Assembly: GCA_030603385.1 (NCBI GenBank)
Contig: JAUVXW010000010.1
Location: forward strand, 34,737 to 98,736
Length of the DNA stretch: 64,000 nt
Reading direction: 5' to 3'
Origin: Promethearchaeota archaeon
GTDB taxonomy: Archaea > Asgardarchaeota > Lokiarchaeia > Sigyniarchaeales > SOKP01
Both the position numbers and the translations under genes were made by a program. The notes below the pieces were generated by a model, which was given only the letters and a program-made list of their open reading frames with translations, searched no databases and had not been told where the DNA came from. The first letter of the stretch is position 1; each line of letters opens with the position of its first letter. This document shows positions 1 to 64,000 of this stretch, piece by piece.

Positions 1-237
1 TCTTTTATTATTTTTATCGGGATTTTATATCAATTAATTAGATTAGATTATACTAAGGTTGTAGTTAATTAAACTAAAATTGTAATTAATTAAACAAATT
101 TGTTTATTTTCTTAAAAAAAACGTGTAGTTGATATAGTTCTTTTTAAAATAGGTTTTAGGTTAAATATAAAAAAAAAATTAAAAAAAAAATTTTAAAAAA
201 AAAAATTAAAAATTAAGAGAAAAGGAAGTAATATAAA
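1..237. other. AT-rich gene-free left edge
   Basis: No coding frame or RNA gene is recognisable here. The stretch is dominated by A and T homopolymer runs, with two loosely similar copies of a GTAGTTAATTAAAC / GTAATTAATTAAAC element near 60-95. A GGAAG ribosome-binding motif lies just before the first gene at 238. Confidence 0.5.
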
Positions 238-588
238 ATGAGTAATCAGAAAAATGTATTAGAGATATTGAAAGAGAATAAGGATGGTTTAACTATTCCC
301 GATTTAGATACTTTATATGAATCAAAATACGGAAGAAGGCTTGGACACAGCCTTTATAGTTATCTTCACCGATTAATGCATATAGAAGTAGTAGAGCAAT
401 TTATACCAAAAATAAGAACGGGGAAGCTTATTGGATATAAAGCCACCGAAAAAGCGTGGGAAGAGGAACGTAGAGAGGAAGCATTGGAGTTATTAGAAAT
501 ATTTAAAAATATGACAAACAGAGGAGCTATTAAGTATTATAAAGGTAAAATAACTCAAGATGAAATAGATAAATTAGAGGGATTTTAA
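238..588 (+). CDS. small winged-helix-like protein
   Basis: I do not recognise a named family. Residues about 5-75 look like a winged-helix fold: helical start (VLEILKENKDGLTIPDL), a second helix region around SLYSYLHRLM, then a beta-wing-like stretch with RTGKLIGYKAT. The C-terminal 40 residues are charged and helical. The ATG at 238 has GGAAG upstream. The next gene starts at the base after this stop codon, so the two are probably co-transcribed and translationally coupled. A DNA-binding regulator is an inference from fold appearance only. Confidence 0.5.
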   Translation: MSNQKNVLEILKENKDGLTIPDLDTLYESKYGRRLGHSLYSYLHRLMHIEVVEQFIPKIRTGKLIGYKATEKAWEEERREEALELLEIFKNMTNRGAIKYYKGKITQDEIDKLEGF

Positions 589-969
589 TTGAAACTGCAA
601 TTTGTAGAAGATGAACAAAATGAAGCCTCAGAGCCTCTAATACCAAAAGAAAAAAGCACCGATTTTAAGACTATTTCAGAGCCTAAAGAAATCTTATCAG
701 CTCACGATATTAAAGAATCACCAATCATTTCAAAACCGAATTTTGTCGGGCAAAATAATACAAAAACAAATCCAACTATTCCTAAAACTAATAATATATG
801 TCCTAAGTGTAATAAAAGAATTAAAATAACTCAAGATAAAAGTATGAACAAGGATGAAATAATTCAATGGTTTACTACATTCATCAATAGAAATAAAGAT
901 AATTTCACATTAGATTGGCTTAGAGGGCAAAAGCTAACATTTGAGAGCATTTATGAAATGAGAAAATAA
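589..969 (+). CDS. hypothetical protein with single CPKC motif
   Basis: This begins on TTG immediately after the preceding stop. The first ~65 residues are low-complexity, rich in Ser, Pro, Lys and Asn, and look disordered. Around residue 71 there is one CPKC pair, half of a zinc ribbon with no second pair, so it could dimerise around zinc or be degenerate. The C-terminus (WFTTFINRNKDNFTLDWLR) looks helical. No family recognised. Adjacency to the winged-helix-like gene suggests a shared job. Confidence 0.45.
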   Translation: MKLQFVEDEQNEASEPLIPKEKSTDFKTISEPKEILSAHDIKESPIISKPNFVGQNNTKTNPTIPKTNNICPKCNKRIKITQDKSMNKDEIIQWFTTFINRNKDNFTLDWLRGQKLTFESIYEMRK

Positions 970-1176
970 TAGTATAATTTTTTTTTACCAATCTAAGCCT
1001 AATCAGCAATAATGTGGATTCATAATAACTTTAAATGTGAGAGTTGTGAATTGTAATTTTTCTTTTAGCTCAATTGATAAATTTAAACTTTTAATGACAA
1101 ATAAGTATAAATATTAGTCTTAAATAATAGATTATCGACAAATAATAAAATTTAATAAATTTTTGATGAAACTAAA

Positions 1177-3075
1177 ATGAAATCAAGTGCAAATTCAAAA
1201 ATCATTATTTTAATCACTTTAGGAATCCTTTTCGCTTTCTCACCTATAATTACCACTAATCTTAGTTTAATAATGGGCAGTAGTACCAAAAGTTCGGACT
1301 ATAATAAAAATCTACAAATCTCAGCAGTATCGGGAAAAATTCATATCATGAATAATTCAGGATGGGCTGCTTTTAGAAGTGATGGAAATTGTACGGGCAA
1401 TGGTACTTATTCCGAACCTTATGTCATAGAAGATTTGGTAATAGATGGCGAAGGCTCGGGAAATTGTATCGAGATTGAAAATTCCGATGTGTTCTTTAAG
1501 ATTGAAAATTGCACCGTCTACAATTCAGGAGATTCACCTAATGCGGGAATTCGATTATCATATGTTAACAATTCCCAATTAATTAATAACAATTGTTCAT
1601 CTAATTATTATGGGATACGGTTATCTTCTAGTAAGTATAACAACATTTCGGGAAACACTGCAAGGAACAACACTTTTTGTGGAATACTGTTATCTTCTAG
1701 TAATTATAACAACATATCGGGAAATAACGCAAGTTTCAACACTTATCATGGGATATGGTTACATTATAGTCAATATAACGACATTTCGGGAAACACCGCA
1801 AATAACAACTATAGGAATGGGATATGGTTATTTGATAGTGATAATAACATCATTTCGGGAAATAACGCAAGCTACAACACCAATAATGGGATATGGTTAT
1901 CTTCTAGTAATTATAACAACATTTCGGGAAATAATGCAAGCTACAACACTTATCTTGGGATAGAGTTAACTTTTAGTAATTATAACGACATTTCGGGAAA
2001 TAACGCAAGTTACAACACTTATTTTGGGATATATTTAAGATCTAGTGATAATAATATCATCGTAATAAACACAATTAATAATAATTCGGTTGGTATTAAG
2101 CTATATCATTCTATGCACAATGAAGTCTTAAATAACAGTTTTAGCGGTAATGGAGAGGATATTCAAGAAGTTTCCAGTAATAGTAATGGAGATCAATTTC
2201 CTCTTGAAATTGCAATAATAATAGTAGTGATTCTCATTGTCATTACAATGTCCATAGCGGGGATGCTTATTACAAGAAGAAGATTGTCTAGGGATAAAGT
2301 TATTTCAGATGAAGAATCAGGAGCAATTGAGATCACCGATGAGGGAATAATAAGCCTTTTCTATAATTCTGTTACTTTGCTAATTATTGGATGTATATTA
2401 TCTCTGGTCTCATTTCTTCATCTTCGTGATCTAGTATATCCTATCTCCTATGTAGGAGTTATAATTGGTATCATTGGATTAGTAGGGATTATTGCATATA
2501 AACTCGACCCAGAAAAAATGAAAAAATATTATTATCTATCTCGTGCAATGCTTTGGATTGGATGGACATTATTCATTGTTTTCTATTTTGGTATTTATAT
2601 TTTTTTTTGGATTTTATATTTTATTCCAATCGTGATTGGCGTCATTGGATTATGTGGTCTATTACTGCTCATATTTAAACCAAAAAAGTATATCGAACTA
2701 AGGAAGAAACGGAAAAGGAAAGAAAAAATGGGAAGAAGAAATCTAAGCATTGGTTTTAGTTTGATTGGTGGATTATTGGGTATAATTATAGGAATCTTTT
2801 TAGGATTGTGGGGGTGGGGGCATCCTATGTTCTATTATATGGCAGTAATCAGTATGGTCGCCATAATTGGAGCGATTATTGAATCGATAAATCGAATTGT
2901 TGGAAGTATTATTTGCTTAATTTCAGGAATTACAATTTTAATTACTTTAAATATTTATATATTCCTTATTATAATAGCCCCTTTACCTCCCCTTTTAATC
3001 ATAGTTGGTGGCGTACTCGGTATTTTGGAAGGCATACTCGGTATTTTGGAAGCAAGAAAAGCAAAAAAAAGTTGA
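1177..3075 (+). CDS. NosD-like right-handed beta-helix membrane protein
   Basis: A 632-residue envelope protein. Residues ~8-30 form a signal peptide or anchor. Residues ~55-330 are a right-handed parallel beta-helix of the NosD/CASH type, with recurring GIWL...NNISGNNASYN coils exactly 23 residues long. A hydrophobic segment follows at ~345-365, then five or more transmembrane helices from ~395 to the end, with basic loops. Beta-helix ectodomains of this type often bind or cleave polysaccharide, but no catalytic residues can be named. The C-terminal membrane domain is longer than a simple anchor, so the protein is multi-pass. An alternative is an adhesion protein. Confidence 0.7.
   Translation: MKSSANSKIIILITLGILFAFSPIITTNLSLIMGSSTKSSDYNKNLQISAVSGKIHIMNNSGWAAFRSDGNCTGNGTYSEPYVIEDLVIDGEGSGNCIEIENSDVFFKIENCTVYNSGDSPNAGIRLSYVNNSQLINNNCSSNYYGIRLSSSKYNNISGNTARNNTFCGILLSSSNYNNISGNNASFNTYHGIWLHYSQYNDISGNTANNNYRNGIWLFDSDNNIISGNNASYNTNNGIWLSSSNYNNISGNNASYNTYLGIELTFSNYNDISGNNASYNTYFGIYLRSSDNNIIVINTINNNSVGIKLYHSMHNEVLNNSFSGNGEDIQEVSSNSNGDQFPLEIAIIIVVILIVITMSIAGMLITRRRLSRDKVISDEESGAIEITDEGIISLFYNSVTLLIIGCILSLVSFLHLRDLVYPISYVGVIIGIIGLVGIIAYKLDPEKMKKYYYLSRAMLWIGWTLFIVFYFGIYIFFWILYFIPIVIGVIGLCGLLLLIFKPKKYIELRKKRKRKEKMGRRNLSIGFSLIGGLLGIIIGIFLGLWGWGHPMFYYMAVISMVAIIGAIIESINRIVGSIICLISGITILITLNIYIFLIIIAPLPPLLIIVGGVLGILEGILGILEARKAKKS
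1612..2094 (+). repeat. seven in-frame 69-nt tandem repeats
   Basis: Units begin with GGGATA or GGAATA at 1612, 1681, 1750, 1819, 1888, 1957 and 2026, an exact 69-nt period encoding one 23-residue beta-helix coil. The TTTCGGGAAA core is nearly invariant between units, so the DNA itself, not only the protein, is repetitive and may expand or contract by recombination. Confidence 0.85.
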
Positions 3076-3648
3076 AAATAATTAAGAATTAAATCTATTT
3101 TTTCACCCGTCTCAACCTAATCAATAAAAATGTTAAATATTTATCATAACCATTATTTACATATTAGATTTTACCATTTTAGGGAAAATAATTATATCCA
3201 TTATTGCAATCATTATAAGTAAAAAGCTGAGGAAATCTTAATTACTGCTTAATTTACTTTTTTATTTCATTTTTTTAGAATATTTAGTTCTTAACCCTCT
3301 TTATTACTATTTTTAAGTATCCAAATCTAAAAGAAGTTCCTCTGCGAACTCTTCTAACCATTCTAATTGTCCTTTTCCTTTTTTACTTAGATTATATTCA
3401 AAGGGGTGTTTATAGGGACTATATTTCCGTCTTATTAATCCATTTTTGCGATAGTGTCGAATAGAACTATTTACAATTTTAATGTCTATATTGCTTCTAC
3501 AAAGGATTGTTACTAATCAATAAGGTATATGGTTTTATAAAATTAACTAAGAAAACTCTAAATATATACTACAATTGAGTATAATGAATTATAATATTAA
3601 AAGCATAAAAAATTAATAATATTTTTAATTATATTACAGAGTGATTTA
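3076..3648. other. 573-bp gap with one gene remnant
   Basis: There is no intact gene. The minus strand between 3313 and 3516 carries a degraded winged-helix reading frame (listed separately). The rest is AT-rich, and TATA-like stretches upstream of 3649 probably serve the eL22 gene. Confidence 0.5.
3313..3516 (-). pseudogene. winged-helix regulator remnant
   Basis: Read on the minus strand, this open frame encodes about 67 residues ending at a TAA at 3313-3315. It contains IRHYRKNGLIRRKYSP, EYNLSKKGKG and QLEWLEEFAEELL, which resemble the recognition helix, wing and C-terminal helix of an archaeal winged-helix protein. No ATG, GTG or TTG lies between the upstream in-frame TGA (3517-3519) and the conserved part, and the N-terminal helices are missing. 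It is therefore probably the 3' end of a decayed gene, although an unusual start codon cannot be excluded. Confidence 0.5.
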
Positions 3649-3963
3649 ATGATGAGTGAAGATGAAAGTAAAACAATTACTATAAATGTCAAGGATTTAA
3701 GTTTTAAAAGCGATCAACACGTAGAGGATTTGGTAAGATTTTTAGCAGAAGCACTTCCAAAAATCAACCTCAACCGTGATGGGAATGAGATTACAATCTC
3801 AATGCCAGTAAAATTGTCTAAAAGAGCTTTAAAGCTTAGAATTAAAAAATTCTTATATAAAAAGGGATTAAATAATGATTTCAGACCAATTTCATTAAAA
3901 TTAAGTGATAAAGAAGGATATACAGTAAAGGAAAAGAAAATTATTGAGTTAAGCTATTACTAA
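3649..3963 (+). CDS. rpl22e: ribosomal protein eL22 homolog
   Basis: At 104 residues, the order of elements matches eukaryotic large-subunit protein eL22. An N-terminal strand is followed by HVEDLVRFLAEALP (eukaryotes have a similar DIANFEKFLQEKI helix), then DGNEITISMPVKLSKRALKL (compare [26 protein letters not shown]), a basic helix RIKKFLYKKGLNN, and a final strand. eL22 is absent from most archaea and is one of the eukaryotic-signature ribosomal proteins reported from Asgard genomes. Two tandem ATGs (3649, 3652) could each start it. It stands first in a block of informational genes. Confidence 0.7.
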   Translation: MMSEDESKTITINVKDLSFKSDQHVEDLVRFLAEALPKINLNRDGNEITISMPVKLSKRALKLRIKKFLYKKGLNNDFRPISLKLSDKEGYTVKEKKIIELSYY

Positions 3964-4013
3964 TTCTTCTTCTTACTAAATATTATTATATAAAATAATA
4001 ATTATATTTAGTT

Positions 4014-4988
4014 GTGTCTGTGAAAAAGACCAACCTCATATTATCCCTCGAATCAATAGATGACTTGATGAGATGTATTAATTTAGCAAGTTTGTTGGAG
4101 GTAGCGGGTTGGCCTAAACCAGGGAATGTACATCGAACCAAAGACTTTGATAATACGAGATTTGAACATTTCTTAGGGGGAATAGCTGCTATTCAACCAA
4201 CTTTTAGAAAATTTTGCGAAAAAATATTTCAATTATCATTTAACGATGATAAAAACTATAGATTTATAGAATTAGGGTTTTTCTTTAATGACGCTGCAGA
4301 ACAGATGATAAAATGGCAAAGTGGAGGAAATGTTTTGCTTGGACACATTTTAATATTAGCGCCTCTTACTGCTGCGGCTATAATATGTCTAAAAACTAAT
4401 AAAAATAATTTTTCCGATTTTAAATATTATTTAAATAAAATTATTGATGAAACCACGGTAGATGATACAATTCATCTCTACAAAGCTATAAGAATATCTA
4501 ATCCTGGAAGTTTAGGAAAGATCAAGAAGTATGATATCAATGATGAAAATTCACTTAGAGATATTAGTGTAGACAAAATAAACTTAAAAAAAATTTTTGA
4601 CCTATCCAAAGAATATGATTTAATTAGCTCTGAATATTCAACAGGATTCAGTATTATATTAAACGAGGGATTACCTTACTTACTTAAAACTTTTAATCGA
4701 TTTGGTGATCCAAATATAGCAACTGTAAATACTTTCTTAAAAATTCTTTCAGAGCATCCAGATACACTCATAATAAGAAAATCAGGAATAGAATATGCAC
4801 TTTATGTATCAAACTCTGCATCTAAAATATTACAAAATGGAGGAATTTCATCTGAAGAGGGTTTAGAACTAACTATTAAATTAGATAGAGAGCTACAAGA
4901 GAAAAAAGGGAAATCAAATCCAGGTACTACTGCAGATCTTATTGCGGGAGTTATTTTTTGTGCATTGATCTTTGGACTAAGGTTATAG
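4014..4988 (+). CDS. CitG-like triphosphoribosyl-dephospho-CoA synthase family protein
   Basis: This 324-residue protein carries the family signature GWPKPGNVHR near residues 35-45 and a Gly-rich phosphate-binding end (KGKSNPGTTADLIAG). In bacteria, CitG makes the prosthetic-group precursor of citrate lyase. Archaeal relatives occur without citrate lyase, and none is visible here, so the substrate in this organism is unknown and a nucleotide or CoA-derivative reaction is only inferred. The start is GTG at 4014. TTG/ATG alternatives would remove conserved sequence. It lies between eL22 and TFS on the same strand. Confidence 0.7.
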   Translation: MSVKKTNLILSLESIDDLMRCINLASLLEVAGWPKPGNVHRTKDFDNTRFEHFLGGIAAIQPTFRKFCEKIFQLSFNDDKNYRFIELGFFFNDAAEQMIKWQSGGNVLLGHILILAPLTAAAIICLKTNKNNFSDFKYYLNKIIDETTVDDTIHLYKAIRISNPGSLGKIKKYDINDENSLRDISVDKINLKKIFDLSKEYDLISSEYSTGFSIILNEGLPYLLKTFNRFGDPNIATVNTFLKILSEHPDTLIIRKSGIEYALYVSNSASKILQNGGISSEEGLELTIKLDRELQEKKGKSNPGTTADLIAGVIFCALIFGLRL

Positions 4989-5062
4989 ATTCAAAAAAAT
5001 TATTTGGTAGAATTAATTTATTTTATCTAGTTCTAAATCATATCTAGAAGGATCAAGACTTA

Positions 5063-5410
5063 ATGGAATTCTGTGAATGTGGAGGCATGATGCTCCCATC
5101 TACTGTAAACGGAAAAAAAGTATTTAAGTGTAAATGCGGAGCAATAAAAGATTTTTCTGAAGAAAAGTCGGGAGCATATAAATTAACTAAGAAAATTGAA
5201 CACCCTGTCAGAAATGAGGTTATTAGCTTAACTGAAATTATGAATTGGAAAGAAGAATATTTAAGAAGTACTATTAAGGATTTTAAATGTCCTAGTTGCG
5301 GATATACAAAAGCACATCTGGAAACAAGGCAGACACGGAGTGCTGATGAAGGAATGACTCATTTTATAGTCTGTCTAAAATGTGGTCGCCATATAAAAAT
5401 AGGGAGTTAG
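5063..5410 (+). CDS. tfs: transcription factor S (TFS/TFIIS-like)
   Basis: At 115 residues, this is the standard length for archaeal TFS. An N-terminal zinc ribbon (CECGG and CKCG) is followed by a linker and the C-terminal TFIIS ribbon: CPSCG near residue 76, the acidic catalytic hairpin RSADEGMT with its Asp-Glu pair, and CLKCG. The intact Asp-Glu indicates an RNA-cleavage-stimulating factor that rescues backtracked RNA polymerase, not a cleavage-dead RpoM/Rpb9-like form. Confidence 0.88.
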   Translation: MEFCECGGMMLPSTVNGKKVFKCKCGAIKDFSEEKSGAYKLTKKIEHPVRNEVISLTEIMNWKEEYLRSTIKDFKCPSCGYTKAHLETRQTRSADEGMTHFIVCLKCGRHIKIGS

Positions 5411-5422
5411 TATTAAAGACTC

Positions 5423-5719
5423 TCAATCAAATAACTTGTTAATTAGTAATTGCTTTTTCTGTTTTTCTAGAAAATTTAATTTTACAGTCTTATTTGTACT
5501 TTTCAATCCTGATACTATCTTAATTTGATTTAACGTGATTTCTAGCTTAGTCTTTAGTAAATTTATTAGTTCTTTATTTGCTTTATTTTTAATTGCCTTA
5601 GATCTAATATAAACCGTAAGATATTTATCATTTTCAATTAAATCTTGCCTTTTCGAATTTGGTTTAACATTGATGCGGAGAATGAAAGTATGATCATCCA
5701 TTTTTTCGAGGAATCTCAT
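5423..5719 (-). CDS. DUF167 (YggU-family) protein
   Basis: A 98-residue small alpha/beta protein with the DUF167 hallmarks INVKPNSKR near the N-terminus, YIRSKAIKNKANKELINLL in the middle, and IKIVSGLKSTNKTVKL. The biochemical role of the family is not settled. It lies 34 bp downstream of the DHH nuclease gene on the same strand, probably in one transcript, and converges on TFS with only a 12-bp gap. Confidence 0.8.
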   Translation of the reverse strand: MRFLEKMDDHTFILRINVKPNSKRQDLIENDKYLTVYIRSKAIKNKANKELINLLKTKLEITLNQIKIVSGLKSTNKTVKLNFLEKQKKQLLINKLFD

Positions 5720-5753
5720 TATTTATTAAACAGAATAAATTTTTATATAAATA

Positions 5754-7133
5754 TTAAATAAACTCATCAATTCTAGTTTTTAGTCGATTATAAGAAGGTT
5801 TTGATAACCTAATACCCCCAGCAAGCTTATGTCCCCCGCCTACACCTCCTAATTCATTTTTTATTCTAGAAATGATTTTGTTTACCCCATTTTCATTATT
5901 ATTTTCAAGATATTTTCTTGAACATCGAATACTTAATTTAATTGTCCCAGATTTCATTTCTAAACCACCTAGAAATAAAATTTTATTAGGATTAACAAGT
6001 TCATTAACTGCACTGAAACTAGCTGTATCTGACCAGTTGCTAGGAGGTATTTTTCCTTTTACTTCTATAAAAATTGCTTTTTCTGTTTCAGAAGTAGGTA
6101 ATTCGTTAGAAACAGTTTTCAAATTATTTACCAGATTATTTATATAATTCATATATAAATTCTTGGCGTAACGAGTAATTGTTTTTAATTGTGTAATTGA
6201 TATAGCTGCGCTAATATTTTTAAAACATAAGATATTCAATAACAGTGCGTGTTCAAATGCAAATTTTAGCAATCCTGCTTTGTGTGGTAACAATGCATAA
6301 TGACCATAGCTACCTATATTCACTTTTTGTTGAATTGCGTAAATTTCATCCTTATTTAGATCAACAACTTTAGTCGTTGGATCTATTTGTATTGAGTTTA
6401 GAACAGATTTAATTTTGTTGTCAGATTCACCCCCAATTCCATTAATATAAGGTAAAATACTGTATTTTAAACTGTTTTTGATGGATTCATGCATATTTCC
6501 AAATAATGTAAGCCCTTCTTTATCCTCAACAAGTTCTTCGCTTATTAGTTCTTCGTATACTTCTCGATTAAATGATTGAAGTTTATCCATTGACTTTAAA
6601 GAATCTCCAGCAATTCCTATTATTGTGAGCCATCCCTGCTTTATTATCGAGGGTTTTATTTGTTTAGCGAACATATAAGCAAGAGTTGCTCCAGAGATAT
6701 GTTCAAGACCATCATAACCATGAATTGTAGGATTTACAAAAAACAAGTTTTCAGGTATATCACTAATTCTGATGTCATCTTCCACTTCATGATGATCAAG
6801 AATATAAAAATGTTCTTTTCTATTTCTTATAATAGGAATTAATTCTGCTAAATTAGAACCTAGATCAGTAAAAATAAATGCAGTTTTTTCACTTTGCCTT
6901 TTAGATAAAATTCCTTTTAAATAATTTTCCCAAGAAACAGATCTATTATATATAAAGTAATCATAATCTATTTTTAGTTGATGTAATAAATTCTGGATAA
7001 TATGTAAGCTACTAATACCATCAGCATCATTATGAGAAATGGCTATAATTTTTGGATATGAATGATCAACAAAATGATCTACGGCATTATTAAAATCTTC
7101 CAAAAATTTTGCTTTATCTGGTTTCTTGGTCAT
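5754..7133 (-). CDS. RecJ-like DHH-family phosphoesterase
   Basis: At 459 residues, the DHH domain carries SHNDADGISS (motif I, residues ~33-42), FTDLGS (motif II) and LDHHE (motif III). The C-terminal DHHA1 domain ends with GGVGGGHKLAGGIRL, a nucleic-acid-binding motif. Archaeal proteins of this layout are RecJ/GAN-type single-strand exonucleases, some of them associated with CMG replication or with RNA decay. All metal-binding Asp/His motifs are present, so it should be active. The downstream DUF167 gene probably shares its promoter. Confidence 0.85.
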   Translation of the reverse strand: MTKKPDKAKFLEDFNNAVDHFVDHSYPKIIAISHNDADGISSLHIIQNLLHQLKIDYDYFIYNRSVSWENYLKGILSKRQSEKTAFIFTDLGSNLAELIPIIRNRKEHFYILDHHEVEDDIRISDIPENLFFVNPTIHGYDGLEHISGATLAYMFAKQIKPSIIKQGWLTIIGIAGDSLKSMDKLQSFNREVYEELISEELVEDKEGLTLFGNMHESIKNSLKYSILPYINGIGGESDNKIKSVLNSIQIDPTTKVVDLNKDEIYAIQQKVNIGSYGHYALLPHKAGLLKFAFEHALLLNILCFKNISAAISITQLKTITRYAKNLYMNYINNLVNNLKTVSNELPTSETEKAIFIEVKGKIPPSNWSDTASFSAVNELVNPNKILFLGGLEMKSGTIKLSIRCSRKYLENNNENGVNKIISRIKNELGGVGGGHKLAGGIRLSKPSYNRLKTRIDEFI

Positions 7134-7431
7134 TTATATCAATTAATTATTAAAATACAAGAAGTTTTAAAATATTTACTTATCATTAAGTAAATTATTA
7201 GATAATCATAAATCAAAAAATCCTAAATTATGAATGTTCTATTAGATAAATCTTCTATATTTTTATTTTGAGCAAATTCTGATAAATTTCAAATAAATTC
7301 TACAATTATAAATATTCCGATTTGATTTTTGCTTTTTACTAGAAATCAAGGTAAAAATTAAAATCTAAGGAAAAATTTTTTAATTCATTTTAAATTTCTG
7401 TCTTTAAGGTTTCACAAATAAAAGCACAATC

Positions 7432-9129
7432 ATGTCTAATAAAACTCGGAATAATACCATATTCTCTAAAAAGACTTTTCTTCTTATTTTGATGATTATG
7501 GCAATCTTTATTCCTGTAGTATTTACAAATTTTAAAATTTTTCCCAACTTCAGTTTAAATAAGAATTATCTTCAAGAAAATGACCTTAATATGAATGAAT
7601 TTACGAAAGACAATTACACTGAAATACTAACAACAGCTAAACATGGATTAGGTAATATAACAATAGATGACATTAGTTTTAACTTTATTTTTCCAGGTTT
7701 TGTTAATGAAAATATTTATCATCCACTCGTTACCGAAGATCATATCAAGGGAGCTATAAGTATAGATGTAACACACATGGAGTTTATTGAAACTACAAGT
7801 CCAGCCTTAATAGACAATTTAAATAGTGAAACTGGTGATAGCGTTCTTGCCACTTACAAATTAAATGAAACTATACAAGTAAATTATAATAAATCAGAAG
7901 CAAGATATTTAATCTATCATTCTCGTTTTACAGACACAAAGTTATTAGAATTTTATGTCAATAATGGCACTATAATAACTGAGTTAACAGAAGGAGTTGA
8001 CTATACCTTAGATGATCAAAATTTTCTGGTATTTTATTATGAGGATTACTTCCAAGAAGGTCGCACTTTTAATTTTACTATGTACCTCATATGGGAACAT
8101 CTATTAGTTTTTGGAGATTGGGAGATTGAACAAATGGAAGATCAGGTTTTAGAGATTAGTGAAGTAGAGCAAGAACTTACACCAGAATTCAATTATAATT
8201 TCTTTCTAATCGCGAGGGCATATGATCAGGATTTAGATGAGGTATTACCGATTTCTTTTTGGGATGTTGCTTTAACGGTTAACCCATTAGATAAGGAGGA
8301 ATTCAATAACCATAAATTAATGTTAAATGGAATTGAGGTGAATATTGGTGAACATTTAAATCCTGATAAGTCATTAAAAATAAAACTTTCTGATCATTTT
8401 ACTCCAGATACAAACACTTTTTCACTAAATTTTACTAGTTCCTATTTGATAAGATTTGAAGAACCCGTTGGAAATTTATGGGCTATCGACAGGCTTGTAT
8501 CTCAGCGAGAAATAAGAGAAAGAATTTATTTTTGTAATTTAATATCAGGACCAAGGCATATCTACTTAGAAAATGTATTATTTTATGAACCGGGTATTTA
8601 TTTTGAAGAAGTGATAAATACATACTCATTGTTCAATAGAGATGTGTTATTTGTTGATGCTAATAATTCCATTTCTAATCAACTGGGCCTGAACGTAACT
8701 ATACCTTATTTATTTGTAGGAGAAACTTGTCCTTTTTCAATTGAATATTTCACATTTCAGAAGTTGAAAATTGTTATTACTGATAATATTAAAATGCCTT
8801 TAGTAGGAGTAAAAATCGAAGTCTTTTATTTTGGAGCGATCTATGGGACATATATTTCGAATAAAACTATTCAACCAATTATTCCACTTAAATCGGATGA
8901 AAATGGGCAAATTGTATTATATAATGTTCCTCGAGGAAATTATACAATAAGAGTATATTGGGAAGGAAGATTTGTAAAAAAGGCTTCCATTTCGACATTC
9001 AACGAGATTAACTATGTGAATACTAGTATTGTTCACTCTCCCCTCTGGATAATAATCTTTGGAGGAATAAACGGGATTATTCTAATTTTAGGTGCTATAA
9101 TTTATCTAAAATATAAAAAATTACGATAA
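7432..9129 (+). CDS. signal-anchored surface protein, unknown function
   Basis: A 565-residue protein with an N-terminal hydrophobic signal (residues ~13-33), a large Asn/Thr/Asp-rich ectodomain with many N-x-S/T sequons, and a C-terminal transmembrane helix (~540-560) followed by a short basic tail (KYKKLR). Residues ~440-530 (KIVITDNIKMPLVGVKIEV ... GNYTIRVYW) resemble a carboxypeptidase-regulatory or Ig-like beta domain, a common structural repeat in archaeal cell-surface proteins. No enzyme motif found. The 6-bp gap to the next gene suggests co-transcription. Confidence 0.65.
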   Translation: MSNKTRNNTIFSKKTFLLILMIMAIFIPVVFTNFKIFPNFSLNKNYLQENDLNMNEFTKDNYTEILTTAKHGLGNITIDDISFNFIFPGFVNENIYHPLVTEDHIKGAISIDVTHMEFIETTSPALIDNLNSETGDSVLATYKLNETIQVNYNKSEARYLIYHSRFTDTKLLEFYVNNGTIITELTEGVDYTLDDQNFLVFYYEDYFQEGRTFNFTMYLIWEHLLVFGDWEIEQMEDQVLEISEVEQELTPEFNYNFFLIARAYDQDLDEVLPISFWDVALTVNPLDKEEFNNHKLMLNGIEVNIGEHLNPDKSLKIKLSDHFTPDTNTFSLNFTSSYLIRFEEPVGNLWAIDRLVSQREIRERIYFCNLISGPRHIYLENVLFYEPGIYFEEVINTYSLFNRDVLFVDANNSISNQLGLNVTIPYLFVGETCPFSIEYFTFQKLKIVITDNIKMPLVGVKIEVFYFGAIYGTYISNKTIQPIIPLKSDENGQIVLYNVPRGNYTIRVYWEGRFVKKASISTFNEINYVNTSIVHSPLWIIIFGGINGIILILGAIIYLKYKKLR

Positions 9130-9135
9130 TTAATT

Positions 9136-9462
9136 TTGATCGTTATTTTCTGTGATAATATTGACGATTTTATTGGTTTTTTGGAAAAACGTGTAATGGG
9201 TGAAATATTTTACGAATTTAAAGAAATTACTAGTAATAGCTTATCCAGTAAAGTAGATATAGAAATTGTACTCCACTTTTTAGCTAAAATCGAAGGTACT
9301 ATGGCCCTGTATGAAACAAAGCAAAATATTACAAAATCAAGCAATTCTGATATCGATAAAGAGGTTGTAAAAACTTTAGAGAAAATATTTAGTAGTGTTG
9401 ATCAATCATTAAGTCTAATCAAGGGAAAAATACGCGAAATTTTTCTTTCCTATTCATCATAG
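9136..9462 (+). CDS. small helical protein, unknown
   Basis: A 108-residue protein starting on TTG 6 bp after the surface-protein stop. The in-frame codon just before the TTG is ATT, which could itself be the start. The sequence is mostly amphipathic helix (DKEVVKTLEKIFSSVDQSLSLIKGKIREIF). The length and layout faintly recall the KEOPS subunit Pcc1, but I see no diagnostic motif and do not assign it. Confidence 0.45.
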   Translation: MIVIFCDNIDDFIGFLEKRVMGEIFYEFKEITSNSLSSKVDIEIVLHFLAKIEGTMALYETKQNITKSSNSDIDKEVVKTLEKIFSSVDQSLSLIKGKIREIFLSYSS

Positions 9463-9498
9463 ACTAGTTCTATATGGATTTTGTATGGTTAAACTCAT

Positions 9499-11079
9499 TT
9501 AATTATGGTTTATTTCTTCTCCATATCCTATTAAGCGATAACGTCTATTAATTATACGAGAAATGGCATAAATGAAATTTTTGGGGGGGCATATTGGTGG
9601 GGAAAGTTTTATTATAGTAGAGTTTTTTAATATTTTTGTTACAGTTCCTCCAGTCTTTTCTGTACCAACAACTAATAACAATTTCTCACCATGTTTGAGT
9701 GGTTGAACCTTCATTTGAACTTCAGAACCAATCACTCGGTCTAAAAGATGGACGTCTAACTCGACTTCTGTTAATATTTCTGGAAGAGTTCCAGGTCCTC
9801 CAACTAGATGTCCAATTAGATGATCACCTTTGGTTAAAGCAGGATCTAATTTTGTCCCTAAACCAATTAATCCACCAGGTTTAGCAGTTTTTAAAAGATT
9901 ACTTCCTTGACTAATACTTACTACCATCGATTTTATTGGCATGTATTTATCCTTAATACGAATACCAGGTTTAATTTCGATTTGATCTCCAACCTCAATT
10001 TTTCCTTTTAATACGGAACCCCCTATTACACCGCCTTTTAAATCGATAATCTCTTTCCCAGGTCGATTGATATCAAATGATCTTGCTACTAAAAATTGAA
10101 ATGATTTTTCTTCTTTAAACTCTGGAGTCGGGATTATTTCTTCAAAAGCTTTCACAACAAGATCCAAATTCGCCTCAAAAACTGCCGATACAGGTATAAT
10201 TGGGGCATTCTCAGCAACAGTACCTTTAACAAATTCTTTAATCTGTTGGTAATTCTCTAAAACTTGTTCTCGAGAAACAGCATCAATTTTATTTTGTAAT
10301 ATTATAATATTTTTAATCCCTGCTATGTTTAAAGCAGCTAAATGTTCCCGAGTTTGAGGTTGAGGACATTTCTCGTCAGCAGCAATTAAAAAACATGCCC
10401 CATCCATTAATGAGGCACCACTTAACATGGTTGCCATCAAAATCTCGTGGCCTGGGGCATCTACAAAAGAAATATTGCGCTTAAATTCTAAATTTCCATT
10501 GCATTTTGAACATGCAAATCGAGGTTGTCCTTTCGCTCTGTTTTTTTCTGCAAGGTGGGCTGTTGTATATTCATCGCATTTAGGACAATAAAGAATTGTA
10601 GCATTGGAATATCCTAATTTTATCGAAATGCCTCTTTCTTGCTCTTCAGAATGTCGATCAGTCCAATCTCCTGTTAAAGATTTAACCAGCGTGGTTTTAC
10701 CGTGGTCTACATGACCAACAAGGCCAATATTGCATTCTGCTTGTTGTTTAATTAATTCCTTTTTTATGGATCCTTTTACCTTAGAAACTTGTTTTGGTTT
10801 TGGTTTTGGTTTAGATTTAGATTTTGATGCTGTCTTTTCACCAGTTTTTTCTTTTATTGTTGCTGAAGATTTTATTTTTCCACCTATTTCTTCAAAAACC
10901 TTTTTAGCATTTGTAATAATTTTTTCTGCAGTTACTTTTCCCACGCCTTTTATTTTTAATTTTACTAAATCATCAGGTTCTACAGCAACCAGTTTTTCAA
11001 TTGAATCTATTCCTGCCGCTTTCATTTTTTCTGCGGTTGATTTGCCAATTCCCGAGATATCTTCTAATTCATAGGACAT
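9499..11079 (-). CDS. eif2g: translation initiation factor aIF2 gamma with N-terminal HhH domain
   Basis: At 526 residues this is about 110 longer than usual. Residues ~1-65 form tandem helix-hairpin-helix repeats (DISGIGKSTAEKMKAAGI and LKIKGVGKVTAEKI) like those at the RadA N-terminus. Residues ~66-108 are a Lys/Ser/Pro linker. Then follows complete aIF2-gamma: GHVDHGKTT (G1), the GIS switch I, a CPKC...CSKC zinc knuckle, DAPGHE (G3), QNKID (G4), and domains II-III ending in the family-typical RRYRLIGYGEEI. It binds Met-tRNAi with the alpha and beta subunits, which are not in this window. No internal start or frame break separates the HhH part, so the fusion looks real. Confidence 0.88.
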   Translation of the reverse strand: MSYELEDISGIGKSTAEKMKAAGIDSIEKLVAVEPDDLVKLKIKGVGKVTAEKIITNAKKVFEEIGGKIKSSATIKEKTGEKTASKSKSKPKPKPKQVSKVKGSIKKELIKQQAECNIGLVGHVDHGKTTLVKSLTGDWTDRHSEEQERGISIKLGYSNATILYCPKCDEYTTAHLAEKNRAKGQPRFACSKCNGNLEFKRNISFVDAPGHEILMATMLSGASLMDGACFLIAADEKCPQPQTREHLAALNIAGIKNIIILQNKIDAVSREQVLENYQQIKEFVKGTVAENAPIIPVSAVFEANLDLVVKAFEEIIPTPEFKEEKSFQFLVARSFDINRPGKEIIDLKGGVIGGSVLKGKIEVGDQIEIKPGIRIKDKYMPIKSMVVSISQGSNLLKTAKPGGLIGLGTKLDPALTKGDHLIGHLVGGPGTLPEILTEVELDVHLLDRVIGSEVQMKVQPLKHGEKLLLVVGTEKTGGTVTKILKNSTIIKLSPPICPPKNFIYAISRIINRRYRLIGYGEEINHN

Positions 11080-11205
11080 GTTAGTATAAAATTTAGGTAT
11101 TATAACTGCTGTATAAATATTTCCCTATGAAACATTAAGCAAAGATTTTTTATTAAATTAATCAATAAACCTATTTCTTTTAAAAAAAATTGCTTAAAAA
11201 ATCTT

Positions 11206-11424
11206 TTATTTGGTCTGAATTGTTGTTATACCACCAGGTTTTTTTTCGAGCTCTTTGTAAGATATTCTCAATAGGCTATCTACATAGAAAGTAGATAATT
11301 TGGTACAAGATTTACAGATGATATAAACTGGAGAAGGATAATGGCTAGAATCAATATCATCTATTTCAATTTTAAATATAATTTTCGAATTACAATGTGG
11401 ACATGTGTTAAACCGAAGAGGCAT
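11206..11424 (-). CDS. small zinc-ribbon protein
   Basis: A 72-residue protein with CPHC near residue 8 and CKSC near residue 37, spaced as in a single treble-clef or zinc ribbon, plus a basic C-terminal tail. The specific function is unknown. It is encoded on the same strand 126 bp upstream of aIF2-gamma, which fits a role in transcription or translation, but this is only context. Confidence 0.6.
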   Translation of the reverse strand: MPLRFNTCPHCNSKIIFKIEIDDIDSSHYPSPVYIICKSCTKLSTFYVDSLLRISYKELEKKPGGITTIQTK

Positions 11425-11527
11425 AATAGTAATAATCCAACAATTTATTTTTATAATAAATAGATTCTTATTTCTATTTTATTATTTCTAAAATTAAATA
11501 AATAATAACAATTTTTATTGATACTAT

Positions 11528-13657
11528 ATGGTAGAGTTTTCGTCAAAGAGGTTAGGGTCATTTTCATTTATTTTAATAATAATTACCCTAGTATTGGGTG
11601 TTTTCTTTATCAATCCTTACGCACATTTAAAAAAATTGAATTACTCAGAAATTACTCTGTCTACTAATGGGTATTCTGAAGTTGATTTATCATTTATACC
11701 CGAAATTGATTATGACTCATTAAATGACTCTTGGTATAACCCAAAAGTTAACATGTTAATTATCACTAAAAATGATTCTAATTTTGTCAATGCCCTAAAA
11801 CCTTTGATGGATTGGAAAAATGAGAAGGGTGTTAAAACGATTATATTAAGCAATTTTTCTGCTTATGGAGGGATAGACGATGCAGAGCGTATCCGAAACA
11901 TGATAAAAGCTTATTATGAAAATGAAAATATACAGTGGGTACTGTTGGCGGGAGATGCTCAAGATGATTTAATCCCCATTAGAAATGTATATAATCCTGA
12001 TGTATATCGTGTGACCGAGGGAATTAGATCTGAAACTGTCGGTGGAGAATTTTATAAGCCAACAGACTTTTATTATGCAGATCTTACTGGTATTTGGGAT
12101 AGTGATGGGGATGGAAATTGGGGAGAAGCTCCTCAAGACAATTCTTTTGGATTTGACGAAATCTCATGGATACCAGAAGTATATGTCGGAAGACTTCCCG
12201 CAAATGATGCATATGAGTTGGGAATTATGGTAAATAAAACATTAAAATATGAAAAAGACCCAGAAATTGGCGATTGGATGAACAGAATGTTATTAGCAGG
12301 GGGAATATCCGATTTCCCCGTTGGTAGTGACACTGATGGGGAATATGAAAGTGTTTTAACAGACTATATAATTCAAAATTATGCAAAATCAATTGTAAAT
12401 TATACCCATTTAATCAGAGAAGAGGGAAATCTTACTCAACCAATTCTCAATTATTATTTTAATAGTGGATATTCAACAGTTATTATGGCGGGTCATGGAG
12501 ATCCCACAACATATTATATAAGCGGGTCTACTCCGGGATATACTTCTAATGATGCTAAATCATGTTCAAATACTCACATGCCTTCTTTAGTTTATCTTGA
12601 CACTTGTTCGACGTCTAGTTATGATTATAATGATAACAGCATAGGAGAAATCCTAATAAACAGGAAGGATGCAGGTGCTATAGGAGTAATTGGGGGATTA
12701 AGAGTTACCTGGTATTATACAAATGATGAAAATCTTGAGAAATTAAATCGTGGAAATGCAAAATTATTTTGGGAAGAGTTTTTCGAACAAAAGAAATTTC
12801 AACAAGGACGGGCATTATACGATTCTAAAGTTGCGTATATAAACAGTGATTATTATACTAAAGGTTCTGGTTCAACAATTTATGATTTTGAACGCAAAAA
12901 TATTCTAACATATAACCTTTTAGGGGATCCAGAAGTTGATATTTACACAAATAACCCGAAAAACGCTATAAATCCATTTAACGAAATTTATTATGAGGGA
13001 GAATTCATATCTGTCATAATCAAAGATCTTAATAACTCAATAGTTCCATATGCGAGAGTTCATTTTAAAACTTCTGATGGTAAATATTATACTACATATG
13101 CGGATATTAATGGGATTGCTAAATTCCGATTACCTAAACAGGTCAGCGAAGTGTATAATGTAACAATAACAGGTCATAACTTAATCCCTTCATACTTCAA
13201 TTTTACCACTTCTATAGATAGTGTTAAACCAGGGTTTCATGAAATTTCTTATCTACCAAAAAATCCGTCAACTGCAAATGTAATATCTTTTAATGTAGAG
13301 GTTTTTGATAATCGCTCGGGAATAGAAAGTGTATATTTATTCATTTCTAATAACAATTTCAAAGATTATACCTATTTTACATCATCAAATGGTTTTTTAG
13401 ATAATGAAAGTGTTTTCACATTTAATGTAGATAGATTACATCCAGGTGAATATTCTTATTTTATTTTCGTCAGAGATTATGCAAACAATACAGACGTTTT
13501 TAATTACGAAATATTCAGATTTACTATTCCGAAACCTATCATTGATTATATACTTCCTGTTTCTTTAATTGTGATTATTGGAATTGCTGGAGTTTCTGCT
13601 TTTACAATTTACAAAGGAATAAAAAAGTATTCACGAGTAATTGAGAAATTAGAATAA
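11528..13657 (+). CDS. membrane-anchored gingipain-like (C25) cysteine protease
   Basis: A 709-residue protein with an N-terminal hydrophobic signal (residues ~10-29). The C25/caspase-like catalytic domain spans ~75-480, with the core strands VLLAGDAQDDLIPIRN, the catalytic His in VIMAGHGDPT (about residue 323) and the catalytic Cys in VYLDTCSTSS (about residue 360). Ig-like beta domains follow at ~490-660, and a transmembrane helix at ~675-697 precedes a basic tail. The protease should face outside the cell. Both dyad residues are present, so activity is likely. Candidate roles are processing of surface proteins or extracellular peptide use. Confidence 0.82.
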   Translation: MVEFSSKRLGSFSFILIIITLVLGVFFINPYAHLKKLNYSEITLSTNGYSEVDLSFIPEIDYDSLNDSWYNPKVNMLIITKNDSNFVNALKPLMDWKNEKGVKTIILSNFSAYGGIDDAERIRNMIKAYYENENIQWVLLAGDAQDDLIPIRNVYNPDVYRVTEGIRSETVGGEFYKPTDFYYADLTGIWDSDGDGNWGEAPQDNSFGFDEISWIPEVYVGRLPANDAYELGIMVNKTLKYEKDPEIGDWMNRMLLAGGISDFPVGSDTDGEYESVLTDYIIQNYAKSIVNYTHLIREEGNLTQPILNYYFNSGYSTVIMAGHGDPTTYYISGSTPGYTSNDAKSCSNTHMPSLVYLDTCSTSSYDYNDNSIGEILINRKDAGAIGVIGGLRVTWYYTNDENLEKLNRGNAKLFWEEFFEQKKFQQGRALYDSKVAYINSDYYTKGSGSTIYDFERKNILTYNLLGDPEVDIYTNNPKNAINPFNEIYYEGEFISVIIKDLNNSIVPYARVHFKTSDGKYYTTYADINGIAKFRLPKQVSEVYNVTITGHNLIPSYFNFTTSIDSVKPGFHEISYLPKNPSTANVISFNVEVFDNRSGIESVYLFISNNNFKDYTYFTSSNGFLDNESVFTFNVDRLHPGEYSYFIFVRDYANNTDVFNYEIFRFTIPKPIIDYILPVSLIVIIGIAGVSAFTIYKGIKKYSRVIEKLE

Positions 13658-13668
13658 AATATTTTGTA

Positions 13669-14232
13669 TTAATCTAAATCATTATCTTCCAGAGGTTCAC
13701 TTTTTTTCAAATTAAGAAGATAAGAAATTGAGCTAATTGCCCCAAAGATTCCTTGTATGATTAAGGCTAAACAAATCAAAAATACAGCCAATAAATCATT
13801 GTATATAAACAAGAAAATAATTATAAAAATCCCTGCTAATGAAAATTTTATGATATATGAAATTTCGCTGAATAGGATTTTCCATACAGTAGATTTCTTT
13901 ACTCGAGACTCTAATTCTTTATGATATTTTGCTTCTCCAGCTTCTTTTATATACCAACTACCTTCTATATTATTGGCAAAAAGGAATACACTCCACCATA
14001 AAATAAAGAAGCTGAGATAGAAGTCTAATGCCCCTAAAACTACTAGGGGTATCTGCATTAAAACCATTCCTTTCCATCCAATACGTTTAGCCAATTTATT
14101 TGTCTCTAATTTTAATTCTTTCGACACATACCGCGTACTAAGTAAATCAAGTAATCGCCCTATAATTGTAATTAAAATATTTATTAAATACTGGTACCAC
14201 TGAACTTCTTGGAGGATTAATTGAAATATCAT
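13669..14232 (-). CDS. multi-pass membrane protein, unknown
   Basis: A 187-residue protein with four or five hydrophobic helices: around YLINILITIIGRLL, a long one around MQIPLVVLGALDFYLSFFIL, and two near the C-terminus (FSLAGIFIIIFLFIYND, LAVFLICLALIIQGIFG). There is a short charged central loop and an acidic tail. No transporter or enzyme motif recognised. It converges on the C25 protease gene, with 11 bp between stop codons. Confidence 0.6.
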   Translation of the reverse strand: MIFQLILQEVQWYQYLINILITIIGRLLDLLSTRYVSKELKLETNKLAKRIGWKGMVLMQIPLVVLGALDFYLSFFILWWSVFLFANNIEGSWYIKEAGEAKYHKELESRVKKSTVWKILFSEISYIIKFSLAGIFIIIFLFIYNDLLAVFLICLALIIQGIFGAISSISYLLNLKKSEPLEDNDLD

Positions 14233-14392
14233 ATTCTAGAGCTTATCTTAGTTTACTCCTTTTAAATTTTGCCTTTTTCTATGAAAAAGTTTAATTACTA
14301 GTCTTTATTATTTCTCCTTACTCATTACCTAATAAGAAGGTATTTACGTTGTAAATAACCGTACTTATTAAATGGTAAACCCGTGGTTTTAA

Positions 14393-14600
14393 AACCACAT
14401 AAATGTACAACATTCAGTAAAGCGCCGGAAGTTAAACTATTAAGCGTTGCAGGATAGTACTGCAGTAAATAGTCTGTGGGAAACCTCAAACTGTAAGTTC
14501 GCTTACGGTCATGGTTTATAAGGATAATACCCGGTCCCATCTGAAAATCCAGCTTGAATCAAGGTGGATCGGGAACCCGGAAACGCTTATTTATGTGGTT
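14393..14600 (+). other. precursor stem enclosing the permuted 5S rRNA
   Basis: AACCACATAAAT at 14393-14404 is perfectly complementary to ATTTATGTGGTT at 14589-14600 (12 bp). Further inside, AAGCG at 14420-14424 pairs with CGCTT at 14584-14588. CCGG at 14425-14428 can pair either with CCGG at 14531-14534 (5S helix III) or, across an AAA bulge, with CCGG at 14577-14580. A 16-nt palindrome (14383-14398) overlaps the left arm. The layout resembles archaeal rRNA processing stems. Which ends are cut is unknown. The 14547-14569 segment is an additional hairpin (ATCCA/TGGAT and CTTG/CAAG) outside the canonical 5S. Confidence 0.65.
14421..14546 (+). rRNA. rrf: circularly permuted 5S ribosomal RNA
   Basis: The two halves of 5S rRNA occur in reversed order. 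First comes the canonical 3' half: CCGGAAGTTAAAC (helix III/II strand), AGCGTTGCAG, GATAGTACTGCAG (loop E/helix IV) and TGTGGGAAACC. Then CTGTAAG (14491-14497), TTCG (14498-14501) and CTTACGG (14502-14508) form a 7-bp helix I capped by a UUCG tetraloop where the normal 5' and 3' ends would be. Then comes the canonical 5' half: GGTCATGGTTTA, ATACCCGGTCCCATCTGAA (helix II, III, loop C). GTTTA of the second half pairs with TAAAC of the first (helix II), and CCGG pairs with CCGG (helix III). The new ends therefore fall in loop C. Exact ends are estimates. Confidence 0.85.
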
Positions 14601-14704
14601 AAACCTAATTTACTTCCCTTAAAGATATTAGATTTTGTTTAAAAATAATTTTTTTATGTGATCAATTATAAGTATATCATAATTAACAGTGGTAAATTGG
14701 AAAA

Positions 14705-15247
14705 ATGCCAAAAAAATATATAGTTGTTTTTAAAAGTATTGGACGAAGATGGTTCTTAATCCTTGTAATAATAATTATTATTATAGCAATTTTTAATCCA
14801 ATTGCAGCAATTTGGATGGCTGGAATAACATTAGTGATGTTTTTACTATCATATATTCCAAGACTCTTTTTCAAAAATAAACTCCACAGATTTATGAAAA
14901 AATTTTACAAGATCGAAGATGAATTGATTGCTAGAAAGCTTAAAAAACCTATTAAGAAAATCAGAGATGAGATGTTTGAATTATCTCAAAATCAAGAGAA
15001 AAAAAAAATGTTGATAGTATTTTTAAACAAACAGTACGTCTGTTACCATCAAGATACCATTAAAGCATTCAAGGAAGTTTACAATGAAGGTTATAGTGAA
15101 AAGGAAATGCTTGATAATTTGAAAAATTATAAAATTAATACTAGGCTAGAAATTAAAGCAATTCAAGACACTTTAATCAAACTTGATAGACTTAGTGAAC
15201 GGGAAATTTCCGTAAAAGAGCATAAAGAAAAACAAAGATTTGCATAA
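14705..15247 (+). CDS. membrane-anchored helical protein, unknown
   Basis: A 180-residue protein. A basic N-terminus precedes a strongly hydrophobic hairpin of two helices (residues ~16-57). The remainder is a charged, largely helical cytoplasmic domain (KKFYKIEDELIARKLKKPIKKI and onward) with coiled-coil character and a Lys-rich tail. No family recognised. It starts 104 bp after the 5S precursor stem on the same strand. Confidence 0.55.
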   Translation: MPKKYIVVFKSIGRRWFLILVIIIIIIAIFNPIAAIWMAGITLVMFLLSYIPRLFFKNKLHRFMKKFYKIEDELIARKLKKPIKKIRDEMFELSQNQEKKKMLIVFLNKQYVCYHQDTIKAFKEVYNEGYSEKEMLDNLKNYKINTRLEIKAIQDTLIKLDRLSEREISVKEHKEKQRFA

Positions 15248-15264
15248 AGTATTGAGATAGAAAC

Positions 15265-15738
15265 TTACCTTCTCCTTCTTCCTCTTTTTATTGCTGAAAA
15301 TTCAAGAATAATTCCTAATAGGGCTTCAGTGTCCATATATACATATTTTAATCCCACTATTTTACCACTTTGTGAAACATCAATGCCCTCTTCCTTAAAT
15401 TTGTCAATAATTGCTTGGAGATCACTAACGTCATAGCGAACATGATGTAAACCTTCCTTTCCCTGATCTAAAAACTCTTTGTGAATACATTCTCCACTTT
15501 CATATTGTATTAATTCAACCTCAACGTTTTCAAAAAGCCGGCTAAATGCTCCATACGCAGTCCATTTTGTCTCCTTCCCGTGATAATTTATTTCCATTTC
15601 AAGAGGACCAAGTATATTGAATTTGGAGATTCCAAAGAAAGTTTCCATTATTTTTGCTTGTTTTTTAATATCCTTATACACATAACCCAATTGGTCTACT
15701 TTAAAATTACTCAAATCAATAGGTATATTATTTTCCAT
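15265..15738 (-). CDS. VOC-superfamily (glyoxalase/methylmalonyl-CoA epimerase-like) protein
   Basis: A 157-residue protein with two VOC half-modules: QLGYVYKDIKKQAKIMETFF opens the first and LHHVRYDVSDLQAIIDKFKE the second. Candidate metal ligands are Gln in VELIQYE, His in GLHHVRYD and Glu in GIILEFS. The usual first-module His is replaced by Gln (VDQLGY), so the metal site is altered or uses Gln. The closest familiar enzymes are methylmalonyl-CoA epimerase and glyoxalase I, but the substrate cannot be fixed. The C-terminus ends in an Arg run (KRGRRRR). Confidence 0.7.
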   Translation of the reverse strand: MENNIPIDLSNFKVDQLGYVYKDIKKQAKIMETFFGISKFNILGPLEMEINYHGKETKWTAYGAFSRLFENVEVELIQYESGECIHKEFLDQGKEGLHHVRYDVSDLQAIIDKFKEEGIDVSQSGKIVGLKYVYMDTEALLGIILEFSAIKRGRRRR

Positions 15739-15849
15739 ATTAAATCAAAATAAAATTTAGTTTGTTATACATATTGATATTAATGCTATTTATAGATTTA
15801 CTATCTCCTATTCATGAAAGAAGATAATCTAAAAAAAAAAGATTTGAAT

Positions 15850-16143
15850 TTAGTCTATATCTCCAAATTTCAAATCAAAATTAAAATATTTCCTAACTGG
15901 TTTTTTCACATTCCAAACGCATTTTAATCCTTTTTCAAATTGAACTAGATCGCCCTTAGAAAATTGAATCTTCTCATTTGTTTCTGGATCAGTTACTTCT
16001 ACTTCACCTTCAAGTATATAACACGTTTCTGTATCCCCATAAGACCAATCAAATTCACTCACTTCCTTGCTCCAAGTACCCCATGATTCTACTTCTAATC
16101 TTTTCAAATCAGCTTCTGTAGGTATTTTCTTTTTCATTTTCAT
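15850..16143 (-). CDS. cupin (DUF861/Cupin_3) protein
   Basis: A 97-residue single cupin barrel of the DUF861 type (ureidoglycine-hydrolase/EutQ-like fold). WGTWSKEVSEFDWSYGDTE opens the fold, followed by CYILEGEVEV, KGDLVQFEKGLKCVWNV and the closing Tyr/Phe-rich strand. Family members of this short form are often of unknown substrate. The N-terminus is very Lys-rich. It is a separate transcription unit, 110 bp upstream of the VOC gene on the same strand. Confidence 0.75.
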   Translation of the reverse strand: MKMKKKIPTEADLKRLEVESWGTWSKEVSEFDWSYGDTETCYILEGEVEVTDPETNEKIQFSKGDLVQFEKGLKCVWNVKKPVRKYFNFDLKFGDID

Positions 16144-16424
16144 TTTTAAATCACATTTTTAAAAGAGACTGGTAGAAAATATTATTCCTATATTAATAAA
16201 ATTTATTTTGAAATTGTTTATTATTGAATTATATTTAGAAAAAAGGATAAAAATCAAAAATAAAAGAATATTTTTAAAATTAATTTTTAAATTTTCGATT
16301 AACTAAAGAATATTAATTCGTAAAGAGATTATAATTATAATAAAAAAAGTTTAATCTATTCAAGAACCTCTAAAAGATTAACTTTTTAAAAATTTCGTCC
16401 AACAAATAAAGAGAGATTGTAAGA

Positions 16425-16946
16425 ATGCCACAGAAGTTCATACTAAAAATCTTAACAGCCGGGGAAGGGGGAGTTGGAAAAACAACGCTCCTACATAGGT
16501 ATGTGGAGGGGAAATTCTCAGCAGATACTCGAATGACGATAGGTGTCGAATTTTTTTTGAAAGAGACGGAGATCAATGGGAATCAATGCACCCTGCAGCT
16601 CTGGGATTTTGGAAGTCAAGAAAGGTTTAGATTTTTGCTTGAAAGCTATGTTCTAGGTGCAAAAGGTGCAATGCTTATGTTCGACCTCACACGTATGTCA
16701 TCACTTGGAAACCTTGAACAGTGGCTTAACATCGTTCGCAAGGGAGATCCAAATCTTCCAATTCTTTTCCTTGGTACTAAATTAGATTTGGAGGATGAAA
16801 TTCAAGTAGATGATGATTATGCCCAGTCATTTCTTAATGAATACAATTTAATTGACTTTCTTAAAATCTCATCAAAAACGGGTGAAAATGTAAGTCAAGC
16901 ATTTGAATTATTAACACAAAAAATCTTAGAGCGACAGACTTATTGA
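16425..16946 (+). CDS. Ras/Rab-like small GTPase with altered G3 motif
   Basis: A 173-residue stand-alone G domain. G1 is GEGGVGKT (13-20), the switch-I Thr is T38, G4 is TKLD (118-121) and G5 is SSK (149-151). G3 reads DFGSQE (61-66), where the DxxG glycine is Ser64, whereas the nearby paralog at 17541 keeps Gly. The Gln matching Ras Gln61 is present. No C-terminal Cys for prenylation and no N-terminal Met-Gly. Asgard genomes carry many such GTPases. The partner and membrane are unknown. The next gene (PIN nuclease) overlaps its end by 4 nt. Confidence 0.88.
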   Translation: MPQKFILKILTAGEGGVGKTTLLHRYVEGKFSADTRMTIGVEFFLKETEINGNQCTLQLWDFGSQERFRFLLESYVLGAKGAMLMFDLTRMSSLGNLEQWLNIVRKGDPNLPILFLGTKLDLEDEIQVDDDYAQSFLNEYNLIDFLKISSKTGENVSQAFELLTQKILERQTY

Positions 16947-17386
16947 AGTCTAATATTAACCTAATAGTAATTGATTCAAATTTCATTTTACTTCCTTTTC
17001 AGTTTAAAATTGATTATTTAAATGAGATAAGGAATAATTTAGAAGGAAACCTTAAGTTTGTAATTTTTCAACAAATTCTTAATGAACTTGAAGCAAAAAA
17101 GAAAAGGGAACCGAAATCAACAAAATTCATAAGGTTACTTAATTCTGGGTTATTGTATTTAGAAAAAAATAAAGGAAAGTATGAGATTGATATTGTTGAC
17201 GATATCAAACAAGAAAACGAAACAACAGATGATTATTTACTTAGAAAAATAACTGAACTAAGGGAAGAATTTCAAACAGTTTTTCTTGCCACAAACGATT
17301 CTGAATTACGTAGGAAAGCAAGACTTTCAAGTATAAATACTATTTTTCTTCGACAAAAAAAATACTTATCAATAGAAAGAGTTTAA
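16943..17386 (+). CDS. PIN-domain nuclease, Fcf1/Utp23-like
   Basis: A 147-residue PIN fold with the acidic set at VIDSNFILLP (Asp near residue 11), LNELEAKKK (Glu near residue 49), TTDDYLL and ATNDSELRRKA, ending with INTIFLRQKKYL. The layout matches the archaeal conserved Fcf1-like PIN proteins linked to rRNA processing. It starts on a TTG that overlaps the GTPase stop (TTGA), so translation is probably coupled. In other archaea, Fcf1-like genes often sit near aIF2-gamma. Here the partner is a small GTPase. Confidence 0.8.
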   Translation: MKSNINLIVIDSNFILLPFQFKIDYLNEIRNNLEGNLKFVIFQQILNELEAKKKREPKSTKFIRLLNSGLLYLEKNKGKYEIDIVDDIKQENETTDDYLLRKITELREEFQTVFLATNDSELRRKARLSSINTIFLRQKKYLSIERV

Positions 17387-17540
17387 TAAAGTATTTAAGA
17401 AAAAATACTACACAAAAATTTTAATCTAAATTCTTTATATATTAATAAAACAATTTATAATATTTTAATCCCAGAATAATCCATTTATTAAATTTTAAAT
17501 ATTAAATAATTGCATTAAATCGTTAATATGGTGGTATAGG

Positions 17541-18050
17541 ATGTCCAAACTTCTTAAAATAATAACAGCCGGAGATGGAGGTGTAGGAAAAACAACACTC
17601 CTTTATCGATATGTGGAGAATAGATTCCTAGCAAACACCGCTATGACTCTAGGTGTAGAATTTTTCATCAAGGAAACTTATATTAAAGGAGAAACAATTA
17701 ATTTACAAGTTTGGGATTTTGGTGGACAAGATCATTTCAGACCTTTATTAAAAGATTATTCTGTCGGTGCTAAAGGTGCTCTTTTACTTTTTGACCTTAC
17801 GAGACCATCAAGCTTAGAAAATATTGAACAATGGGTTAATATTTGTAGAGGTGAAAATCCAGGAATCCCGATAATTTTCTTAGGTACTAAATGGGATTTG
17901 ACTGAATCAATTACTGTCGATGATAAATATGCGCGGAGTTTTCCAAAGGAGTATGGCTTTTTTAAATATTTAAAAATTTCTTCGAAAACTGGCGCAAACG
18001 TGAATTTGGCGTTTAGATTATTAGCAAAAGAAATTATTAAAAATCTTTAG
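17541..18050 (+). CDS. Ras/Rab-like small GTPase
   Basis: A 169-residue paralog of the GTPase at 16425, with long shared stretches (TLLYRYVENRF versus TLLHRYVEGKF; GAKGALLLFDLTR versus GAKGAMLMFDLTR). G1 is GDGGVGKT (11-18), the switch-I Thr is T36, G3 is DFGGQD (59-64, with Asp in place of the usual Glu), G4 is TKWD (116-119) and G5 is SSK. There is no lipidation motif. The pair most likely arose by local duplication around the PIN gene. Confidence 0.88.
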   Translation: MSKLLKIITAGDGGVGKTTLLYRYVENRFLANTAMTLGVEFFIKETYIKGETINLQVWDFGGQDHFRPLLKDYSVGAKGALLLFDLTRPSSLENIEQWVNICRGENPGIPIIFLGTKWDLTESITVDDKYARSFPKEYGFFKYLKISSKTGANVNLAFRLLAKEIIKNL

Positions 18051-18066
18051 GAATTTATTTTTATAT

Positions 18067-19263
18067 TTAAAGCCGATTTATCAAAATTGTTTTTATATCC
18101 TTTTTGTTTAAATTAACAGGGTTATTTTTTAATCCCGCTTTTTCTACGATTTTTTCTATATCTTTAATATTTATACCATATTTACCTAGTCGTTCCAGTT
18201 TTAAGTCTTGAGTCCATCCATCAAGAGTATAGCCTAAAATTGAACAATATTCATCAATTTTTCCTTGTTCTACAAATTTATTACCTAATAATAATACTCC
18301 AATATCTGCATATTTTCTTAGCCCTTCTTTTCCACTAGAGCCCAGCTCTTGTAGTTTTTCTATATTTATTTTTGTAGCTTCTGCTAAAAGGGTACCACAT
18401 ATAACACCATGAGGAATATCGAATAATCCCCCAATAGGTCCAGCCAATCCATGGACAATTCCTAATCCCGCATTTGCTAGAGTAATTCCAGACATAAGTG
18501 ATGCATACGCCATTGCAGTTCGAACTTCGATATTAGATGCTCCACTTGAACATGCCGATAATAAATTTTTATTTATATATTTCATACCACTAAAAGCTAA
18601 AGTATCTGTCATTGGGCTCCCTTTAGGTGATACATAGGCTTCGAGTAATTGAGTAAAAGCGTCCATTCCACATGCTGCTGAAATTGATGAAGGACACGGA
18701 ATCATAAGCTCCGGATCTATTAGTGCAACATTGGGAATTAAATTATCATGTCGTAAGGATTTTTTGAAGCCTTTAGGTCCAATCTCGCTAATGACTGCAT
18801 TCTTGGTAGCCTCGCTTCCAGTACCAGAAGTTGTTGGAATTGCAATATAAGGAATTTTTTTCCCATCATGAGTTTTACTACCAACGCCTTCTAAATAGTT
18901 TTTAATCGAATCTTCTTTTGGAATCATTGCTGAGATTGCTTTACCTGCATCAGTGACACTGCCACCACCTATACCAACCACCAATTCAATATTTTTCTTC
19001 CGAAACTTCGTTGCAACTTCATCAATAATCGTTGGGGCTGGTTCATTAGAAATGGATATTAGTGAATAATTGAAAGATTTACTCTCTAAATTGGATGTAA
19101 TTTCTTCCCATTTGCCAGATTTTTTTAGTGAATTCTCACCAATTACAAAAAGGATATTTTTTCCGAATTTTGGAATAATACCATATAGTTCATTTAACTT
19201 TCCAGCGCCAAAAATTATATTGGGAATTCTTGCAAAACTAAAAGAGGGGATCATTTCTTTCAC
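18067..19263 (-). CDS. iron-containing (group III) alcohol dehydrogenase
   Basis: A 398-residue enzyme. The N-terminal nucleotide-binding region includes GIGGGSVTDAGKAIS. The metal site has Asp in GMDAFTQLLEAY, His in IVHGLAGP and His in DIPHGVICG. The second canonical ligand (His in DALTH) is Gln here, a variation I recall in some Fe-ADH clades. It probably reduces aldehydes or ketones with NAD(P)H. The natural substrate is unknown. The gene converges on GTPase 17541 with a 16-bp gap. Confidence 0.83.
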   Translation of the reverse strand: MKEMIPSFSFARIPNIIFGAGKLNELYGIIPKFGKNILFVIGENSLKKSGKWEEITSNLESKSFNYSLISISNEPAPTIIDEVATKFRKKNIELVVGIGGGSVTDAGKAISAMIPKEDSIKNYLEGVGSKTHDGKKIPYIAIPTTSGTGSEATKNAVISEIGPKGFKKSLRHDNLIPNVALIDPELMIPCPSSISAACGMDAFTQLLEAYVSPKGSPMTDTLAFSGMKYINKNLLSACSSGASNIEVRTAMAYASLMSGITLANAGLGIVHGLAGPIGGLFDIPHGVICGTLLAEATKINIEKLQELGSSGKEGLRKYADIGVLLLGNKFVEQGKIDEYCSILGYTLDGWTQDLKLERLGKYGINIKDIEKIVEKAGLKNNPVNLNKKDIKTILINRL

Positions 19264-19380
19264 CTTTTCTATTTTTCCAAAGTCGCGAAATTTATTATAA
19301 TAAACTATGAATCTCTTTATAATAGGTAAGATTTATAATTTACTCTAGATAATTTTTTTTATGACACTATTTACTCCATT

Positions 19381-19394
19381 GGTGATTTACAATT
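19381..19394 (+). promoter_or_regulatory. Shine-Dalgarno site before an ATT start
   Basis: GGTGAT (19381-19386) matches the archaeal anti-SD and sits 5 nt before ATT at 19392-19394. That ATT is just downstream of an in-frame TGA (19383-19385). It decides the start of the cupin gene. Confidence 0.6.
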
Positions 19395-19727
19395 AAAAAA
19401 GTTCATGAAACAGATTTTGAATATAGAGGTGGAGAATCTGGAGTAAAATATCTTATGCGGGGGCCCTCGATAGACTGGGGGATTATATTACTCAAACCCG
19501 GGGAATTGATGGGTGATAAAGCACATGGACATAAGATAATAGATGAAACATTTTACTTCGTTGAAGGGGATGGAATAATGATTATTGATGATAAGGAGTA
19601 TCCCGCACCACAAGGGAGTGTGTTTTTATGCGAAGTTGAGGAAATGCATAATATTAGAAATGATTCGGATAAACCTATAAAAATAATTTTTATTAAGGGA
19701 GAATATAAACCTGAAGATAAAATTTGA
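19392..19727 (+). CDS. small cupin protein, probable AUU start
   Basis: A single cupin domain. From the ATG at 19455 the product would be 90 residues, but coding sequence clearly continues upstream in frame (KKVHETDFEYRGGESGVKYL) back to ATT at 19392, which has a good Shine-Dalgarno, giving 111 residues. Metal ligands appear as His in AHGHKII, Glu in DETFYFVEGDG and His in EEMHNIRND. Cupins of this form often act as sugar isomerases or binding proteins. The substrate is unknown. It is 42 bp upstream of aIF1A. Confidence 0.72.
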   Translation: MKKVHETDFEYRGGESGVKYLMRGPSIDWGIILLKPGELMGDKAHGHKIIDETFYFVEGDGIMIIDDKEYPAPQGSVFLCEVEEMHNIRNDSDKPIKIIFIKGEYKPEDKI

Positions 19728-19769
19728 ATTTAAATTTCCAAATTAAAAATAATATATTAAAGAATAATT

Positions 19770-20165
19770 ATGGCAAAAAAAAAAGGGAAACCAGCAAAAA
19801 GAGGAAAAGGAGGAAGAGGAGGAAAAGGATATGGAGCACCCGTTATAACAAGAGTTAAATTCCCGAGTAAAAGACTAGGTGAAATGTTCGCAATCGTTGT
19901 AGAAATCCTCGGTGGGGAGAGAATGCGAGTGTTTTGTGAAGACGGAAAGCATAGGATAGGTAGAATTCGTGGTAAAATAAAAAAGCGAGTATGGGTTAGG
20001 CGTGGAGACTTAGTAATTGCAAATCCGTGGGAATGGGAGACTGAAGTTCAAGGTAAATTAGGTAAGTGCGAAATTTCATGGAGATATACAAGAGCAGAAA
20101 TCTCTTGGCTTGAGCGTAATAGAAAGATTCCTCAGATATTAGATATTGATAATATTTCATTTTAG
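19770..20165 (+). CDS. eif1a: translation initiation factor aIF1A
   Basis: A 131-residue protein. A Lys/Gly-rich N-terminal tail (GKGGRGGKGYG) precedes an OB fold with MFAIVVEILGGERMRVFCED, RIGRIRGKIKKRVWVRRGDLVI and NPWEWE, then a helical C-terminus. These are standard aIF1A/eIF1A features. It binds the small-subunit A site during initiation. The C-terminus is longer and more structured than in short archaeal forms. Confidence 0.92.
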   Translation: MAKKKGKPAKRGKGGRGGKGYGAPVITRVKFPSKRLGEMFAIVVEILGGERMRVFCEDGKHRIGRIRGKIKKRVWVRRGDLVIANPWEWETEVQGKLGKCEISWRYTRAEISWLERNRKIPQILDIDNISF

Positions 20166-20348
20166 TTGACACTAATGTCTTTATAGAACAATTAGTTTAA
20201 AATTCTGCTTGCACAAGGTTCAAATGTCTAATAATGAGAAACTCGTTGAAAGCAAAATTTTATAATTTAGTAATCCCATATTAGCATATACTAATTTTTC
20301 TTTATAATTTATTAAAAACCTAAATTCAAATGAGATTCGTGAAAAGAA

Positions 20349-21107
20349 TTGCCAGACCAAAGTGAAGAATTAAAAGAAAATGGTAATAAGGAACTTAAGA
20401 TAGATGAAAGTTACTCAATGGAATCATTTGAAGATAAAGAAGAACTCACTACGTTATTCGCAGTCCGAACCACGATCAATCAAGAAAGCAATATTTTAAA
20501 GCAGATTTTTTATCGATTTAAGATCTTAGATGTAATACCTGATATCAGAGCTATGCTTGTTTCTCCTTTATTACCAGGGTATATATTCTTTGAGGCACCT
20601 CAGAAGCGTGATGTACAGATAGGTATTCAAGGTATTCCTCATATAAAAGGAAGAATCGTACAGAATATTAAATTAATCGAACTTAAACATGTATTATTAC
20701 CAAGGAGTGTAACAGAATATTTAGAAGGGGGAGATACTGTTGAAATAATAAGTGGAGTATTTGAAGGTGCAAGAGCACTTGTAATGCGTATGCCTCACGA
20801 CTCGAGTGCAAGTGAAGAAGTCGTTGTCCGACTATTACAAGAAGAAACCCCTATAACTATCAAAATTCATGGAGATTACCTAAAATTAGTGGAAAAGAAG
20901 AAACGTGTAGAAGCACCAGTACCTGAAATAAAAGTTTCAGCGGAAATTATAACCGATATAGGAACATCGATTACTTTCGAGGAAGAATTTGATGAATTTG
21001 AGGAAGAATTTTCTGAAAGCTACAAAAGCGACGAAGTTGAAGAATATACCGATGATGAAGATGAGGCTGAAGAGGAAGATGAATGGGCTAAATTTGATGG
21101 ATTTTAA
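20349..21107 (+). CDS. spt5: transcription elongation factor Spt5 with acidic C-terminal tail
   Basis: A 252-residue protein. The NusG N-terminal domain spans ~33-115 (LFAVRTTINQESN, LVSPLLPGYIFFEA), and a KOW domain spans ~120-180 (GGDTVEIISGVFEGARALV). Archaeal Spt5 usually ends near residue 150. Here about 70 further residues follow, ending in a strongly acidic tail (DEDEAEEEDEWAKFDGF). It binds the RNA polymerase clamp with Spt4, which is not in the window. The start is TTG at 20349 with GTGA 5 nt upstream. Eukaryotic Spt5 carries its acidic region at the N-terminus, so the tail is notable. Confidence 0.85.
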   Translation: MPDQSEELKENGNKELKIDESYSMESFEDKEELTTLFAVRTTINQESNILKQIFYRFKILDVIPDIRAMLVSPLLPGYIFFEAPQKRDVQIGIQGIPHIKGRIVQNIKLIELKHVLLPRSVTEYLEGGDTVEIISGVFEGARALVMRMPHDSSASEEVVVRLLQEETPITIKIHGDYLKLVEKKKRVEAPVPEIKVSAEIITDIGTSITFEEEFDEFEEEFSESYKSDEVEEYTDDEDEAEEEDEWAKFDGF

Positions 21108-21340
21108 TAAAGAAATATTTTAAGCTTGGCAATATCCGATGAAGAAAATCACAAATATAGTTTAAAATTCAATTAAAAAATCTTTCTCGATTATTTTTAT
21201 AGGACTTAATTAACCTTTTTACAAATGTGTGTTGCGTTTACCTTAAGAAACTGATTAATAAGAGGATTTTTATATCTAAACTTTTATTACAAAAATATTA
21301 AGGCTATTTAAATTATTTATCGTCGAATCTATTGAGTTAA

Positions 21341-22093
21341 ATGATCAAAAATATCTTCATAATGAAAGGGAACACAGGCGAATTAATCTTTTATAAGGCT
21401 TACGAAGATGTTTTCAACGTAAAATTAACGAGCAGTTTTCTAAGTGCGATTTTTTCATTTGTAAAACAAACTCTAAAAACTGAAGAATTATCTGAAATAG
21501 AAGTAGGTCTTTTTCGATTTATTTTCGAAATTGAAAAAATAAAGCAGGATGAACTACTTTTTGCTTTATTTAGCGATAGAACAGATAATTTAGTTGAACT
21601 TAGAAATCAATTAAGAGAAATTAAAAATCAATTCCTTAATAAATTTGATTTAAATTTATTGACTGATAACTACGATGGCGAAATTTCTAAATTCTTAGAT
21701 TTCGAAAAGAATATTGATAGCATAATGGAAAAGGGAAATCAACTGGTTTCAGATGATATTAAAAATGATTTATTAAATATCTTTAATGAGTTGCATACAT
21801 TTTCTTCTTTTGTTGTATCTTCTGCATTATTAACTCAAACTGGAAGAGTAATTGTATCTAATTTAGAGCAAGATATACTTCAAGAAATAGTTAGACTCTT
21901 AGAGGGAAGATTTCTTTCTGGAAACTATAGAGTAAATGAACTTATCTCTCTAGAGAAATTTGGGGTGCTCTCATTAATGGGAATTGATAAACATTTTATC
22001 TCGGTTATTTTATTTAAAAGTAATTGCCCATTTGAAACTGGCCTTGTAATCTCAAAACGGTTTTCAAATAGATTACAGAAGTTAATTTGTTGA
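21341..22093 (+). CDS. probable longin-roadblock protein
   Basis: A 250-residue protein. Residues 1-~105 follow a longin pattern: IKNIFIMKGNTGELIFYKAY, a helix, EVGLFRFIFEI, LLFALFSDRTDN and a helix LREIKNQFL. Residues ~150-250 look like a roadblock/LC7 domain (FVVSSALLTQTGRVIVSN, FGVLSLMGIDKHFISVILF). Such domains scaffold or regulate small GTPases in eukaryotes and are abundant in Asgard archaea. Together with the GTPases 3-5 kb away, a GTPase-regulatory role is a reasonable inference. No membrane segment. Confidence 0.6.
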   Translation: MIKNIFIMKGNTGELIFYKAYEDVFNVKLTSSFLSAIFSFVKQTLKTEELSEIEVGLFRFIFEIEKIKQDELLFALFSDRTDNLVELRNQLREIKNQFLNKFDLNLLTDNYDGEISKFLDFEKNIDSIMEKGNQLVSDDIKNDLLNIFNELHTFSSFVVSSALLTQTGRVIVSNLEQDILQEIVRLLEGRFLSGNYRVNELISLEKFGVLSLMGIDKHFISVILFKSNCPFETGLVISKRFSNRLQKLIC

Positions 22094-22289
22094 ATATTTT
22101 GAGTTTTTATGTTCGAAAAACGTATATTATTAACGATTTCATAAATACTTTTTTAACGAATCTCATATCTTTTTGCAAAAATTAAAAAGTAATTTTACTT
22201 TTTTCACTATTGAAGTAATTATTTCATTAATAAAATTATTATTTATAAAAATTGATATTTCTTAATTTAATTAATTAGTGGTTTAATTT

Positions 22290-23573
22290 ATGTCTAGATA
22301 TATGAACCAAGTTATAAATGACGAAATTCTTGAAAAACTTAACCTGAAGAATCGATATAATTTCTTAAATAACAATTTAATGGCTATTCTAACACCAGGA
22401 CAGTTCTCATATCTTAAAAAAGTTCAAAAATTTTGTATGAGGTTCGAAAAGAAGAATAATATTACTCACGGGCCAGAAGAAGATGTATATGATTGGATTC
22501 CGGCATTCGGGGCTGAAGGATATGTAACGAGAGCCCATAACTTCGAGATAGTTGATGTAAACTATGATTACTATGGTGCGGTGGCTGATTTTCTCAGATA
22601 TTTAGCAATTGATATGTTTGATACTCAATTCGCAATGGGAAGCGGTGCAACAGCTTTAGCTATAAATCCAATAGTTGATCACCATGAAAATATTCCAGAG
22701 AGACTTGAAGCTTTAAAAGATTTGGTGACAGGAGAGGCCTGTGGATGCATATGTATAACAGAACCAGAAAGAGGCTCAGATGCTGTCCATCAATTGACAT
22801 TATGTGATGAACAGGAAGATGGAAGTTTTATTCTCAATGGTGAGAAGGTTTTTAACACCAATGCACCCAAATCTAAATGGGCTGTAGCATATGCCACTGC
22901 TGAAAAAAATAATGGAAATCTCATGGCACAATTTTTAATTAATACAAATTGGGAAGGCTGGAACTGTGAAAGAGTAAACATCCCATGGACACCTAAACTA
23001 TATTTAGGACACGAGCATTTTGTGAACTTAAGAGTACCAAAAGAATATGTACTAGGTGGAATAGGTAAAGGTAGAGAACATTTATTCGAAGGTTTAGTCC
23101 TTGAAAGAATAGGGATTGCGTGTGGAGCTATATCCCAATGTTGGGGTGCTGTGACCCATGCTGCTATTTATGCTAATATGAGAAAGCAGTTTGATCAAGA
23201 GATTCTCAAATTCCAAGGTGTAGGATTCCTACTAACTGATCTTTGGGCACGAACAACTAACGTGACTCTAGGTATATTAAAATTCTGCGAAGAATATGAT
23301 AACAAGATGGAGAAATTTGGTGGTGAGATCCCCTCAAATATTAGCAGAGCAATGGTTGCAAGCGCTTCTCAATTTAAATATCATTGTACAAAACTTTCAA
23401 AAGAAGTATGTTATGAAGCCGCCAATCTAATGGGTGGCGCTGGGCTAAGTGACAATACAATGATGCATGATTATATAAACATCTCAAGAATACAAGAGAT
23501 TCTTGGAGGCAGTAGGCAAATACAGCAATATATTATGAGTCTAGCCTTAAGACAATTGTTTAAGATGCTTTAA
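22290..23573 (+). CDS. acyl-CoA dehydrogenase (paralog 1)
   Basis: A 427-residue enzyme. The FAD/substrate motif CICITEPERGSDAVHQL is near residue 160, the beta domain follows (ILNGEKVFNTNAPKSKW), and the C-terminal helical domain ends with LGGSRQIQQYIMS. In most relatives this last motif is YEGTxxIQ, whose Glu is the catalytic base. Here that Glu is Gly, so the base must sit elsewhere (as in isovaleryl-type enzymes) or the reaction differs. The first ~60 residues form a helical N-domain. The paralog at 25998 is closely similar. Substrate unknown. Confidence 0.85.
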   Translation: MSRYMNQVINDEILEKLNLKNRYNFLNNNLMAILTPGQFSYLKKVQKFCMRFEKKNNITHGPEEDVYDWIPAFGAEGYVTRAHNFEIVDVNYDYYGAVADFLRYLAIDMFDTQFAMGSGATALAINPIVDHHENIPERLEALKDLVTGEACGCICITEPERGSDAVHQLTLCDEQEDGSFILNGEKVFNTNAPKSKWAVAYATAEKNNGNLMAQFLINTNWEGWNCERVNIPWTPKLYLGHEHFVNLRVPKEYVLGGIGKGREHLFEGLVLERIGIACGAISQCWGAVTHAAIYANMRKQFDQEILKFQGVGFLLTDLWARTTNVTLGILKFCEEYDNKMEKFGGEIPSNISRAMVASASQFKYHCTKLSKEVCYEAANLMGGAGLSDNTMMHDYINISRIQEILGGSRQIQQYIMSLALRQLFKML

Positions 23574-23698
23574 AATCCATTTTTTCATATTTTTTTCTTT
23601 TTTAAGTTGTTACTTTGAAATGAAATTATAACTCCTTTTAATTCATTTAATATTAATATAGAATAATTTAGTTTTATCATTATACAATAATAGATGAA

Positions 23699-25948
23699 TT
23701 GAGAATGGAAGAATTACTTAACATTGCAAAAAAAGCGTTTCCACCCGTATCTGGTTCAGAAAAAGTAGAGGGAATTCAAGACGAGGTTGAAATTTTATGG
23801 GATAAATGGGGTATCCCACATATCTATGCAAATTCAGTTGATGATGCGTACTTTGCTCAAGGATATATTCATGCAAGTCATAGATTATGGCAATTAGAGT
23901 TTTTTAAGAGAGTTACATCAGGAAGTATATCTGAAATCGTTGGAGAAACTACAATTGATATGGATAAGCATTATAGAATAATTGGTTTGCATCGAATCGC
24001 AAAAAAAAGTGTGGAAAATCTGAGGAAAGACCCAAATAATGAAACGTTGCAAGGTTTAAATTCATATGTGGAAGGAATAAATGCTGGTATTGAAAAAGCA
24101 ACTCAAAATCCACCTATCGAATTCACCATTCTAAATATTAAACTTCAAGAATGGAGCTTAGAAGATTCTCTTCGAATTATGAGTTTTATAGAGTGGGGAT
24201 TAGGTGGTTGGAGTTATACTCTAGAACTATTACGTGAACAATTGATTATGGATTTAGGTCTTGAGATGGCAGATAAGCTTATTCCACTTTATTCTGGAGC
24301 AAAAGTAGAAAAACCATTGGGTAGTAACGGTTGGGCTGTTAGCCCCCATAAATCAGAATCAGGAGCTGTTTTATTAGCGAATGACCCTCACTTACCACTT
24401 ACACTTCCTGCGATTTGGATCCTTATGCATTTAAGTTGTCCGGGTTTGAATACTATTGGCTCATCTTTCCCGGGAGTACCTAGTGTCGTGTTGGGACACA
24501 ATGAAAACATTGCATGGGGAGCAACAACTGTAACATCGGATAATGTTGATCTCTTTAAATTAAAAATAAATCCTGAGAATGAAAACCAATACAAATACAA
24601 TGGGAAATGGATTGATTTTGAGGTTATTGATGAACCGATAAGAATTCAAGATAATGTTGAACCGATTGATTTTAAAGTGAAACTTTCTAAATTCGGACCA
24701 GTTGTAGAATATATTGAACTTCAGACAAACGTGCATAAAATTAATCTTCCTGAGAAATACGCTTTACACTGGACTAGTTATGATGTGAATTTAGAAGATA
24801 CGATTGAAGGGTTTAGAACGATAAATTCTGCCTCTAATTGGCGTGAATTTCGTGAAGCTTTGAGTAAAATGACGATCACACCCCAAAATTTTATATATGG
24901 AGATATAGAGGGCAATATTGGTCATCAACATGGAGGAAAGCTTCCTTTACGAAAATATGGGGATGGAGCAACAGTGACTCCTGGTACAGATGAGAAATTT
25001 AATTGGAGTGGATTAGTACCTTTTGAAAAAATGTTTTCAATATATAATCCCGAGCATGGATTCGTTTATACAGCTAACTATAATGAAGATAAAGCCCCCA
25101 ATGACGTTTTAATAGCTCAAGATCGAGCTAAACCTTATCGCCAAAAAAGAATTAAAAACTTACTCCAATCAAAAGAAATTTTCTCAATTCAAGATTTTAA
25201 AAATTACCAACTCGATTATTTTACAGAAGAAGCACCAGAATTTCTACCTACGATGCTGAAATATATAAAGGCCAAAGCACATACAGAGGTTCATAAGGAA
25301 CTTATTTCACTATTAGAAAATTGGGATTATTTTTTAACGAAAAATAGTGTTGCTGGTACGATTTACAAAATTTGGTGTCAAGAAACCCTAAAAGCTATCT
25401 TAGTTCCTCTAATAGGAAAAGAACTTTTTGAAATTCATTTAACGTCCAACCCATTTGAGCTTGATAGACTCTTTAAATTATATGATGAAAAAGTTGATGA
25501 GCTTGAACAAACTTTGTTTACAGCATTCGAAAAAACAATAGATTTCTTAACAGAAAAATTTTCTTCAGATTTTACTAAATGGAAATGGGGAAATTTACAC
25601 AAAGTGGTTCTTACTCATCCGTTCTCTCAAGCTAATGAGGAAGCTAAAATGTTAAATATAGGCCCTTTTAAAATTGGTGGGGATGGAAACACGTTGAATA
25701 GTGGTTATTATGATCCAATCAATAACTATGAAGTTATTGCAGGGCCATCATATCGCCAAATACATGATCTCTCGGATTGGGATAAGTCAATAGGAGTTAT
25801 CCCTGGGGGTCAATTGGGATTACCTTTCCATAAGCATTACAACGATTTAATGAAATTATGGGTAAAAGGAAAATATGTCCCTTTATTATTTACTAGAGAA
25901 GAAATTTCTAAAAACCTCGAGGGAACATTTAAATTAATACCGAATTGA
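23699..25948 (+). CDS. penicillin-acylase-family (Ntn) amidohydrolase, no signal peptide
   Basis: At 749 residues, the N-terminal alpha part contains DKWGIPHIYANSVDDAYFAQ. The autoprocessing site is SNGWAVSPHKS, where Ser after Gly would become the N-terminal nucleophile of the beta chain (near residue 208). Then come LLANDPHLPLTLPAIW and the Asn-containing GHNENIAWG loop. Bacterial relatives are exported; this one begins MRMEELLNIAKKAF with no signal, so it should be cytoplasmic. Family substrates include acyl-homoserine lactones, N-acyl amino acids and beta-lactams. Placement between two acyl-CoA dehydrogenases favours acyl-amide breakdown. TTG 23699 or ATG 23705 may start it. Confidence 0.83.
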   Translation: MRMEELLNIAKKAFPPVSGSEKVEGIQDEVEILWDKWGIPHIYANSVDDAYFAQGYIHASHRLWQLEFFKRVTSGSISEIVGETTIDMDKHYRIIGLHRIAKKSVENLRKDPNNETLQGLNSYVEGINAGIEKATQNPPIEFTILNIKLQEWSLEDSLRIMSFIEWGLGGWSYTLELLREQLIMDLGLEMADKLIPLYSGAKVEKPLGSNGWAVSPHKSESGAVLLANDPHLPLTLPAIWILMHLSCPGLNTIGSSFPGVPSVVLGHNENIAWGATTVTSDNVDLFKLKINPENENQYKYNGKWIDFEVIDEPIRIQDNVEPIDFKVKLSKFGPVVEYIELQTNVHKINLPEKYALHWTSYDVNLEDTIEGFRTINSASNWREFREALSKMTITPQNFIYGDIEGNIGHQHGGKLPLRKYGDGATVTPGTDEKFNWSGLVPFEKMFSIYNPEHGFVYTANYNEDKAPNDVLIAQDRAKPYRQKRIKNLLQSKEIFSIQDFKNYQLDYFTEEAPEFLPTMLKYIKAKAHTEVHKELISLLENWDYFLTKNSVAGTIYKIWCQETLKAILVPLIGKELFEIHLTSNPFELDRLFKLYDEKVDELEQTLFTAFEKTIDFLTEKFSSDFTKWKWGNLHKVVLTHPFSQANEEAKMLNIGPFKIGGDGNTLNSGYYDPINNYEVIAGPSYRQIHDLSDWDKSIGVIPGGQLGLPFHKHYNDLMKLWVKGKYVPLLFTREEISKNLEGTFKLIPN

Positions 25949-25997
25949 AAAAAATAATATTTCTATCTAACATTTTAATAATTAAAAAATTGAAAAT

Positions 25998-27299
25998 ATG
26001 ATTGAAATGAGTGAAAAAAAGCGATATAAAACTCAAGTAATAAATGATGAAATTTTAGAGAAACTTAGTCTTGAAAATAGATATAAATTCGTAAGAGATA
26101 ATCTAAGAGTAATTTTATCTGACCAACAATATAATTTTCTTGAGCAAGCTCAAAAATTCTGTTTAAATTATGAAACTAAAAATAAGATCACACATGGACC
26201 CGATGAGGATATTTACGATTGGGTTCCTGATTTTGGGAAAGAAGGATATATAACCCGTCAAACTCCATATGAATGTATCGATTTAAATTATGAAGATTTT
26301 GGAATTGCTATAGAATTTATGAGGATACTTGCTCTGGATAATTTCGATCCTCAATTTGCGATGAGTACTGGAGCAACAGTTATTTGTATCAATCCCATTT
26401 ATGCGCATCATGAAAATGTTCCTGATAGACTAGAAGCATTAAAGGAACTCGTCACTGGTCAAGAAGTAGGATGTTTATTAATCACAGAACCGGAAAGAGG
26501 TTCGGATGCAGTACATCAATTAACCACTTGTGAAAAACAAGATGATGGGGGTTTTCTATTAAATGGGGAAAAAATTTTTAATACAAATGCTCCCAAGTCG
26601 AAATGGGCTGTTGCTTACGCCACTGCTGAAGCAAATAATGGAAATCTCATGGCACAGTTTTTAATTAATACAAATTGGGAAAACTGGGAATGTGAACGGG
26701 TGAATATTCCATGGACGCCTAAGCTATTTATAGGAAAGGAATATCTTAAGAATCTAAGAGTTCCAAAAGAATATGTGTTGGGAGAAATTGGAAAAGGAAG
26801 AGAGCATCTATTTGAGGGTTTGATTCCTGAAAGAATAGCAATCGCAGTGAGATGTATAAGTGCTTGCTGGGGGGCATTAGCGCATGCAGTTATTTACGCT
26901 AACATGAGAAGACAATTTGAAAAGGAAATATTACTTTTTCAAGGAGTTGGTTTTTCATTGGCAGATTTATGGGCTAAGACAGCTGGTTTAACTCATGGTG
27001 TTCTAAAGTTCGCAGAAACTTATGATGAAAAACGTGAAAAATATGGAGGAAATCTGCCAGATCCAATAGCTCAATCAATGGTTTCTTCAGCAAGTCAGTA
27101 TAAATATAATTGTGCTAACTTAGCCAAGATAGTATGCTTTGAAACGGCTAATTTGATGGGTGGAGCGGGTGTATGCGATAACACTTTAATGCATGATTAT
27201 ATTGGTGTATCAAGGATATTGGAGGTTGTCGGGGGCACGAAACAAATACAGCAGTTTATTATGTCGAGAAGTTTAAGGAGAATGTTCAAAAACTTATAG
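25998..27299 (+). CDS. acyl-CoA dehydrogenase (paralog 2)
   Basis: A 433-residue close paralog of the enzyme at 22290 (shared GEKIFNTNAPKSKWAVAYAT and WTPKLF...KNLRVPKEYVLG). The FAD motif is CLLITEPERGSDAVHQL. The C-terminal VVGGTKQIQQFIMS again lacks the usual catalytic Glu. ATGs at 25998 and 26007 are possible starts. It is 49 bp downstream of the amidohydrolase, so the three genes may form one pathway unit. Confidence 0.85.
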   Translation: MIEMSEKKRYKTQVINDEILEKLSLENRYKFVRDNLRVILSDQQYNFLEQAQKFCLNYETKNKITHGPDEDIYDWVPDFGKEGYITRQTPYECIDLNYEDFGIAIEFMRILALDNFDPQFAMSTGATVICINPIYAHHENVPDRLEALKELVTGQEVGCLLITEPERGSDAVHQLTTCEKQDDGGFLLNGEKIFNTNAPKSKWAVAYATAEANNGNLMAQFLINTNWENWECERVNIPWTPKLFIGKEYLKNLRVPKEYVLGEIGKGREHLFEGLIPERIAIAVRCISACWGALAHAVIYANMRRQFEKEILLFQGVGFSLADLWAKTAGLTHGVLKFAETYDEKREKYGGNLPDPIAQSMVSSASQYKYNCANLAKIVCFETANLMGGAGVCDNTLMHDYIGVSRILEVVGGTKQIQQFIMSRSLRRMFKNL

Positions 27300-27378
27300 T
27301 CTATCTAATTTTTTCATACTAAAGATATTAAATAAGAAAAGAAAATATAATTTTTATTAATTTTTTAATTTTAACTAC

Positions 27379-27612
27379 TTAATCTTCATCTTCATCTTCA
27401 TCATCTTCTCCCAATAGCGCCTCGATTTTACCTTCTACTTCTTCCACCTTTGCAGAAAGTGATTCAATTTCTGTATAGTTTTCACATTTTTTACATCCAT
27501 CATCCTGAAGGCATATATCTAATGTATCACATTTTTCTTCAAGAGCTTCTATTTTGTCTAATAATTCTTCTTTTTGCACCTCAAGTTGTTCAATACTCAT
27601 TTTTAACACCAA
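27379..27612 (-). CDS. small acidic coiled-coil protein with Cys cluster
   Basis: A 77-residue protein. A heptad-like helix (EVQKEELLDKIEALEEKCDTL) leads to CLQDDGCKKC, which could bind metal or form disulfides, then a second helix and a Glu/Asp tail (LGEDDEDEDED). No family recognised. Two ATGs (27612, 27600) are possible starts. Confidence 0.55.
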   Translation of the reverse strand: MVLKMSIEQLEVQKEELLDKIEALEEKCDTLDICLQDDGCKKCENYTEIESLSAKVEEVEGKIEALLGEDDEDEDED

Positions 27613-27763
27613 ATAATATTAAATAAAATAGGATATGTTAATAAATTTTTATTCTTTAAAAGTTAGAATTTACAGAATACATAAATATACAATAATAAAT
27701 AGAACTTTCGCATAAACTAATATCAATGGGTAAATAAAAAAAACCATTGTGAAATTGTGAAAT

Positions 27764-28429
27764 TTAGGGTGTGTCCATAGATGTCTCTTCTTTTTTTCGA
27801 ATCTTCTTAATTATTTTCTTATAATTTTTAACTGAATTTTTAACTAAATAGTGTGTTTCTTTAGGGATATCCTCATCTTCAATTTCAAGGTCTTGAATTA
27901 TAAAATCTAACCCTAAGGTTAATTTATAGGATTCTTCAAGTTCATTCTTGACAAATGAATCTATTAATGAGGATTTTCCAACGGCAGCAGCACCTACAAG
28001 TAATATTTTGAACCTAAAGTGATTTGAATCAATAACTTCCCCTAACCTTGGTTTGAAATCTAATAATGCAGTTAGAGCTAATCGATAAAACAATTTATTA
28101 ACATTTTTGCTTTTTAATGCCGATGTTTCAATATATTCAAAAAGACTATATTGATTTACCATTTGTATTATTTTTTCACGAGGAAACGTTTCTCCAATGT
28201 CTTTTTTCAAATCATTTTTATTACCCACTAAAATAATTGGGATATTTCCAGACCGTTCGCGTATGTCATCAAAATATTCTTCGATTGAATCAAAAGTATC
28301 AGGGCGAGATAAATCGAAAACTAAACCTACCGCTGCAACTCCACTAAAAAAACCTGTTTTAAAGAACTCAAATCGTTCTTGACCGGCTATATCCCACAGA
28401 CTGAGAGTTAATTTCAAAAGAGATCTCAA
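27764..28429 (-). CDS. circularly permuted Ras-like GTPase (G3-G4-G5-G1-G2)
   Basis: A 221-residue protein. The motif order is G3 WDIAGQE (12-18), G4 NKND (70-73), G5 ETSALK (101-106), then G1 GAAAVGKSS (146-154) and the switch-I Thr (T171) in KLTLGLDF. The protein starts at what would be strand beta-3 and ends shortly after beta-2, with a short linker from the natural last helix to beta-1. Only 41 bp separate it from the upstream gene, leaving no room for a lost G1. It starts on TTG (28429 or 28417). A Lys-rich helix closes it (YKKIIKKIRKKEE). All five motifs look functional. Confidence 0.88.
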   Translation of the reverse strand: MRSLLKLTLSLWDIAGQERFEFFKTGFFSGVAAVGLVFDLSRPDTFDSIEEYFDDIRERSGNIPIILVGNKNDLKKDIGETFPREKIIQMVNQYSLFEYIETSALKSKNVNKLFYRLALTALLDFKPRLGEVIDSNHFRFKILLVGAAAVGKSSLIDSFVKNELEESYKLTLGLDFIIQDLEIEDEDIPKETHYLVKNSVKNYKKIIKKIRKKEETSMDTP

Positions 28430-28470
28430 ATACTTTTGTTAATAATATAAATTAATTTATGTATTTTATA

Positions 28471-29217
28471 TTATTTATTTGAAGTTTTTTCTAAATAAAG
28501 GGGAACTGATGATTCCCAAACTCCGATATATTCGTCTAATAAACAAAAACTTAGATTAAACCCCATAGTTTTGTAAAATTCTTTAAGAGTCTTAAAATTA
28601 AAACTCCACTTATCTCTTTTATGATAGGGATTAATCCCATCATTATCCAGAAAGAGAAAATCAATGATTTTTATGATAGATATTGGTAAAAATTTTCCAA
28701 AATAAATGATAATTTTAAATACTCTATCTCGAGCATTGATTTCTTTTGGCTTTACAGCGTACGGTTCGCATATAATTATTTTACGTGCGGACTCCTTAGC
28801 CATGTTAATTAATTCAACGTGTTTTGGGTAAACATGGTGCAAAACATCAGATATTACAATCACATCGAATTTTTCCCTTAAATAATCTTGAAAATCGAAA
28901 ATGTCTTTTTGTTTTAATACTATTTTTTTTAGTTTTATGTTCCGTTTTTTTAACTCTTTATTCTTAATTCGTTTTAAAAATCGATGATTTAGATCAACAC
29001 CTTCATATTCAATCAAAGGATGCAAGAAACGCATCAAATATCCTGTACCACACGGCAAATCTAAAACTCTTTTTGGGCCTTTACCGATTAGTTTAGCAAT
29101 TGTTAAAAACTTTTTATCTTGGTCATAAAGTCTTCTTGTTATAGCATTATAAAGCCAGCCACTACGATATATTAGGCTTTTAAAACCATTCAAAACTGTT
29201 TTATCTCCTTTAATCAT
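28471..29217 (-). CDS. class I SAM-dependent methyltransferase
   Basis: A 248-residue protein. The Rossmann SAM-binding motif is VLDLPCGTGYLMRFL (residues ~49-63), followed by the acidic ribose contact YEGVDLN and the motif-IV region FDVIVISDVLHHVYP. The substrate is not predictable; the nearest general class is methyltransferase type 11/25. A hydrophobic patch near residue 170 (FGKFLPISIIKIIDFLFL) could be a membrane or lid element. It lies 41 bp upstream of the permuted GTPase on the same strand. Confidence 0.78.
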   Translation of the reverse strand: MIKGDKTVLNGFKSLIYRSGWLYNAITRRLYDQDKKFLTIAKLIGKGPKRVLDLPCGTGYLMRFLHPLIEYEGVDLNHRFLKRIKNKELKKRNIKLKKIVLKQKDIFDFQDYLREKFDVIVISDVLHHVYPKHVELINMAKESARKIIICEPYAVKPKEINARDRVFKIIIYFGKFLPISIIKIIDFLFLDNDGINPYHKRDKWSFNFKTLKEFYKTMGFNLSFCLLDEYIGVWESSVPLYLEKTSNK

Positions 29218-29345
29218 TGAAATATGTGAAAATTCGTCTTGTTAAATCTGAAAAATTAAGAGATTACTATTAAAACATATAAAAGCAATATGTTTTTTAA
29301 AATTTTTAATATTGATTTAAAAATATAAAATTAGATCCGAATGGT

Positions 29346-29852
29346 CTATAGCTTATTTTCTAAGATTTCAAGTATATCATCTTCGAGTGTAGATTCCCAT
29401 TTTGGGTTTTCTACAATAATACCGATAAGGTCATCATTACCATTGAAGAAGTAAAATGTAGGAATTTTCTTTAAATCAAATTTAGGATCAAGAGCTTCTG
29501 GTGGAGAACGCTTTTTATGCCATATAGTTTCCCCTGGTTTATGAAGGGCGTTTACCATTATTCCATATAAAATTCTTAGATCAATATTATTTGATTTTAT
29601 AGTCTTAATATTTTTAATCATCCTTGGTACATTTCTGTTACAATCTGGACACCAATCAGCACCTAATGCTACAATCTTTAATTTCTCGTTCTTTTTCTCT
29701 AATAAATCTTTAATTCTCTCCAATACATCTACTTTTGGTTCATAAGTTTTATAGTTGGATTCGATTTTGTCTCCAAACTCTTTTAAATAATCATCCGGGT
29801 TCATTGAAGGAGAGATAAGATCATTCCATTTTAATTTTGATTTATTGCTCAT
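29346..29852 (-). CDS. thioredoxin-family protein
   Basis: A 168-residue protein. The redox motif WCPDC appears in VALGADWCPDCNRNVP (residues ~60-75), and the cis-Pro loop is KIPTFYFFNG. An ~55-residue helical N-terminal extension precedes the fold. No signal peptide, so it is cytoplasmic. The CPDC motif is unlike standard CGPC thioredoxin and more like a family of thioredoxin-like proteins of uncertain partner. Confidence 0.8.
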   Translation of the reverse strand: MSNKSKLKWNDLISPSMNPDDYLKEFGDKIESNYKTYEPKVDVLERIKDLLEKKNEKLKIVALGADWCPDCNRNVPRMIKNIKTIKSNNIDLRILYGIMVNALHKPGETIWHKKRSPPEALDPKFDLKKIPTFYFFNGNDDLIGIIVENPKWESTLEDDILEILENKL

Positions 29853-29992
29853 ATTTACTAGGAAGTTCTTTTTTTTTAAAAGAATTGCTTTAATGAATCA
29901 TAATTTTTTATGGTTTGATTTAAATTAATATGGTAAATTGGGATCATTAAATATTAAATAAAGAATTAGAGAAGAATTTACATTTATTATGA

Positions 29993-30535
29993 TTATGAAA
30001 TTCTATCCTTTAAGATTAATTTCGTTAACAATTCAAATATCTTATGGACATTCTCTCCTGTTTTTGAGCAGCACTCTATAAAACCATCTGCATTTTTTGA
30101 CTTTGCTACTTCCATTGCTTTTCTTGTTGAAATTTCCTTAAGATGTATTAAATCAGTTTTTCCACCAACAAAGATCATGGGTAAATCATATTCAACTTCT
30201 TTTTCAACAATTTCGAACCAATCATCTACATGAGCCAGTGAGCCATAATTAGTAATATCATACATAAAAATTGCTCCATTAGCTCCCCTGATATAAGAAG
30301 GAAAAAGAAATCTGAACCTTTCTTCGCCAGCAAAATCCCAAATCTGGAGTTTTACATTTTCGCCATTCATTTCAATTGATTTAAGTAAAAAATCTACACC
30401 TAAAGTCATTTGAATATCTTCCTTAAAAAGATTCGTTAAGAATCTATGAGTTAAGGTTGTTTTTCCTGTTTGAGAATCTCCAAATATAACAATCTTAAAA
30501 GTGAAATCAGTTGACAACCCAAATACCTGATTCAA
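29993..30535 (-). CDS. Rab-like small GTPase with altered G3/G4
   Basis: A 180-residue protein. G1 is GDSQTGKT (19-26), the switch-I Thr is T44 in MTLGVDF, G3 is DFAGEE (67-72, Gln61 equivalent replaced by Glu), G4 is GKTD (125-128, Asn replaced by Gly) and G5 is CSK. The Gln and G4 changes predict altered hydrolysis and weaker guanine selectivity. No C-terminal Cys. TTG start at 30535. Confidence 0.85.
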   Translation of the reverse strand: MNQVFGLSTDFTFKIVIFGDSQTGKTTLTHRFLTNLFKEDIQMTLGVDFLLKSIEMNGENVKLQIWDFAGEERFRFLFPSYIRGANGAIFMYDITNYGSLAHVDDWFEIVEKEVEYDLPMIFVGGKTDLIHLKEISTRKAMEVAKSKNADGFIECCSKTGENVHKIFELLTKLILKDRIS

Positions 30536-30714
30536 TACGATTTTGAATTTTAATTAGCCACTTACCTAATAGAATAGGTTAATGCTAATATTAAGTATAA
30601 TATTGTTTTTACTCCTTAAAAATTTAACATTAAATTCAAATTTTAATTTCTGCTAAAAATTATCATGAAAATAAATAGATCTTGATGAATACTGGTGAAA
30701 CCTTTTAATTGTTC

Positions 30715-33039
30715 TCAAATTCCATCAATAAGCTTATCTAATAGAAACAAGGCACCAGCTTTGTCTAAAGGGTCATTTGAATTTCCGCATTTTGGTGACA
30801 TTATACAGGCAGGGCATCCATTCTTAGTACTACAATTACAAGAATTAATTAATTTAAATGCCGTTTTCATTAATTCATTAAGATTAAAATATAACATCTC
30901 TGATATACCAATACCCCCTCTATAAGCATCATAGATGTAAATTATTGGTTGTTGCTTGACAGGATCGAAATCTATTGAAACGCCTCCCAAATCCCATCGA
31001 GAAATCTGAGCTAAAGCTGGTGACATCGCAATCATAGCATGTTCTATAGCATGGATAGTACCTCCAAGGTCATAGTCTGCCAGTTCCAATTCTTTCTGAT
31101 ATTCAAAAGGTATAGTAAACCATAAAGCCATTGACTCAAATGTGATGATCGGGATATCCTCCAATGGATGTCTCGAGCGTATATCTTGAGTAAATGTATC
31201 AATTACTTTATAGGAATAATATTCATGTTCTACTTTTACATTTCCAAAATAAGATTCTATTTTATTATTTAATCCGCCTTTATTTTGGTATAATATATCG
31301 AGAGGGGTAATATCTGTATGTTTTAAAGATTGAGTATAAAAATCCACGTTTGATTTAGAAAGATATACCATTTTCTCCTCTAAATCAAGCTCATCTACAA
31401 TATATGATTCAGCTTCGTAAAGATATACCGCACCTGGATGTAAATCTCGAAATACAAAACTTTCATCCTCGACAGTTAAGAGTTCTTTATTTGAGCCTGA
31501 TCTTAATATAACCTTATAACTTCTCGCTGAAAGATTATTTAACCCATATTTTTCATTTGGAAAGAAGTCGCTATTCCAATAATAACGATCTCCTCTTTTC
31601 ATGAGTAAAGATTCTGAAACCAAATCTTCCAAACATTCTATAAATAATTCTTTATCAAAAACGCCAAATTTCTCATACTCATCAATCTTAATAGGGATTT
31701 CTTTTGAAGCACAGCATAAATGGTTTTTTATAATATATTTATTATTTAAAGTAATGAGAATTTCTTCTTGGATAGGACCAAATAACTGATCAGGATTATG
31801 GACATAAAATAAATCTAATGGATCAGGCATTGGAATAAGAGTGGAAATAGAGAGATCAGTTCCTCTACCAGAGCGCCCTATCTGTTGTTTGAAACTTGAG
31901 ATCGTTCCTGGAAATCCAGAACTTATCGTAGCATCTAAAGAGCCTATATCAATTCCTAATTCAAGAGCATTAGTAGAACTTATGCCTAAAATCTTTTTAT
32001 TTTTAAAATCTCGCTCTATTTCTCTCCTTTTAGATTTACTAATTCCAGCCCGATAACTAAAAATTTTATCTTTTAAAACTGGAATAGCAGCTCTTGTCCA
32101 TATTGTTTGTAATTCAGCCATTTTTCTTGATAATGTAAAGGTTAATGTTTGTATTCCATCCTTGAATTTCAAATGACTGAGAAAAAGATTTTTAGTTTCT
32201 TGGTGCGGTGAACGATATTTTTTTGAAATTTCGTCATATGGCAAATCCCATAAGATTACTTTTTTAGTTCCTGATGGAGAATCATCTCTATCTACCACTT
32301 CAAACGTTTCTCCTATCAAACTCTCGCAAAATTTTTTAGGATTATGAATTGTAGCACTAGATAAGATCCATTGAGGTTTTAAATTGTAAGTCTCCAACAT
32401 TCTTTTTAATCTTCTAAGTAAAAAGGCGAAGTTTGAGCCAAAAATTCCTCTATAAGTATGGATTTCATCTAAAACAATATATTTAAGATTTTGACAAATT
32501 CTCCTCCATTTTTGTTTAAACCAAGGTAAATAGAAATGAAGTCCATAAGGATTTGTTATTATAATATTAGCATTATTTAATATGAATCTTTTTTCATTAG
32601 GTTCCACATCTCCATCATAAACTCCAATTCTGTTCTGCTTTATATTTGTTCCAGAAAAAAGTTGAGATAAGACCGTAAATTGATCTCTCGCTAAGGCTTT
32701 AGTTGGGAAGATATAAATTGCAGTTGTTTTTGGCTCTTCTAGGATTGATTGTAATACGGGAAGATTATAACAAAGAGATTTTCCAGAAGCGGTAGAAGTT
32801 GCAATAACTACATTCTTGCCATTTTGGATCAAGTTTATTGCTTCTGTTTGGTGTTGCCATAGTTTTATATTGGAATTATCTAACCAGCGTTGAAGACGTT
32901 TTCTTAGTGGTTTTTCTAAGTCACCAAATTGAGCTTTGCATCCTGGGATATGTTCGATGTGGTATATTTGGTCACGATAATAATCTTGAGACTTAAGAAA
33001 ACGTAAAAACTCTTTAAAATCAACCATAAATAGCTTCAA
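30715..33039 (-). CDS. DEAD/DEAH helicase with DUF1998 domain (MrfA/YprA type)
   Basis: At 774 residues, motif I is IATSTASGKSLCYNLP, motif II is DEIHTYRG, and the helicase-C motifs include SSTNALELGIDIGSLD and QQIGRSGRG. A C-terminal DUF1998 module has a four-Cys cluster (CNCSTKNGCPACIMSPKCGN). Bacterial MrfA and the related fungal Hrq1 act in DNA-crosslink or mitomycin repair with 3'-5' unwinding. That role is inferred. The domain order and length match the family well. Confidence 0.87.
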   Translation of the reverse strand: MKLFMVDFKEFLRFLKSQDYYRDQIYHIEHIPGCKAQFGDLEKPLRKRLQRWLDNSNIKLWQHQTEAINLIQNGKNVVIATSTASGKSLCYNLPVLQSILEEPKTTAIYIFPTKALARDQFTVLSQLFSGTNIKQNRIGVYDGDVEPNEKRFILNNANIIITNPYGLHFYLPWFKQKWRRICQNLKYIVLDEIHTYRGIFGSNFAFLLRRLKRMLETYNLKPQWILSSATIHNPKKFCESLIGETFEVVDRDDSPSGTKKVILWDLPYDEISKKYRSPHQETKNLFLSHLKFKDGIQTLTFTLSRKMAELQTIWTRAAIPVLKDKIFSYRAGISKSKRREIERDFKNKKILGISSTNALELGIDIGSLDATISSGFPGTISSFKQQIGRSGRGTDLSISTLIPMPDPLDLFYVHNPDQLFGPIQEEILITLNNKYIIKNHLCCASKEIPIKIDEYEKFGVFDKELFIECLEDLVSESLLMKRGDRYYWNSDFFPNEKYGLNNLSARSYKVILRSGSNKELLTVEDESFVFRDLHPGAVYLYEAESYIVDELDLEEKMVYLSKSNVDFYTQSLKHTDITPLDILYQNKGGLNNKIESYFGNVKVEHEYYSYKVIDTFTQDIRSRHPLEDIPIITFESMALWFTIPFEYQKELELADYDLGGTIHAIEHAMIAMSPALAQISRWDLGGVSIDFDPVKQQPIIYIYDAYRGGIGISEMLYFNLNELMKTAFKLINSCNCSTKNGCPACIMSPKCGNSNDPLDKAGALFLLDKLIDGI

Positions 33040-33125
33040 TATTTATAATGAACAATCTCAATTAAAAATATCAAAGGGAATTGATTTAATTATTTATCTA
33101 ATTTTTTAATTAATTCCGAGACAGA

Positions 33126-34604
33126 TTATTTTAACTTATTTAAGGCTTTAAGTTTCCTTCCATATTCATAAAGGGCCATAAAGGATTTAGCGGCTCTTCG
33201 AACGGAGGGATAAACAATAAAATTATCTTTAAGGAGTTTATTCCTATATCTTTCATTAGATTTGCTTGGATATTGAGGGAGAATTAACATAAAAATTTTA
33301 CATAGTGATTCTGTATAATCCCTAATTCTCAAGAGGTTGTTATAATATTCGCTACGATGATCATCTTCGAACTCATCCCCCCACGAATCAGTTTCGATAA
33401 TGACTAAATCAATATTTGCTGAAATAGCGATCTTGGCAACTTCAAAATATTTTTGACTAGATGAGATCCATGGCATATCTAAGGGATTTTTTAAGCTTCC
33501 TATTTTAATCGGATAAATTTGTCTCAATTTGTTTAATGTTTCACCTTCAAAATAAGGCACATTCAATCCTAATTCTGTTAAAATATTTGTATGAATAATA
33601 CCAAAACCTCCTGACCACAGGATTAACAGAGAGTTTTTCCCAGTTGGATATTGAATATTTTTTAATGGTGTTCCTAATTTCTTAAACCTATCAATATATC
33701 TGTTAAAAAGGTAAAGGTAATCAATCATATCATCCATTGAAGTCGGTATGTCAACGATTGGAGTTTGTTTAACTATTGCATTCCAAATCTTTTTATTTGA
33801 GCCAATTGATCCCGTATGTGTTAAAATTGCTGTTTGCGATCTTTTAGTTTTCCCCCCGTTCATAAATAACACCGGTTTTTTCATGTTTTTTAACACTTGG
33901 AAGAACTTTCTCCCTTCATTAGGATGGTGTTTCGAAAAGCCCTCGAAATATACACCAATGATATCAGTATCGATATCATTATCATAATATTGTAGAAATT
34001 CAGATATTTGTAAATCTATACAATTTCCAACACTAGCCCCTTTTGAATAACTTAAATTATAACGACTTGCCCCAATCCTAATCGTTTGAGAATGCAGATC
34101 CCCAGATTGAAAAACAAATGCAATATTTCCCGGTTCAGTAGGAAGAAATGGTTCATAAGCTAAGTGTCCATTAGGTGAATAAACACCCATGCAGTTTGGA
34201 CCTATTGCTCGAATATGGTTATTATCATCATTTAAGATTTCTACAATTTCTTTTTCAATTTGCTTGCCAACATTGTCAGATTCTCCCAATCCTGCTGTAA
34301 ATATATGAATTGTGTTAATTTTTATTTGCTTAATCACCATTTTTAAACTCTCAAGAATCTTATCTCTTCCTACTGCTAAAATAAGAAGGTCAATTTCTTC
34401 TTCAGGGATTTCTTTAAGAGATTTAAAGCATTTTAGACCATTTACCTCTTCTTTTTCAGGATTAATCAAATATAATTTATCTGTATTAAACTTTTGTTCC
34501 TTAAAACCCATGAAAAAATAATCTAATTTTTCACTCGCTTTATATACAGCTACGGTGCGAGGATTAAATAAAAAATCCAAATAGTTAGTAGTATCTGTAG
34601 TCAT
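33126..34604 (-). CDS. ADP-forming acyl-CoA synthetase alpha-like protein
   Basis: A 492-residue protein with a CoA-binding Rossmann domain at the start (FNPRTVAVYKASEK), then succinyl-CoA-ligase-like domains with IRAIGPNCMGVYSPNG, FVFQSGDLHSQ, GASVGNCIDLQ and TKRSQTAILTHTGSIGS. These are the alpha-domain motifs of NDP-forming acetyl/acyl-CoA synthetases. The ATP-grasp (beta) half is absent here and next door, so a partner must be encoded elsewhere. It would conserve energy by converting acyl-CoA to acid plus ATP. Confidence 0.8.
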   Translation of the reverse strand: MTTDTTNYLDFLFNPRTVAVYKASEKLDYFFMGFKEQKFNTDKLYLINPEKEEVNGLKCFKSLKEIPEEEIDLLILAVGRDKILESLKMVIKQIKINTIHIFTAGLGESDNVGKQIEKEIVEILNDDNNHIRAIGPNCMGVYSPNGHLAYEPFLPTEPGNIAFVFQSGDLHSQTIRIGASRYNLSYSKGASVGNCIDLQISEFLQYYDNDIDTDIIGVYFEGFSKHHPNEGRKFFQVLKNMKKPVLFMNGGKTKRSQTAILTHTGSIGSNKKIWNAIVKQTPIVDIPTSMDDMIDYLYLFNRYIDRFKKLGTPLKNIQYPTGKNSLLILWSGGFGIIHTNILTELGLNVPYFEGETLNKLRQIYPIKIGSLKNPLDMPWISSSQKYFEVAKIAISANIDLVIIETDSWGDEFEDDHRSEYYNNLLRIRDYTESLCKIFMLILPQYPSKSNERYRNKLLKDNFIVYPSVRRAAKSFMALYEYGRKLKALNKLK

Positions 34605-34859
34605 TTGAAATTTCCTAAGTTTTTCCTTTAAAAGAAAGTCATAGTAATTATTTCTATAACTTTGAAAACTGGTAATATAGAATTGTAAAATTAATGATTA
34701 TCTTTAGCTTTTATGTTTATTTTAAAAAGCAAAGTAAGTCTATGACAATAATCTACTTAATAGTGAATTATTCACAAAACATATCACATTCTTCATATAA
34801 CAATTTTTTTTATTGTTTAACATCAAATTTAAATAAACAAAATAACTTTAGAAGTACAT

Positions 34860-35867
34860 ATGTCTGATTCTGATTGGAGTAAAATTGATTTCCAACAATT
34901 TATCAATGAATATGGTAATGAGATTTTAGTCTATAAGGCTCCTATAATCCTCTATCCAAAGAAGGATAAAGAACATGAAGCTTATAACTCTTTAATAGCT
35001 TTCTTCTTCATAGCAGGGGGTGCACTTATATACATAGCCGTATCTTACTTTTTAGCTCCTATTTACTTTAACCTTCTATTTTTCATAATTATAATTGTAA
35101 TCGCAACTATTATTGATGTTCTCTTAATTATTAATTACCTTAAAACAAATGTATATATCAAACCATTAGAATGTTGGCTTGAAATATATAGGGGAAAGTC
35201 AGAAAATAATTATGTATTTTATTGTTTTACATATTATCCAATATTTTCTGGCAAGTGTCATCCAAATGCAGCAAAAAATGTAATATATAAACTGTACCAA
35301 GAACAAGTGTTAAAAAGTAAAATTGATATCTCTCAAATTGAAGTCTACATGAAATTAAATCCACAGATAAAAAAGATTCAAGAGGATGTTGGTTTCTTTT
35401 TTCAATATGGTGAGGGAAATTCATTTAAAGACGAAAATATAGATCGAGCATCATGGAAATTTTTCCCATTTCAGAAGTCAGAAAATGATAACTTTTTTGC
35501 AGTGGCAAACTGGGAACATCAATTTGAATGGCGCGATGATCTTGAATATGATTTTGATAAATTGCATGAATATGCCCCTTGGATAATTCAAAGATGGAAT
35601 AAATTTAATTTAAAACCGTTAACAGACGATTTCAAGAATAACCTAAGCTGGGATTTAAGAAATATTGTTTCAATACCAAAGTTAAAACCATGGGATGGAG
35701 ATTTAGAGCACCAAACATATCAAAATCCTAAAGCTTATAGAGAGGAATCACTGATCAATGAAGCAATTGGGAACGTTATTGGTCATGAAAATGACTTAAA
35801 AAGAATTAAAGACATCAAAGATAAACTTTTATCAATCAAATCTTATTTTAGGGATTTAAGTTCTTAA
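34860..35867 (+). CDS. membrane protein with large cytoplasmic domain, unknown
   Basis: A 335-residue protein with two transmembrane helices at ~45-70 and ~75-100 near the N-terminus, then ~230 soluble residues rich in Trp, Tyr and Phe (WEHQFEWRDDLEYDF, YAPWIIQRWNKFNLKP). No family recognised. The aromatic-rich domain is a beta-like fold by appearance only. Confidence 0.55.
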   Translation: MSDSDWSKIDFQQFINEYGNEILVYKAPIILYPKKDKEHEAYNSLIAFFFIAGGALIYIAVSYFLAPIYFNLLFFIIIIVIATIIDVLLIINYLKTNVYIKPLECWLEIYRGKSENNYVFYCFTYYPIFSGKCHPNAAKNVIYKLYQEQVLKSKIDISQIEVYMKLNPQIKKIQEDVGFFFQYGEGNSFKDENIDRASWKFFPFQKSENDNFFAVANWEHQFEWRDDLEYDFDKLHEYAPWIIQRWNKFNLKPLTDDFKNNLSWDLRNIVSIPKLKPWDGDLEHQTYQNPKAYREESLINEAIGNVIGHENDLKRIKDIKDKLLSIKSYFRDLSS

Positions 35868-36028
35868 TTCCTTAATGATTTTAGTATAAATCGACTACTA
35901 GCTAATATAAATAGACAGATAATTATATTATTAATAATTTCAATATAAAAACTTAATAAGCGTAGATTGTTAGATATAAGAAACTTAATATAAATTTCAC
36001 GAAAGTAAGAAAAGAGGTAAGTTAGAAA

Positions 36029-37417
36029 TTGGAATTAGTAAAAAGCGTTTCGAGTATTGAAATTCCAACCAATAAGGTTTCATACAATAAGAAAACTAAT
36101 GTATTATCAATAGAAGTATTAGATTTCATGTTTGTAGGCATTTATAAGAAATCTGTGAGGATAAGCAAAATTCTTGATGACCTTTATGCTTCTTTGGGAG
36201 AAATACATATAGATCGGAGTAGCATTTATTTTGTAGACTTTGTTACGGGTAGCATAATTTCTGAATCTGAAAAATTAAGCCGCTTAAAAATATCGAAGAG
36301 AGAGAAAATCGAGAAAAAAAAAGAGAAAGCTTCAGATGAGCGTAAATCCATGAGAAGAGATAAAGATGAAGTATTTGAAATTGAAGAAGAACTCTTGGAT
36401 TTTGAAGAAGAACTCCCTGATGAAGATTTCGCCAGAGTCTCTTCAGTTACAGAAGAGGCTGAATACGGTGAGGTAAAGTTCAAGGAAGAAAAAGCCATGA
36501 AATTTGATGATTTAAGTGAAAAAGAAATGGCAAGAGAAAAAGAAGCTCCAAAGGCTAAAAAAAGATCCAGAACAATGCCTCCACCTCCTGGTGCAGCACC
36601 ACCACCTGCGCCAAAATCAGCAGCAGCACCACCTCCTTCTGATGTACTTGGGGGTCCTAGAGCACCTTCACCAGAAAGAGCAGAACCAACCCTAATTGCC
36701 CCTGAAGAACCTCAACCAACTGTTTATGAGATTAATATGGGACTTCAATATTATTCCGTCATGATGGAACAAAGGAGCTATTTATTTTACGTATATTTCT
36801 CGCATCAAGAATTGAAAATTGTCGATGAAGAAGGGAAGACTGTTTATAAAACTACAGTTACAATCGTTACTACTAAAAAAGAACCTCCAGTCTTAGATCT
36901 TAAAATTAAGGGAGAGGGTTTTGAAGTTCATCCTATATTTGGGAAAATTGAAGTGAAAAAAGATGCTGTTAATCCCCCAGTTATGATTTTTTCTATCATG
37001 CCCATAAAATCGAAAAAAGAGAAAAAGAAAAAGAAAGAAAGTGAGAGAAGATTTTTAAATGTATATATAGAATTTGAAGAGAAAATAATTAGTCATACAA
37101 TCTTATCAATAATAGTACAACCAAAATATTTCCGTCTTGAACTAGGTCCAATTCATTTGAATCTTAGTAAAAAAACTGCTGCTATAATCTCTTTTATATC
37201 CATTTTAATCGCTGGAATTTCATTAGTCTACATGTTTCTTTCTGTTGGTTCTTCATCTTCTTTTATGGATTATTTAAGCAGATTCGCCCCCGGTTTAGGT
37301 TCAATCGTATTTTTCACGATTTTCCTATATACGCTGTTTAAAGAAGGAATATATCCTCTTAAAGAAAAGATAAGTGCATTCTTAAATTTCGATCAAACAG
37401 GTATTCTGATAAAATAA
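36029..37417 (+). CDS. membrane protein with charged region and polyproline linker
   Basis: A 462-residue protein. Residues 1-~85 form a globular alpha/beta domain. Residues ~90-175 are highly charged (coiled-coil or disordered). Residues ~183-225 form a polyproline/alanine linker (TMPPPPGAAPPPAPKS, AAAPPPSD). A beta-rich domain spans ~235-390, and two transmembrane helices (~385-410, ~425-445) end in a short tail. Polyproline stretches like this bind profilin or SH3/WW-like domains in eukaryotes, and Asgard archaea encode profilin, so a cytoskeleton link is a hypothesis. TTG start with AGGTAA upstream. Confidence 0.6.
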   Translation: MELVKSVSSIEIPTNKVSYNKKTNVLSIEVLDFMFVGIYKKSVRISKILDDLYASLGEIHIDRSSIYFVDFVTGSIISESEKLSRLKISKREKIEKKKEKASDERKSMRRDKDEVFEIEEELLDFEEELPDEDFARVSSVTEEAEYGEVKFKEEKAMKFDDLSEKEMAREKEAPKAKKRSRTMPPPPGAAPPPAPKSAAAPPPSDVLGGPRAPSPERAEPTLIAPEEPQPTVYEINMGLQYYSVMMEQRSYLFYVYFSHQELKIVDEEGKTVYKTTVTIVTTKKEPPVLDLKIKGEGFEVHPIFGKIEVKKDAVNPPVMIFSIMPIKSKKEKKKKKESERRFLNVYIEFEEKIISHTILSIIVQPKYFRLELGPIHLNLSKKTAAIISFISILIAGISLVYMFLSVGSSSSFMDYLSRFAPGLGSIVFFTIFLYTLFKEGIYPLKEKISAFLNFDQTGILIK

Positions 37418-37459
37418 GAGTTCTTTAATTTTTCTTTTAATTTTTTCTATTATTTAAAC

Positions 37460-38350
37460 TTAAGATTTGAGTTCATCCCAAAATTTCTTTTGTAATTTGC
37501 CCAATTCCTTTTTTTTTAATTTAACAAAATAAAGAGGTCTTTTAGCTATGAGGGGATAATTTTTTATTTTCAAGGATTTTATTAATCCGGCTGATTCTGC
37601 TTTATCCGCCATTATTTCACTCATTATACTGATATAATTAGATTCACTTACTGTTGAAATTATTGAGTCATTATCATTTATTTCAAGTTCGATGGTTAAT
37701 TTTTTATATTTAGGGAATTGTTTTTCGAATGTATTTCTCGTTCCAGAACCTTTTTCTCTCCATACAAAAGGATATTTGATAAGTTCATTAAAATCAACTA
37801 AATTTCCTTCTTTTATTAAGTCATGATTAGGAGAACATATGAATTTAAATTCATCTTCCCCAATTTTAATATAATCAAAATCGCCCTCATTATAACTCAT
37901 AAAACTTCCAATCCCCGCAAAATTTGCCATCCCATTCTTTAAATTTTCAAGAGATTTCTTAGAATTATTAATAAATATTTTAAAATTTGCATTTAGGTTC
38001 TTGCTTCGGAAATCTGCTATATATTTAGGTAAAATATGAGACCCTGGTATTGTGGAAGCGGAAATAACAATATCTTCTATCATTTGATCCTGAAATTTTG
38101 AAATTTCTAATTTGCAATTATCATACAAATCTATTATCTGTTCAGCGTTTTTTCGTAGAAGTATTCCTGCTCTAGTCAATTCGAATTTTTTTGTGGTTCT
38201 ATCAATTAAAACCACTCCGCCAAAATCTTTTTCTAACTGTGAGACTTGATGTGATAATGTACTTTGAGAAATAGGGAGTTCTTTTGCTAACTTGGAGAAA
38301 CTCTTATACTGAGTTAATTTAATAAAGTTTCTTAGATATTCAATATTCAA
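37460..38350 (-). CDS. LysR-family transcriptional regulator
   Basis: A 296-residue protein. The N-terminal winged HTH shows the LysR signature (YLRNFIKLTQYKSFSKLA, ISQSTLSHQVSQLEKDFGG, LTRAGILL), followed by a periplasmic-binding-like effector domain (IVISASTIPGSHILP, VWREKGSGTRNTFE). It is divergent from dsrE-tusA-corrinoid genes, with a 157-bp shared intergenic region, so it probably controls them. The ligand is unknown. Confidence 0.87.
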   Translation of the reverse strand: MNIEYLRNFIKLTQYKSFSKLAKELPISQSTLSHQVSQLEKDFGGVVLIDRTTKKFELTRAGILLRKNAEQIIDLYDNCKLEISKFQDQMIEDIVISASTIPGSHILPKYIADFRSKNLNANFKIFINNSKKSLENLKNGMANFAGIGSFMSYNEGDFDYIKIGEDEFKFICSPNHDLIKEGNLVDFNELIKYPFVWREKGSGTRNTFEKQFPKYKKLTIELEINDNDSIISTVSESNYISIMSEIMADKAESAGLIKSLKIKNYPLIAKRPLYFVKLKKKELGKLQKKFWDELKS

Positions 38351-38507
38351 ACTCTTAATCGTCTTTAAAATATCTAATTTTGTATAATATTAGATTTTTA
38401 ATCTATTTCTATTTATCGATTTTTTTAATAAACCATTACGAAAAAATTAATAAATCTTTGACTTTTTTCTTAGTTACAGTTCAAAGTAGAAAAGAGGAAA
38501 GGTTAAA

Positions 38508-38867
38508 GTGACAGAAAAAGTGAAAACATTTACAATTATAATAGGTGACGGTCCTTACACTGCTGAGCGTCCCTATACGATGTTAAGATTTGCCTACACC
38601 GCTTTATTGGAAGATTGTAAGATTAACATCTTCTTAGTTGAAGACGGTATTCTCGTGGGTAAAAAGAACCAAGATCCCACTACTTATGATAATCTTGGAA
38701 AGTGGATGAAAGATATTATTTCTGAAGGAGCAAATGTTAAAGCATGTGGTGTTTGTATGAAAGCACGAGGTCTTTCTGAAGATGAATTAATAGACGGAAT
38801 AAAAAAAACAACTATGAATGGTTTTGTTGAAATGTGTGTAGAAGCTGATAATGTAATGTTTAGTTAA
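38508..38867 (+). CDS. DsrE/F-like sulfur relay protein
   Basis: A 119-residue DsrE-fold protein: FTIIIGDGPYTAERPYTMLR opens, INIFLVEDGILVGKK follows, then the Cys-bearing loop VKACGVCMKARGL, whose Cys aligns with the persulfide-carrying position of DsrE-type proteins. GTG start at 38508. It is directly followed by a TusA-like gene, a pairing typical of sulfur-trafficking modules. Confidence 0.8.
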   Translation: MTEKVKTFTIIIGDGPYTAERPYTMLRFAYTALLEDCKINIFLVEDGILVGKKNQDPTTYDNLGKWMKDIISEGANVKACGVCMKARGLSEDELIDGIKKTTMNGFVEMCVEADNVMFS

Positions 38868-38885
38868 ATGGAGATGATGAATATA

Positions 38886-39110
38886 ATGGCAAATTCACAG
38901 TTAGATTGTTCTGGACTCGTATGTCCGATGCCTGTAGCAAAAACCAAAAGACAACTATTAGAAATGAAAAGTGGAGAGATTCTTGAAGTTACTGGTGATT
39001 ATGCAGAAGCTGGACAGAATATTAAAAGATACATAGAAAAACATAATGATAAATTATTAGATTTCAAGGTTGATGGAGAAAACTATTATTTAAAGATCGA
39101 GAAAGCATAA
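38886..39110 (+). CDS. tusA: TusA-like sulfur carrier protein
   Basis: A TusA/SirA-fold protein with the persulfide Cys in LDCSGLVCPMPVAKTK and the family strand GEILEVTGDYAEAGQNIKRY. The frame opens at 38868, but GGAGATGAT at 38870-38878 is a good Shine-Dalgarno 7 nt before ATG 38886, so I choose that start (74 residues). With the upstream DsrE it may hand sulfur to the methyltransferase region or to thiolation enzymes. The acceptor is unknown. Confidence 0.85.
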   Translation: MANSQLDCSGLVCPMPVAKTKRQLLEMKSGEILEVTGDYAEAGQNIKRYIEKHNDKLLDFKVDGENYYLKIEKA

Positions 39111-39267
39111 TTTATATTTAACAAGGTTGTTACTTTCTTTTTCTATATTGTTTATAATTCTATATCATTTTTTAATAAAATTTTTATGAAAATTGGTTTT
39201 TATAAGTATATTGCTTAATTTTAATGACTTGATTCTTAAATATTATACAATAGAGTGGATAGGGAAT

Positions 39268-39909
39268 TTGAAAGATAGTGAAATTATTGAAAAGATAAAA
39301 AATGCAATTATTAAAGGCATTTCAGAAGAAGCAATAGCTGCTGTTAATACAGCCTTAAAAAGGAATATTGAAACTAACCAGATATTAAATGAAGGTCTAA
39401 TTCGCGGTGCTGAAGAAGTTGGTATGAAATACGAAGAGGGGGAATACTTTCTTGGTGATATGCTTTTAGCTGCGGACGCTATTAATGATTGCATGGATGT
39501 TATAAAACCGAAATTGGTAGAGGAAAAACATAAATCACCTGGAAAGGTGTTAATAGGTACTCCTGAGGGAGACCTTCACGATATAGGTAAAAGTCTTGTT
39601 ATCGCCCTATTGCAAGGTCAAGGATTTGATGTAATAGATTTAGGTGTGGATGTTCCCCCTGAAAAATTTGTCGAAGTAGCGATAAATGAGAATCCAGATA
39701 TTATTGGAATAAGTGGATTGTTAACTATGACGATTTCTAAAATGATAGAAACCGTTACTATGCTAAAAAGAAAGGGAATTAGGGCCAAAATAGTGGTGGG
39801 TGGGGGTATACTCTCTGAACAATCTTGTAAATATATCGGGGCTGATGCTTGGACCAAAGATGGATGGAAAGGTGTAAAACTAATTAAAGATCTAATGGAG
39901 GCTAATTAA
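39268..39909 (+). CDS. corrinoid (B12-binding) methyltransferase protein
   Basis: About 213 residues from the TTG at 39268, chosen because an AGGG motif precedes it and the upstream in-frame stretch looks non-coding. A helical cap domain (SEIIEKIKNAIIKGIS, LIRGAEEVGMKYEEGEYFLG) precedes a B12-binding Rossmann domain with the lower-axial-ligand motif EGDLHDIGKSLV, SGLLTMTISKM and VVGGGILS. It resembles MtmC/MtbC/MtaC corrinoid carriers. It accepts a methyl group and passes it to the next gene's product. Confidence 0.9.
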   Translation: MKDSEIIEKIKNAIIKGISEEAIAAVNTALKRNIETNQILNEGLIRGAEEVGMKYEEGEYFLGDMLLAADAINDCMDVIKPKLVEEKHKSPGKVLIGTPEGDLHDIGKSLVIALLQGQGFDVIDLGVDVPPEKFVEVAINENPDIIGISGLLTMTISKMIETVTMLKRKGIRAKIVVGGGILSEQSCKYIGADAWTKDGWKGVKLIKDLMEAN

Positions 39910-39910
39910 A

Positions 39911-40990
39911 TTGCCACATGATTGGGAAGCATCTAGAAGAAGAATAGGGGCAACTATTGCGGGATCACGTGGAATTGATCGCGTACCATATTTTCCTATT
40001 GCATGTGAAGAAATAATCTGCCGTGTATCAGGAAAAACTTTTCGAGAACTTTTATCTTCACCTAAGATTTATGGAAATGCCGCTATTATGACTTATGAGT
40101 TTTTAAAAGCTGATTCTCTTGCCATACCTACTGCTTACGCAGGTCCTGCTGAAGCTTTAGCTTTCGCAGAAGCCAATAATAAAGAAGACATAATAAAATG
40201 GTCTGATTATAAGGTGTTTATGGCTAAACAGGGTGCTATCTGTAAAACTGAGGAAGATATTGAAAAATTAGAAATCCCGGATCATTGTAAGATATCACTA
40301 TGGGATACTTGCATTTCTGCTGTAGATTTTATAAGAGAAAAAACAAGATATCCACAGAGCTGTGCACTTGGTATTTGGTCTGTTGTTCAGGAATTGAGGG
40401 GTGTACAGGCTTATAGAGATATGAGAAAGAATCCAGATCTATTGCTACAATTATGCGAAAAGGTATATCAATCTCAGATGGATTTATACAATTTCTATAA
40501 TGAAAGAGTAGGTCCTAGTCCAACAATATTCTTTACGGGGTATGCTTTTAACAAACATATGATGAGTTTCGAGGATGCGATGAAGTATGAGGGACAGTTT
40601 ATTAAAAGATTGCAGAATGAGACTAAAGCTAAAATAATGCTTCATAACTGTGGAACGTCACCTTATTTTGATGAAATGTGTGATAATCTTGATATATTCG
40701 CTATTAATGGCTCACACCCGCTAGATATTGAATATTGGGTGGGATTTAAAGAAAGACATCCGGGTGTAACAATAGTTGGAGCAAATATTGATGTGAGTCG
40801 GGAACTATTTAGTGGTACTCCTTTAGATGTTGAGGAAAAAGTAAAAGAAAACATTACACATTTAGCCTCTGGAGGTAAATATGCTGTTGGTCCAATCTGT
40901 TGTTTACCATGGGGTGTACCATTAAATAATATTATGGCAATCCCAAAAGCGATAAAAAAATGGGGGACTTACCCTATTAAATTTAATTAA
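39911..40990 (+). CDS. MtaA/MtbA-like (UroD-fold) methyltransferase
   Basis: A 359-residue uroporphyrinogen-decarboxylase-fold protein of the methylcobamide methyltransferase group. Zinc ligands are visible as HNCG and a C-terminal Cys pair (GPICCLPWGVPLNN). It starts on TTG with GGAGG 9 nt upstream, overlapping the corrinoid gene's end region, so the two are coupled. In methanogens, relatives move methyl groups to coenzyme M. Here the acceptor could be tetrahydromethanopterin or another thiol. The substrate-side methyltransferase is not in the window. Confidence 0.85.
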   Translation: MPHDWEASRRRIGATIAGSRGIDRVPYFPIACEEIICRVSGKTFRELLSSPKIYGNAAIMTYEFLKADSLAIPTAYAGPAEALAFAEANNKEDIIKWSDYKVFMAKQGAICKTEEDIEKLEIPDHCKISLWDTCISAVDFIREKTRYPQSCALGIWSVVQELRGVQAYRDMRKNPDLLLQLCEKVYQSQMDLYNFYNERVGPSPTIFFTGYAFNKHMMSFEDAMKYEGQFIKRLQNETKAKIMLHNCGTSPYFDEMCDNLDIFAINGSHPLDIEYWVGFKERHPGVTIVGANIDVSRELFSGTPLDVEEKVKENITHLASGGKYAVGPICCLPWGVPLNNIMAIPKAIKKWGTYPIKFN

Positions 40991-41039
40991 TGAAATAAAT
41001 CGTTTTATTCTTTCATATATTCCATTTAAAAACACAATT

Positions 41040-41354
41040 ATGAATATTATAAGCAGATATTCTGATTTTAAAAGTAATTTAGGAAAAGAAGTCAAGATCA
41101 TTGGAAAGATTGCTGAAGAAATATGGCAACATCTCACTACGTTTATTGAGTCTCACCCGTATATGAACTATTTCGATTTGGATGATGGACACCAAATTGT
41201 CATTTATACCAAAGACGAGATTTCTTGTAAAGAAAAATTAGAAACAACAGGTAAATTAATCAAAGTGGAAAGCAAACATAAAAATCCAAGATCTAAAATT
41301 ACCGATAAATACTTTGAATATCAGCTGCTAGTTGATTCATGGAAATGTATTTAA
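41040..41354 (+). CDS. OB-fold-like small protein
   Basis: A 104-residue protein with strands KEVKIIGKIAEE, MNYFDLDDGHQIVIYTKDE, KLETTGKLIKVES and YFEYQLLVDSW in OB-fold order, as in small nucleic-acid-binding or NfeD-like OB domains. The family is not assigned. It lies 49 bp after the methyltransferase gene. Confidence 0.55.
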   Translation: MNIISRYSDFKSNLGKEVKIIGKIAEEIWQHLTTFIESHPYMNYFDLDDGHQIVIYTKDEISCKEKLETTGKLIKVESKHKNPRSKITDKYFEYQLLVDSWKCI

Positions 41355-41523
41355 AATATTTAAAAGTAGTTCCCAATTAGTTTGAGGTCGTTATTTAGAA
41401 AAATTTTAATATGAACCAGATTTCTAAATCCAAATTTAATTATAGATTGAAAGTAGAAATTAAATATTATAAAAAAGAATATACAAAAATAAATTTTTCA
41501 AAAAGCTGAGGTTATATTAACTT

Positions 41524-42420
41524 ATGTCCTTAACAAAAATGACTACTAAAAAAATTATTGAGAAAAAGCAAAAGGGAGAGAAAATAGTTACGATAACAGC
41601 ATATGATTATTCGATGGCTAAAATTGTTGATGAGTGTGGATTTGATTTAATTCTAGTAGGGGATTCACTTTCACAGGTAATTCTTGGTCATGAAAACACA
41701 TTAGGAGTCACAATGGACGAAATGATCCATCATACTAAAGCTGTTTCGAGGGGAGTATCAAACGCGTTATTGGTTGGTGATATGCCATTTCTTTCTTATA
41801 AAATAGATGTTAGGGATGCTGTATATAATGCAGGAAGATTTATTCAAGAGGGAGGTGCTGAAGCTGTCAAAGTCGAAGGAGGTACAGAAATTTTACCTAC
41901 TATAAAAGCTATAATTGATGCAGACATAGAAGTGATGGGACATATTGGCCTAACTCCACAAAAAGTTTATAGATTTGGAGGACATTTAGTCCAAGGTAGA
42001 ACTTTAGATGCTGCAAAGAAATTAATAATGGATGCAATAAATCTACAAGAGGCTGGAGTGTTTTCCATTGTTTTAGAAGGTATTCCATGGCAGATTGCAA
42101 AATTAGTAACAAGTACAATTGACATCCCAACTATTGGTATTGGAGCTGGACAATATTGTGATGGCCAAATTATAATCATTTATGATATGCTGGGAATTTT
42201 CACGGAATTTAAGCCAAAATTTGTAAAACACTTTGGTAAGGTTGGAGAGAATATTAGAAATGCTTTAAACGCTTATAAGGATGAGATAGTAAGTAGTAAA
42301 TATCCTGATTTAGACCATTCCTATACATATCCAACTGAGGATTTAAGCGAAATAAATGAATGGTTTGAAAGTGCTGATGTGAAAGAAGAAGCATTAAAAC
42401 TAAAAGAAAAGTTAACTTAA
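41524..42420 (+). CDS. panB: ketopantoate hydroxymethyltransferase
   Basis: At 298 residues this is a full-length Pan[27 protein letters not shown] opens the barrel, followed by [35 protein letters not shown] and [13 protein letters not shown] (metal and active-site residues). It makes ketopantoate from alpha-ketoisovalerate with methylene-tetrahydropterin for CoA biosynthesis. Its one-carbon donor fits the neighbouring C1 genes. Confidence 0.93.
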
Positions 42421-42572
42421 TTTGTATAATTCCCTCTATGTTTTTTCCCTCATTTTTAACCCTTATAATTTTCTTCAATTAGTCTTTTTACGAATTCAAT
42501 TTTTAAATAGTTTTATCTAATTACAATAAAGAAAAAATTACAAAATAAATAAAAAAATAAAAAAGTAGAATT

Positions 42573-43766
42573 TTAACGTTTCAAATTGGCATTAACCCAA
42601 TCTGTATAACCTTTTGCTTCTAATTCTTTTGGTACAGCCTCAAAGAATTGAGCTGTTATTTCTTTTACGTGTTTAGCGGCAACGGGGTGAAACATCATTG
42701 CTAAATCTAAACCTACAAGGCTTAAAGATAGAGCGTTTATAATTTCCCACATAGGACCTCTATATTGCCGTAGTCCCCATTGAGGGGCTTGCTTTTCTGA
42801 CATCCATGCTTCACGTGCGCCCCATGCATTTGTTGTTCCACCACTTATGGGGTATGCTAAATCGGTTTCCCCTAGAAGCCCAGCAATGCGCATCCTTTGA
42901 TAAATACTGAATGAATATTCCATCCCGTAACCGAGAGTGGCACATGTGGGGTCCATCACTATTCTGTTAGGAGCTAATCCTAATTCGAGAGCATCCTTAT
43001 TCATTTTAATTTGGTTGTTTAGATCTAAACTTGTCCATAATAGACAGTTGTGATCGTATTTAACTGCAAGAGGGATTACTTCTTCCCATGTGGCTTTGTC
43101 TGCAGCTGAGAGCATCAAAACTTCACTTTCTGTTGCTGCTGCGGTTACTTCAAAGAGTTCTACATCTTTTTTCTTATTTCCAGAGCATCCAATAATAACA
43201 GGAACGTCAACAGCTTGTAATATATCTTCAAGATATTTTCTAGACTGCGAAACTGGAACGTCTCCCATTGCCGGGTCTATTGATAGCGAATGGAAAGTTA
43301 TGCATTCAGCTCCAAACTTATCTACTGCAAATTTAGCCCATTCTGCCGGATCTGCTAATACCTCACCGTATTCTTGCTTGATTGGTTTAGGAAGCATCAT
43401 CTTTGCACCCATATCAAACACGTCATAAGTTATTAATGGTGGGTTAGGATTCCGTTTATCTAACCCCAGAAAATTATAAAAAGGAGGAGCAACTTCTCCA
43501 CCGATTACAGCTCTTTTCCCATTAGAACGTACGAATTCTATAGTCTCAATTTTACCAGGGAAGTCTAAATCGAGAGCAAATTTAGCAGGAGTCCATTCAG
43601 CTTTTCCAGGTACTCCAGGTAATAAAGCTTGAGCCGCAGTTTGTACTATGCTTGGTAGCATCTGGAATTCGAGATATTCTGCGAATAAATCCACATCTTG
43701 AAGTTCAACTTCTTCAGTTTCTTTCATAAATTCAGCTAATTTTTTACTTAACTCGTCAAATGAAAT
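42573..43766 (-). CDS. cdhD: CODH/ACS delta subunit (CdhD)-like methyltransferase, probable AUU start
   Basis: A TIM-barrel protein with ALDLDFPGKIETIEFV, the family-typical VIGGEVAPPFY, and DPTCATLGYGMEYSFSIYQR near residue 260-275 of the ATG form. The WGLRQYRGPMWEI stretch is also diagnostic. CdhD moves methyl groups between tetrahydropterin and the CODH/ACS corrinoid. The ATG at 43727 is not the first likely start: SFDELSKKLAEFMK reads in frame back to ATT at 43766, after GTGATG, giving 397 residues. No other CODH/ACS subunit is nearby, so it may serve another methyl-transfer system. Confidence 0.85.
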   Translation of the reverse strand: MSFDELSKKLAEFMKETEEVELQDVDLFAEYLEFQMLPSIVQTAAQALLPGVPGKAEWTPAKFALDLDFPGKIETIEFVRSNGKRAVIGGEVAPPFYNFLGLDKRNPNPPLITYDVFDMGAKMMLPKPIKQEYGEVLADPAEWAKFAVDKFGAECITFHSLSIDPAMGDVPVSQSRKYLEDILQAVDVPVIIGCSGNKKKDVELFEVTAAATESEVLMLSAADKATWEEVIPLAVKYDHNCLLWTSLDLNNQIKMNKDALELGLAPNRIVMDPTCATLGYGMEYSFSIYQRMRIAGLLGETDLAYPISGGTTNAWGAREAWMSEKQAPQWGLRQYRGPMWEIINALSLSLVGLDLAMMFHPVAAKHVKEITAQFFEAVPKELEAKGYTDWVNANLKR

Positions 43767-43776
43767 TTTACATCAC
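43764..43776 (-). promoter_or_regulatory. Shine-Dalgarno and ATT start of cdhD
   Basis: On the minus strand, GTGATG (43776-43771) is followed by TAAA and ATT (43766-43764). An in-frame TGA lies just upstream, so ATT is the first usable codon of the conserved N-terminal extension. It has the same SD-to-AUU spacing pattern as the cupin gene at 19392. Confidence 0.55.
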
Positions 43777-43831
43777 TTTTTTTATTTTTTTTTGAAATCA
43801 ATAAATAGACAATTGTAGAATTGAATTTAAG

Positions 43832-43842
43832 TTTATTTAAAA
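43832..43842 (-). promoter_or_regulatory. probable TATA/BRE promoter of cdhD
   Basis: On the minus strand, a C-run followed by TTTTAAATAAA forms a strong BRE-plus-TATA candidate about 65-75 nt upstream of the ATT start of cdhD. Inferred from sequence only. Confidence 0.4.
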
Positions 43843-43872
43843 GGGGGGTGCGACGAATTCAGTCATTTCATG

Positions 43873-43918
43873 TAGGATTATGATAATCTTCAAATCCATA
43901 TGATTGGGGGATATGGAT
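43873..43918 (-). other. two adjacent hairpins between acyl-CoA synthetase and cdhD
   Basis: AGGATT...AATCTT (43874-43890 region) and a perfect 8-bp hairpin ATCCATAT (43894-43901) / ATATGGAT (43911-43918) with a 9-nt G/C-run loop lie just after the acyl-CoA synthetase stop, upstream of the cdhD TATA box. They could be a terminator or an RNA structure of the first gene's 3' end. Confidence 0.35.
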
Positions 43919-43972
43919 GCTTTACATATGTCAAGATCAAAAGAAATTCTAATTCTATGTTTAAAGGATGGT

Positions 43973-45646
43973 TTATTCCCCAACATGTTTCCTTGCAGTT
44001 TTTAATTTTATTTTCTCTTGTTCTTCTAAAATCTTAAAATCAATTTTACCAACTAGGGTTTTTGGAAGTTGTTTACTAAATTCAATTTCCCGAGGACAGC
44101 TCCATTTCAACAAGTTTTGTTGACAGAAATTGATAAGTTCTTTTTCCATTTCAACTCCTTCCTTCTTTTGATCCTTTAAGACAACAAAAGCTTTTACTTT
44201 TTGTATCAGTTTTTCGTCGGGAACACCAATTACGCATGCTTCAAGAACGTCCGGATGTTTATAAAGAACATCTTCTATTTGAGAGGGATATACATTATAA
44301 CCGGAAGATTTTATCATCCTTTTCAGTCTTATTTTGAAGTAGAAAAAACCATCTTTATCCATGGTAGCAATATCTCCTGTGTGTAACCAAATTTTTCCAT
44401 CCTCATGCCTTTTCAATGTTTTAGCTGTTTCTTCTGGATTATCTAAATAGCCCAACATAACAGCAGGTCCATTAATACATATTTCACCTTCTTGACCAAT
44501 TGGAGCTTCATTTATTGTATCTAATTCTACGATTTTCATCATCATATCGGGAAATGGTATCCCAATACTCCCTTCACGATATTCTCCTAAGGGCATGGCA
44601 CAGATTCCTGTTACTGCTTCCGTTAACCCATATCCTTCCCTTAATTGAACGTCTGACCCATTTTTCCTGCAAATTTCTTCAAACTTCTCTTTTGTTCTTC
44701 GCGGTAGTGTATCAGCACCACAAAAAGCTGCTTTTAAGAAACTCAAATCTGTTTGTTGAAATTTTGGATTTTGATTTAGGGCTTCATATAATGTAGGAAC
44801 TCCAAATATTAAAGTTGGCTTTTTATTTTTAATTAACTCTGCTACCTGATCAGGTGTAAATGATGGGACTAAAATACTTTTTCCACCTCCCATAAATATC
44901 GCATTTACACATACTCCTAATCCAAAGCCATGAAAAATAGGTAATATCGCTAATGCTGAATCTTTATCCGATAAATCCATCCATCTTGCAACTTGAGTTC
45001 CCTCTGCTATAAAATTATAATTAGAAAGCATGATACCCTTTGGAATACCAGTAGTCCCTCCAGAATACAAGATTGCGGCTATATCATCAGGATCCGTTCT
45101 ATCTTCAGAAATTTCTGAATAAGATTTATTCATAATGTCTTTCCACCAGAAAATTCTTGGATTGGAAGGGATCTCTTTTACTGCTGTGCTCATCTGCGTT
45201 AGGATTAATGCTTTTAGACTAGTTTTGTCCAATACTTGTTCAAAATTTGAATAAACTCCATCGATTGTGAGAGCAAAAGTACTTTTACTCAAATTTAAAA
45301 AGAATTCAACTTGTTTTGGTGGACTAAGAGGATGAATCATACTAGCAATAGCTCCAATTTTATTAATAGCGTAGAAACAGATAATCCCTTGAGAAGTGGT
45401 GGGCATGGATATTGTCATTCTATCTCCTTTTTTAAGCCCTAAACTAATTAAAGCTTTTGCACATTGGTCAATTTGTCCAATAAGCTGTTGATATGTTGAT
45501 TCATTTCCCATAAAATCATAGGCAATAGAATCAGGGTATATATTTGCTGTTTTGACTAAAGCATTGTACATGGTAGTTCTATGGTACTCAATGCTTTCAG
45601 GTACACGTTTATCATAAAATTTTAACCAAGGTTTTTTTTCATACAT
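43973..45646 (-). CDS. AMP-forming acyl-CoA synthetase
   Basis: A 557-residue ANL-superfamily enzyme: the AMP-binding motif LYSGGTTGIPKGIMLSN, REGYGLTEAVTG, WLHTGDIATMDKDGF, and the C-terminal catalytic loop KTLVGKIDFK with its Lys. It is the long/medium-chain fatty-acyl type rather than acetyl-CoA synthetase by motif spacing. It activates free acids, which fits the acyl-CoA dehydrogenases and ADP-forming synthetase elsewhere in the window. Confidence 0.88.
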   Translation of the reverse strand: MYEKKPWLKFYDKRVPESIEYHRTTMYNALVKTANIYPDSIAYDFMGNESTYQQLIGQIDQCAKALISLGLKKGDRMTISMPTTSQGIICFYAINKIGAIASMIHPLSPPKQVEFFLNLSKSTFALTIDGVYSNFEQVLDKTSLKALILTQMSTAVKEIPSNPRIFWWKDIMNKSYSEISEDRTDPDDIAAILYSGGTTGIPKGIMLSNYNFIAEGTQVARWMDLSDKDSALAILPIFHGFGLGVCVNAIFMGGGKSILVPSFTPDQVAELIKNKKPTLIFGVPTLYEALNQNPKFQQTDLSFLKAAFCGADTLPRRTKEKFEEICRKNGSDVQLREGYGLTEAVTGICAMPLGEYREGSIGIPFPDMMMKIVELDTINEAPIGQEGEICINGPAVMLGYLDNPEETAKTLKRHEDGKIWLHTGDIATMDKDGFFYFKIRLKRMIKSSGYNVYPSQIEDVLYKHPDVLEACVIGVPDEKLIQKVKAFVVLKDQKKEGVEMEKELINFCQQNLLKWSCPREIEFSKQLPKTLVGKIDFKILEEQEKIKLKTARKHVGE

Positions 45647-45762
45647 TCAATTTACCCTTTATCTTATTGAATTTCAGCTTTTTTAGTAATAGAAAAGAAA
45701 TGGTCATTGATTCAATTATTTAGTTAAAAGAAGATATTTTAAAATATATAAAAAGTTTTATT

Positions 45763-46287
45763 TTATCTGGAAAGCCTTTTCTTAAAAAGAAGGATAGCTA
45801 TACCTAAAGCAGAAATAATTGAAATTAAAATGAAATCGAGTCGATATCCAGGAATTATTGGGAGATAATATCTTGTGACAGTATATCCCTCTGGTAAGAT
45901 AATCAGATTATAGGTATCTGGCCCCCCGTCAACTAAAATTATTTCTATATAATAGATTTTAGTTTCTGGAGAAGTGTAGTTTATATAGGGGCTGTCATCC
46001 AGGCTAAAATCAACGAGTGAAGGATTGCTGAATATATCATTATCAAGAGATTTATCATCTTTCACGTACGATTGTCCAGGTCGTTTGTTAAAGAGGAAAA
46101 GAGTGAAATTTCCGCTATCCTCATGATTTAAACTAATTTGAGTATTGTTGCCCACTTGTAAATCAAACAAAAAGAAGGCATAATTCCCATTTTTAATATA
46201 ATCTGTATATATAAAGGCTTTAACAGTCGTGATTGGAATTAATAGAAAAAATAGCGAACAAATTAAAATGATCTTTTTATAATTCAT
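45763..46287 (-). CDS. signal-anchored small surface protein, unknown
   Basis: A 174-residue protein with an N-terminal signal (IILICSLFFLLIPITTVKA), a ~120-residue ectodomain with N-x-S/T sequons, and a C-terminal transmembrane helix ending in a basic tail (LLFKKRLSR). The same topology as the 7432 protein, much smaller. No family recognised. Confidence 0.55.
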   Translation of the reverse strand: MNYKKIILICSLFFLLIPITTVKAFIYTDYIKNGNYAFFLFDLQVGNNTQISLNHEDSGNFTLFLFNKRPGQSYVKDDKSLDNDIFSNPSLVDFSLDDSPYINYTSPETKIYYIEIILVDGGPDTYNLIILPEGYTVTRYYLPIIPGYRLDFILISIISALGIAILLFKKRLSR

Positions 46288-46435
46288 TATTAGATAACTT
46301 CGAATTCTTTTAAAATAGATATTTTATAACTCATTTTAAAATTTTTCATTTTATCTTTATTTGTAATTTCAGAAATTTTTTTCAGAGATCATTACATTTT
46401 AAAATTATTGAGTAGAAGAATTAATTGATTTATTT

Positions 46436-47314
46436 ATGGGCATTTTACTTATAGAACGTTTGGAATTTGAGAAATATCATGGATTAGGAAATGATTATGT
46501 CTTAATTAATGATTTAGAAATGAATATCCCTGAGGAAAAAAAATCAAAATTGGCAATTAAATTATGTGAATTTCATTTCTCAATTGGAGCAGATGGTTTA
46601 ATTTTTGTATGTAAATCTGATAAAGCAGATATTAAAATGCGAATATTTAATAATGATGGAATGGAGGCGGAGATGTGTGGAAATGGAATAAGATGTTTTT
46701 CTAAATATGTTTATGAGAACAATATCGTAAGAAAAGAAGAAATTAAAATTGAAACACTGAAGGGGATTATGGTTGCAAGAAATATTATTACTGAAGAAAA
46801 AGTTATAAGTGTTCAAATTGATATGGGGCCTCCCATTTTAAATTATGAAGAAATACCAGTTATATCAGAGAGTCTTTCAAACAAATGTATAAACGAGCCA
46901 ATTGCTATTTTAGATAAAATTTTTAATTTTTCGGCAGTATCAATGGGAAATCCACACGCAGTGATATTTATTAAAACGCAATTGAATGATGATGAATTAA
47001 ACATGTATGGAGCTACAATAGAGTCTCATGAGCGATTTCCAAACAAAGTAAATGTAGAATTCGTAAAAGTTATTTCAAATGAAGAAGCTATTGTTAGGGT
47101 ATTTGAAAGAGGTGTGGGTATTACTAATTCTTGTGGTACCGGTGCTTGTGCTTCGGTTGTCGCTGGTTCTCTTCTCGGGATATTCAAAAAAAATGCACCG
47201 ATAACCATACATAATGACGGAGGGGATCTAAGAATCACATATAGCAAAACAGTTCTTATGGAAGGGCCTGTAAATAAGGTTTTTACTGGTGTTCTTGAAA
47301 AAATGGAAATTTAA
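46436..47314 (+). CDS. dapF: diaminopimelate epimerase
   Basis: A 292-residue protein with both catalytic Cys motifs: MCGNGIRCFSKYV and TNSCGTGACASVVAG, plus the N-terminal EKYHGLGNDYVLIND. It converts LL- to meso-diaminopimelate for lysine synthesis. It lies 22 bp before lysA, forming a two-gene operon. Confidence 0.94.
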   Translation: MGILLIERLEFEKYHGLGNDYVLINDLEMNIPEEKKSKLAIKLCEFHFSIGADGLIFVCKSDKADIKMRIFNNDGMEAEMCGNGIRCFSKYVYENNIVRKEEIKIETLKGIMVARNIITEEKVISVQIDMGPPILNYEEIPVISESLSNKCINEPIAILDKIFNFSAVSMGNPHAVIFIKTQLNDDELNMYGATIESHERFPNKVNVEFVKVISNEEAIVRVFERGVGITNSCGTGACASVVAGSLLGIFKKNAPITIHNDGGDLRITYSKTVLMEGPVNKVFTGVLEKMEI

Positions 47315-47336
47315 TTAAGGTTTTTGGTTTATTTTC

Positions 47337-48650
47337 ATGAAATATGTTGATTGGTTAAAAGAAAAAGGTCTAGAATATAGAGATGGAGTTCTACACTTTG
47401 CGGATATGAATACTATAGAAATTGCTGAAAAATTTGGAACTCCAATTTATATAATCAGTGAAGAGATGATAAGGAGCCAATATAAAAAATTAAAAAGAAT
47501 TTTGGATTCTGAATATAAGAATAATTCTATACACTACGCCATGAAAGCAAATTCTAACTTATCCATTTTAAAAATTCTAGACTCTGAAGGGGCATGTTTT
47601 GATTGCACATCCACAGGAGAGATTCATACATGTTTAAAGGCTGGTATTTCTCCAAGTAAAATCATCTATACTGGAAATATGTTTACCAATGACGATTTTA
47701 AATTTGCTGTTAAAAATGATATTCTAGTTAATTTAGATAGTATTAGTCAATTGAAAAGATTAGTAAAAATTTATGATGATTTAGGAAAAGAAAAAGAAAT
47801 AGTTTCTTTCAGAATTAACCCAGAATTCGGAGCGGGCCATCATTCTCATACGATAACAGCTGGAAAGACAATTAAATTTGGGATTTTAGATGATCAAGTC
47901 ATCGAAGCATATTCAAAAGCGAAGGAATTCGGTTTTAAAAAGTTTGGAACTCATATCCATATTGGCTCTGGAATAATAAATGCATACGATTTTGAAAAAG
48001 CAATAGATAAATATTTAACAATTATCATGAAGTTAGCTGATACTCTTGATATTACATTTGAGTTTCTCGATTTTGGTGGAGGCTTGGGAATACCATATCG
48101 ACCAGAAGAAGATCCATTAGATTTAGAACTATATAAAACTATAGCCCTTAAAAAGTTTAAAGAACTGGTTGAGAAAGGGAATTTTGGAGAACCTGAGTTT
48201 ATAATAGAACCAGGGCGTTATTTATCGGCAGAAGCGTGTATAATTTTAACCCAAATTAATACAATTAAAGATAATGGGTTTAAAATGTTTGCTGGCACAA
48301 ATACTGGATTTAATACTTTATTACGTCCTGCCATGTATGGTTCATATCACCATATTATAACCTGTAATAAAAAGAATAAAGAAAAAATATTAACTTATGA
48401 TATTGTTGGACCTATTTGTGAATCAGGTGATATAATTGGCAAAGAAAGGAAATTGCCGAAGTTAGAGGAGGGAGATTATCTTGCTATACTTGATACTGGA
48501 GCTTATGGGTTTGCTATGAGTAGTTCATATAATTCTAGACCTAGACCCGCAGAAATTCTAATAGATAAAGGTCAAGTATTCAAAATCCGTGAAGCAGAGA
48601 CTTTTGAAGATTTAATTAGAAATCAAGATATTCCTGAACATTTAAAATAA
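47337..48650 (+). CDS. lysA: diaminopimelate decarboxylase
   Basis: A 437-residue PLP enzyme. The Lys that binds PLP lies in HYAMKANSNLSIL. The Gly-rich PLP-phosphate loop LDFGGGLGIPY, the substrate motif IIEPGRYLSAEACI, and GPICESGD with its active-site Cys are present. It performs the last step of the DAP lysine pathway. Confidence 0.94.
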   Translation: MKYVDWLKEKGLEYRDGVLHFADMNTIEIAEKFGTPIYIISEEMIRSQYKKLKRILDSEYKNNSIHYAMKANSNLSILKILDSEGACFDCTSTGEIHTCLKAGISPSKIIYTGNMFTNDDFKFAVKNDILVNLDSISQLKRLVKIYDDLGKEKEIVSFRINPEFGAGHHSHTITAGKTIKFGILDDQVIEAYSKAKEFGFKKFGTHIHIGSGIINAYDFEKAIDKYLTIIMKLADTLDITFEFLDFGGGLGIPYRPEEDPLDLELYKTIALKKFKELVEKGNFGEPEFIIEPGRYLSAEACIILTQINTIKDNGFKMFAGTNTGFNTLLRPAMYGSYHHIITCNKKNKEKILTYDIVGPICESGDIIGKERKLPKLEEGDYLAILDTGAYGFAMSSSYNSRPRPAEILIDKGQVFKIREAETFEDLIRNQDIPEHLK

Positions 48651-48710
48651 GCATTGAAATAGTTTATAAAATTTATAAATATTAAAATTTTAATTAAACA
48701 TTATTATATT

Positions 48711-48863
48711 GAGATAAGATTATAAACAGTGGGATTATTTGGGCTGGATACCCCTTAATAGTCTCGATGAAGTGTTGGCATAATGAAATCTATACTTAGT
48801 ATTAACACTAAGATGGTTAATGATGACACTGATCTGCACTGATAGCCTTTATAATTTTATCTC
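48711..48863 (+). ncRNA. candidate structured RNA between lysA and dapB
   Basis: GAGATAAGATTATAAA (48711-48726) and TTTATAATTTTATCTC (48848-48863) form a 16-bp stem with one G-U pair, enclosing ~120 nt. CAGTG (48727-48731) pairs with CACTG (48837-48841), and CTTAGT...ACTAAG makes an inner hairpin. A TGATGA (48821-48826) lies exactly 12 nt before a CTGA (48839-48842), the spacing of archaeal C'/D boxes, but matching C and D' boxes are not clear. A TATA-like ATTTATAAAT at 48671-48680 would fit plus-strand transcription. The known family is not recognised, and strand is uncertain. Confidence 0.4.
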
Positions 48864-48866
48864 ACT

Positions 48867-49688
48867 CTAAAGCCCTAACACTTCGTCGGTTGAATAAATT
48901 TTATCTTCTTTAGCATCAGCTATAAATTTTATTGCTTTAATTGAACCATTGGTAAAACATTCTCGACTGTGAGCTTGATGTTTTAATTCAATTCTTTCAC
49001 CTGGTCCAGCATATAAAATTATATGATCTCCTACAATGTCACCACCACGAATAGAATGAATTCCAATCTCCTCCTTTGCACCTACTCTACGTTTATTGGG
49101 GCCTCGTTGTCTTCCAAATTTCGCGATCGTTTCAAAATCAGATCCTAATGTTTCACTTATAATTTGTCCTATTTTTAATGCTGTTCCACTTGGAGCATCA
49201 ATTTTTCTATGGTGGTGTGCTTCAATTACTTCAATATCCCAATCTGCTAAATAACTTGTCAATATGGATGCTACTTTAAACAGAACATTCACACCAGTTG
49301 CCATATTTGGTGAAAATACTGCAGGTGAGTGATTTTTCTTAATTAATTCCTCGAATTTATCAAAAAATTCTTGAGATAACGCTGTGGTTCCAATTACACA
49401 TCTAATTCCATTTTCTGCACAGATCAAGCAATTTTTTTCAGTAGCTGGGGCAATTGTGAAATCTATAGCTACATTAGGTTTTGCTTGAGAAATAACTTCT
49501 GTGAGATATTTCACATCACTTATTTTTATGTTATTAGGATCTTTCACACCCGCGATATAAGCTAATTCTTCACCTATATTGGTTACATCACAGGCAGCAA
49601 CAACATCAATTTCTTTATCCTCTAATGCTAATTTAGTAATTAATTTACCCATTGAGCCCGTTGGCCCAAAAATTAATAATTTAATCAT
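48867..49688 (-). CDS. dapB: 4-hydroxy-tetrahydrodipicolinate reductase
   Basis: A 273-residue protein. The NAD(P)-binding loop GPTGSMGKL is at the start, DFTIAPATEKN and VIGTTALSQ follow, and the active-site region EAHHHRKIDAPSGTAL has the catalytic His and Lys. It lies 23 bp after dapA in the same operon. Confidence 0.94.
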   Translation of the reverse strand: MIKLLIFGPTGSMGKLITKLALEDKEIDVVAACDVTNIGEELAYIAGVKDPNNIKISDVKYLTEVISQAKPNVAIDFTIAPATEKNCLICAENGIRCVIGTTALSQEFFDKFEELIKKNHSPAVFSPNMATGVNVLFKVASILTSYLADWDIEVIEAHHHRKIDAPSGTALKIGQIISETLGSDFETIAKFGRQRGPNKRRVGAKEEIGIHSIRGGDIVGDHIILYAGPGERIELKHQAHSRECFTNGSIKAIKFIADAKEDKIYSTDEVLGL

Positions 49689-49711
49689 TAATAAACCCTC
49701 CAGATATTTTG

Positions 49712-50611
49712 TTAAATTAAATCTAAACCTTTAAGAACAATTTTTATTTTTTTCTGGTTCTCTTCCAAAGGAGGCGTTAAAGGCATTCTCATTCTGATAT
49801 TCATTAAGTCCATTACATCTGCTGCGTATTTAACTGGTCCGGGATTTGTTTCAATAAATAATACTTTGAACAAATCATATAACTCAAGTTGCATATCTCT
49901 TGCTATTCTCCATTCATTGTTTAACATGCTTTTAGTAAATTCAACCATTTTTGAAGGGATAATATTTGAGGCAACGCTAATAACTCCTTTTCCCCCCAAA
50001 GCCATTATATGATATGTCATGCTATCATCTCCGCTTAGAACTATAAAATCATCAGGTGTAGTTTTAATGATTTTAGTTATTTGGTCGATATTTCCACTGG
50101 CACATTTTATTCCTATAATATTATCTTTAGAATGTGCTAATGTTGAAACAGTTTCAGGTTCTAAATTTCTCCCAGTTCTACTAGGGACATTATATAGTAT
50201 TATTGGTAAAGAAACAGAATCAGCAATTAAGGAAAAATGATCTATCAAAGAATGTTGAACGGGTTTATTATAATAAGGCACAACTATTAATAGACCATCT
50301 GCTCCAGCCTTCTCAGCGTATTGAGCTAGAGAAATTGCTTCTTTAGTAGAATTACTACCCGCTCCTGCTAGAACAAATGGATCCTTTCCGCTTTTCTTTG
50401 CTTCATCAACCGCAATATTCATAGCTTGATGATGTTCTTCATGAGATAAAGTCGCACTTTCACCAGTCGTACCCATAGTTAATAGTTGACAACCGTTTTC
50501 AATTTGAAATTTAATAAATTCCCTATATTTCTCCTCATCTATAGAAAAATCTTCATTAAAGGGGGTTATCATAGCGGTAATTACATTTTTTAATTTGTCT
50601 ATCTTAGTCAT
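49712..50611 (-). CDS. dapA: 4-hydroxy-tetrahydrodipicolinate synthase
   Basis: A 299-residue aldolase-type barrel. TPFNEDFSIDEEKYR opens it, GTTGESATLSHEEH is the substrate loop, YNVPSRTGRNL carries the proton-relay Tyr, and IIGIKCASGNI contains the Schiff-base Lys. The first committed step of lysine synthesis, upstream of dapB. Confidence 0.94.
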   Translation of the reverse strand: MTKIDKLKNVITAMITPFNEDFSIDEEKYREFIKFQIENGCQLLTMGTTGESATLSHEEHHQAMNIAVDEAKKSGKDPFVLAGAGSNSTKEAISLAQYAEKAGADGLLIVVPYYNKPVQHSLIDHFSLIADSVSLPIILYNVPSRTGRNLEPETVSTLAHSKDNIIGIKCASGNIDQITKIIKTTPDDFIVLSGDDSMTYHIMALGGKGVISVASNIIPSKMVEFTKSMLNNEWRIARDMQLELYDLFKVLFIETNPGPVKYAADVMDLMNIRMRMPLTPPLEENQKKIKIVLKGLDLI

Positions 50612-50828
50612 ATGAATCTCCTTTATTCGAATTTAATCGTAAATTAAAAGATTAATTAGTAAAGTTCCTATATAAGATTTTTTAATAACCTTATAGATCT
50701 TTTTTATTACAACTTACGCAATATTCTTTTCATCCATATTTAAAGAAAAAATTCGAGAAACTTTTTACAAAAAGTTAAAAGATCTCAAACTGACTATTTT
50801 ATATTCTTAAGCTCAATATTAATTTACA

Positions 50829-51830
50829 ATGTCGATAGATCTTTTAGATAAATTTCAAGGGACATTAATTGGTGTTGCCATAGGTGATACTTTAGGCCAT
50901 CCATTTGAAGGGAAGCTTCGAGTCAAAATTTATTCCTATTTTAAAGATTTCAATGAGTTTATTCAAGAATATAGAGATATCTTTAAGACTTATACTGATG
51001 ATACCCAACTCACAATACATACAGCAAAAGCAATAATTCGAGGAAACGGATTCAACACATATAATTTTATTCAAGAATATGTTAGATGGTTGGATGATCC
51101 TCCAATTGGGCCTGGATATGGGTGTATATCCTCAATTAGAAGGTTAAAATATGGCGTGCCATGGAAAGAAGCAGCCTCAAATTCGGGTGGGAATGGGACT
51201 GTAATGAGAATAGCTCCGATAGGTTTATTTTATTGTCAAGACATAAAGGGATTAAAAACAACTGCAATTAAATCGAGTATAATTACTCATTCACATCCTG
51301 CGGCTTCAGCTGGTGCTGTTGTAATTGCTAGAGCGATTGCGTATTTAATTGAAAAAAGTCCAGAAACTGGTTTTTCTAAAGATAAGCTTTTTGAAGTTAT
51401 GATTTCTTCAATTTCTGGTTCCCAAGAAGATATTTGGGAAGAATTTATTAAAATTTTATATAAATTAAAAGATAATTTAGATATGCCAATTGAAGCTGGT
51501 TTGATTAAATTCTCTCAAGCGGGTGTTAAATCTCCTTATTTTATTGAAGAATATTTAGGTCAAGCTTTTGTGCATCCATATGCAATAAGCACCGTAATAT
51601 GTTCACTCTTTATCTTTTTAAATAGATTATCATCATTTGAAGATTGTATTTTTGAGCTTGCGACTGCGGGGGGGGATAGTGATACAGTTGGGGCAATAGG
51701 AGGGAGTTTAGCAGGAGCTTATTTTGGTATGAAAAATATTCCAAATGATCTGATAAAGCTGGTTAAGAATCATAAGAAAATCCTAAGATTAAGTGAAGAA
51801 CTTTACCGTAAATTTGAAAAACGGTTTTAA
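50829..51830 (+). CDS. ADP-ribosylglycohydrolase family protein
   Basis: A 333-residue ARH-fold enzyme. The metal-binding motifs are IGDTLGHPFEG, YTDDTQLTIHTA, and ATAGGDSDTVGAIGG. GNGTVMRIAPIG and THSHPAASAG complete the set. It removes ADP-ribose from proteins or small molecules. All Mg-binding Asp residues are present, so it should be active. It converges on archaemetzincin with a 14-bp gap. Confidence 0.88.
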   Translation: MSIDLLDKFQGTLIGVAIGDTLGHPFEGKLRVKIYSYFKDFNEFIQEYRDIFKTYTDDTQLTIHTAKAIIRGNGFNTYNFIQEYVRWLDDPPIGPGYGCISSIRRLKYGVPWKEAASNSGGNGTVMRIAPIGLFYCQDIKGLKTTAIKSSIITHSHPAASAGAVVIARAIAYLIEKSPETGFSKDKLFEVMISSISGSQEDIWEEFIKILYKLKDNLDMPIEAGLIKFSQAGVKSPYFIEEYLGQAFVHPYAISTVICSLFIFLNRLSSFEDCIFELATAGGDSDTVGAIGGSLAGAYFGMKNIPNDLIKLVKNHKKILRLSEELYRKFEKRF

Positions 51831-51844
51831 ATGAAAAAGTCAAT

Positions 51845-52414
51845 TTATTGTATACTAGTTTTCAATTGTTTTAAACAAGATGCACAAAATTTTACTGGCT
51901 TCTTGTCTGTATCTGTCAAGCTATTTGAAAATCGCATTACACAAACATTACGACAATGTTTTAAGCGAAATGTGTGCCCTAGTTCGTGGATAGCTTCTTT
52001 TAATATTCTTTCTTCAATTTCTCCCTTAGTTTCCCGTTTCCTATACATCATTCCGTGATCTCTGTAAAAATTTTCTGTAAGTCGTGCTGATGAAATTAAG
52101 GCAGCATAAGATCCTCTTTTAGCTATTCCAAAAACAAAGTTATAATTCTTAGAATAAATATCTTTTTCTAAAATTCCTAAGATTCTAAAGAACTTATTAT
52201 TTTTGGCTTTTCTAATTAACCTTTTTAATATTTTAGGAGCTTTATATTGTTCTCTCTTCGAATCATATTCAGAATATCTTAGTTTTATTCCTTCTTGAAG
52301 GATCTCAACATATAAATTAAATTCGTTAAACTCAACCTCTAAATTCTTCTTTAGACTACTTAATATTGATTGGGTTGACTCACCAACCTTTAATAAATAG
52401 ATAATTCTTTTCAT
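51845..52414 (-). CDS. amzA: archaemetzincin metallopeptidase
   Basis: A 189-residue protein. HELGHTFRLKHC is the archaemetzincin active site (HExxH plus third His and the Cys-rich end), followed by CVMRF and CASC, which bind a second zinc. The length matches archaeal family members. Peptidase function in vivo is not well known. Confidence 0.9.
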   Translation of the reverse strand: MKRIIYLLKVGESTQSILSSLKKNLEVEFNEFNLYVEILQEGIKLRYSEYDSKREQYKAPKILKRLIRKAKNNKFFRILGILEKDIYSKNYNFVFGIAKRGSYAALISSARLTENFYRDHGMMYRKRETKGEIEERILKEAIHELGHTFRLKHCRNVCVMRFSNSLTDTDKKPVKFCASCLKQLKTSIQ

Positions 52415-52578
52415 TTTGAATTTAAACGCAAATTCATAGATACTAACTATTAAATAAATTAGTAACTTCTAAATTATTCTAACTTAACTGAAGATAAAAA
52501 AAAGAAAATATTTAAACAATTTGGAAAAATTGAAAGATGTGGTCAAGGATGGGATATAGGAATTGAAAAATCGTAAAA

Positions 52579-52665
52579 ATGCACGGAGGAGAAATTTGGG
52601 CTGAATTTGAAGGAAAAAATAAGGGCTTAAAATTTTGCTTTTCGCTTCCGATTTCTAAAGAATAA
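52579..52665 (+). pseudogene. histidine-kinase C-terminal remnant
   Basis: The frame MHGGEIWAEF...LKFCFSLPISKE is the end of a HATPase domain (the usual MHGGxIWxES ... FxFxLP ending of bacterial/archaeal sensor kinases). Upstream, KIV precedes it in frame, then a stop, and the rest of the kinase is missing or scrambled. It is a decayed kinase, not a functional gene. Confidence 0.6.
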
Positions 52666-52749
52666 TCTAATATTTTTAAAGGAAAAGTAAAAACCCTAAT
52701 TATTAACGGCAAAACTTTTTTAGAATATTAATTTTTCTTATCTATACCA

Positions 52750-52762
52750 ATATTTAAATAAG
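52750..52762 (+). promoter_or_regulatory. candidate TATA box of tRNA-Pro
   Basis: ATATTTAAATAAG is a good archaeal TATA match about 85-95 nt before the mature tRNA, which would give a ~60-nt leader that includes the CTCTCT/AGAGAG hairpin. Inferred from sequence. Confidence 0.4.
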
Positions 52763-52845
52763 ATTACCTATTTAATTTTCAATTTATCTCTCTAATAAGA
52801 GAGGAATTGAATTAGAACGCTAATAAGAAAAGCCAGTTTCTCAAC

Positions 52846-52946
52846 GGGAGAGTGGTCTAGCTTGGTATGATACTGTAGGGTATTCTCTACAGCATGAATC
52901 TTGGTTTGGGACCAAGGGGCCGAGGGTTCGAATCCCTCCTCTCCCA
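52846..52946 (+). tRNA. tRNA-Pro (UGG), intron-containing
   Basis: Acceptor GGGAGAG (52846-52852) pairs with CTCTCCC (52939-52945), discriminator A. The anticodon arm is CTTGG-TTTGGGA-CCAAG (52900-52916) with anticodon TGG. Variable loop GGGCC, T arm GAGGG-TTCGAAT-CCCTC. CCA is not encoded. The D arm region GTCTAGCTTGGTATGAT matches proline tRNAs. A 27-nt intron interrupts the gene between positions 25 and 26. Confidence 0.93.
52872..52898 (+). other. tRNA-Pro intron at position 25/26
   Basis: A 27-nt intron containing CTGTAG...CTACAG. A bulge-helix-bulge is visible: bulge ATA, 4-bp helix TATG/CATG (one U-G pair), bulge AAT. Cutting two nt into each bulge joins GAT to TCTTGG, restoring the usual proline-tRNA sequence. 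The position is non-canonical for archaeal introns (37/38 is standard). Confidence 0.8.
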
Positions 52947-53003
52947 TTTTTAAATAAAAGGCTAGTTCAATTAGAGTTAATAAACAAAATGATAGAAATA
53001 ATT

Positions 53004-53297
53004 CTAAGTATTAACTAATTCCTCTAATTCTGATGAATCCTCCGAGTTAAAATAAATATCAGGTATTAAATCTTGTATTGTAGAAAATAATGACAGTATT
53101 ATCCCAGGATTTTCTGAAGAAACTATATAATATCTCATAATTCTACTTATTCTTGAAATTTTAATTTTATCTTTGAAGAATCTAAATAATTGTTGGACAT
53201 TATCATCAAAATCCTTATTTTTTTGAATCCAAGCAACCAACCTTTTCCTTTTATTCTTTTTAACCTTTAATTTCAATTTCATTTTGGGCCCCATCAA
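53004..53297 (-). CDS. small basic protein, unknown
   Basis: A 97-residue protein with a strongly Lys/Arg-rich start (KLKLKVKKNKRKRLVAW), a helical middle and an acidic end (SEDSSELEELVNT). No family recognised. Its charge split could suit nucleic-acid binding. Confidence 0.5.
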   Translation of the reverse strand: MMGPKMKLKLKVKKNKRKRLVAWIQKNKDFDDNVQQLFRFFKDKIKISRISRIMRYYIVSSENPGIILSLFSTIQDLIPDIYFNSEDSSELEELVNT

Positions 53298-53447
53298 TTT
53301 TAACTTTGATATGAATTTATTAGATTTAATTTAATTATAATCAAATCTATTTAAACAAGGAGATTTTTAGGTTAAAAATAGATAGGATAAGAAAATACCT
53401 AAAAAAATGCTTTTAATAACTATTTTGACCATTTATAATCAGAAATT

Positions 53448-54527
53448 TTATTTGTTCTGATTTAAAATTTTGTTTAATTCTCTTCTGATTTTTTCAGTTT
53501 TTTCATCTTTAATCCAGTACCGGATTTTTGAAGACTTAAGGAGTGTTTGTACTTTTTCATTAAGTTCAATTAATTTTTTTCGGTCTTCCTTAGATAATTG
53601 AGGGACTTCTTCTGCAATCTTTTCCTTTATTCTTTTAACTTCCTCTTCAATAATCGGAATTGAAATTTGCTCTTTTCCAGTAATTAATCTTTTGCGAAAT
53701 ATTTCTTTAATATTTTTTATCCAACCTTCGATCCATGGATAATTGCCTACTTTTTCCGGATCGTTAATTAATATTTCTTTCCGTTCAACTATTATCAGGT
53801 CATCAGGACAAGAATTTTCACAAGCGCCACAATAGAAGCATTCATCTTCGTTGCACGCAATTTTCCCATATTTTTTTACATCCACTGCTTTTTCCGGGAT
53901 AAAAAAAGATTCTGTGGGGCATATATTAACACAAGCTTTGCAGCCTTGAGGATCACACTTATGTAGCATATTTTTTTTTATTATAACTTCTCCTTTTAAT
54001 GGAGAATCTATTGAGAAACAATGAGTTGGACATTCTTTTTCGATTTTAAAATAATTCTGTATCTGATTTCTGTCTCTTACTTTTAAACATAAAAGACATA
54101 CATCATTTTTTTTGTCCTCGATGCATTTATTCATATCAATTTTAAAAAATTTACCAATTGATGGATACTGTTCTAAATCTATTTGTCCCTCAGGCTCAAT
54201 ACTCTCATGAAACGCATCATTTGGACATATAACAGCACAAAGCATACAATAACAACATTTCTCATAATCAATTAAGATTTTTGGATTAGAATCATCTAGA
54301 ATTTCTTGAGCAATCTCAGGAATCGGTCCAAGTTCAATAGCATCTGTTGGACATATTAATTTGCATAAAGAACATCCTATACATTTCTTTATGTCATATA
54401 CAAGCTTTTTGTCTACATTTTGATATTTCCATGTAAGAATCAATTGATCTGGGACAATTTCTATATCTTTAATAATCTCTTCTTCTTTTTCTTCTTGATC
54501 TTTATCATCTGGAGAGACTTTAGAAAT
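53448..54527 (-). CDS. multi-cluster 4Fe-4S ferredoxin protein, probable AUU start
   Basis: About 359 residues. At least four ferredoxin Cys motifs are visible: CIGCSLCKLICP, CCYCMLCAVICP, CKACVNICP and CFYCGACENSCP, for several 4Fe-4S clusters, plus an extra CLLCLKVRD region. A coiled, charged C-terminus follows. The in-frame upstream stretch (SKVSPDDKDQEEKEE) reads back to ATT at 54527, after which an in-frame TGA sits two codons before. TTG at 54443 would drop this acidic N-terminus. Likely an electron-transfer subunit of a larger complex. Confidence 0.78.
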   Translation of the reverse strand: MSKVSPDDKDQEEKEEEIIKDIEIVPDQLILTWKYQNVDKKLVYDIKKCIGCSLCKLICPTDAIELGPIPEIAQEILDDSNPKILIDYEKCCYCMLCAVICPNDAFHESIEPEGQIDLEQYPSIGKFFKIDMNKCIEDKKNDVCLLCLKVRDRNQIQNYFKIEKECPTHCFSIDSPLKGEVIIKKNMLHKCDPQGCKACVNICPTESFFIPEKAVDVKKYGKIACNEDECFYCGACENSCPDDLIIVERKEILINDPEKVGNYPWIEGWIKNIKEIFRKRLITGKEQISIPIIEEEVKRIKEKIAEEVPQLSKEDRKKLIELNEKVQTLLKSSKIRYWIKDEKTEKIRRELNKILNQNK

Positions 54528-54538
54528 TTTAAATCATC
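54525..54538 (-). promoter_or_regulatory. ATT start region of the ferredoxin gene
   Basis: On the minus strand, GATGAT (54538-54533) precedes ATT (54527-54525) by 5 nt, and an in-frame TGA lies two codons upstream of ATT, so ATT is the earliest possible start. Confidence 0.45.
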
Positions 54539-54848
54539 AACTCACTGAAAGTACTTTGTAGTAAAAGTTTTATTTTGAAGCTTATAAATAAGATATAATT
54601 TTAATAATAAAATAATGGTTTCTTATTTTCGTGTAGAAATCCAATTTAAAAAAATTTTCTATAATAATTTTTAAGAAATTTATGTAATAGATTATAACAT
54701 TTTTGTAATTAGATAATAATAAATATAATAATTTCTGTACTTGATTTGCATATACAGTTTTATAAAAATGGTATTTCAAATAAGTTTAGGTTGAGTGTAG
54801 AAGCAGTAAAGCCTTTCTTTAAGATACTAACAGATTTTATTTGATTCA
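54534..54848. other. divergent promoter region
   Basis: AT-rich gap between the ferredoxin gene (minus) and the response regulator (plus). TATA-like stretches are at ~54577-54590 (minus-facing) and ~54753-54765 (TTTTATAAAAA, plus-facing). Nothing else recognised. Confidence 0.4.
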
Positions 54849-54864
54849 GGAGGCGTTCTAAATA
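54849..54864 (+). promoter_or_regulatory. Shine-Dalgarno and ATA start of response regulator
   Basis: GGAGG (54849-54853) is a perfect Shine-Dalgarno 8 nt before ATA at 54862 (a second ATA at 54865). An in-frame TAA (54859-54861) rules out any earlier start. Confidence 0.55.
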
Positions 54865-55242
54865 ATAAAAATTTTCATTGCCGAGGATGACAGAGATCTT
54901 CAAAGGTTATATGAATTACTTCTAGATATGTCAGGATTTCAAGTATTAGGAATTGCAAATAATGGAGATGAGGCAATTGAAATGTTTAAGAATTTTAATG
55001 AAAAACCTGATATTATTATTTTAGATTATAGAATGCCCATAAGGAATGGAATTGATGCTTTAAAAGCCATCTTAGAAATTGATAAAAGCTCAAGGATTAT
55101 CTTCGCAAGTGCAGATAGGACTATAAAAGAGAAAGTTTATCTTCACGGGGCAATAGGATTTTTAGATAAACCCTTTACACACAAGAAATTAGTAACTACA
55201 CTGAACGATTGTTTAGATATGTCAAAACCAATTAATATTTAA
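54862..55242 (+). CDS. stand-alone response regulator receiver (CheY-like), probable AUA start
   Basis: About 126 residues. The acidic pocket is in FIAEDDRDLQRL, the phospho-acceptor Asp in IIILDYRMPIRNG, the Ser in IIFASADRT, and the Lys in GFLDKPFTHKK, all standard receiver residues. From ATG 54928 the first beta strand and acidic pair would be missing, so ATA 54862, behind GGAGG, is preferred. No output domain, so it acts by protein interaction. The partner kinase is not adjacent. Confidence 0.85.
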   Translation: MIKIFIAEDDRDLQRLYELLLDMSGFQVLGIANNGDEAIEMFKNFNEKPDIIILDYRMPIRNGIDALKAILEIDKSSRIIFASADRTIKEKVYLHGAIGFLDKPFTHKKLVTTLNDCLDMSKPINI

Positions 55243-55324
55243 AATAAATATAATAAACTTTCTTAATACAACAACTTAAATAAGGTATTGCTCTGATTAT
55301 GAACCTATATAATATTATTTAAAA

Positions 55325-55834
55325 TTATGAATAATAATCATAGCTTTCTTGATCAAAATCATAAATATATTCTATTGGTATACCATCAGGTTGAAGATCT
55401 GGAGGAGCATAAATTAACCTTAAATTAGGAAAATAAGTTCCGATCCCTTTTCTTGCAAGTAAAACAGCAGGATGATCGGCATCCTTAAATATTTCTTCAC
55501 TTATTCTCAATGTAATATCCCTACACTGTTGTTCATTTAATACACCTAAAGAATGGACATACTCATGTAAAAGAATATGATAAGTGTACGCCCAAACAAT
55601 TTCATAAGGCTGTTGATCAAAGAGTATTTTTAAAGGTGTTTTATTCATAACAATATCAGTTCCTGGGGAAAAATGCATGCCACCTATAAACCCGCCTCTA
55701 TACATCCCCATTTCGACTAATCCTAAAGTAAGACCCGCTCTTTGGCGCCCAGTTACTCTTCGAACATCTTTCTTTACTCGTTCGAAAATTTTTGGCATTT
55801 GTCTCTTTAGATCTTCAAGATTTATTTTAATCAC
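55325..55834 (-). CDS. putative zinc metalloprotease-like protein (HEYVH)
   Basis: A 169-residue protein. HILLHEYVHSLGVLNE is a HExxH-like zinc-protease motif followed by a Gly turn, resembling a minimal gluzincin/metzincin-type site. RGGFIGGMHFSPGTDIVMN precedes it. The exact peptidase family is not recognised. It is the last gene of the cluster with CDC48 and Hsp20, a position that suggests protein quality control. Confidence 0.6.
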   Translation of the reverse strand: MIKINLEDLKRQMPKIFERVKKDVRRVTGRQRAGLTLGLVEMGMYRGGFIGGMHFSPGTDIVMNKTPLKILFDQQPYEIVWAYTYHILLHEYVHSLGVLNEQQCRDITLRISEEIFKDADHPAVLLARKGIGTYFPNLRLIYAPPDLQPDGIPIEYIYDFDQESYDYYS

Positions 55835-55857
55835 GCCGCTAAACTTGTATTTTATTT

Positions 55858-56643
55858 CTATATATCAAAAAACCAATCATTCTCATCTTCCCTTAGAAAA
55901 TCCATCATGCTGGTTAAATCCCTAAGCAAATGTCGAATAGTTACTTTTGTCATATCTCTGCGAATAGGTCCCATCTCTGAGAAGAACATATCATCTAATA
56001 ATTTATCGATATTTATTTTTTTAAAATATCTAGCAGGATTGTAAAAAAGCGTGTAAAAAATTTCTTTTTCTAGATTGGGTTGTTCTTTAGTTTTAAGATT
56101 CTCATCATACTGTTCTGACATTAAGTTTTTTAGCTCAATAATAAAGCATTCTTTATTATGCAATAAAGCATTCCTTTCTTTCTCTAAAATGTTTGTTTTT
56201 TGCTCTATTTCTTTTATTTTCTCCCCGATAAATCTGAATTTTAAATTGGAAGTTTTGATCTTTTGATAATCAACATGACATCCTGTATTTCTGAGCTCTA
56301 AATTTTCTCTATTATTATCAACTTTGGATACATTATAATTTATACTGTAGTAATCTGGTGTGATATTTATTCTTAAAGATAGATTGCTCTTAATTCGATA
56401 TTTAATATTCCTTGGATCCTCACCATGGCTTTCTAATATACCATATCCTGAGAGCATTTTAAGTTGAGAGTGAATTGCCTGCCTTGATATCTTTTTTCCG
56501 AATGAAGCTGCTAACTCGGAAGCTCCAAGAGGAACTTTCGCCAACTTCGATAAAATAATCCTTCGTGTTGGATTACCTAATATTTCAAGTAAATTATCCA
56601 AACTAAGAAATAAATCCATTCCTTTTTGTTCTTCCACTTCCAT
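55858..56643 (-). CDS. ArsR-like winged-helix regulator
   Basis: A 261-residue protein. The N-terminal wHTH is LLEILGNPTRRIILSKLA, ISRQAIHSQLKMLSGYGIL and the wing GEDPRNIKYRI. A helical coiled middle (KEIEQKTNILEKERNALL) and a C-terminal domain follow. It is probably in the same transcript as CDC48, 50 bp away, and may regulate this group. Confidence 0.75.
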   Translation of the reverse strand: MEVEEQKGMDLFLSLDNLLEILGNPTRRIILSKLAKVPLGASELAASFGKKISRQAIHSQLKMLSGYGILESHGEDPRNIKYRIKSNLSLRINITPDYYSINYNVSKVDNNRENLELRNTGCHVDYQKIKTSNLKFRFIGEKIKEIEQKTNILEKERNALLHNKECFIIELKNLMSEQYDENLKTKEQPNLEKEIFYTLFYNPARYFKKINIDKLLDDMFFSEMGPIRRDMTKVTIRHLLRDLTSMMDFLREDENDWFFDI

Positions 56644-56693
56644 TAAGTTTACCCCTTTTTTTTATCTTTAGTTTCTCGATTATTAATATTTTT

Positions 56694-58919
56694 TTATCTA
56701 TACAATCCTTCTGAGGGTTCTTTTGAATATATTTCATGAGATTTTTTCGCTTTATCAGCAGATTTTAATATTTTTGCCAGAGCATCATCGAATTCAGCAC
56801 GAGAGATTTTTACATTTCTCACGGAGTCAGCATCTTGAGTATTGATCTTGGAATCTAATACAGCCTTACGAATTGTTAGAAGTGTTGCTTCTTCACATAT
56901 TGCCTGGATGTCAGCACCAGTATAATTTTCTATATCTTGTGCCATTTTATTTATATCCACATCAGAAGCCAGTGGTTTATTTCTAAGATGAATTTTAAAT
57001 ATCTCCACTCGTGCATCTTTATCTGGCATCGGTATATCTATATGTCTTCCAAACCTTCCTGAACGTAATAGAGCAGGATCAAGCATATCAGGTCTGTTGG
57101 TTGCTGCGAGTAAAATAACATCTTTTAATCCTTCTAAACCATCCATCTCTGTTAACAATTGCGATACAACTTGCTCAGTTACTTGAGAGCCAGCAAATCT
57201 TCCGCGAATTCCGGCGATAGCATCGATTTCATCAAAAAATATGATACAAGGAGCTGTTGTTCTCGCCTTTCGAAATGTTTCTCTAACAGCTTTTTCGCTT
57301 TCACCAACCCATTTTGATAAAAACTCAGGACCTTTAACAGAAATGAAATTTATCTCACTTTCATGAGCTAAAGCTTTTGCCAATAATGTCTTTCCTGTTC
57401 CAGGAGGTCCTAATAATAGGATCCCATTTGGAGGTTTTGAATTTAAATGAGTATACAATTCAGGGTACTTAAACGGCCATTCAATTACCTCTTTTAGCTG
57501 CTGTATAGCTTCTTCCAAACCACCAATATCTTCCCATGTCTCAGTAGGTTGACTTATTAATACTTCTCTTAAAGCTGAAGGCTCGATACTATTTAATGCA
57601 GTTTGAAAATCTTTCATATAAATTTGAAGATCCATTAGTATTTCAGGTGGAATTGGTTTATCTAAATCAATTTTTGGCAATATTTCTCTTATTGCTAACA
57701 TTGCAGCTTCTTTTGCTAATGATTCAACATCTGCACCAACAAAACCATGCGTTTTTTCAGCCATAAGACGTAGATCAACATCGTTATGTAAGGGCATACC
57801 ACGAGTATGAATTAATAAGACTTCATACCTACCATTTGTATCTGGAACTCCAATTTCAATTTCTCTATCAAATCTACCGGGACGTCGAAGTGCCGGATCA
57901 ATATCATTTACTCGGTTTGTTGCACCAATAACAATAATTTCTCCTCTTCCTTCTAAGCCATCTAATAATGAAAGTAACTGAGCAACGACTCTTCTTTCTA
58001 CTTCACCGGTGACTTCTCCTCTCTTAGGCGCGATTGAATCAAGTTCATCGATAAAGATTATTGAAGGTGCCATATCTTTCGCTTCTTCAAACAATTTTCT
58101 TAAATTTTCTTCACTTTGACCGTAAAATTTACTCATAATTTCGGGTCCACTTATTGTTATAAAATGAGCTTCAGTTTCATATGCAACTGCTCTCGCAAGT
58201 AAAGTTTTTCCTGTACCAGGTGGACCATGAAGTAAAACGCCTTTTGGTGGATCAATTCCTATACGTTTAAATAATTCAGGATGTCTTATAGGTAATTCAA
58301 TCATTTCACGTATTTTTTGAATTTCTTCTTCTAAACCACCAATATCTTCATAGGTTACTCTTCTACTTTCTAATTCTTCTAATTCTTTGTGAGTTTTCTC
58401 AGAAATCGTTATTTTAGTTTCTAAATGAATTCTAACTGCTGCAGCTTTAGGAGCGAAATCAACTACTATAAAATCAATCCTTCTACCCATCGTATTAAAA
58501 CTTAATATATCACCCTTAGTAATAACACGATTTTCTAGCATTCGAACTAATTGTTCAGATCTCCTTAAGATGACAGACTCTTCTACCCCAGCAAACGTTA
58601 TTCTATCAGCTAAACTAGCATCAATTTTCTTTATTTCTACAATATCATCTAAAGATGCACCTAAATTCCTTCTTAATGAAGAATCTATTCGGATTGAATT
58701 AGAGCCTCTATCTTCATCTTTCCCGGGGTATAATAGCGCGGCAGTTTTTTTTCCCGCTATAGACTGAGCAATTTCAATAACGTCTCCGGTTTTGAGATTC
58801 ATTTCCACAATTAAATCAGGATCAATTCTTATCCTACCTCTCCCTGCATCACCCTTATACGCATCTTTAATTCTTACTTTTCTTCCATTTCCCCTATATT
58901 CGCGAGTTATTTCGCTCAT
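56694..58919 (-). CDS. cdc48: CDC48/VCP (p97)-type AAA+ ATPase
   Basis: A 741-residue protein: an N-domain (double-psi barrel and four-stranded part) in residues ~1-185, then two AAA modules, each with Walker A (GPPGTGKT), Walker B (FIDELD, FFDEID) and arginine-finger/SRH elements ([21 protein letters not shown]). It unfolds ubiquitin-like or degron-tagged proteins for the proteasome. Both modules are intact. It sits 62 bp after Hsp20. Confidence 0.95.
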
Positions 58920-58981
58920 ACTTTTATCAACACTTTATTTTTTGATTTTATCTCTATTTCAAATATAATAATAATATAAAA

Positions 58982-59605
58982 TTATTTAACTGCTTCGCTT
59001 ACCTTTATTATTGCTATGCCATTATTAACTTCTGTTTCACATTCTGTTTCTGAAGACTTAAAAGGTAAATTTATAGATTTCATAAACTTACGCTTTTTAT
59101 TTTCTGCTATAAATATTAATTTTCTTCCCTTATCTTCAAATCTAATATTGACATTAGATTTATCCATTCCTGGAATTTCAATCAAAATTTCGGAAAAACC
59201 TTCATTATCACAGATTTCAGCATATGGTTCCAAAATATAAGTTCCAACATCTGCTTCCTTCTTCAGAGAAGTTTCCAATGAAAGCTTACTAGCATCAATT
59301 TCTTTCTTGGATGGTGAATTATATAAATCTTTTAATTTAGGAACCTTGGACAAATCAACATTGCTTAGATATTCACGTATATTTTTATTATCAAGATTAC
59401 CTTCAACTTTTATCTTTGGTTTGTCCATTCCTGGCTCATAATGGTATGATATCTTAAAACCCTTAATCCTCTCATAATTGGGTTTCTTTTCTAAATATCT
59501 ATCTGACTCTGGAACAAATAAAAAATCCACGTCAAACATATCAGAATCTAATTTAAAGTATCTCTTTATCCTATCAATAAAATCATCAAAATCATCCCTC
59601 ATCAT
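58982..59605 (-). CDS. Hsp20/alpha-crystallin-like protein
   Basis: A 207-residue protein. The alpha-crystallin-like core is ~125-205 (AEICDNEGFSEILIEIPGMDKSNVNIRFE), preceded by a longer N-terminal region with a second beta-rich stretch (KISYHYEPGMDKPKIKVEG). Paired Hsp20/CDC48 genes are a common archaeal arrangement. It prevents aggregation upstream of CDC48-dependent unfolding. Confidence 0.8.
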   Translation of the reverse strand: MMRDDFDDFIDRIKRYFKLDSDMFDVDFLFVPESDRYLEKKPNYERIKGFKISYHYEPGMDKPKIKVEGNLDNKNIREYLSNVDLSKVPKLKDLYNSPSKKEIDASKLSLETSLKKEADVGTYILEPYAEICDNEGFSEILIEIPGMDKSNVNIRFEDKGRKLIFIAENKKRKFMKSINLPFKSSETECETEVNNGIAIIKVSEAVK

Positions 59606-59730
59606 TTACCACCTTAATTTTTTGAAACGTCAATTTTGTCTTGACAAGCTCATATTACAAATGCCATTTGATCTATAAAAACCTATCGATTCTGAAAAAT
59701 AAGGAAGGAAGGCACCAGATATTAGTTTCA

Positions 59731-61740
59731 TCAATGAGTATAATATTCAATTAATAAATTGTCTATTTCATTTTCATCTAAGTTAAATAGCCAAAAAAAT
59801 AGGGTATCTATTATTATTTTTATATTATTTTTATCATTTTTTTCAAAGGCGTTAATAACTTCTTCTTTAAATTGATAATTTATTATAGGGGATAAATAAC
59901 CGTAAGAGAGGATTTTGTCTAATAATTCTTCTATTCTTTTAGTTTGATTATTTTTAGTGTTATTAATGATCCGAACAGTTAGATCTTTTATAAGATCTAC
60001 AAGGGCGCTCCTTTCTTCAGTTCGAAAATTGTTAGGATGTGGTAGGGGTAAACCATATTCAAGTTTAGTTTTGCTTCTTTTGATGGTAATGTTTTTAGCT
60101 TTATATAGAAAAGATACGAGCTTAGAGTTTAAATAGGCAATCACAAATAAGTAATCAATTTCTTTATTTGCTAATGGCCAAAGAAAATATGTATCTGATG
60201 TAGCATAGTAGGGATCAGTTGAATAGCCGAAGATATTTTTGCTTGAAATATATTTTAAAAAGATCTTTGGGCTACATTCATAGAAAGGTTCGAGATCAAC
60301 CAATTTTTCTTTTCCCTTTTCCTCTAATCTTCGTATAAAGGAACCTCTTCTTGGATAAAATAAATCTTCTGGATTTTCTTTAGCATTAATTAAGATCTCT
60401 CGCAAATTCATCTCATATTGTCTTAGGTATTTTGCGAGAGTAGGGTATTTCTGCTCAAGTGATTTATTTCGCTTACTAGGGGATTGATTTTTAAATTCAT
60501 TTTTATTGAAATAGAGAATGTAACCTTCGTTATCTTCACAATTATACCCATATTGTGTAATTGATTTGCTTTTATACACTTTCTTAAGTCGTGATTGTTC
60601 GGTTTCACTGAGTTTCGTAAAATTTCCGTTAACTTTTAGAAAAAACTCGTTTTTCTCAATTTTTAATTCTTTTCCTATTTTTAAGATAAAAATATTGTCA
60701 TTTATTAGAATAAGACCATTACGTATGATGAAAAAATCTTTTATTCTGGTAATTTTTTCATTATACTTACAGTAGTTTTCAATTTTATCTACAACAATTT
60801 TTACTTCTTTTAGATATATTATATTCCAATTTTCATCTTGGTTTAAATCATTATTAGTTAATGCGGAATTATACTTTCTGATAGACGGTGAAGTATTATT
60901 TTGTATTAGATCTTCAAAAATTCTTTTGTTAACTAACTCACCTGACTTGTTGGATTTGTTGTCTCCAACAACTTGGATTATTTCAATATCTTTGTTTTTC
61001 TTGTTCAGTTTTTCTTGCTCAGTTTTTTTCTGTAAAATAAAAATACAATTATGTTGTCCCTTTGCTCCTTCGAATACATTTAAACATGATAGATCTATAT
61101 ATTGAAGTAAGTAACATTCATTCAGTATATGGGGTTTCAAGAGTTTTATCCCCGTTTTTTGAGATTTTGTAATCCAATAATTTGTGGTAATATAAGAGAT
61201 AATACCCCCAGGAATCAGTTTTTCTATACCCAAATGAATGAAATAATAAAATAAATCCATATTTCCTACGAAATATTTAGCACAAGTCGGATACTTTGTT
61301 ACATAATCTTGAAAAATATCAGCGTTATAGTTTTGACCTAAGTAAGGAGGATTTCCAATTATTAGATCAAATTTCTCATGTTTTTCTGACCCAAAAAAAT
61401 TATCAAATCTAAAGTTTACTGTTGGAAAGGAATTTAAAAGAAAGTCTTTTAGGGATAAATCCATTTCGTAAGCAAAAATATTTGAAAACTTATTTTGTAG
61501 AAGATATTTTAGAAAAATACCTTCTCCAACAGCGGGCTCTAAAATTTTTAAATCTTGGGAGTTTTTCTTATTATCCTTAATAATATTAATAACATTTTTT
61601 ACCATAAATTCCGCGACATAATCTGGGGTAAAAATTTGACTTATGGTGTTATTTCCATGGATCCTATTATTTTTTGCAACCATCTGATCATAATATTGAT
61701 TTAAGACTCTATAAAATTGATGGTTACCAATAATTTTCAA
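59731..61740 (-). CDS. TaqI/Eco57I-like N6-adenine DNA methyltransferase
   Basis: A 669-residue protein. SAM-binding motif I is ILEPAVGEGIFLKYLL, the catalytic motif IV is DLIIGNPPYLGQ (NPPY), and the N-terminus has FTPDYVAEFMV. The long C-terminal half is a target-recognition region with no visible PD-ExK endonuclease motif. No restriction gene is adjacent, so it looks solitary: either an orphan modification enzyme or the modification half of a system whose endonuclease lies outside the window. Confidence 0.82.
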   Translation of the reverse strand: MKIIGNHQFYRVLNQYYDQMVAKNNRIHGNNTISQIFTPDYVAEFMVKNVINIIKDNKKNSQDLKILEPAVGEGIFLKYLLQNKFSNIFAYEMDLSLKDFLLNSFPTVNFRFDNFFGSEKHEKFDLIIGNPPYLGQNYNADIFQDYVTKYPTCAKYFVGNMDLFYYFIHLGIEKLIPGGIISYITTNYWITKSQKTGIKLLKPHILNECYLLQYIDLSCLNVFEGAKGQHNCIFILQKKTEQEKLNKKNKDIEIIQVVGDNKSNKSGELVNKRIFEDLIQNNTSPSIRKYNSALTNNDLNQDENWNIIYLKEVKIVVDKIENYCKYNEKITRIKDFFIIRNGLILINDNIFILKIGKELKIEKNEFFLKVNGNFTKLSETEQSRLKKVYKSKSITQYGYNCEDNEGYILYFNKNEFKNQSPSKRNKSLEQKYPTLAKYLRQYEMNLREILINAKENPEDLFYPRRGSFIRRLEEKGKEKLVDLEPFYECSPKIFLKYISSKNIFGYSTDPYYATSDTYFLWPLANKEIDYLFVIAYLNSKLVSFLYKAKNITIKRSKTKLEYGLPLPHPNNFRTEERSALVDLIKDLTVRIINNTKNNQTKRIEELLDKILSYGYLSPIINYQFKEEVINAFEKNDKNNIKIIIDTLFFWLFNLDENEIDNLLIEYYTH

Positions 61741-61880
61741 ATATTAAATAGAAGGAGTATAAAGATTTAGATGAGATTGCTTTAGGAATATCATTAATCA
61801 CTATTTAGGATTGAGATTTAGCAAAACTATAAAAAGAAGGTAATAAAATATATAGAAAATATAGTCCCTATTTACATATT

Positions 61881-63404
61881 TTAGTTATGAAGATGTTCAT
61901 GGTGTTCCATTTTAATATTAATTGGTTTTAAATTACCAATTGCCCACCCAGTAACTTCATTCAGAGAAGGATGAATAACCATTGAATTATATATTGGCAT
62001 AAAGGAGCCTGCTTCTGGACAAGATCTTTCTAATTTAGGAATGTTGCCTTTACCGTCAGATTCTGGTAATGAACATGTAAATCCGGAATTCATTAAATAT
62101 ACAAAAGGTTGTATTAAAATAGCGGCATGAGGGCCAACAACATGAGCACCCAATATTTTATAGGATTTATCAACGATTAATTTAAAAAATCCGTTATCCT
62201 CATCATCGTTCTCAAAGCCCATTGCAAAACCCTTTGCAACAGTGGAATAATTTTTCATCGCAATATAAATCTCGTGTCCTTTTTTAATGGCTTCTGCTTG
62301 AGTCATTCCAACATGTCCTACTTGAGGATATGTGAAGATTGCCCATGGCACTGCAGAATAGTCTACTGATCTTTTTTGCTCCTCGGATCCAAATATATTA
62401 TTAACACAGATTTCTGCTTCATAATTTGCTTTATGTCGAAATTGATAAAGTCCATTGGCATCTCCTATACACCAGATGTTCTTTTTGTTTGTTTCTAAGT
62501 ATAGATTAGTTTTTATCCATCCTTTTTCATCAATTTCAACACCAGTTTTTTCAACCTTCAGTAAATCTGCATTCGAACGACGCCCTGTAGCAATTAAAAT
62601 CTCTTCTGCCGAAACTTCAATTTCTTTACCAGTATCCATATTTTGAGCAATGATCGTTTTCATTTTCTTCTTTCCCTTTGCTTTAATCGCCTTATAATTT
62701 ACATACACAGTCATATGTTTCTTAAAATTTTGCTCTAAAAATTGACTAATTTCTGGTTCTTCGGTTGTTATTAAACGAGGAAGCATCTCCAGAATTGTTA
62801 CATCTGTTCCCATCGCTGAGAAAATATGAGCAAACTCGGCGGCTATTACTCCACCTCCAATGATTATTAAACTTTTCCAAGGTTGTTTTGGATATTTATC
62901 TCCAAAAAAACTTCTATTAGTTATATAACCGACTTCTTCTAAACCTTCAATTGGAGGTATAAAAGAACGAGCTCCTGATGCGATAACAAATTTTTCCCCT
63001 TTAAATCTTCCAATCGTTTCCTTTTCATCAATAGATTTAACTTCCATTTCATATTCTCCAGCAAATTCACCAATACCTTTGTATAAAGTAAGATTTGGTA
63101 CATGGGATAACCCTTCCTCAATTTCTTTGCTTTCATCTATTTGCGACCACATTCTTTTTGAAATTAATTCCCAATCAATCTTTTCAATATTAAATTGGAT
63201 CCCAACTCTATTTGCATGTTGAGCTTCTCGAATTAAATCGGCAGGATGAACTAACACTTTTGAAGGAATACAACCTCGGGTTAAACATGTAGCTCCCAAT
63301 TTTGTATCTTCAATAAGTGCACATTTCATTCCTACTTGAAGCCCTACATTTAAGACATTTAATCCGGCACCACTTCCTATAACTACTAAGTCATATATTT
63401 CCAT
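61881..63404 (-). CDS. dihydrolipoamide dehydrogenase-like flavoprotein
   Basis: A 507-residue protein. The FAD loop GSGAGLNVLNVGLQ, the redox disulfide CLTRGCIPSK, the NAD(P)H loop GGGVIAAEFAHIFSAMG, the FAD-ribityl motif IWCIGDANGLY, and the C-terminal His-Pro dimer active site (VIHPSLNEV) are present. The His-rich tail MEHHEHLHN is extra. It acts with 2-oxo-acid or glycine-cleavage-type lipoyl enzymes, or as a mercuric-reductase-like flavoprotein. Confidence 0.85.
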   Translation of the reverse strand: MEIYDLVVIGSGAGLNVLNVGLQVGMKCALIEDTKLGATCLTRGCIPSKVLVHPADLIREAQHANRVGIQFNIEKIDWELISKRMWSQIDESKEIEEGLSHVPNLTLYKGIGEFAGEYEMEVKSIDEKETIGRFKGEKFVIASGARSFIPPIEGLEEVGYITNRSFFGDKYPKQPWKSLIIIGGGVIAAEFAHIFSAMGTDVTILEMLPRLITTEEPEISQFLEQNFKKHMTVYVNYKAIKAKGKKKMKTIIAQNMDTGKEIEVSAEEILIATGRRSNADLLKVEKTGVEIDEKGWIKTNLYLETNKKNIWCIGDANGLYQFRHKANYEAEICVNNIFGSEEQKRSVDYSAVPWAIFTYPQVGHVGMTQAEAIKKGHEIYIAMKNYSTVAKGFAMGFENDDEDNGFFKLIVDKSYKILGAHVVGPHAAILIQPFVYLMNSGFTCSLPESDGKGNIPKLERSCPEAGSFMPIYNSMVIHPSLNEVTGWAIGNLKPINIKMEHHEHLHN

Positions 63405-63538
63405 AATTTCAATTTCATCTATATCATTTTTAAAGTTTATATTAATAATTTAAATGAAAATAGAAGCAGTGGTTTAGAGATAAATGATTGTAATGATCTA
63501 ATTAAAATCAAAATTTTAACAAAGAGACATCGAAAATT

Positions 63539-64000
63539 TTACTTAGCTTCTTGGAGTAATATTATAAAATTACTACCTTGTTTATAATCTCCTTTAACTC
63601 TATCTTCAACCCAAATGGCGCCATCGTAACTTTCGGTTATTTTTTTAACTAGAGATAAACCAAGACCCATTCCCTTGCTTTTCGAGTTCTTACGCTTTCC
63701 TTTCTCAAATATACTTTTTTTACGATAGTCAGAGATGCCTATGGCGTTATCCTTAAAATCCAGTTTAATATAATTCATATTCTTTGAGTAATACTTACTG
63801 ACATCCACATTAATCTGTATTTTGGATTTATTGTTATGTCTAACTGCATTTATCAATATATTTTCAAATACATCTAATAAGAAATTATTTGCAATTACAT
63901 AGAGTTTTTTTTCTGAACGGTTAACACAAATATTGATATCTCTTGCTTGAAAACTATTTTTAAGGTACGTTGTTGCTTTTTCTAACAATTGAAAGATTTC
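63539..64000 (-). CDS. histidine kinase HATPase domain (partial, window edge)
   Basis: At least 150 residues of the C-terminal kinase core: the N box NILINAVRHNNKSK, the G1 box DNAIGIS, and the G2 box KGMGLGLSLVKKI. The frame remains open at the window edge, so the sensor and dimerisation regions lie outside. It is not adjacent to the response regulator at 54862. Confidence 0.85.
   Translation of the reverse strand, partial: EIFQLLEKATTYLKNSFQARDINICVNRSEKKLYVIANNFLLDVFENILINAVRHNNKSKIQINVDVSKYYSKNMNYIKLDFKDNAIGISDYRKKSIFEKGKRKNSKSKGMGLGLSLVKKITESYDGAIWVEDRVKGDYKQGSNFIILLQEAK

Follow-up and report, generated by a model that had tools for sequence, protein, structure and literature searches.

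A circularly permuted 5S rRNA gene of Asgard archaea and its predicted maturation into a circular RNA through a BHB motif

How can a 5S rRNA gene whose halves are exchanged yield a working ribosomal RNA, and where do the ends of that RNA lie? The question is raised by positions 14431-14582 on the plus strand of a 64,000-nucleotide stretch of Promethearchaeota archaeon DNA (the window), where the 3' half of 5S rRNA stands upstream, the 5' half downstream, and a UUCG-capped helix I between them. A sequence-only reading had proposed both the 3'-half-first order and the UUCG-closed helix I, and both are borne out: GAAGTTAAAC is found at 14428-14437, the remaining quoted 5S motifs (GATAGTACTGCAG, GTGGGAAACC, GGTCATGG and ACCCGGTCCCATC) are all present at the permuted gene, and CTGTAAG-TTCG-CTTACGG occupies 14491-14508. 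The coordinates then given, 14421-14546, end about 55 bases before the 3' end of the feature at 14600. As judged by a covariance model match and by covariation, the 3' half (14431-14497) supplies the 3' strand of helix II, helices IV and V and the 3' strand of helix I. The 5' half (14502-14582) runs from the 5' strand of helix I to helix III and loop C, with a predicted intron inside it.

The swapped halves score as 5S rRNA. The covariance check proposed in the earlier reading was run in an equivalent form with model R1, built from 11 canonical-order Asgard 5S genes whose halves were exchanged in silico and joined by a GAAA cap; no permuted gene was included in its training set. R1 matches 14431-14528 on the plus strand with 39.3 bits (E 2.9e-7), the single significant match in the 64-kb window, and the runner-up reaches 12.1 bits (E 1.3). 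The permuted gene is not matched in normal 5'-3' order by the Rfam 5S model (RF00001), which gives no match in the window at its gathering score and none in 14200-14800 at E up to 10. On a chosen panel of 28 loci, R1 gives 26-75 bits for 18 permuted loci, 17 of them at 32 bits or more, and at most 29.5 bits for 10 normal-order loci, five of which had supplied R1 training sequences. One permuted locus (L215, 26.1 bits) ranks below the two best normal-order loci, L153 and L007, and the normal-order locus L002 has no R1 match. Elsewhere in the window, Rfam finds a tRNA at 52874-52946 (33.9 bits) that ARAGORN misses.

Compensatory change indicates that the permuted genes encode a working RNA. In an alignment of 60 natural permuted cores (A3), 86.5% of 1491 cells pair, versus 63.4% after shuffling, and the covariation score is 0.642 versus 0.204; none of 500 shuffles reaches the pairing or the covariation value. 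Changes on both sides of a pair account for 420 cells versus 133 in the shuffled data. Sliding the partners by one column lowers pairing to 44-50%, a control that favours the structure, which was drawn from A3 itself with one helix added by hand. Pairing is 99.2% in the self-closed helix I and only 68.2% in the hand-added helix (columns 18-24 with 57-62). Through the R1 match and these compensatory changes, both the sequence and the secondary structure of 5S rRNA, with helices I-V and the conserved loops, are recognized, and it is near certain that this is a permuted 5S gene under selection.

One alternative is that this copy is decayed or not expressed and that the genome has a canonical 5S gene elsewhere, absent from the bin. 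RF00001 finds no normal 5S elsewhere in the organism's own draft genome at E ≤ 0.001 or 0.01. Archaeal 16S was not found in this draft assembly (G000) and the assembly seems to be without rRNA genes, so a canonical 5S may be missing from the bin too. Such a copy is nonetheless extremely improbable, given the compensatory change across the 60 sequences and the four single-contig genomes (G004, G080, G101 and G143) that have a permuted match and no RF00001 match above cut-off; weaker RF00001 matches in G004, G080 and G101 overlap their permuted genes. Strong canonical copies in genomes with permuted genes (L002, L012 and L143; G013, G051 and G133) were rejected: they adjoin bacterial-type 23S and are therefore probably contaminants or organelle DNA, which also speaks against decay. 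L002 (G013:C68), a probable contamination, is a 23S-5S contig of bacterial type in an archaeal bin and contains a group I intron.

Permuted order is widespread in Asgard archaea. DNA resembling 14380-14620 occurs in 50 of 97 genomes, the organism's own included, at E ≤ 0.1, a threshold at which some matches are short and weak. A broader model, R2, rests on 38 sequences, including 27 natural permuted genes, and was partly trained on targets of the survey. At E ≤ 0.01 it finds a match in 121 of the phylum's 227 genomes, at least four of these matches being false. These four, G064, G066, G068 and G072 of family f2, were rejected as permuted; they carry normal-order genes that matched R2 through one half, so that at most 117 R2-matched genomes remain. 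Permuted order was read directly in the sequence at 94 loci from 21 families (f1, f3-f7, f9-f12, f17, f18, f20-f27 and f29), at least 29 families being numbered. These loci comprise the 92 used in the search for bulge-helix-bulge (BHB) motifs described below, 48 of which belong to f1, the family of the window's gene, with some sharing a genome, and two others, L214 and L215.

Normal order is found in five families without a permuted reading: f8, f15, f2, f19 and f13. RF00001 scores above cut-off in 64 of the 227 genomes, namely 43 of f8, seven of f15, six of f2, two of f19, one of f13, and G013, G051, G133, G123 and G106. The G123 locus (L220) matches RF00001, yet its sequence reads as permuted. 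Families f14 and f16 have no 5S match among the matches listed, and neither form is seen in 50 of the 227 genomes (of the 106 that R2 does not match, 56 have RF00001 over cut-off). An exact pattern scan of a species-genome collection returned 48 stretches, all Asgard: 43 from Lokiarchaeota or Lokiarchaeia, three from Jordarchaeia or Jordarchaeum, and one each from Odinarchaeia and Sigynarchaeota. The pattern is narrow, so its absence outside Asgard proves little.

Comparison of relatives places the break in the gene. The sequence-only reading set the new ends in loop C, and this part of its interpretation was rejected in view of relatives that lack an insert found in the window's loop C. Such relatives (e.g. 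L026) show CCCATCCGAACCCGGAA uninterrupted, and in many f1 relatives CCCGGTCCCATCCGAACCCGGAA leads to the outer stem with the insert absent. The downstream half therefore contains all of loop C and of helix III, and the break falls just 3' of helix III. The upstream GCG-CCGG, formerly taken for a strand of helix III, emerges by comparison as one strand of a BHB processing motif.

In archaea, the BHB motif consists of a helix of 4 bp with a 3-nt bulge on each strand, and each strand is cut after the second nucleotide of its bulge. The flanks of the window's gene have this form, AAGCG-CCGG-AAG opposite CCGG-AAA-CGCTT, with two 3-nt bulges and 4 bp between them. The outer helix pairs AAGCG (14420-14424) with CGCTT (14584-14588), and the central helix pairs CCGG (14425-14428) with CCGG (14577-14580), the latter also being the 3' strand of helix III. 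The bulges are AAG (14429-14431) and AAA (14581-14583), and the geometry predicts cuts at 14430/14431 and 14582/14583. If each bulge is cut after its second base and the ends are joined, the result is CCCGGAA|GTTAAAC, which is canonical 5S sequence. Outside the motif, AACCACATAAAT (14393-14404) is a perfect 12-bp complement of ATTTATGTGGTT (14589-14600), forming a long outer stem, and a small hairpin, GTAGC...GCTAC, lies between this stem and the BHB in f1 loci such as L046 and L040. In many loci, the window's among them, little or no inner helix follows the bulges.

Covariation between the two flanks supports this reading. The central helix of the motif changes across Asgard families with its pairing kept: CGTG stands opposite CACG in loci of f4, f9-f12, f17 and f18, and upstream CTGG stands opposite downstream TCAG in L018, L071 and L137. 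Other loci have CTGG/CCAG, CAGG/CCTG, CCGC/GCGG and further combinations beside CCGG/CCGG. In the expected register, all four central pairs form in 66 of 82 loci, and at least three outer pairs form as well in 55 of 82. When flanks are swapped between families, the corresponding values are 32.8% and 2.0% of 4820 pairs; own and swapped pairs were given an equal choice of anchors, and some f21 loci are mis-anchored. This test excludes six type B loci, which are broken within loop C, and one of type C, as well as three loci that had no anchor or too little flanking sequence. With distinct upstream sequences counted once, 50 of 66 have all central pairs and 40 of 66 also the outer pairs.

A search by pairing alone leads to the same place. 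Its top motif lies where it would give the canonical product in 63 of 92 permuted loci, a count that includes five f21 loci in which one A of the joint is replaced by U. In the other 29 of 92, the top-scoring strict BHB is off the canonical joint. Eleven of these misses are f1 loci in which the motif is weak or is outscored by the long outer stem or by chance stems. L015 is another miss, as is L139, which is truncated at the end of its contig; the rest are loci of f4-f7, f21-f23, f25 and f29. Relaxed forms of the motif or an extra hairpin are needed in f5-f7, f23 and f29 and in parts of f4, f21 and f25. L058, L059, L133 and L135 form three of the four central pairs, and the pairing search gives no clear BHB in L113 or L122. 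Taken together, these comparisons of sequence make BHB processing of a permuted 5S precursor likely.

The same evidence bears on the model of the earlier reading, in which a linear permuted 5S ends in loop C and is made without BHB splicing. The minimum-energy fold of the window precursor alone agrees with that model, the upstream CCGG pairing with the 5' CCCGG as the earlier reading had it. Against it stand the intronless relatives, in which the downstream half contains the whole of loop C and of helix III, and the covariation of the upstream and downstream elements as a BHB; the model is very improbable. The attendant picture of a ribosome accepting a 5S opened in loop C is superseded by the closed circle predicted from the BHB.

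Other breakpoints point to a similar product. In the type B loci (L020, L046, L049 and L052-L054), the gene is broken within loop C. In L046, L049 and L052-L054, the BHB GCG-CTGG-AAC / CCGG-TCA-CGC predicts the joint CCCGGTC|CCATCCGAACCCGG, again canonical; in L049 this is not the top motif. L020 has the BHB CTGG-AAA / CCAG-AAT. A third breakpoint, in the 5' strand of loop B and 5' of helix III, was recognized by eye in L015 (f3), where the strict search misses it. Such breakpoints differ in place and are predicted to give a similar canonical 5S, which argues for a circle made through the BHB.

The sequence that interrupts loop C in the window resembles an intron of the same kind. Extra loop C sequence is present in the window and in 17 other f1 loci fitting the search pattern, and is absent in many relatives. 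From the pairing search, the window's insert looks like a 30-nt BHB intron at 14546-14575 (UCUG-AAA-AUCCA...UGGAU-CGGG-AAC), whose predicted removal restores the intronless length and pattern in 17 of the 18 loci. When the register is moved by one base, the score is almost as good and one A too many remains; this version, with a circle of 124 nt, was dropped after the pairing search in favour of one of 122 nt. Insertions of about 30 nt, possibly extra BHB introns, also occur in the helix IV region of the permuted 5S of L032, L056 and L066 and in helix I of L059 and L068-L070.

With the intron removed, the circle predicted for the window is thus 122 nt long. For the 45 loci lacking known introns, circle sizes are predicted at 115-129 nt, in 38 of the cases at 119-123 nt, and 12 archaeal normal-order matches that span the 5S model measure 116-121 nt. 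The circular fold of the window product has helices I-III, with a local hairpin in place of the canonical helices IV and V; in the circular folds of L029, L046 and L061, helices IV and V are canonical.

The proposed maturation would begin with a transcript that spans both flanks. A predicted TATA-like promoter element (CTTATTAAATGG, 14364-14375, plus strand) has a comparable block in f1 relatives. Outside f1, 15 of 42 permuted loci have TTTATA no more than 90 nt upstream, versus 3.0 expected by mononucleotide shuffling. Thirteen of 16 such boxes lie 46-56 nt before the 5S core, a spacing that would put the transcript start near the outer stem. The tRNA-splicing endonuclease EndA would then cut the transcript at the two bulges, RtcB would join the ends into a circle, and the loop C intron would be removed likewise by BHB splicing. 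There is a good probability that the permuted 5S is cut at the BHB by this endonuclease and, with RtcB as the likely sealing enzyme, restored to canonical 5S as the 122-nt circle.

The organism's own genome encodes candidates for both activities, two EndA-family proteins (L072 and L073, on contigs C44 and C9) and one RtcB. L073 seems to lack a histidine that we take to be required for catalysis. Its apparent absence makes a two-subunit, heteromeric enzyme with a relaxed choice of BHB plausible.

Ligation may be questioned. If the bulges were cut and the ends left unjoined, the mature 5S would be linear and permuted, with its ends next to loop B. This outcome is distinctly unlikely, since RtcB is encoded, archaeal BHB cleavage is normally followed by ligation, and there would be no reason to keep a joint that restores the canonical sequence. 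Its precedent is engineered: a circularly permuted 5S joined into 23S rRNA functions in E. coli, and one strain survives with no free 5S (PMC7283268).

The joined circle might alternatively be reopened in the helix I tetraloop to give an ordinary linear mature 5S. Permuted pre-tRNAs are known to end in this way. According to a 2026 paper (PMC12918454), it is also commonly believed that circular 16S and 23S intermediates in archaea return to linear form. In the permuted 5S genes, however, the joint is a short hairpin loop on the almost fully paired helix I, a YNNG tetraloop in 71 of 91 measured loci (20 of 91 have another cap), and a conserved stable tetraloop would be unnecessary for a processing site. 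Reopening is unlikely. With helix I capped by a stable tetraloop, the BHB-derived circle would stay closed and may itself be the 5S RNA of the ribosome; a closed circular 5S in the ribosome is judged likelier than not. More broadly, it is somewhat probable that most Asgard families have a ribosomal circular 5S made from a permuted gene and require the tRNA-splicing machinery for its biogenesis, with linear 5S in few families and a second BHB intron in some genes.

Several known systems resemble parts of this scheme. Permuted mitochondrial 5S rRNA (Rfam RF02547, mtPerm-5S) was reportedly described by Valach and colleagues in 2014. There, too, the gene halves are exchanged, but the Asgard gene lies in a cellular archaeal genome and has a BHB joint and a tetraloop-capped helix I. 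RF02547 has no match in the organism's own genome, a weak negative since no control genome matched either, and none in 14200-14800 at E up to 10. Permuted tRNA genes, which Soma and colleagues are said to have shown in 2007 to mature through a circular intermediate, include BHB and archaeal cases. They share with the Asgard 5S gene a 3' half placed before the 5' half, flanks that form a BHB, and a circular product, predicted in the Asgard case. They differ in that the Asgard RNA is a 5S rRNA whose helix I is sealed by a tetraloop, with no reopening site seen.

Circularization itself is familiar in archaeal ribosome biogenesis. Archaeal 16S and 23S pre-rRNAs are circularized via flanking BHBs by endonuclease cutting and ligation (PMC12918454 and PMC8339473), the same steps as are predicted for the Asgard 5S. 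The 16S and 23S pre-rRNA genes stand in normal order, whereas circularization of the Asgard 5S would restore the sequence of a permuted gene. The 2026 paper (PMC12918454) describes ribosomes with circular 23S, and 5S processing in pure cultures of archaea without circularization. Circular 5S RNAs of H. salinarum were suggested to be degradation products (PMC12558985).

Joined ends and extra sequence also have parallels in 5S rRNA. In the engineered E. coli 5S, the native ends are linked in helix I by a 4-nt connector, as in the Asgard gene; that molecule was made in the laboratory, has its opening in loop C or D and is attached to 23S (PMC7283268), whereas the Asgard one is natural and predicted to be free and closed. 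The 5S rRNA of Halococcus morrhuae also carries extra sequence, a large insertion that is kept in the ribosome (PMC7530397), unlike the Asgard loop C insert, which takes the form of a BHB and would, by prediction, be spliced out. A literature search, with bioRxiv and most subscription papers outside its reach, found, among the papers listed, no report of an archaeal permuted 5S or of an archaeal 5S that is circular through gene order. One paper names a gap in finding 5S in some Asgard genomes (PMC8813620) and another records 5S genes in one Borrarchaeum and one Jordarchaeum genome (PMC9723677), the latter speaking against any simple view that nobody finds 5S here.

Some loci suggest how the gene came to be permuted. 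In one f2 genome (G066; L007, L021 and L023), three 5S genes of normal order form a tandem array with a spacing of about 374 nt. G146 has two permuted 5S in tandem, about 160 nt apart (L118, G146:C510), and the middle of L118 gives a weak normal-order match of 31.2 bits. In G106 (L213, G106:C117:8100-8600, minus strand), a normal-order 5S carries a short BHB-like intron exactly at the joint of most permuted genes read in sequence (CACG-GAA-CAGTC...GACTG-CGTG-AAA), and splicing would give the same sequence as the permuted joint. G106 has no R2 match, and its assignment to f23 rests on a bin. The permuted gene probably arose from tandem 5S copies, possibly with a BHB intron, that lost their outer halves.

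Possible stages of gene permutation are on view in the tandem copies of both orders (G066 and G146), the joint intron of G106 and the several breakpoints. Permuted order would explain why standard tools fail on 5S in some Asgard genomes, an explanation that is testable. Two questions can be put to the permuted genes as a natural system: why does 5S exist as an RNA of its own, and are its ends important? If the proposed maturation is true, tRNA-splicing enzymes enter the assembly of the large ribosomal subunit in the archaea thought to be closest to eukaryotes.
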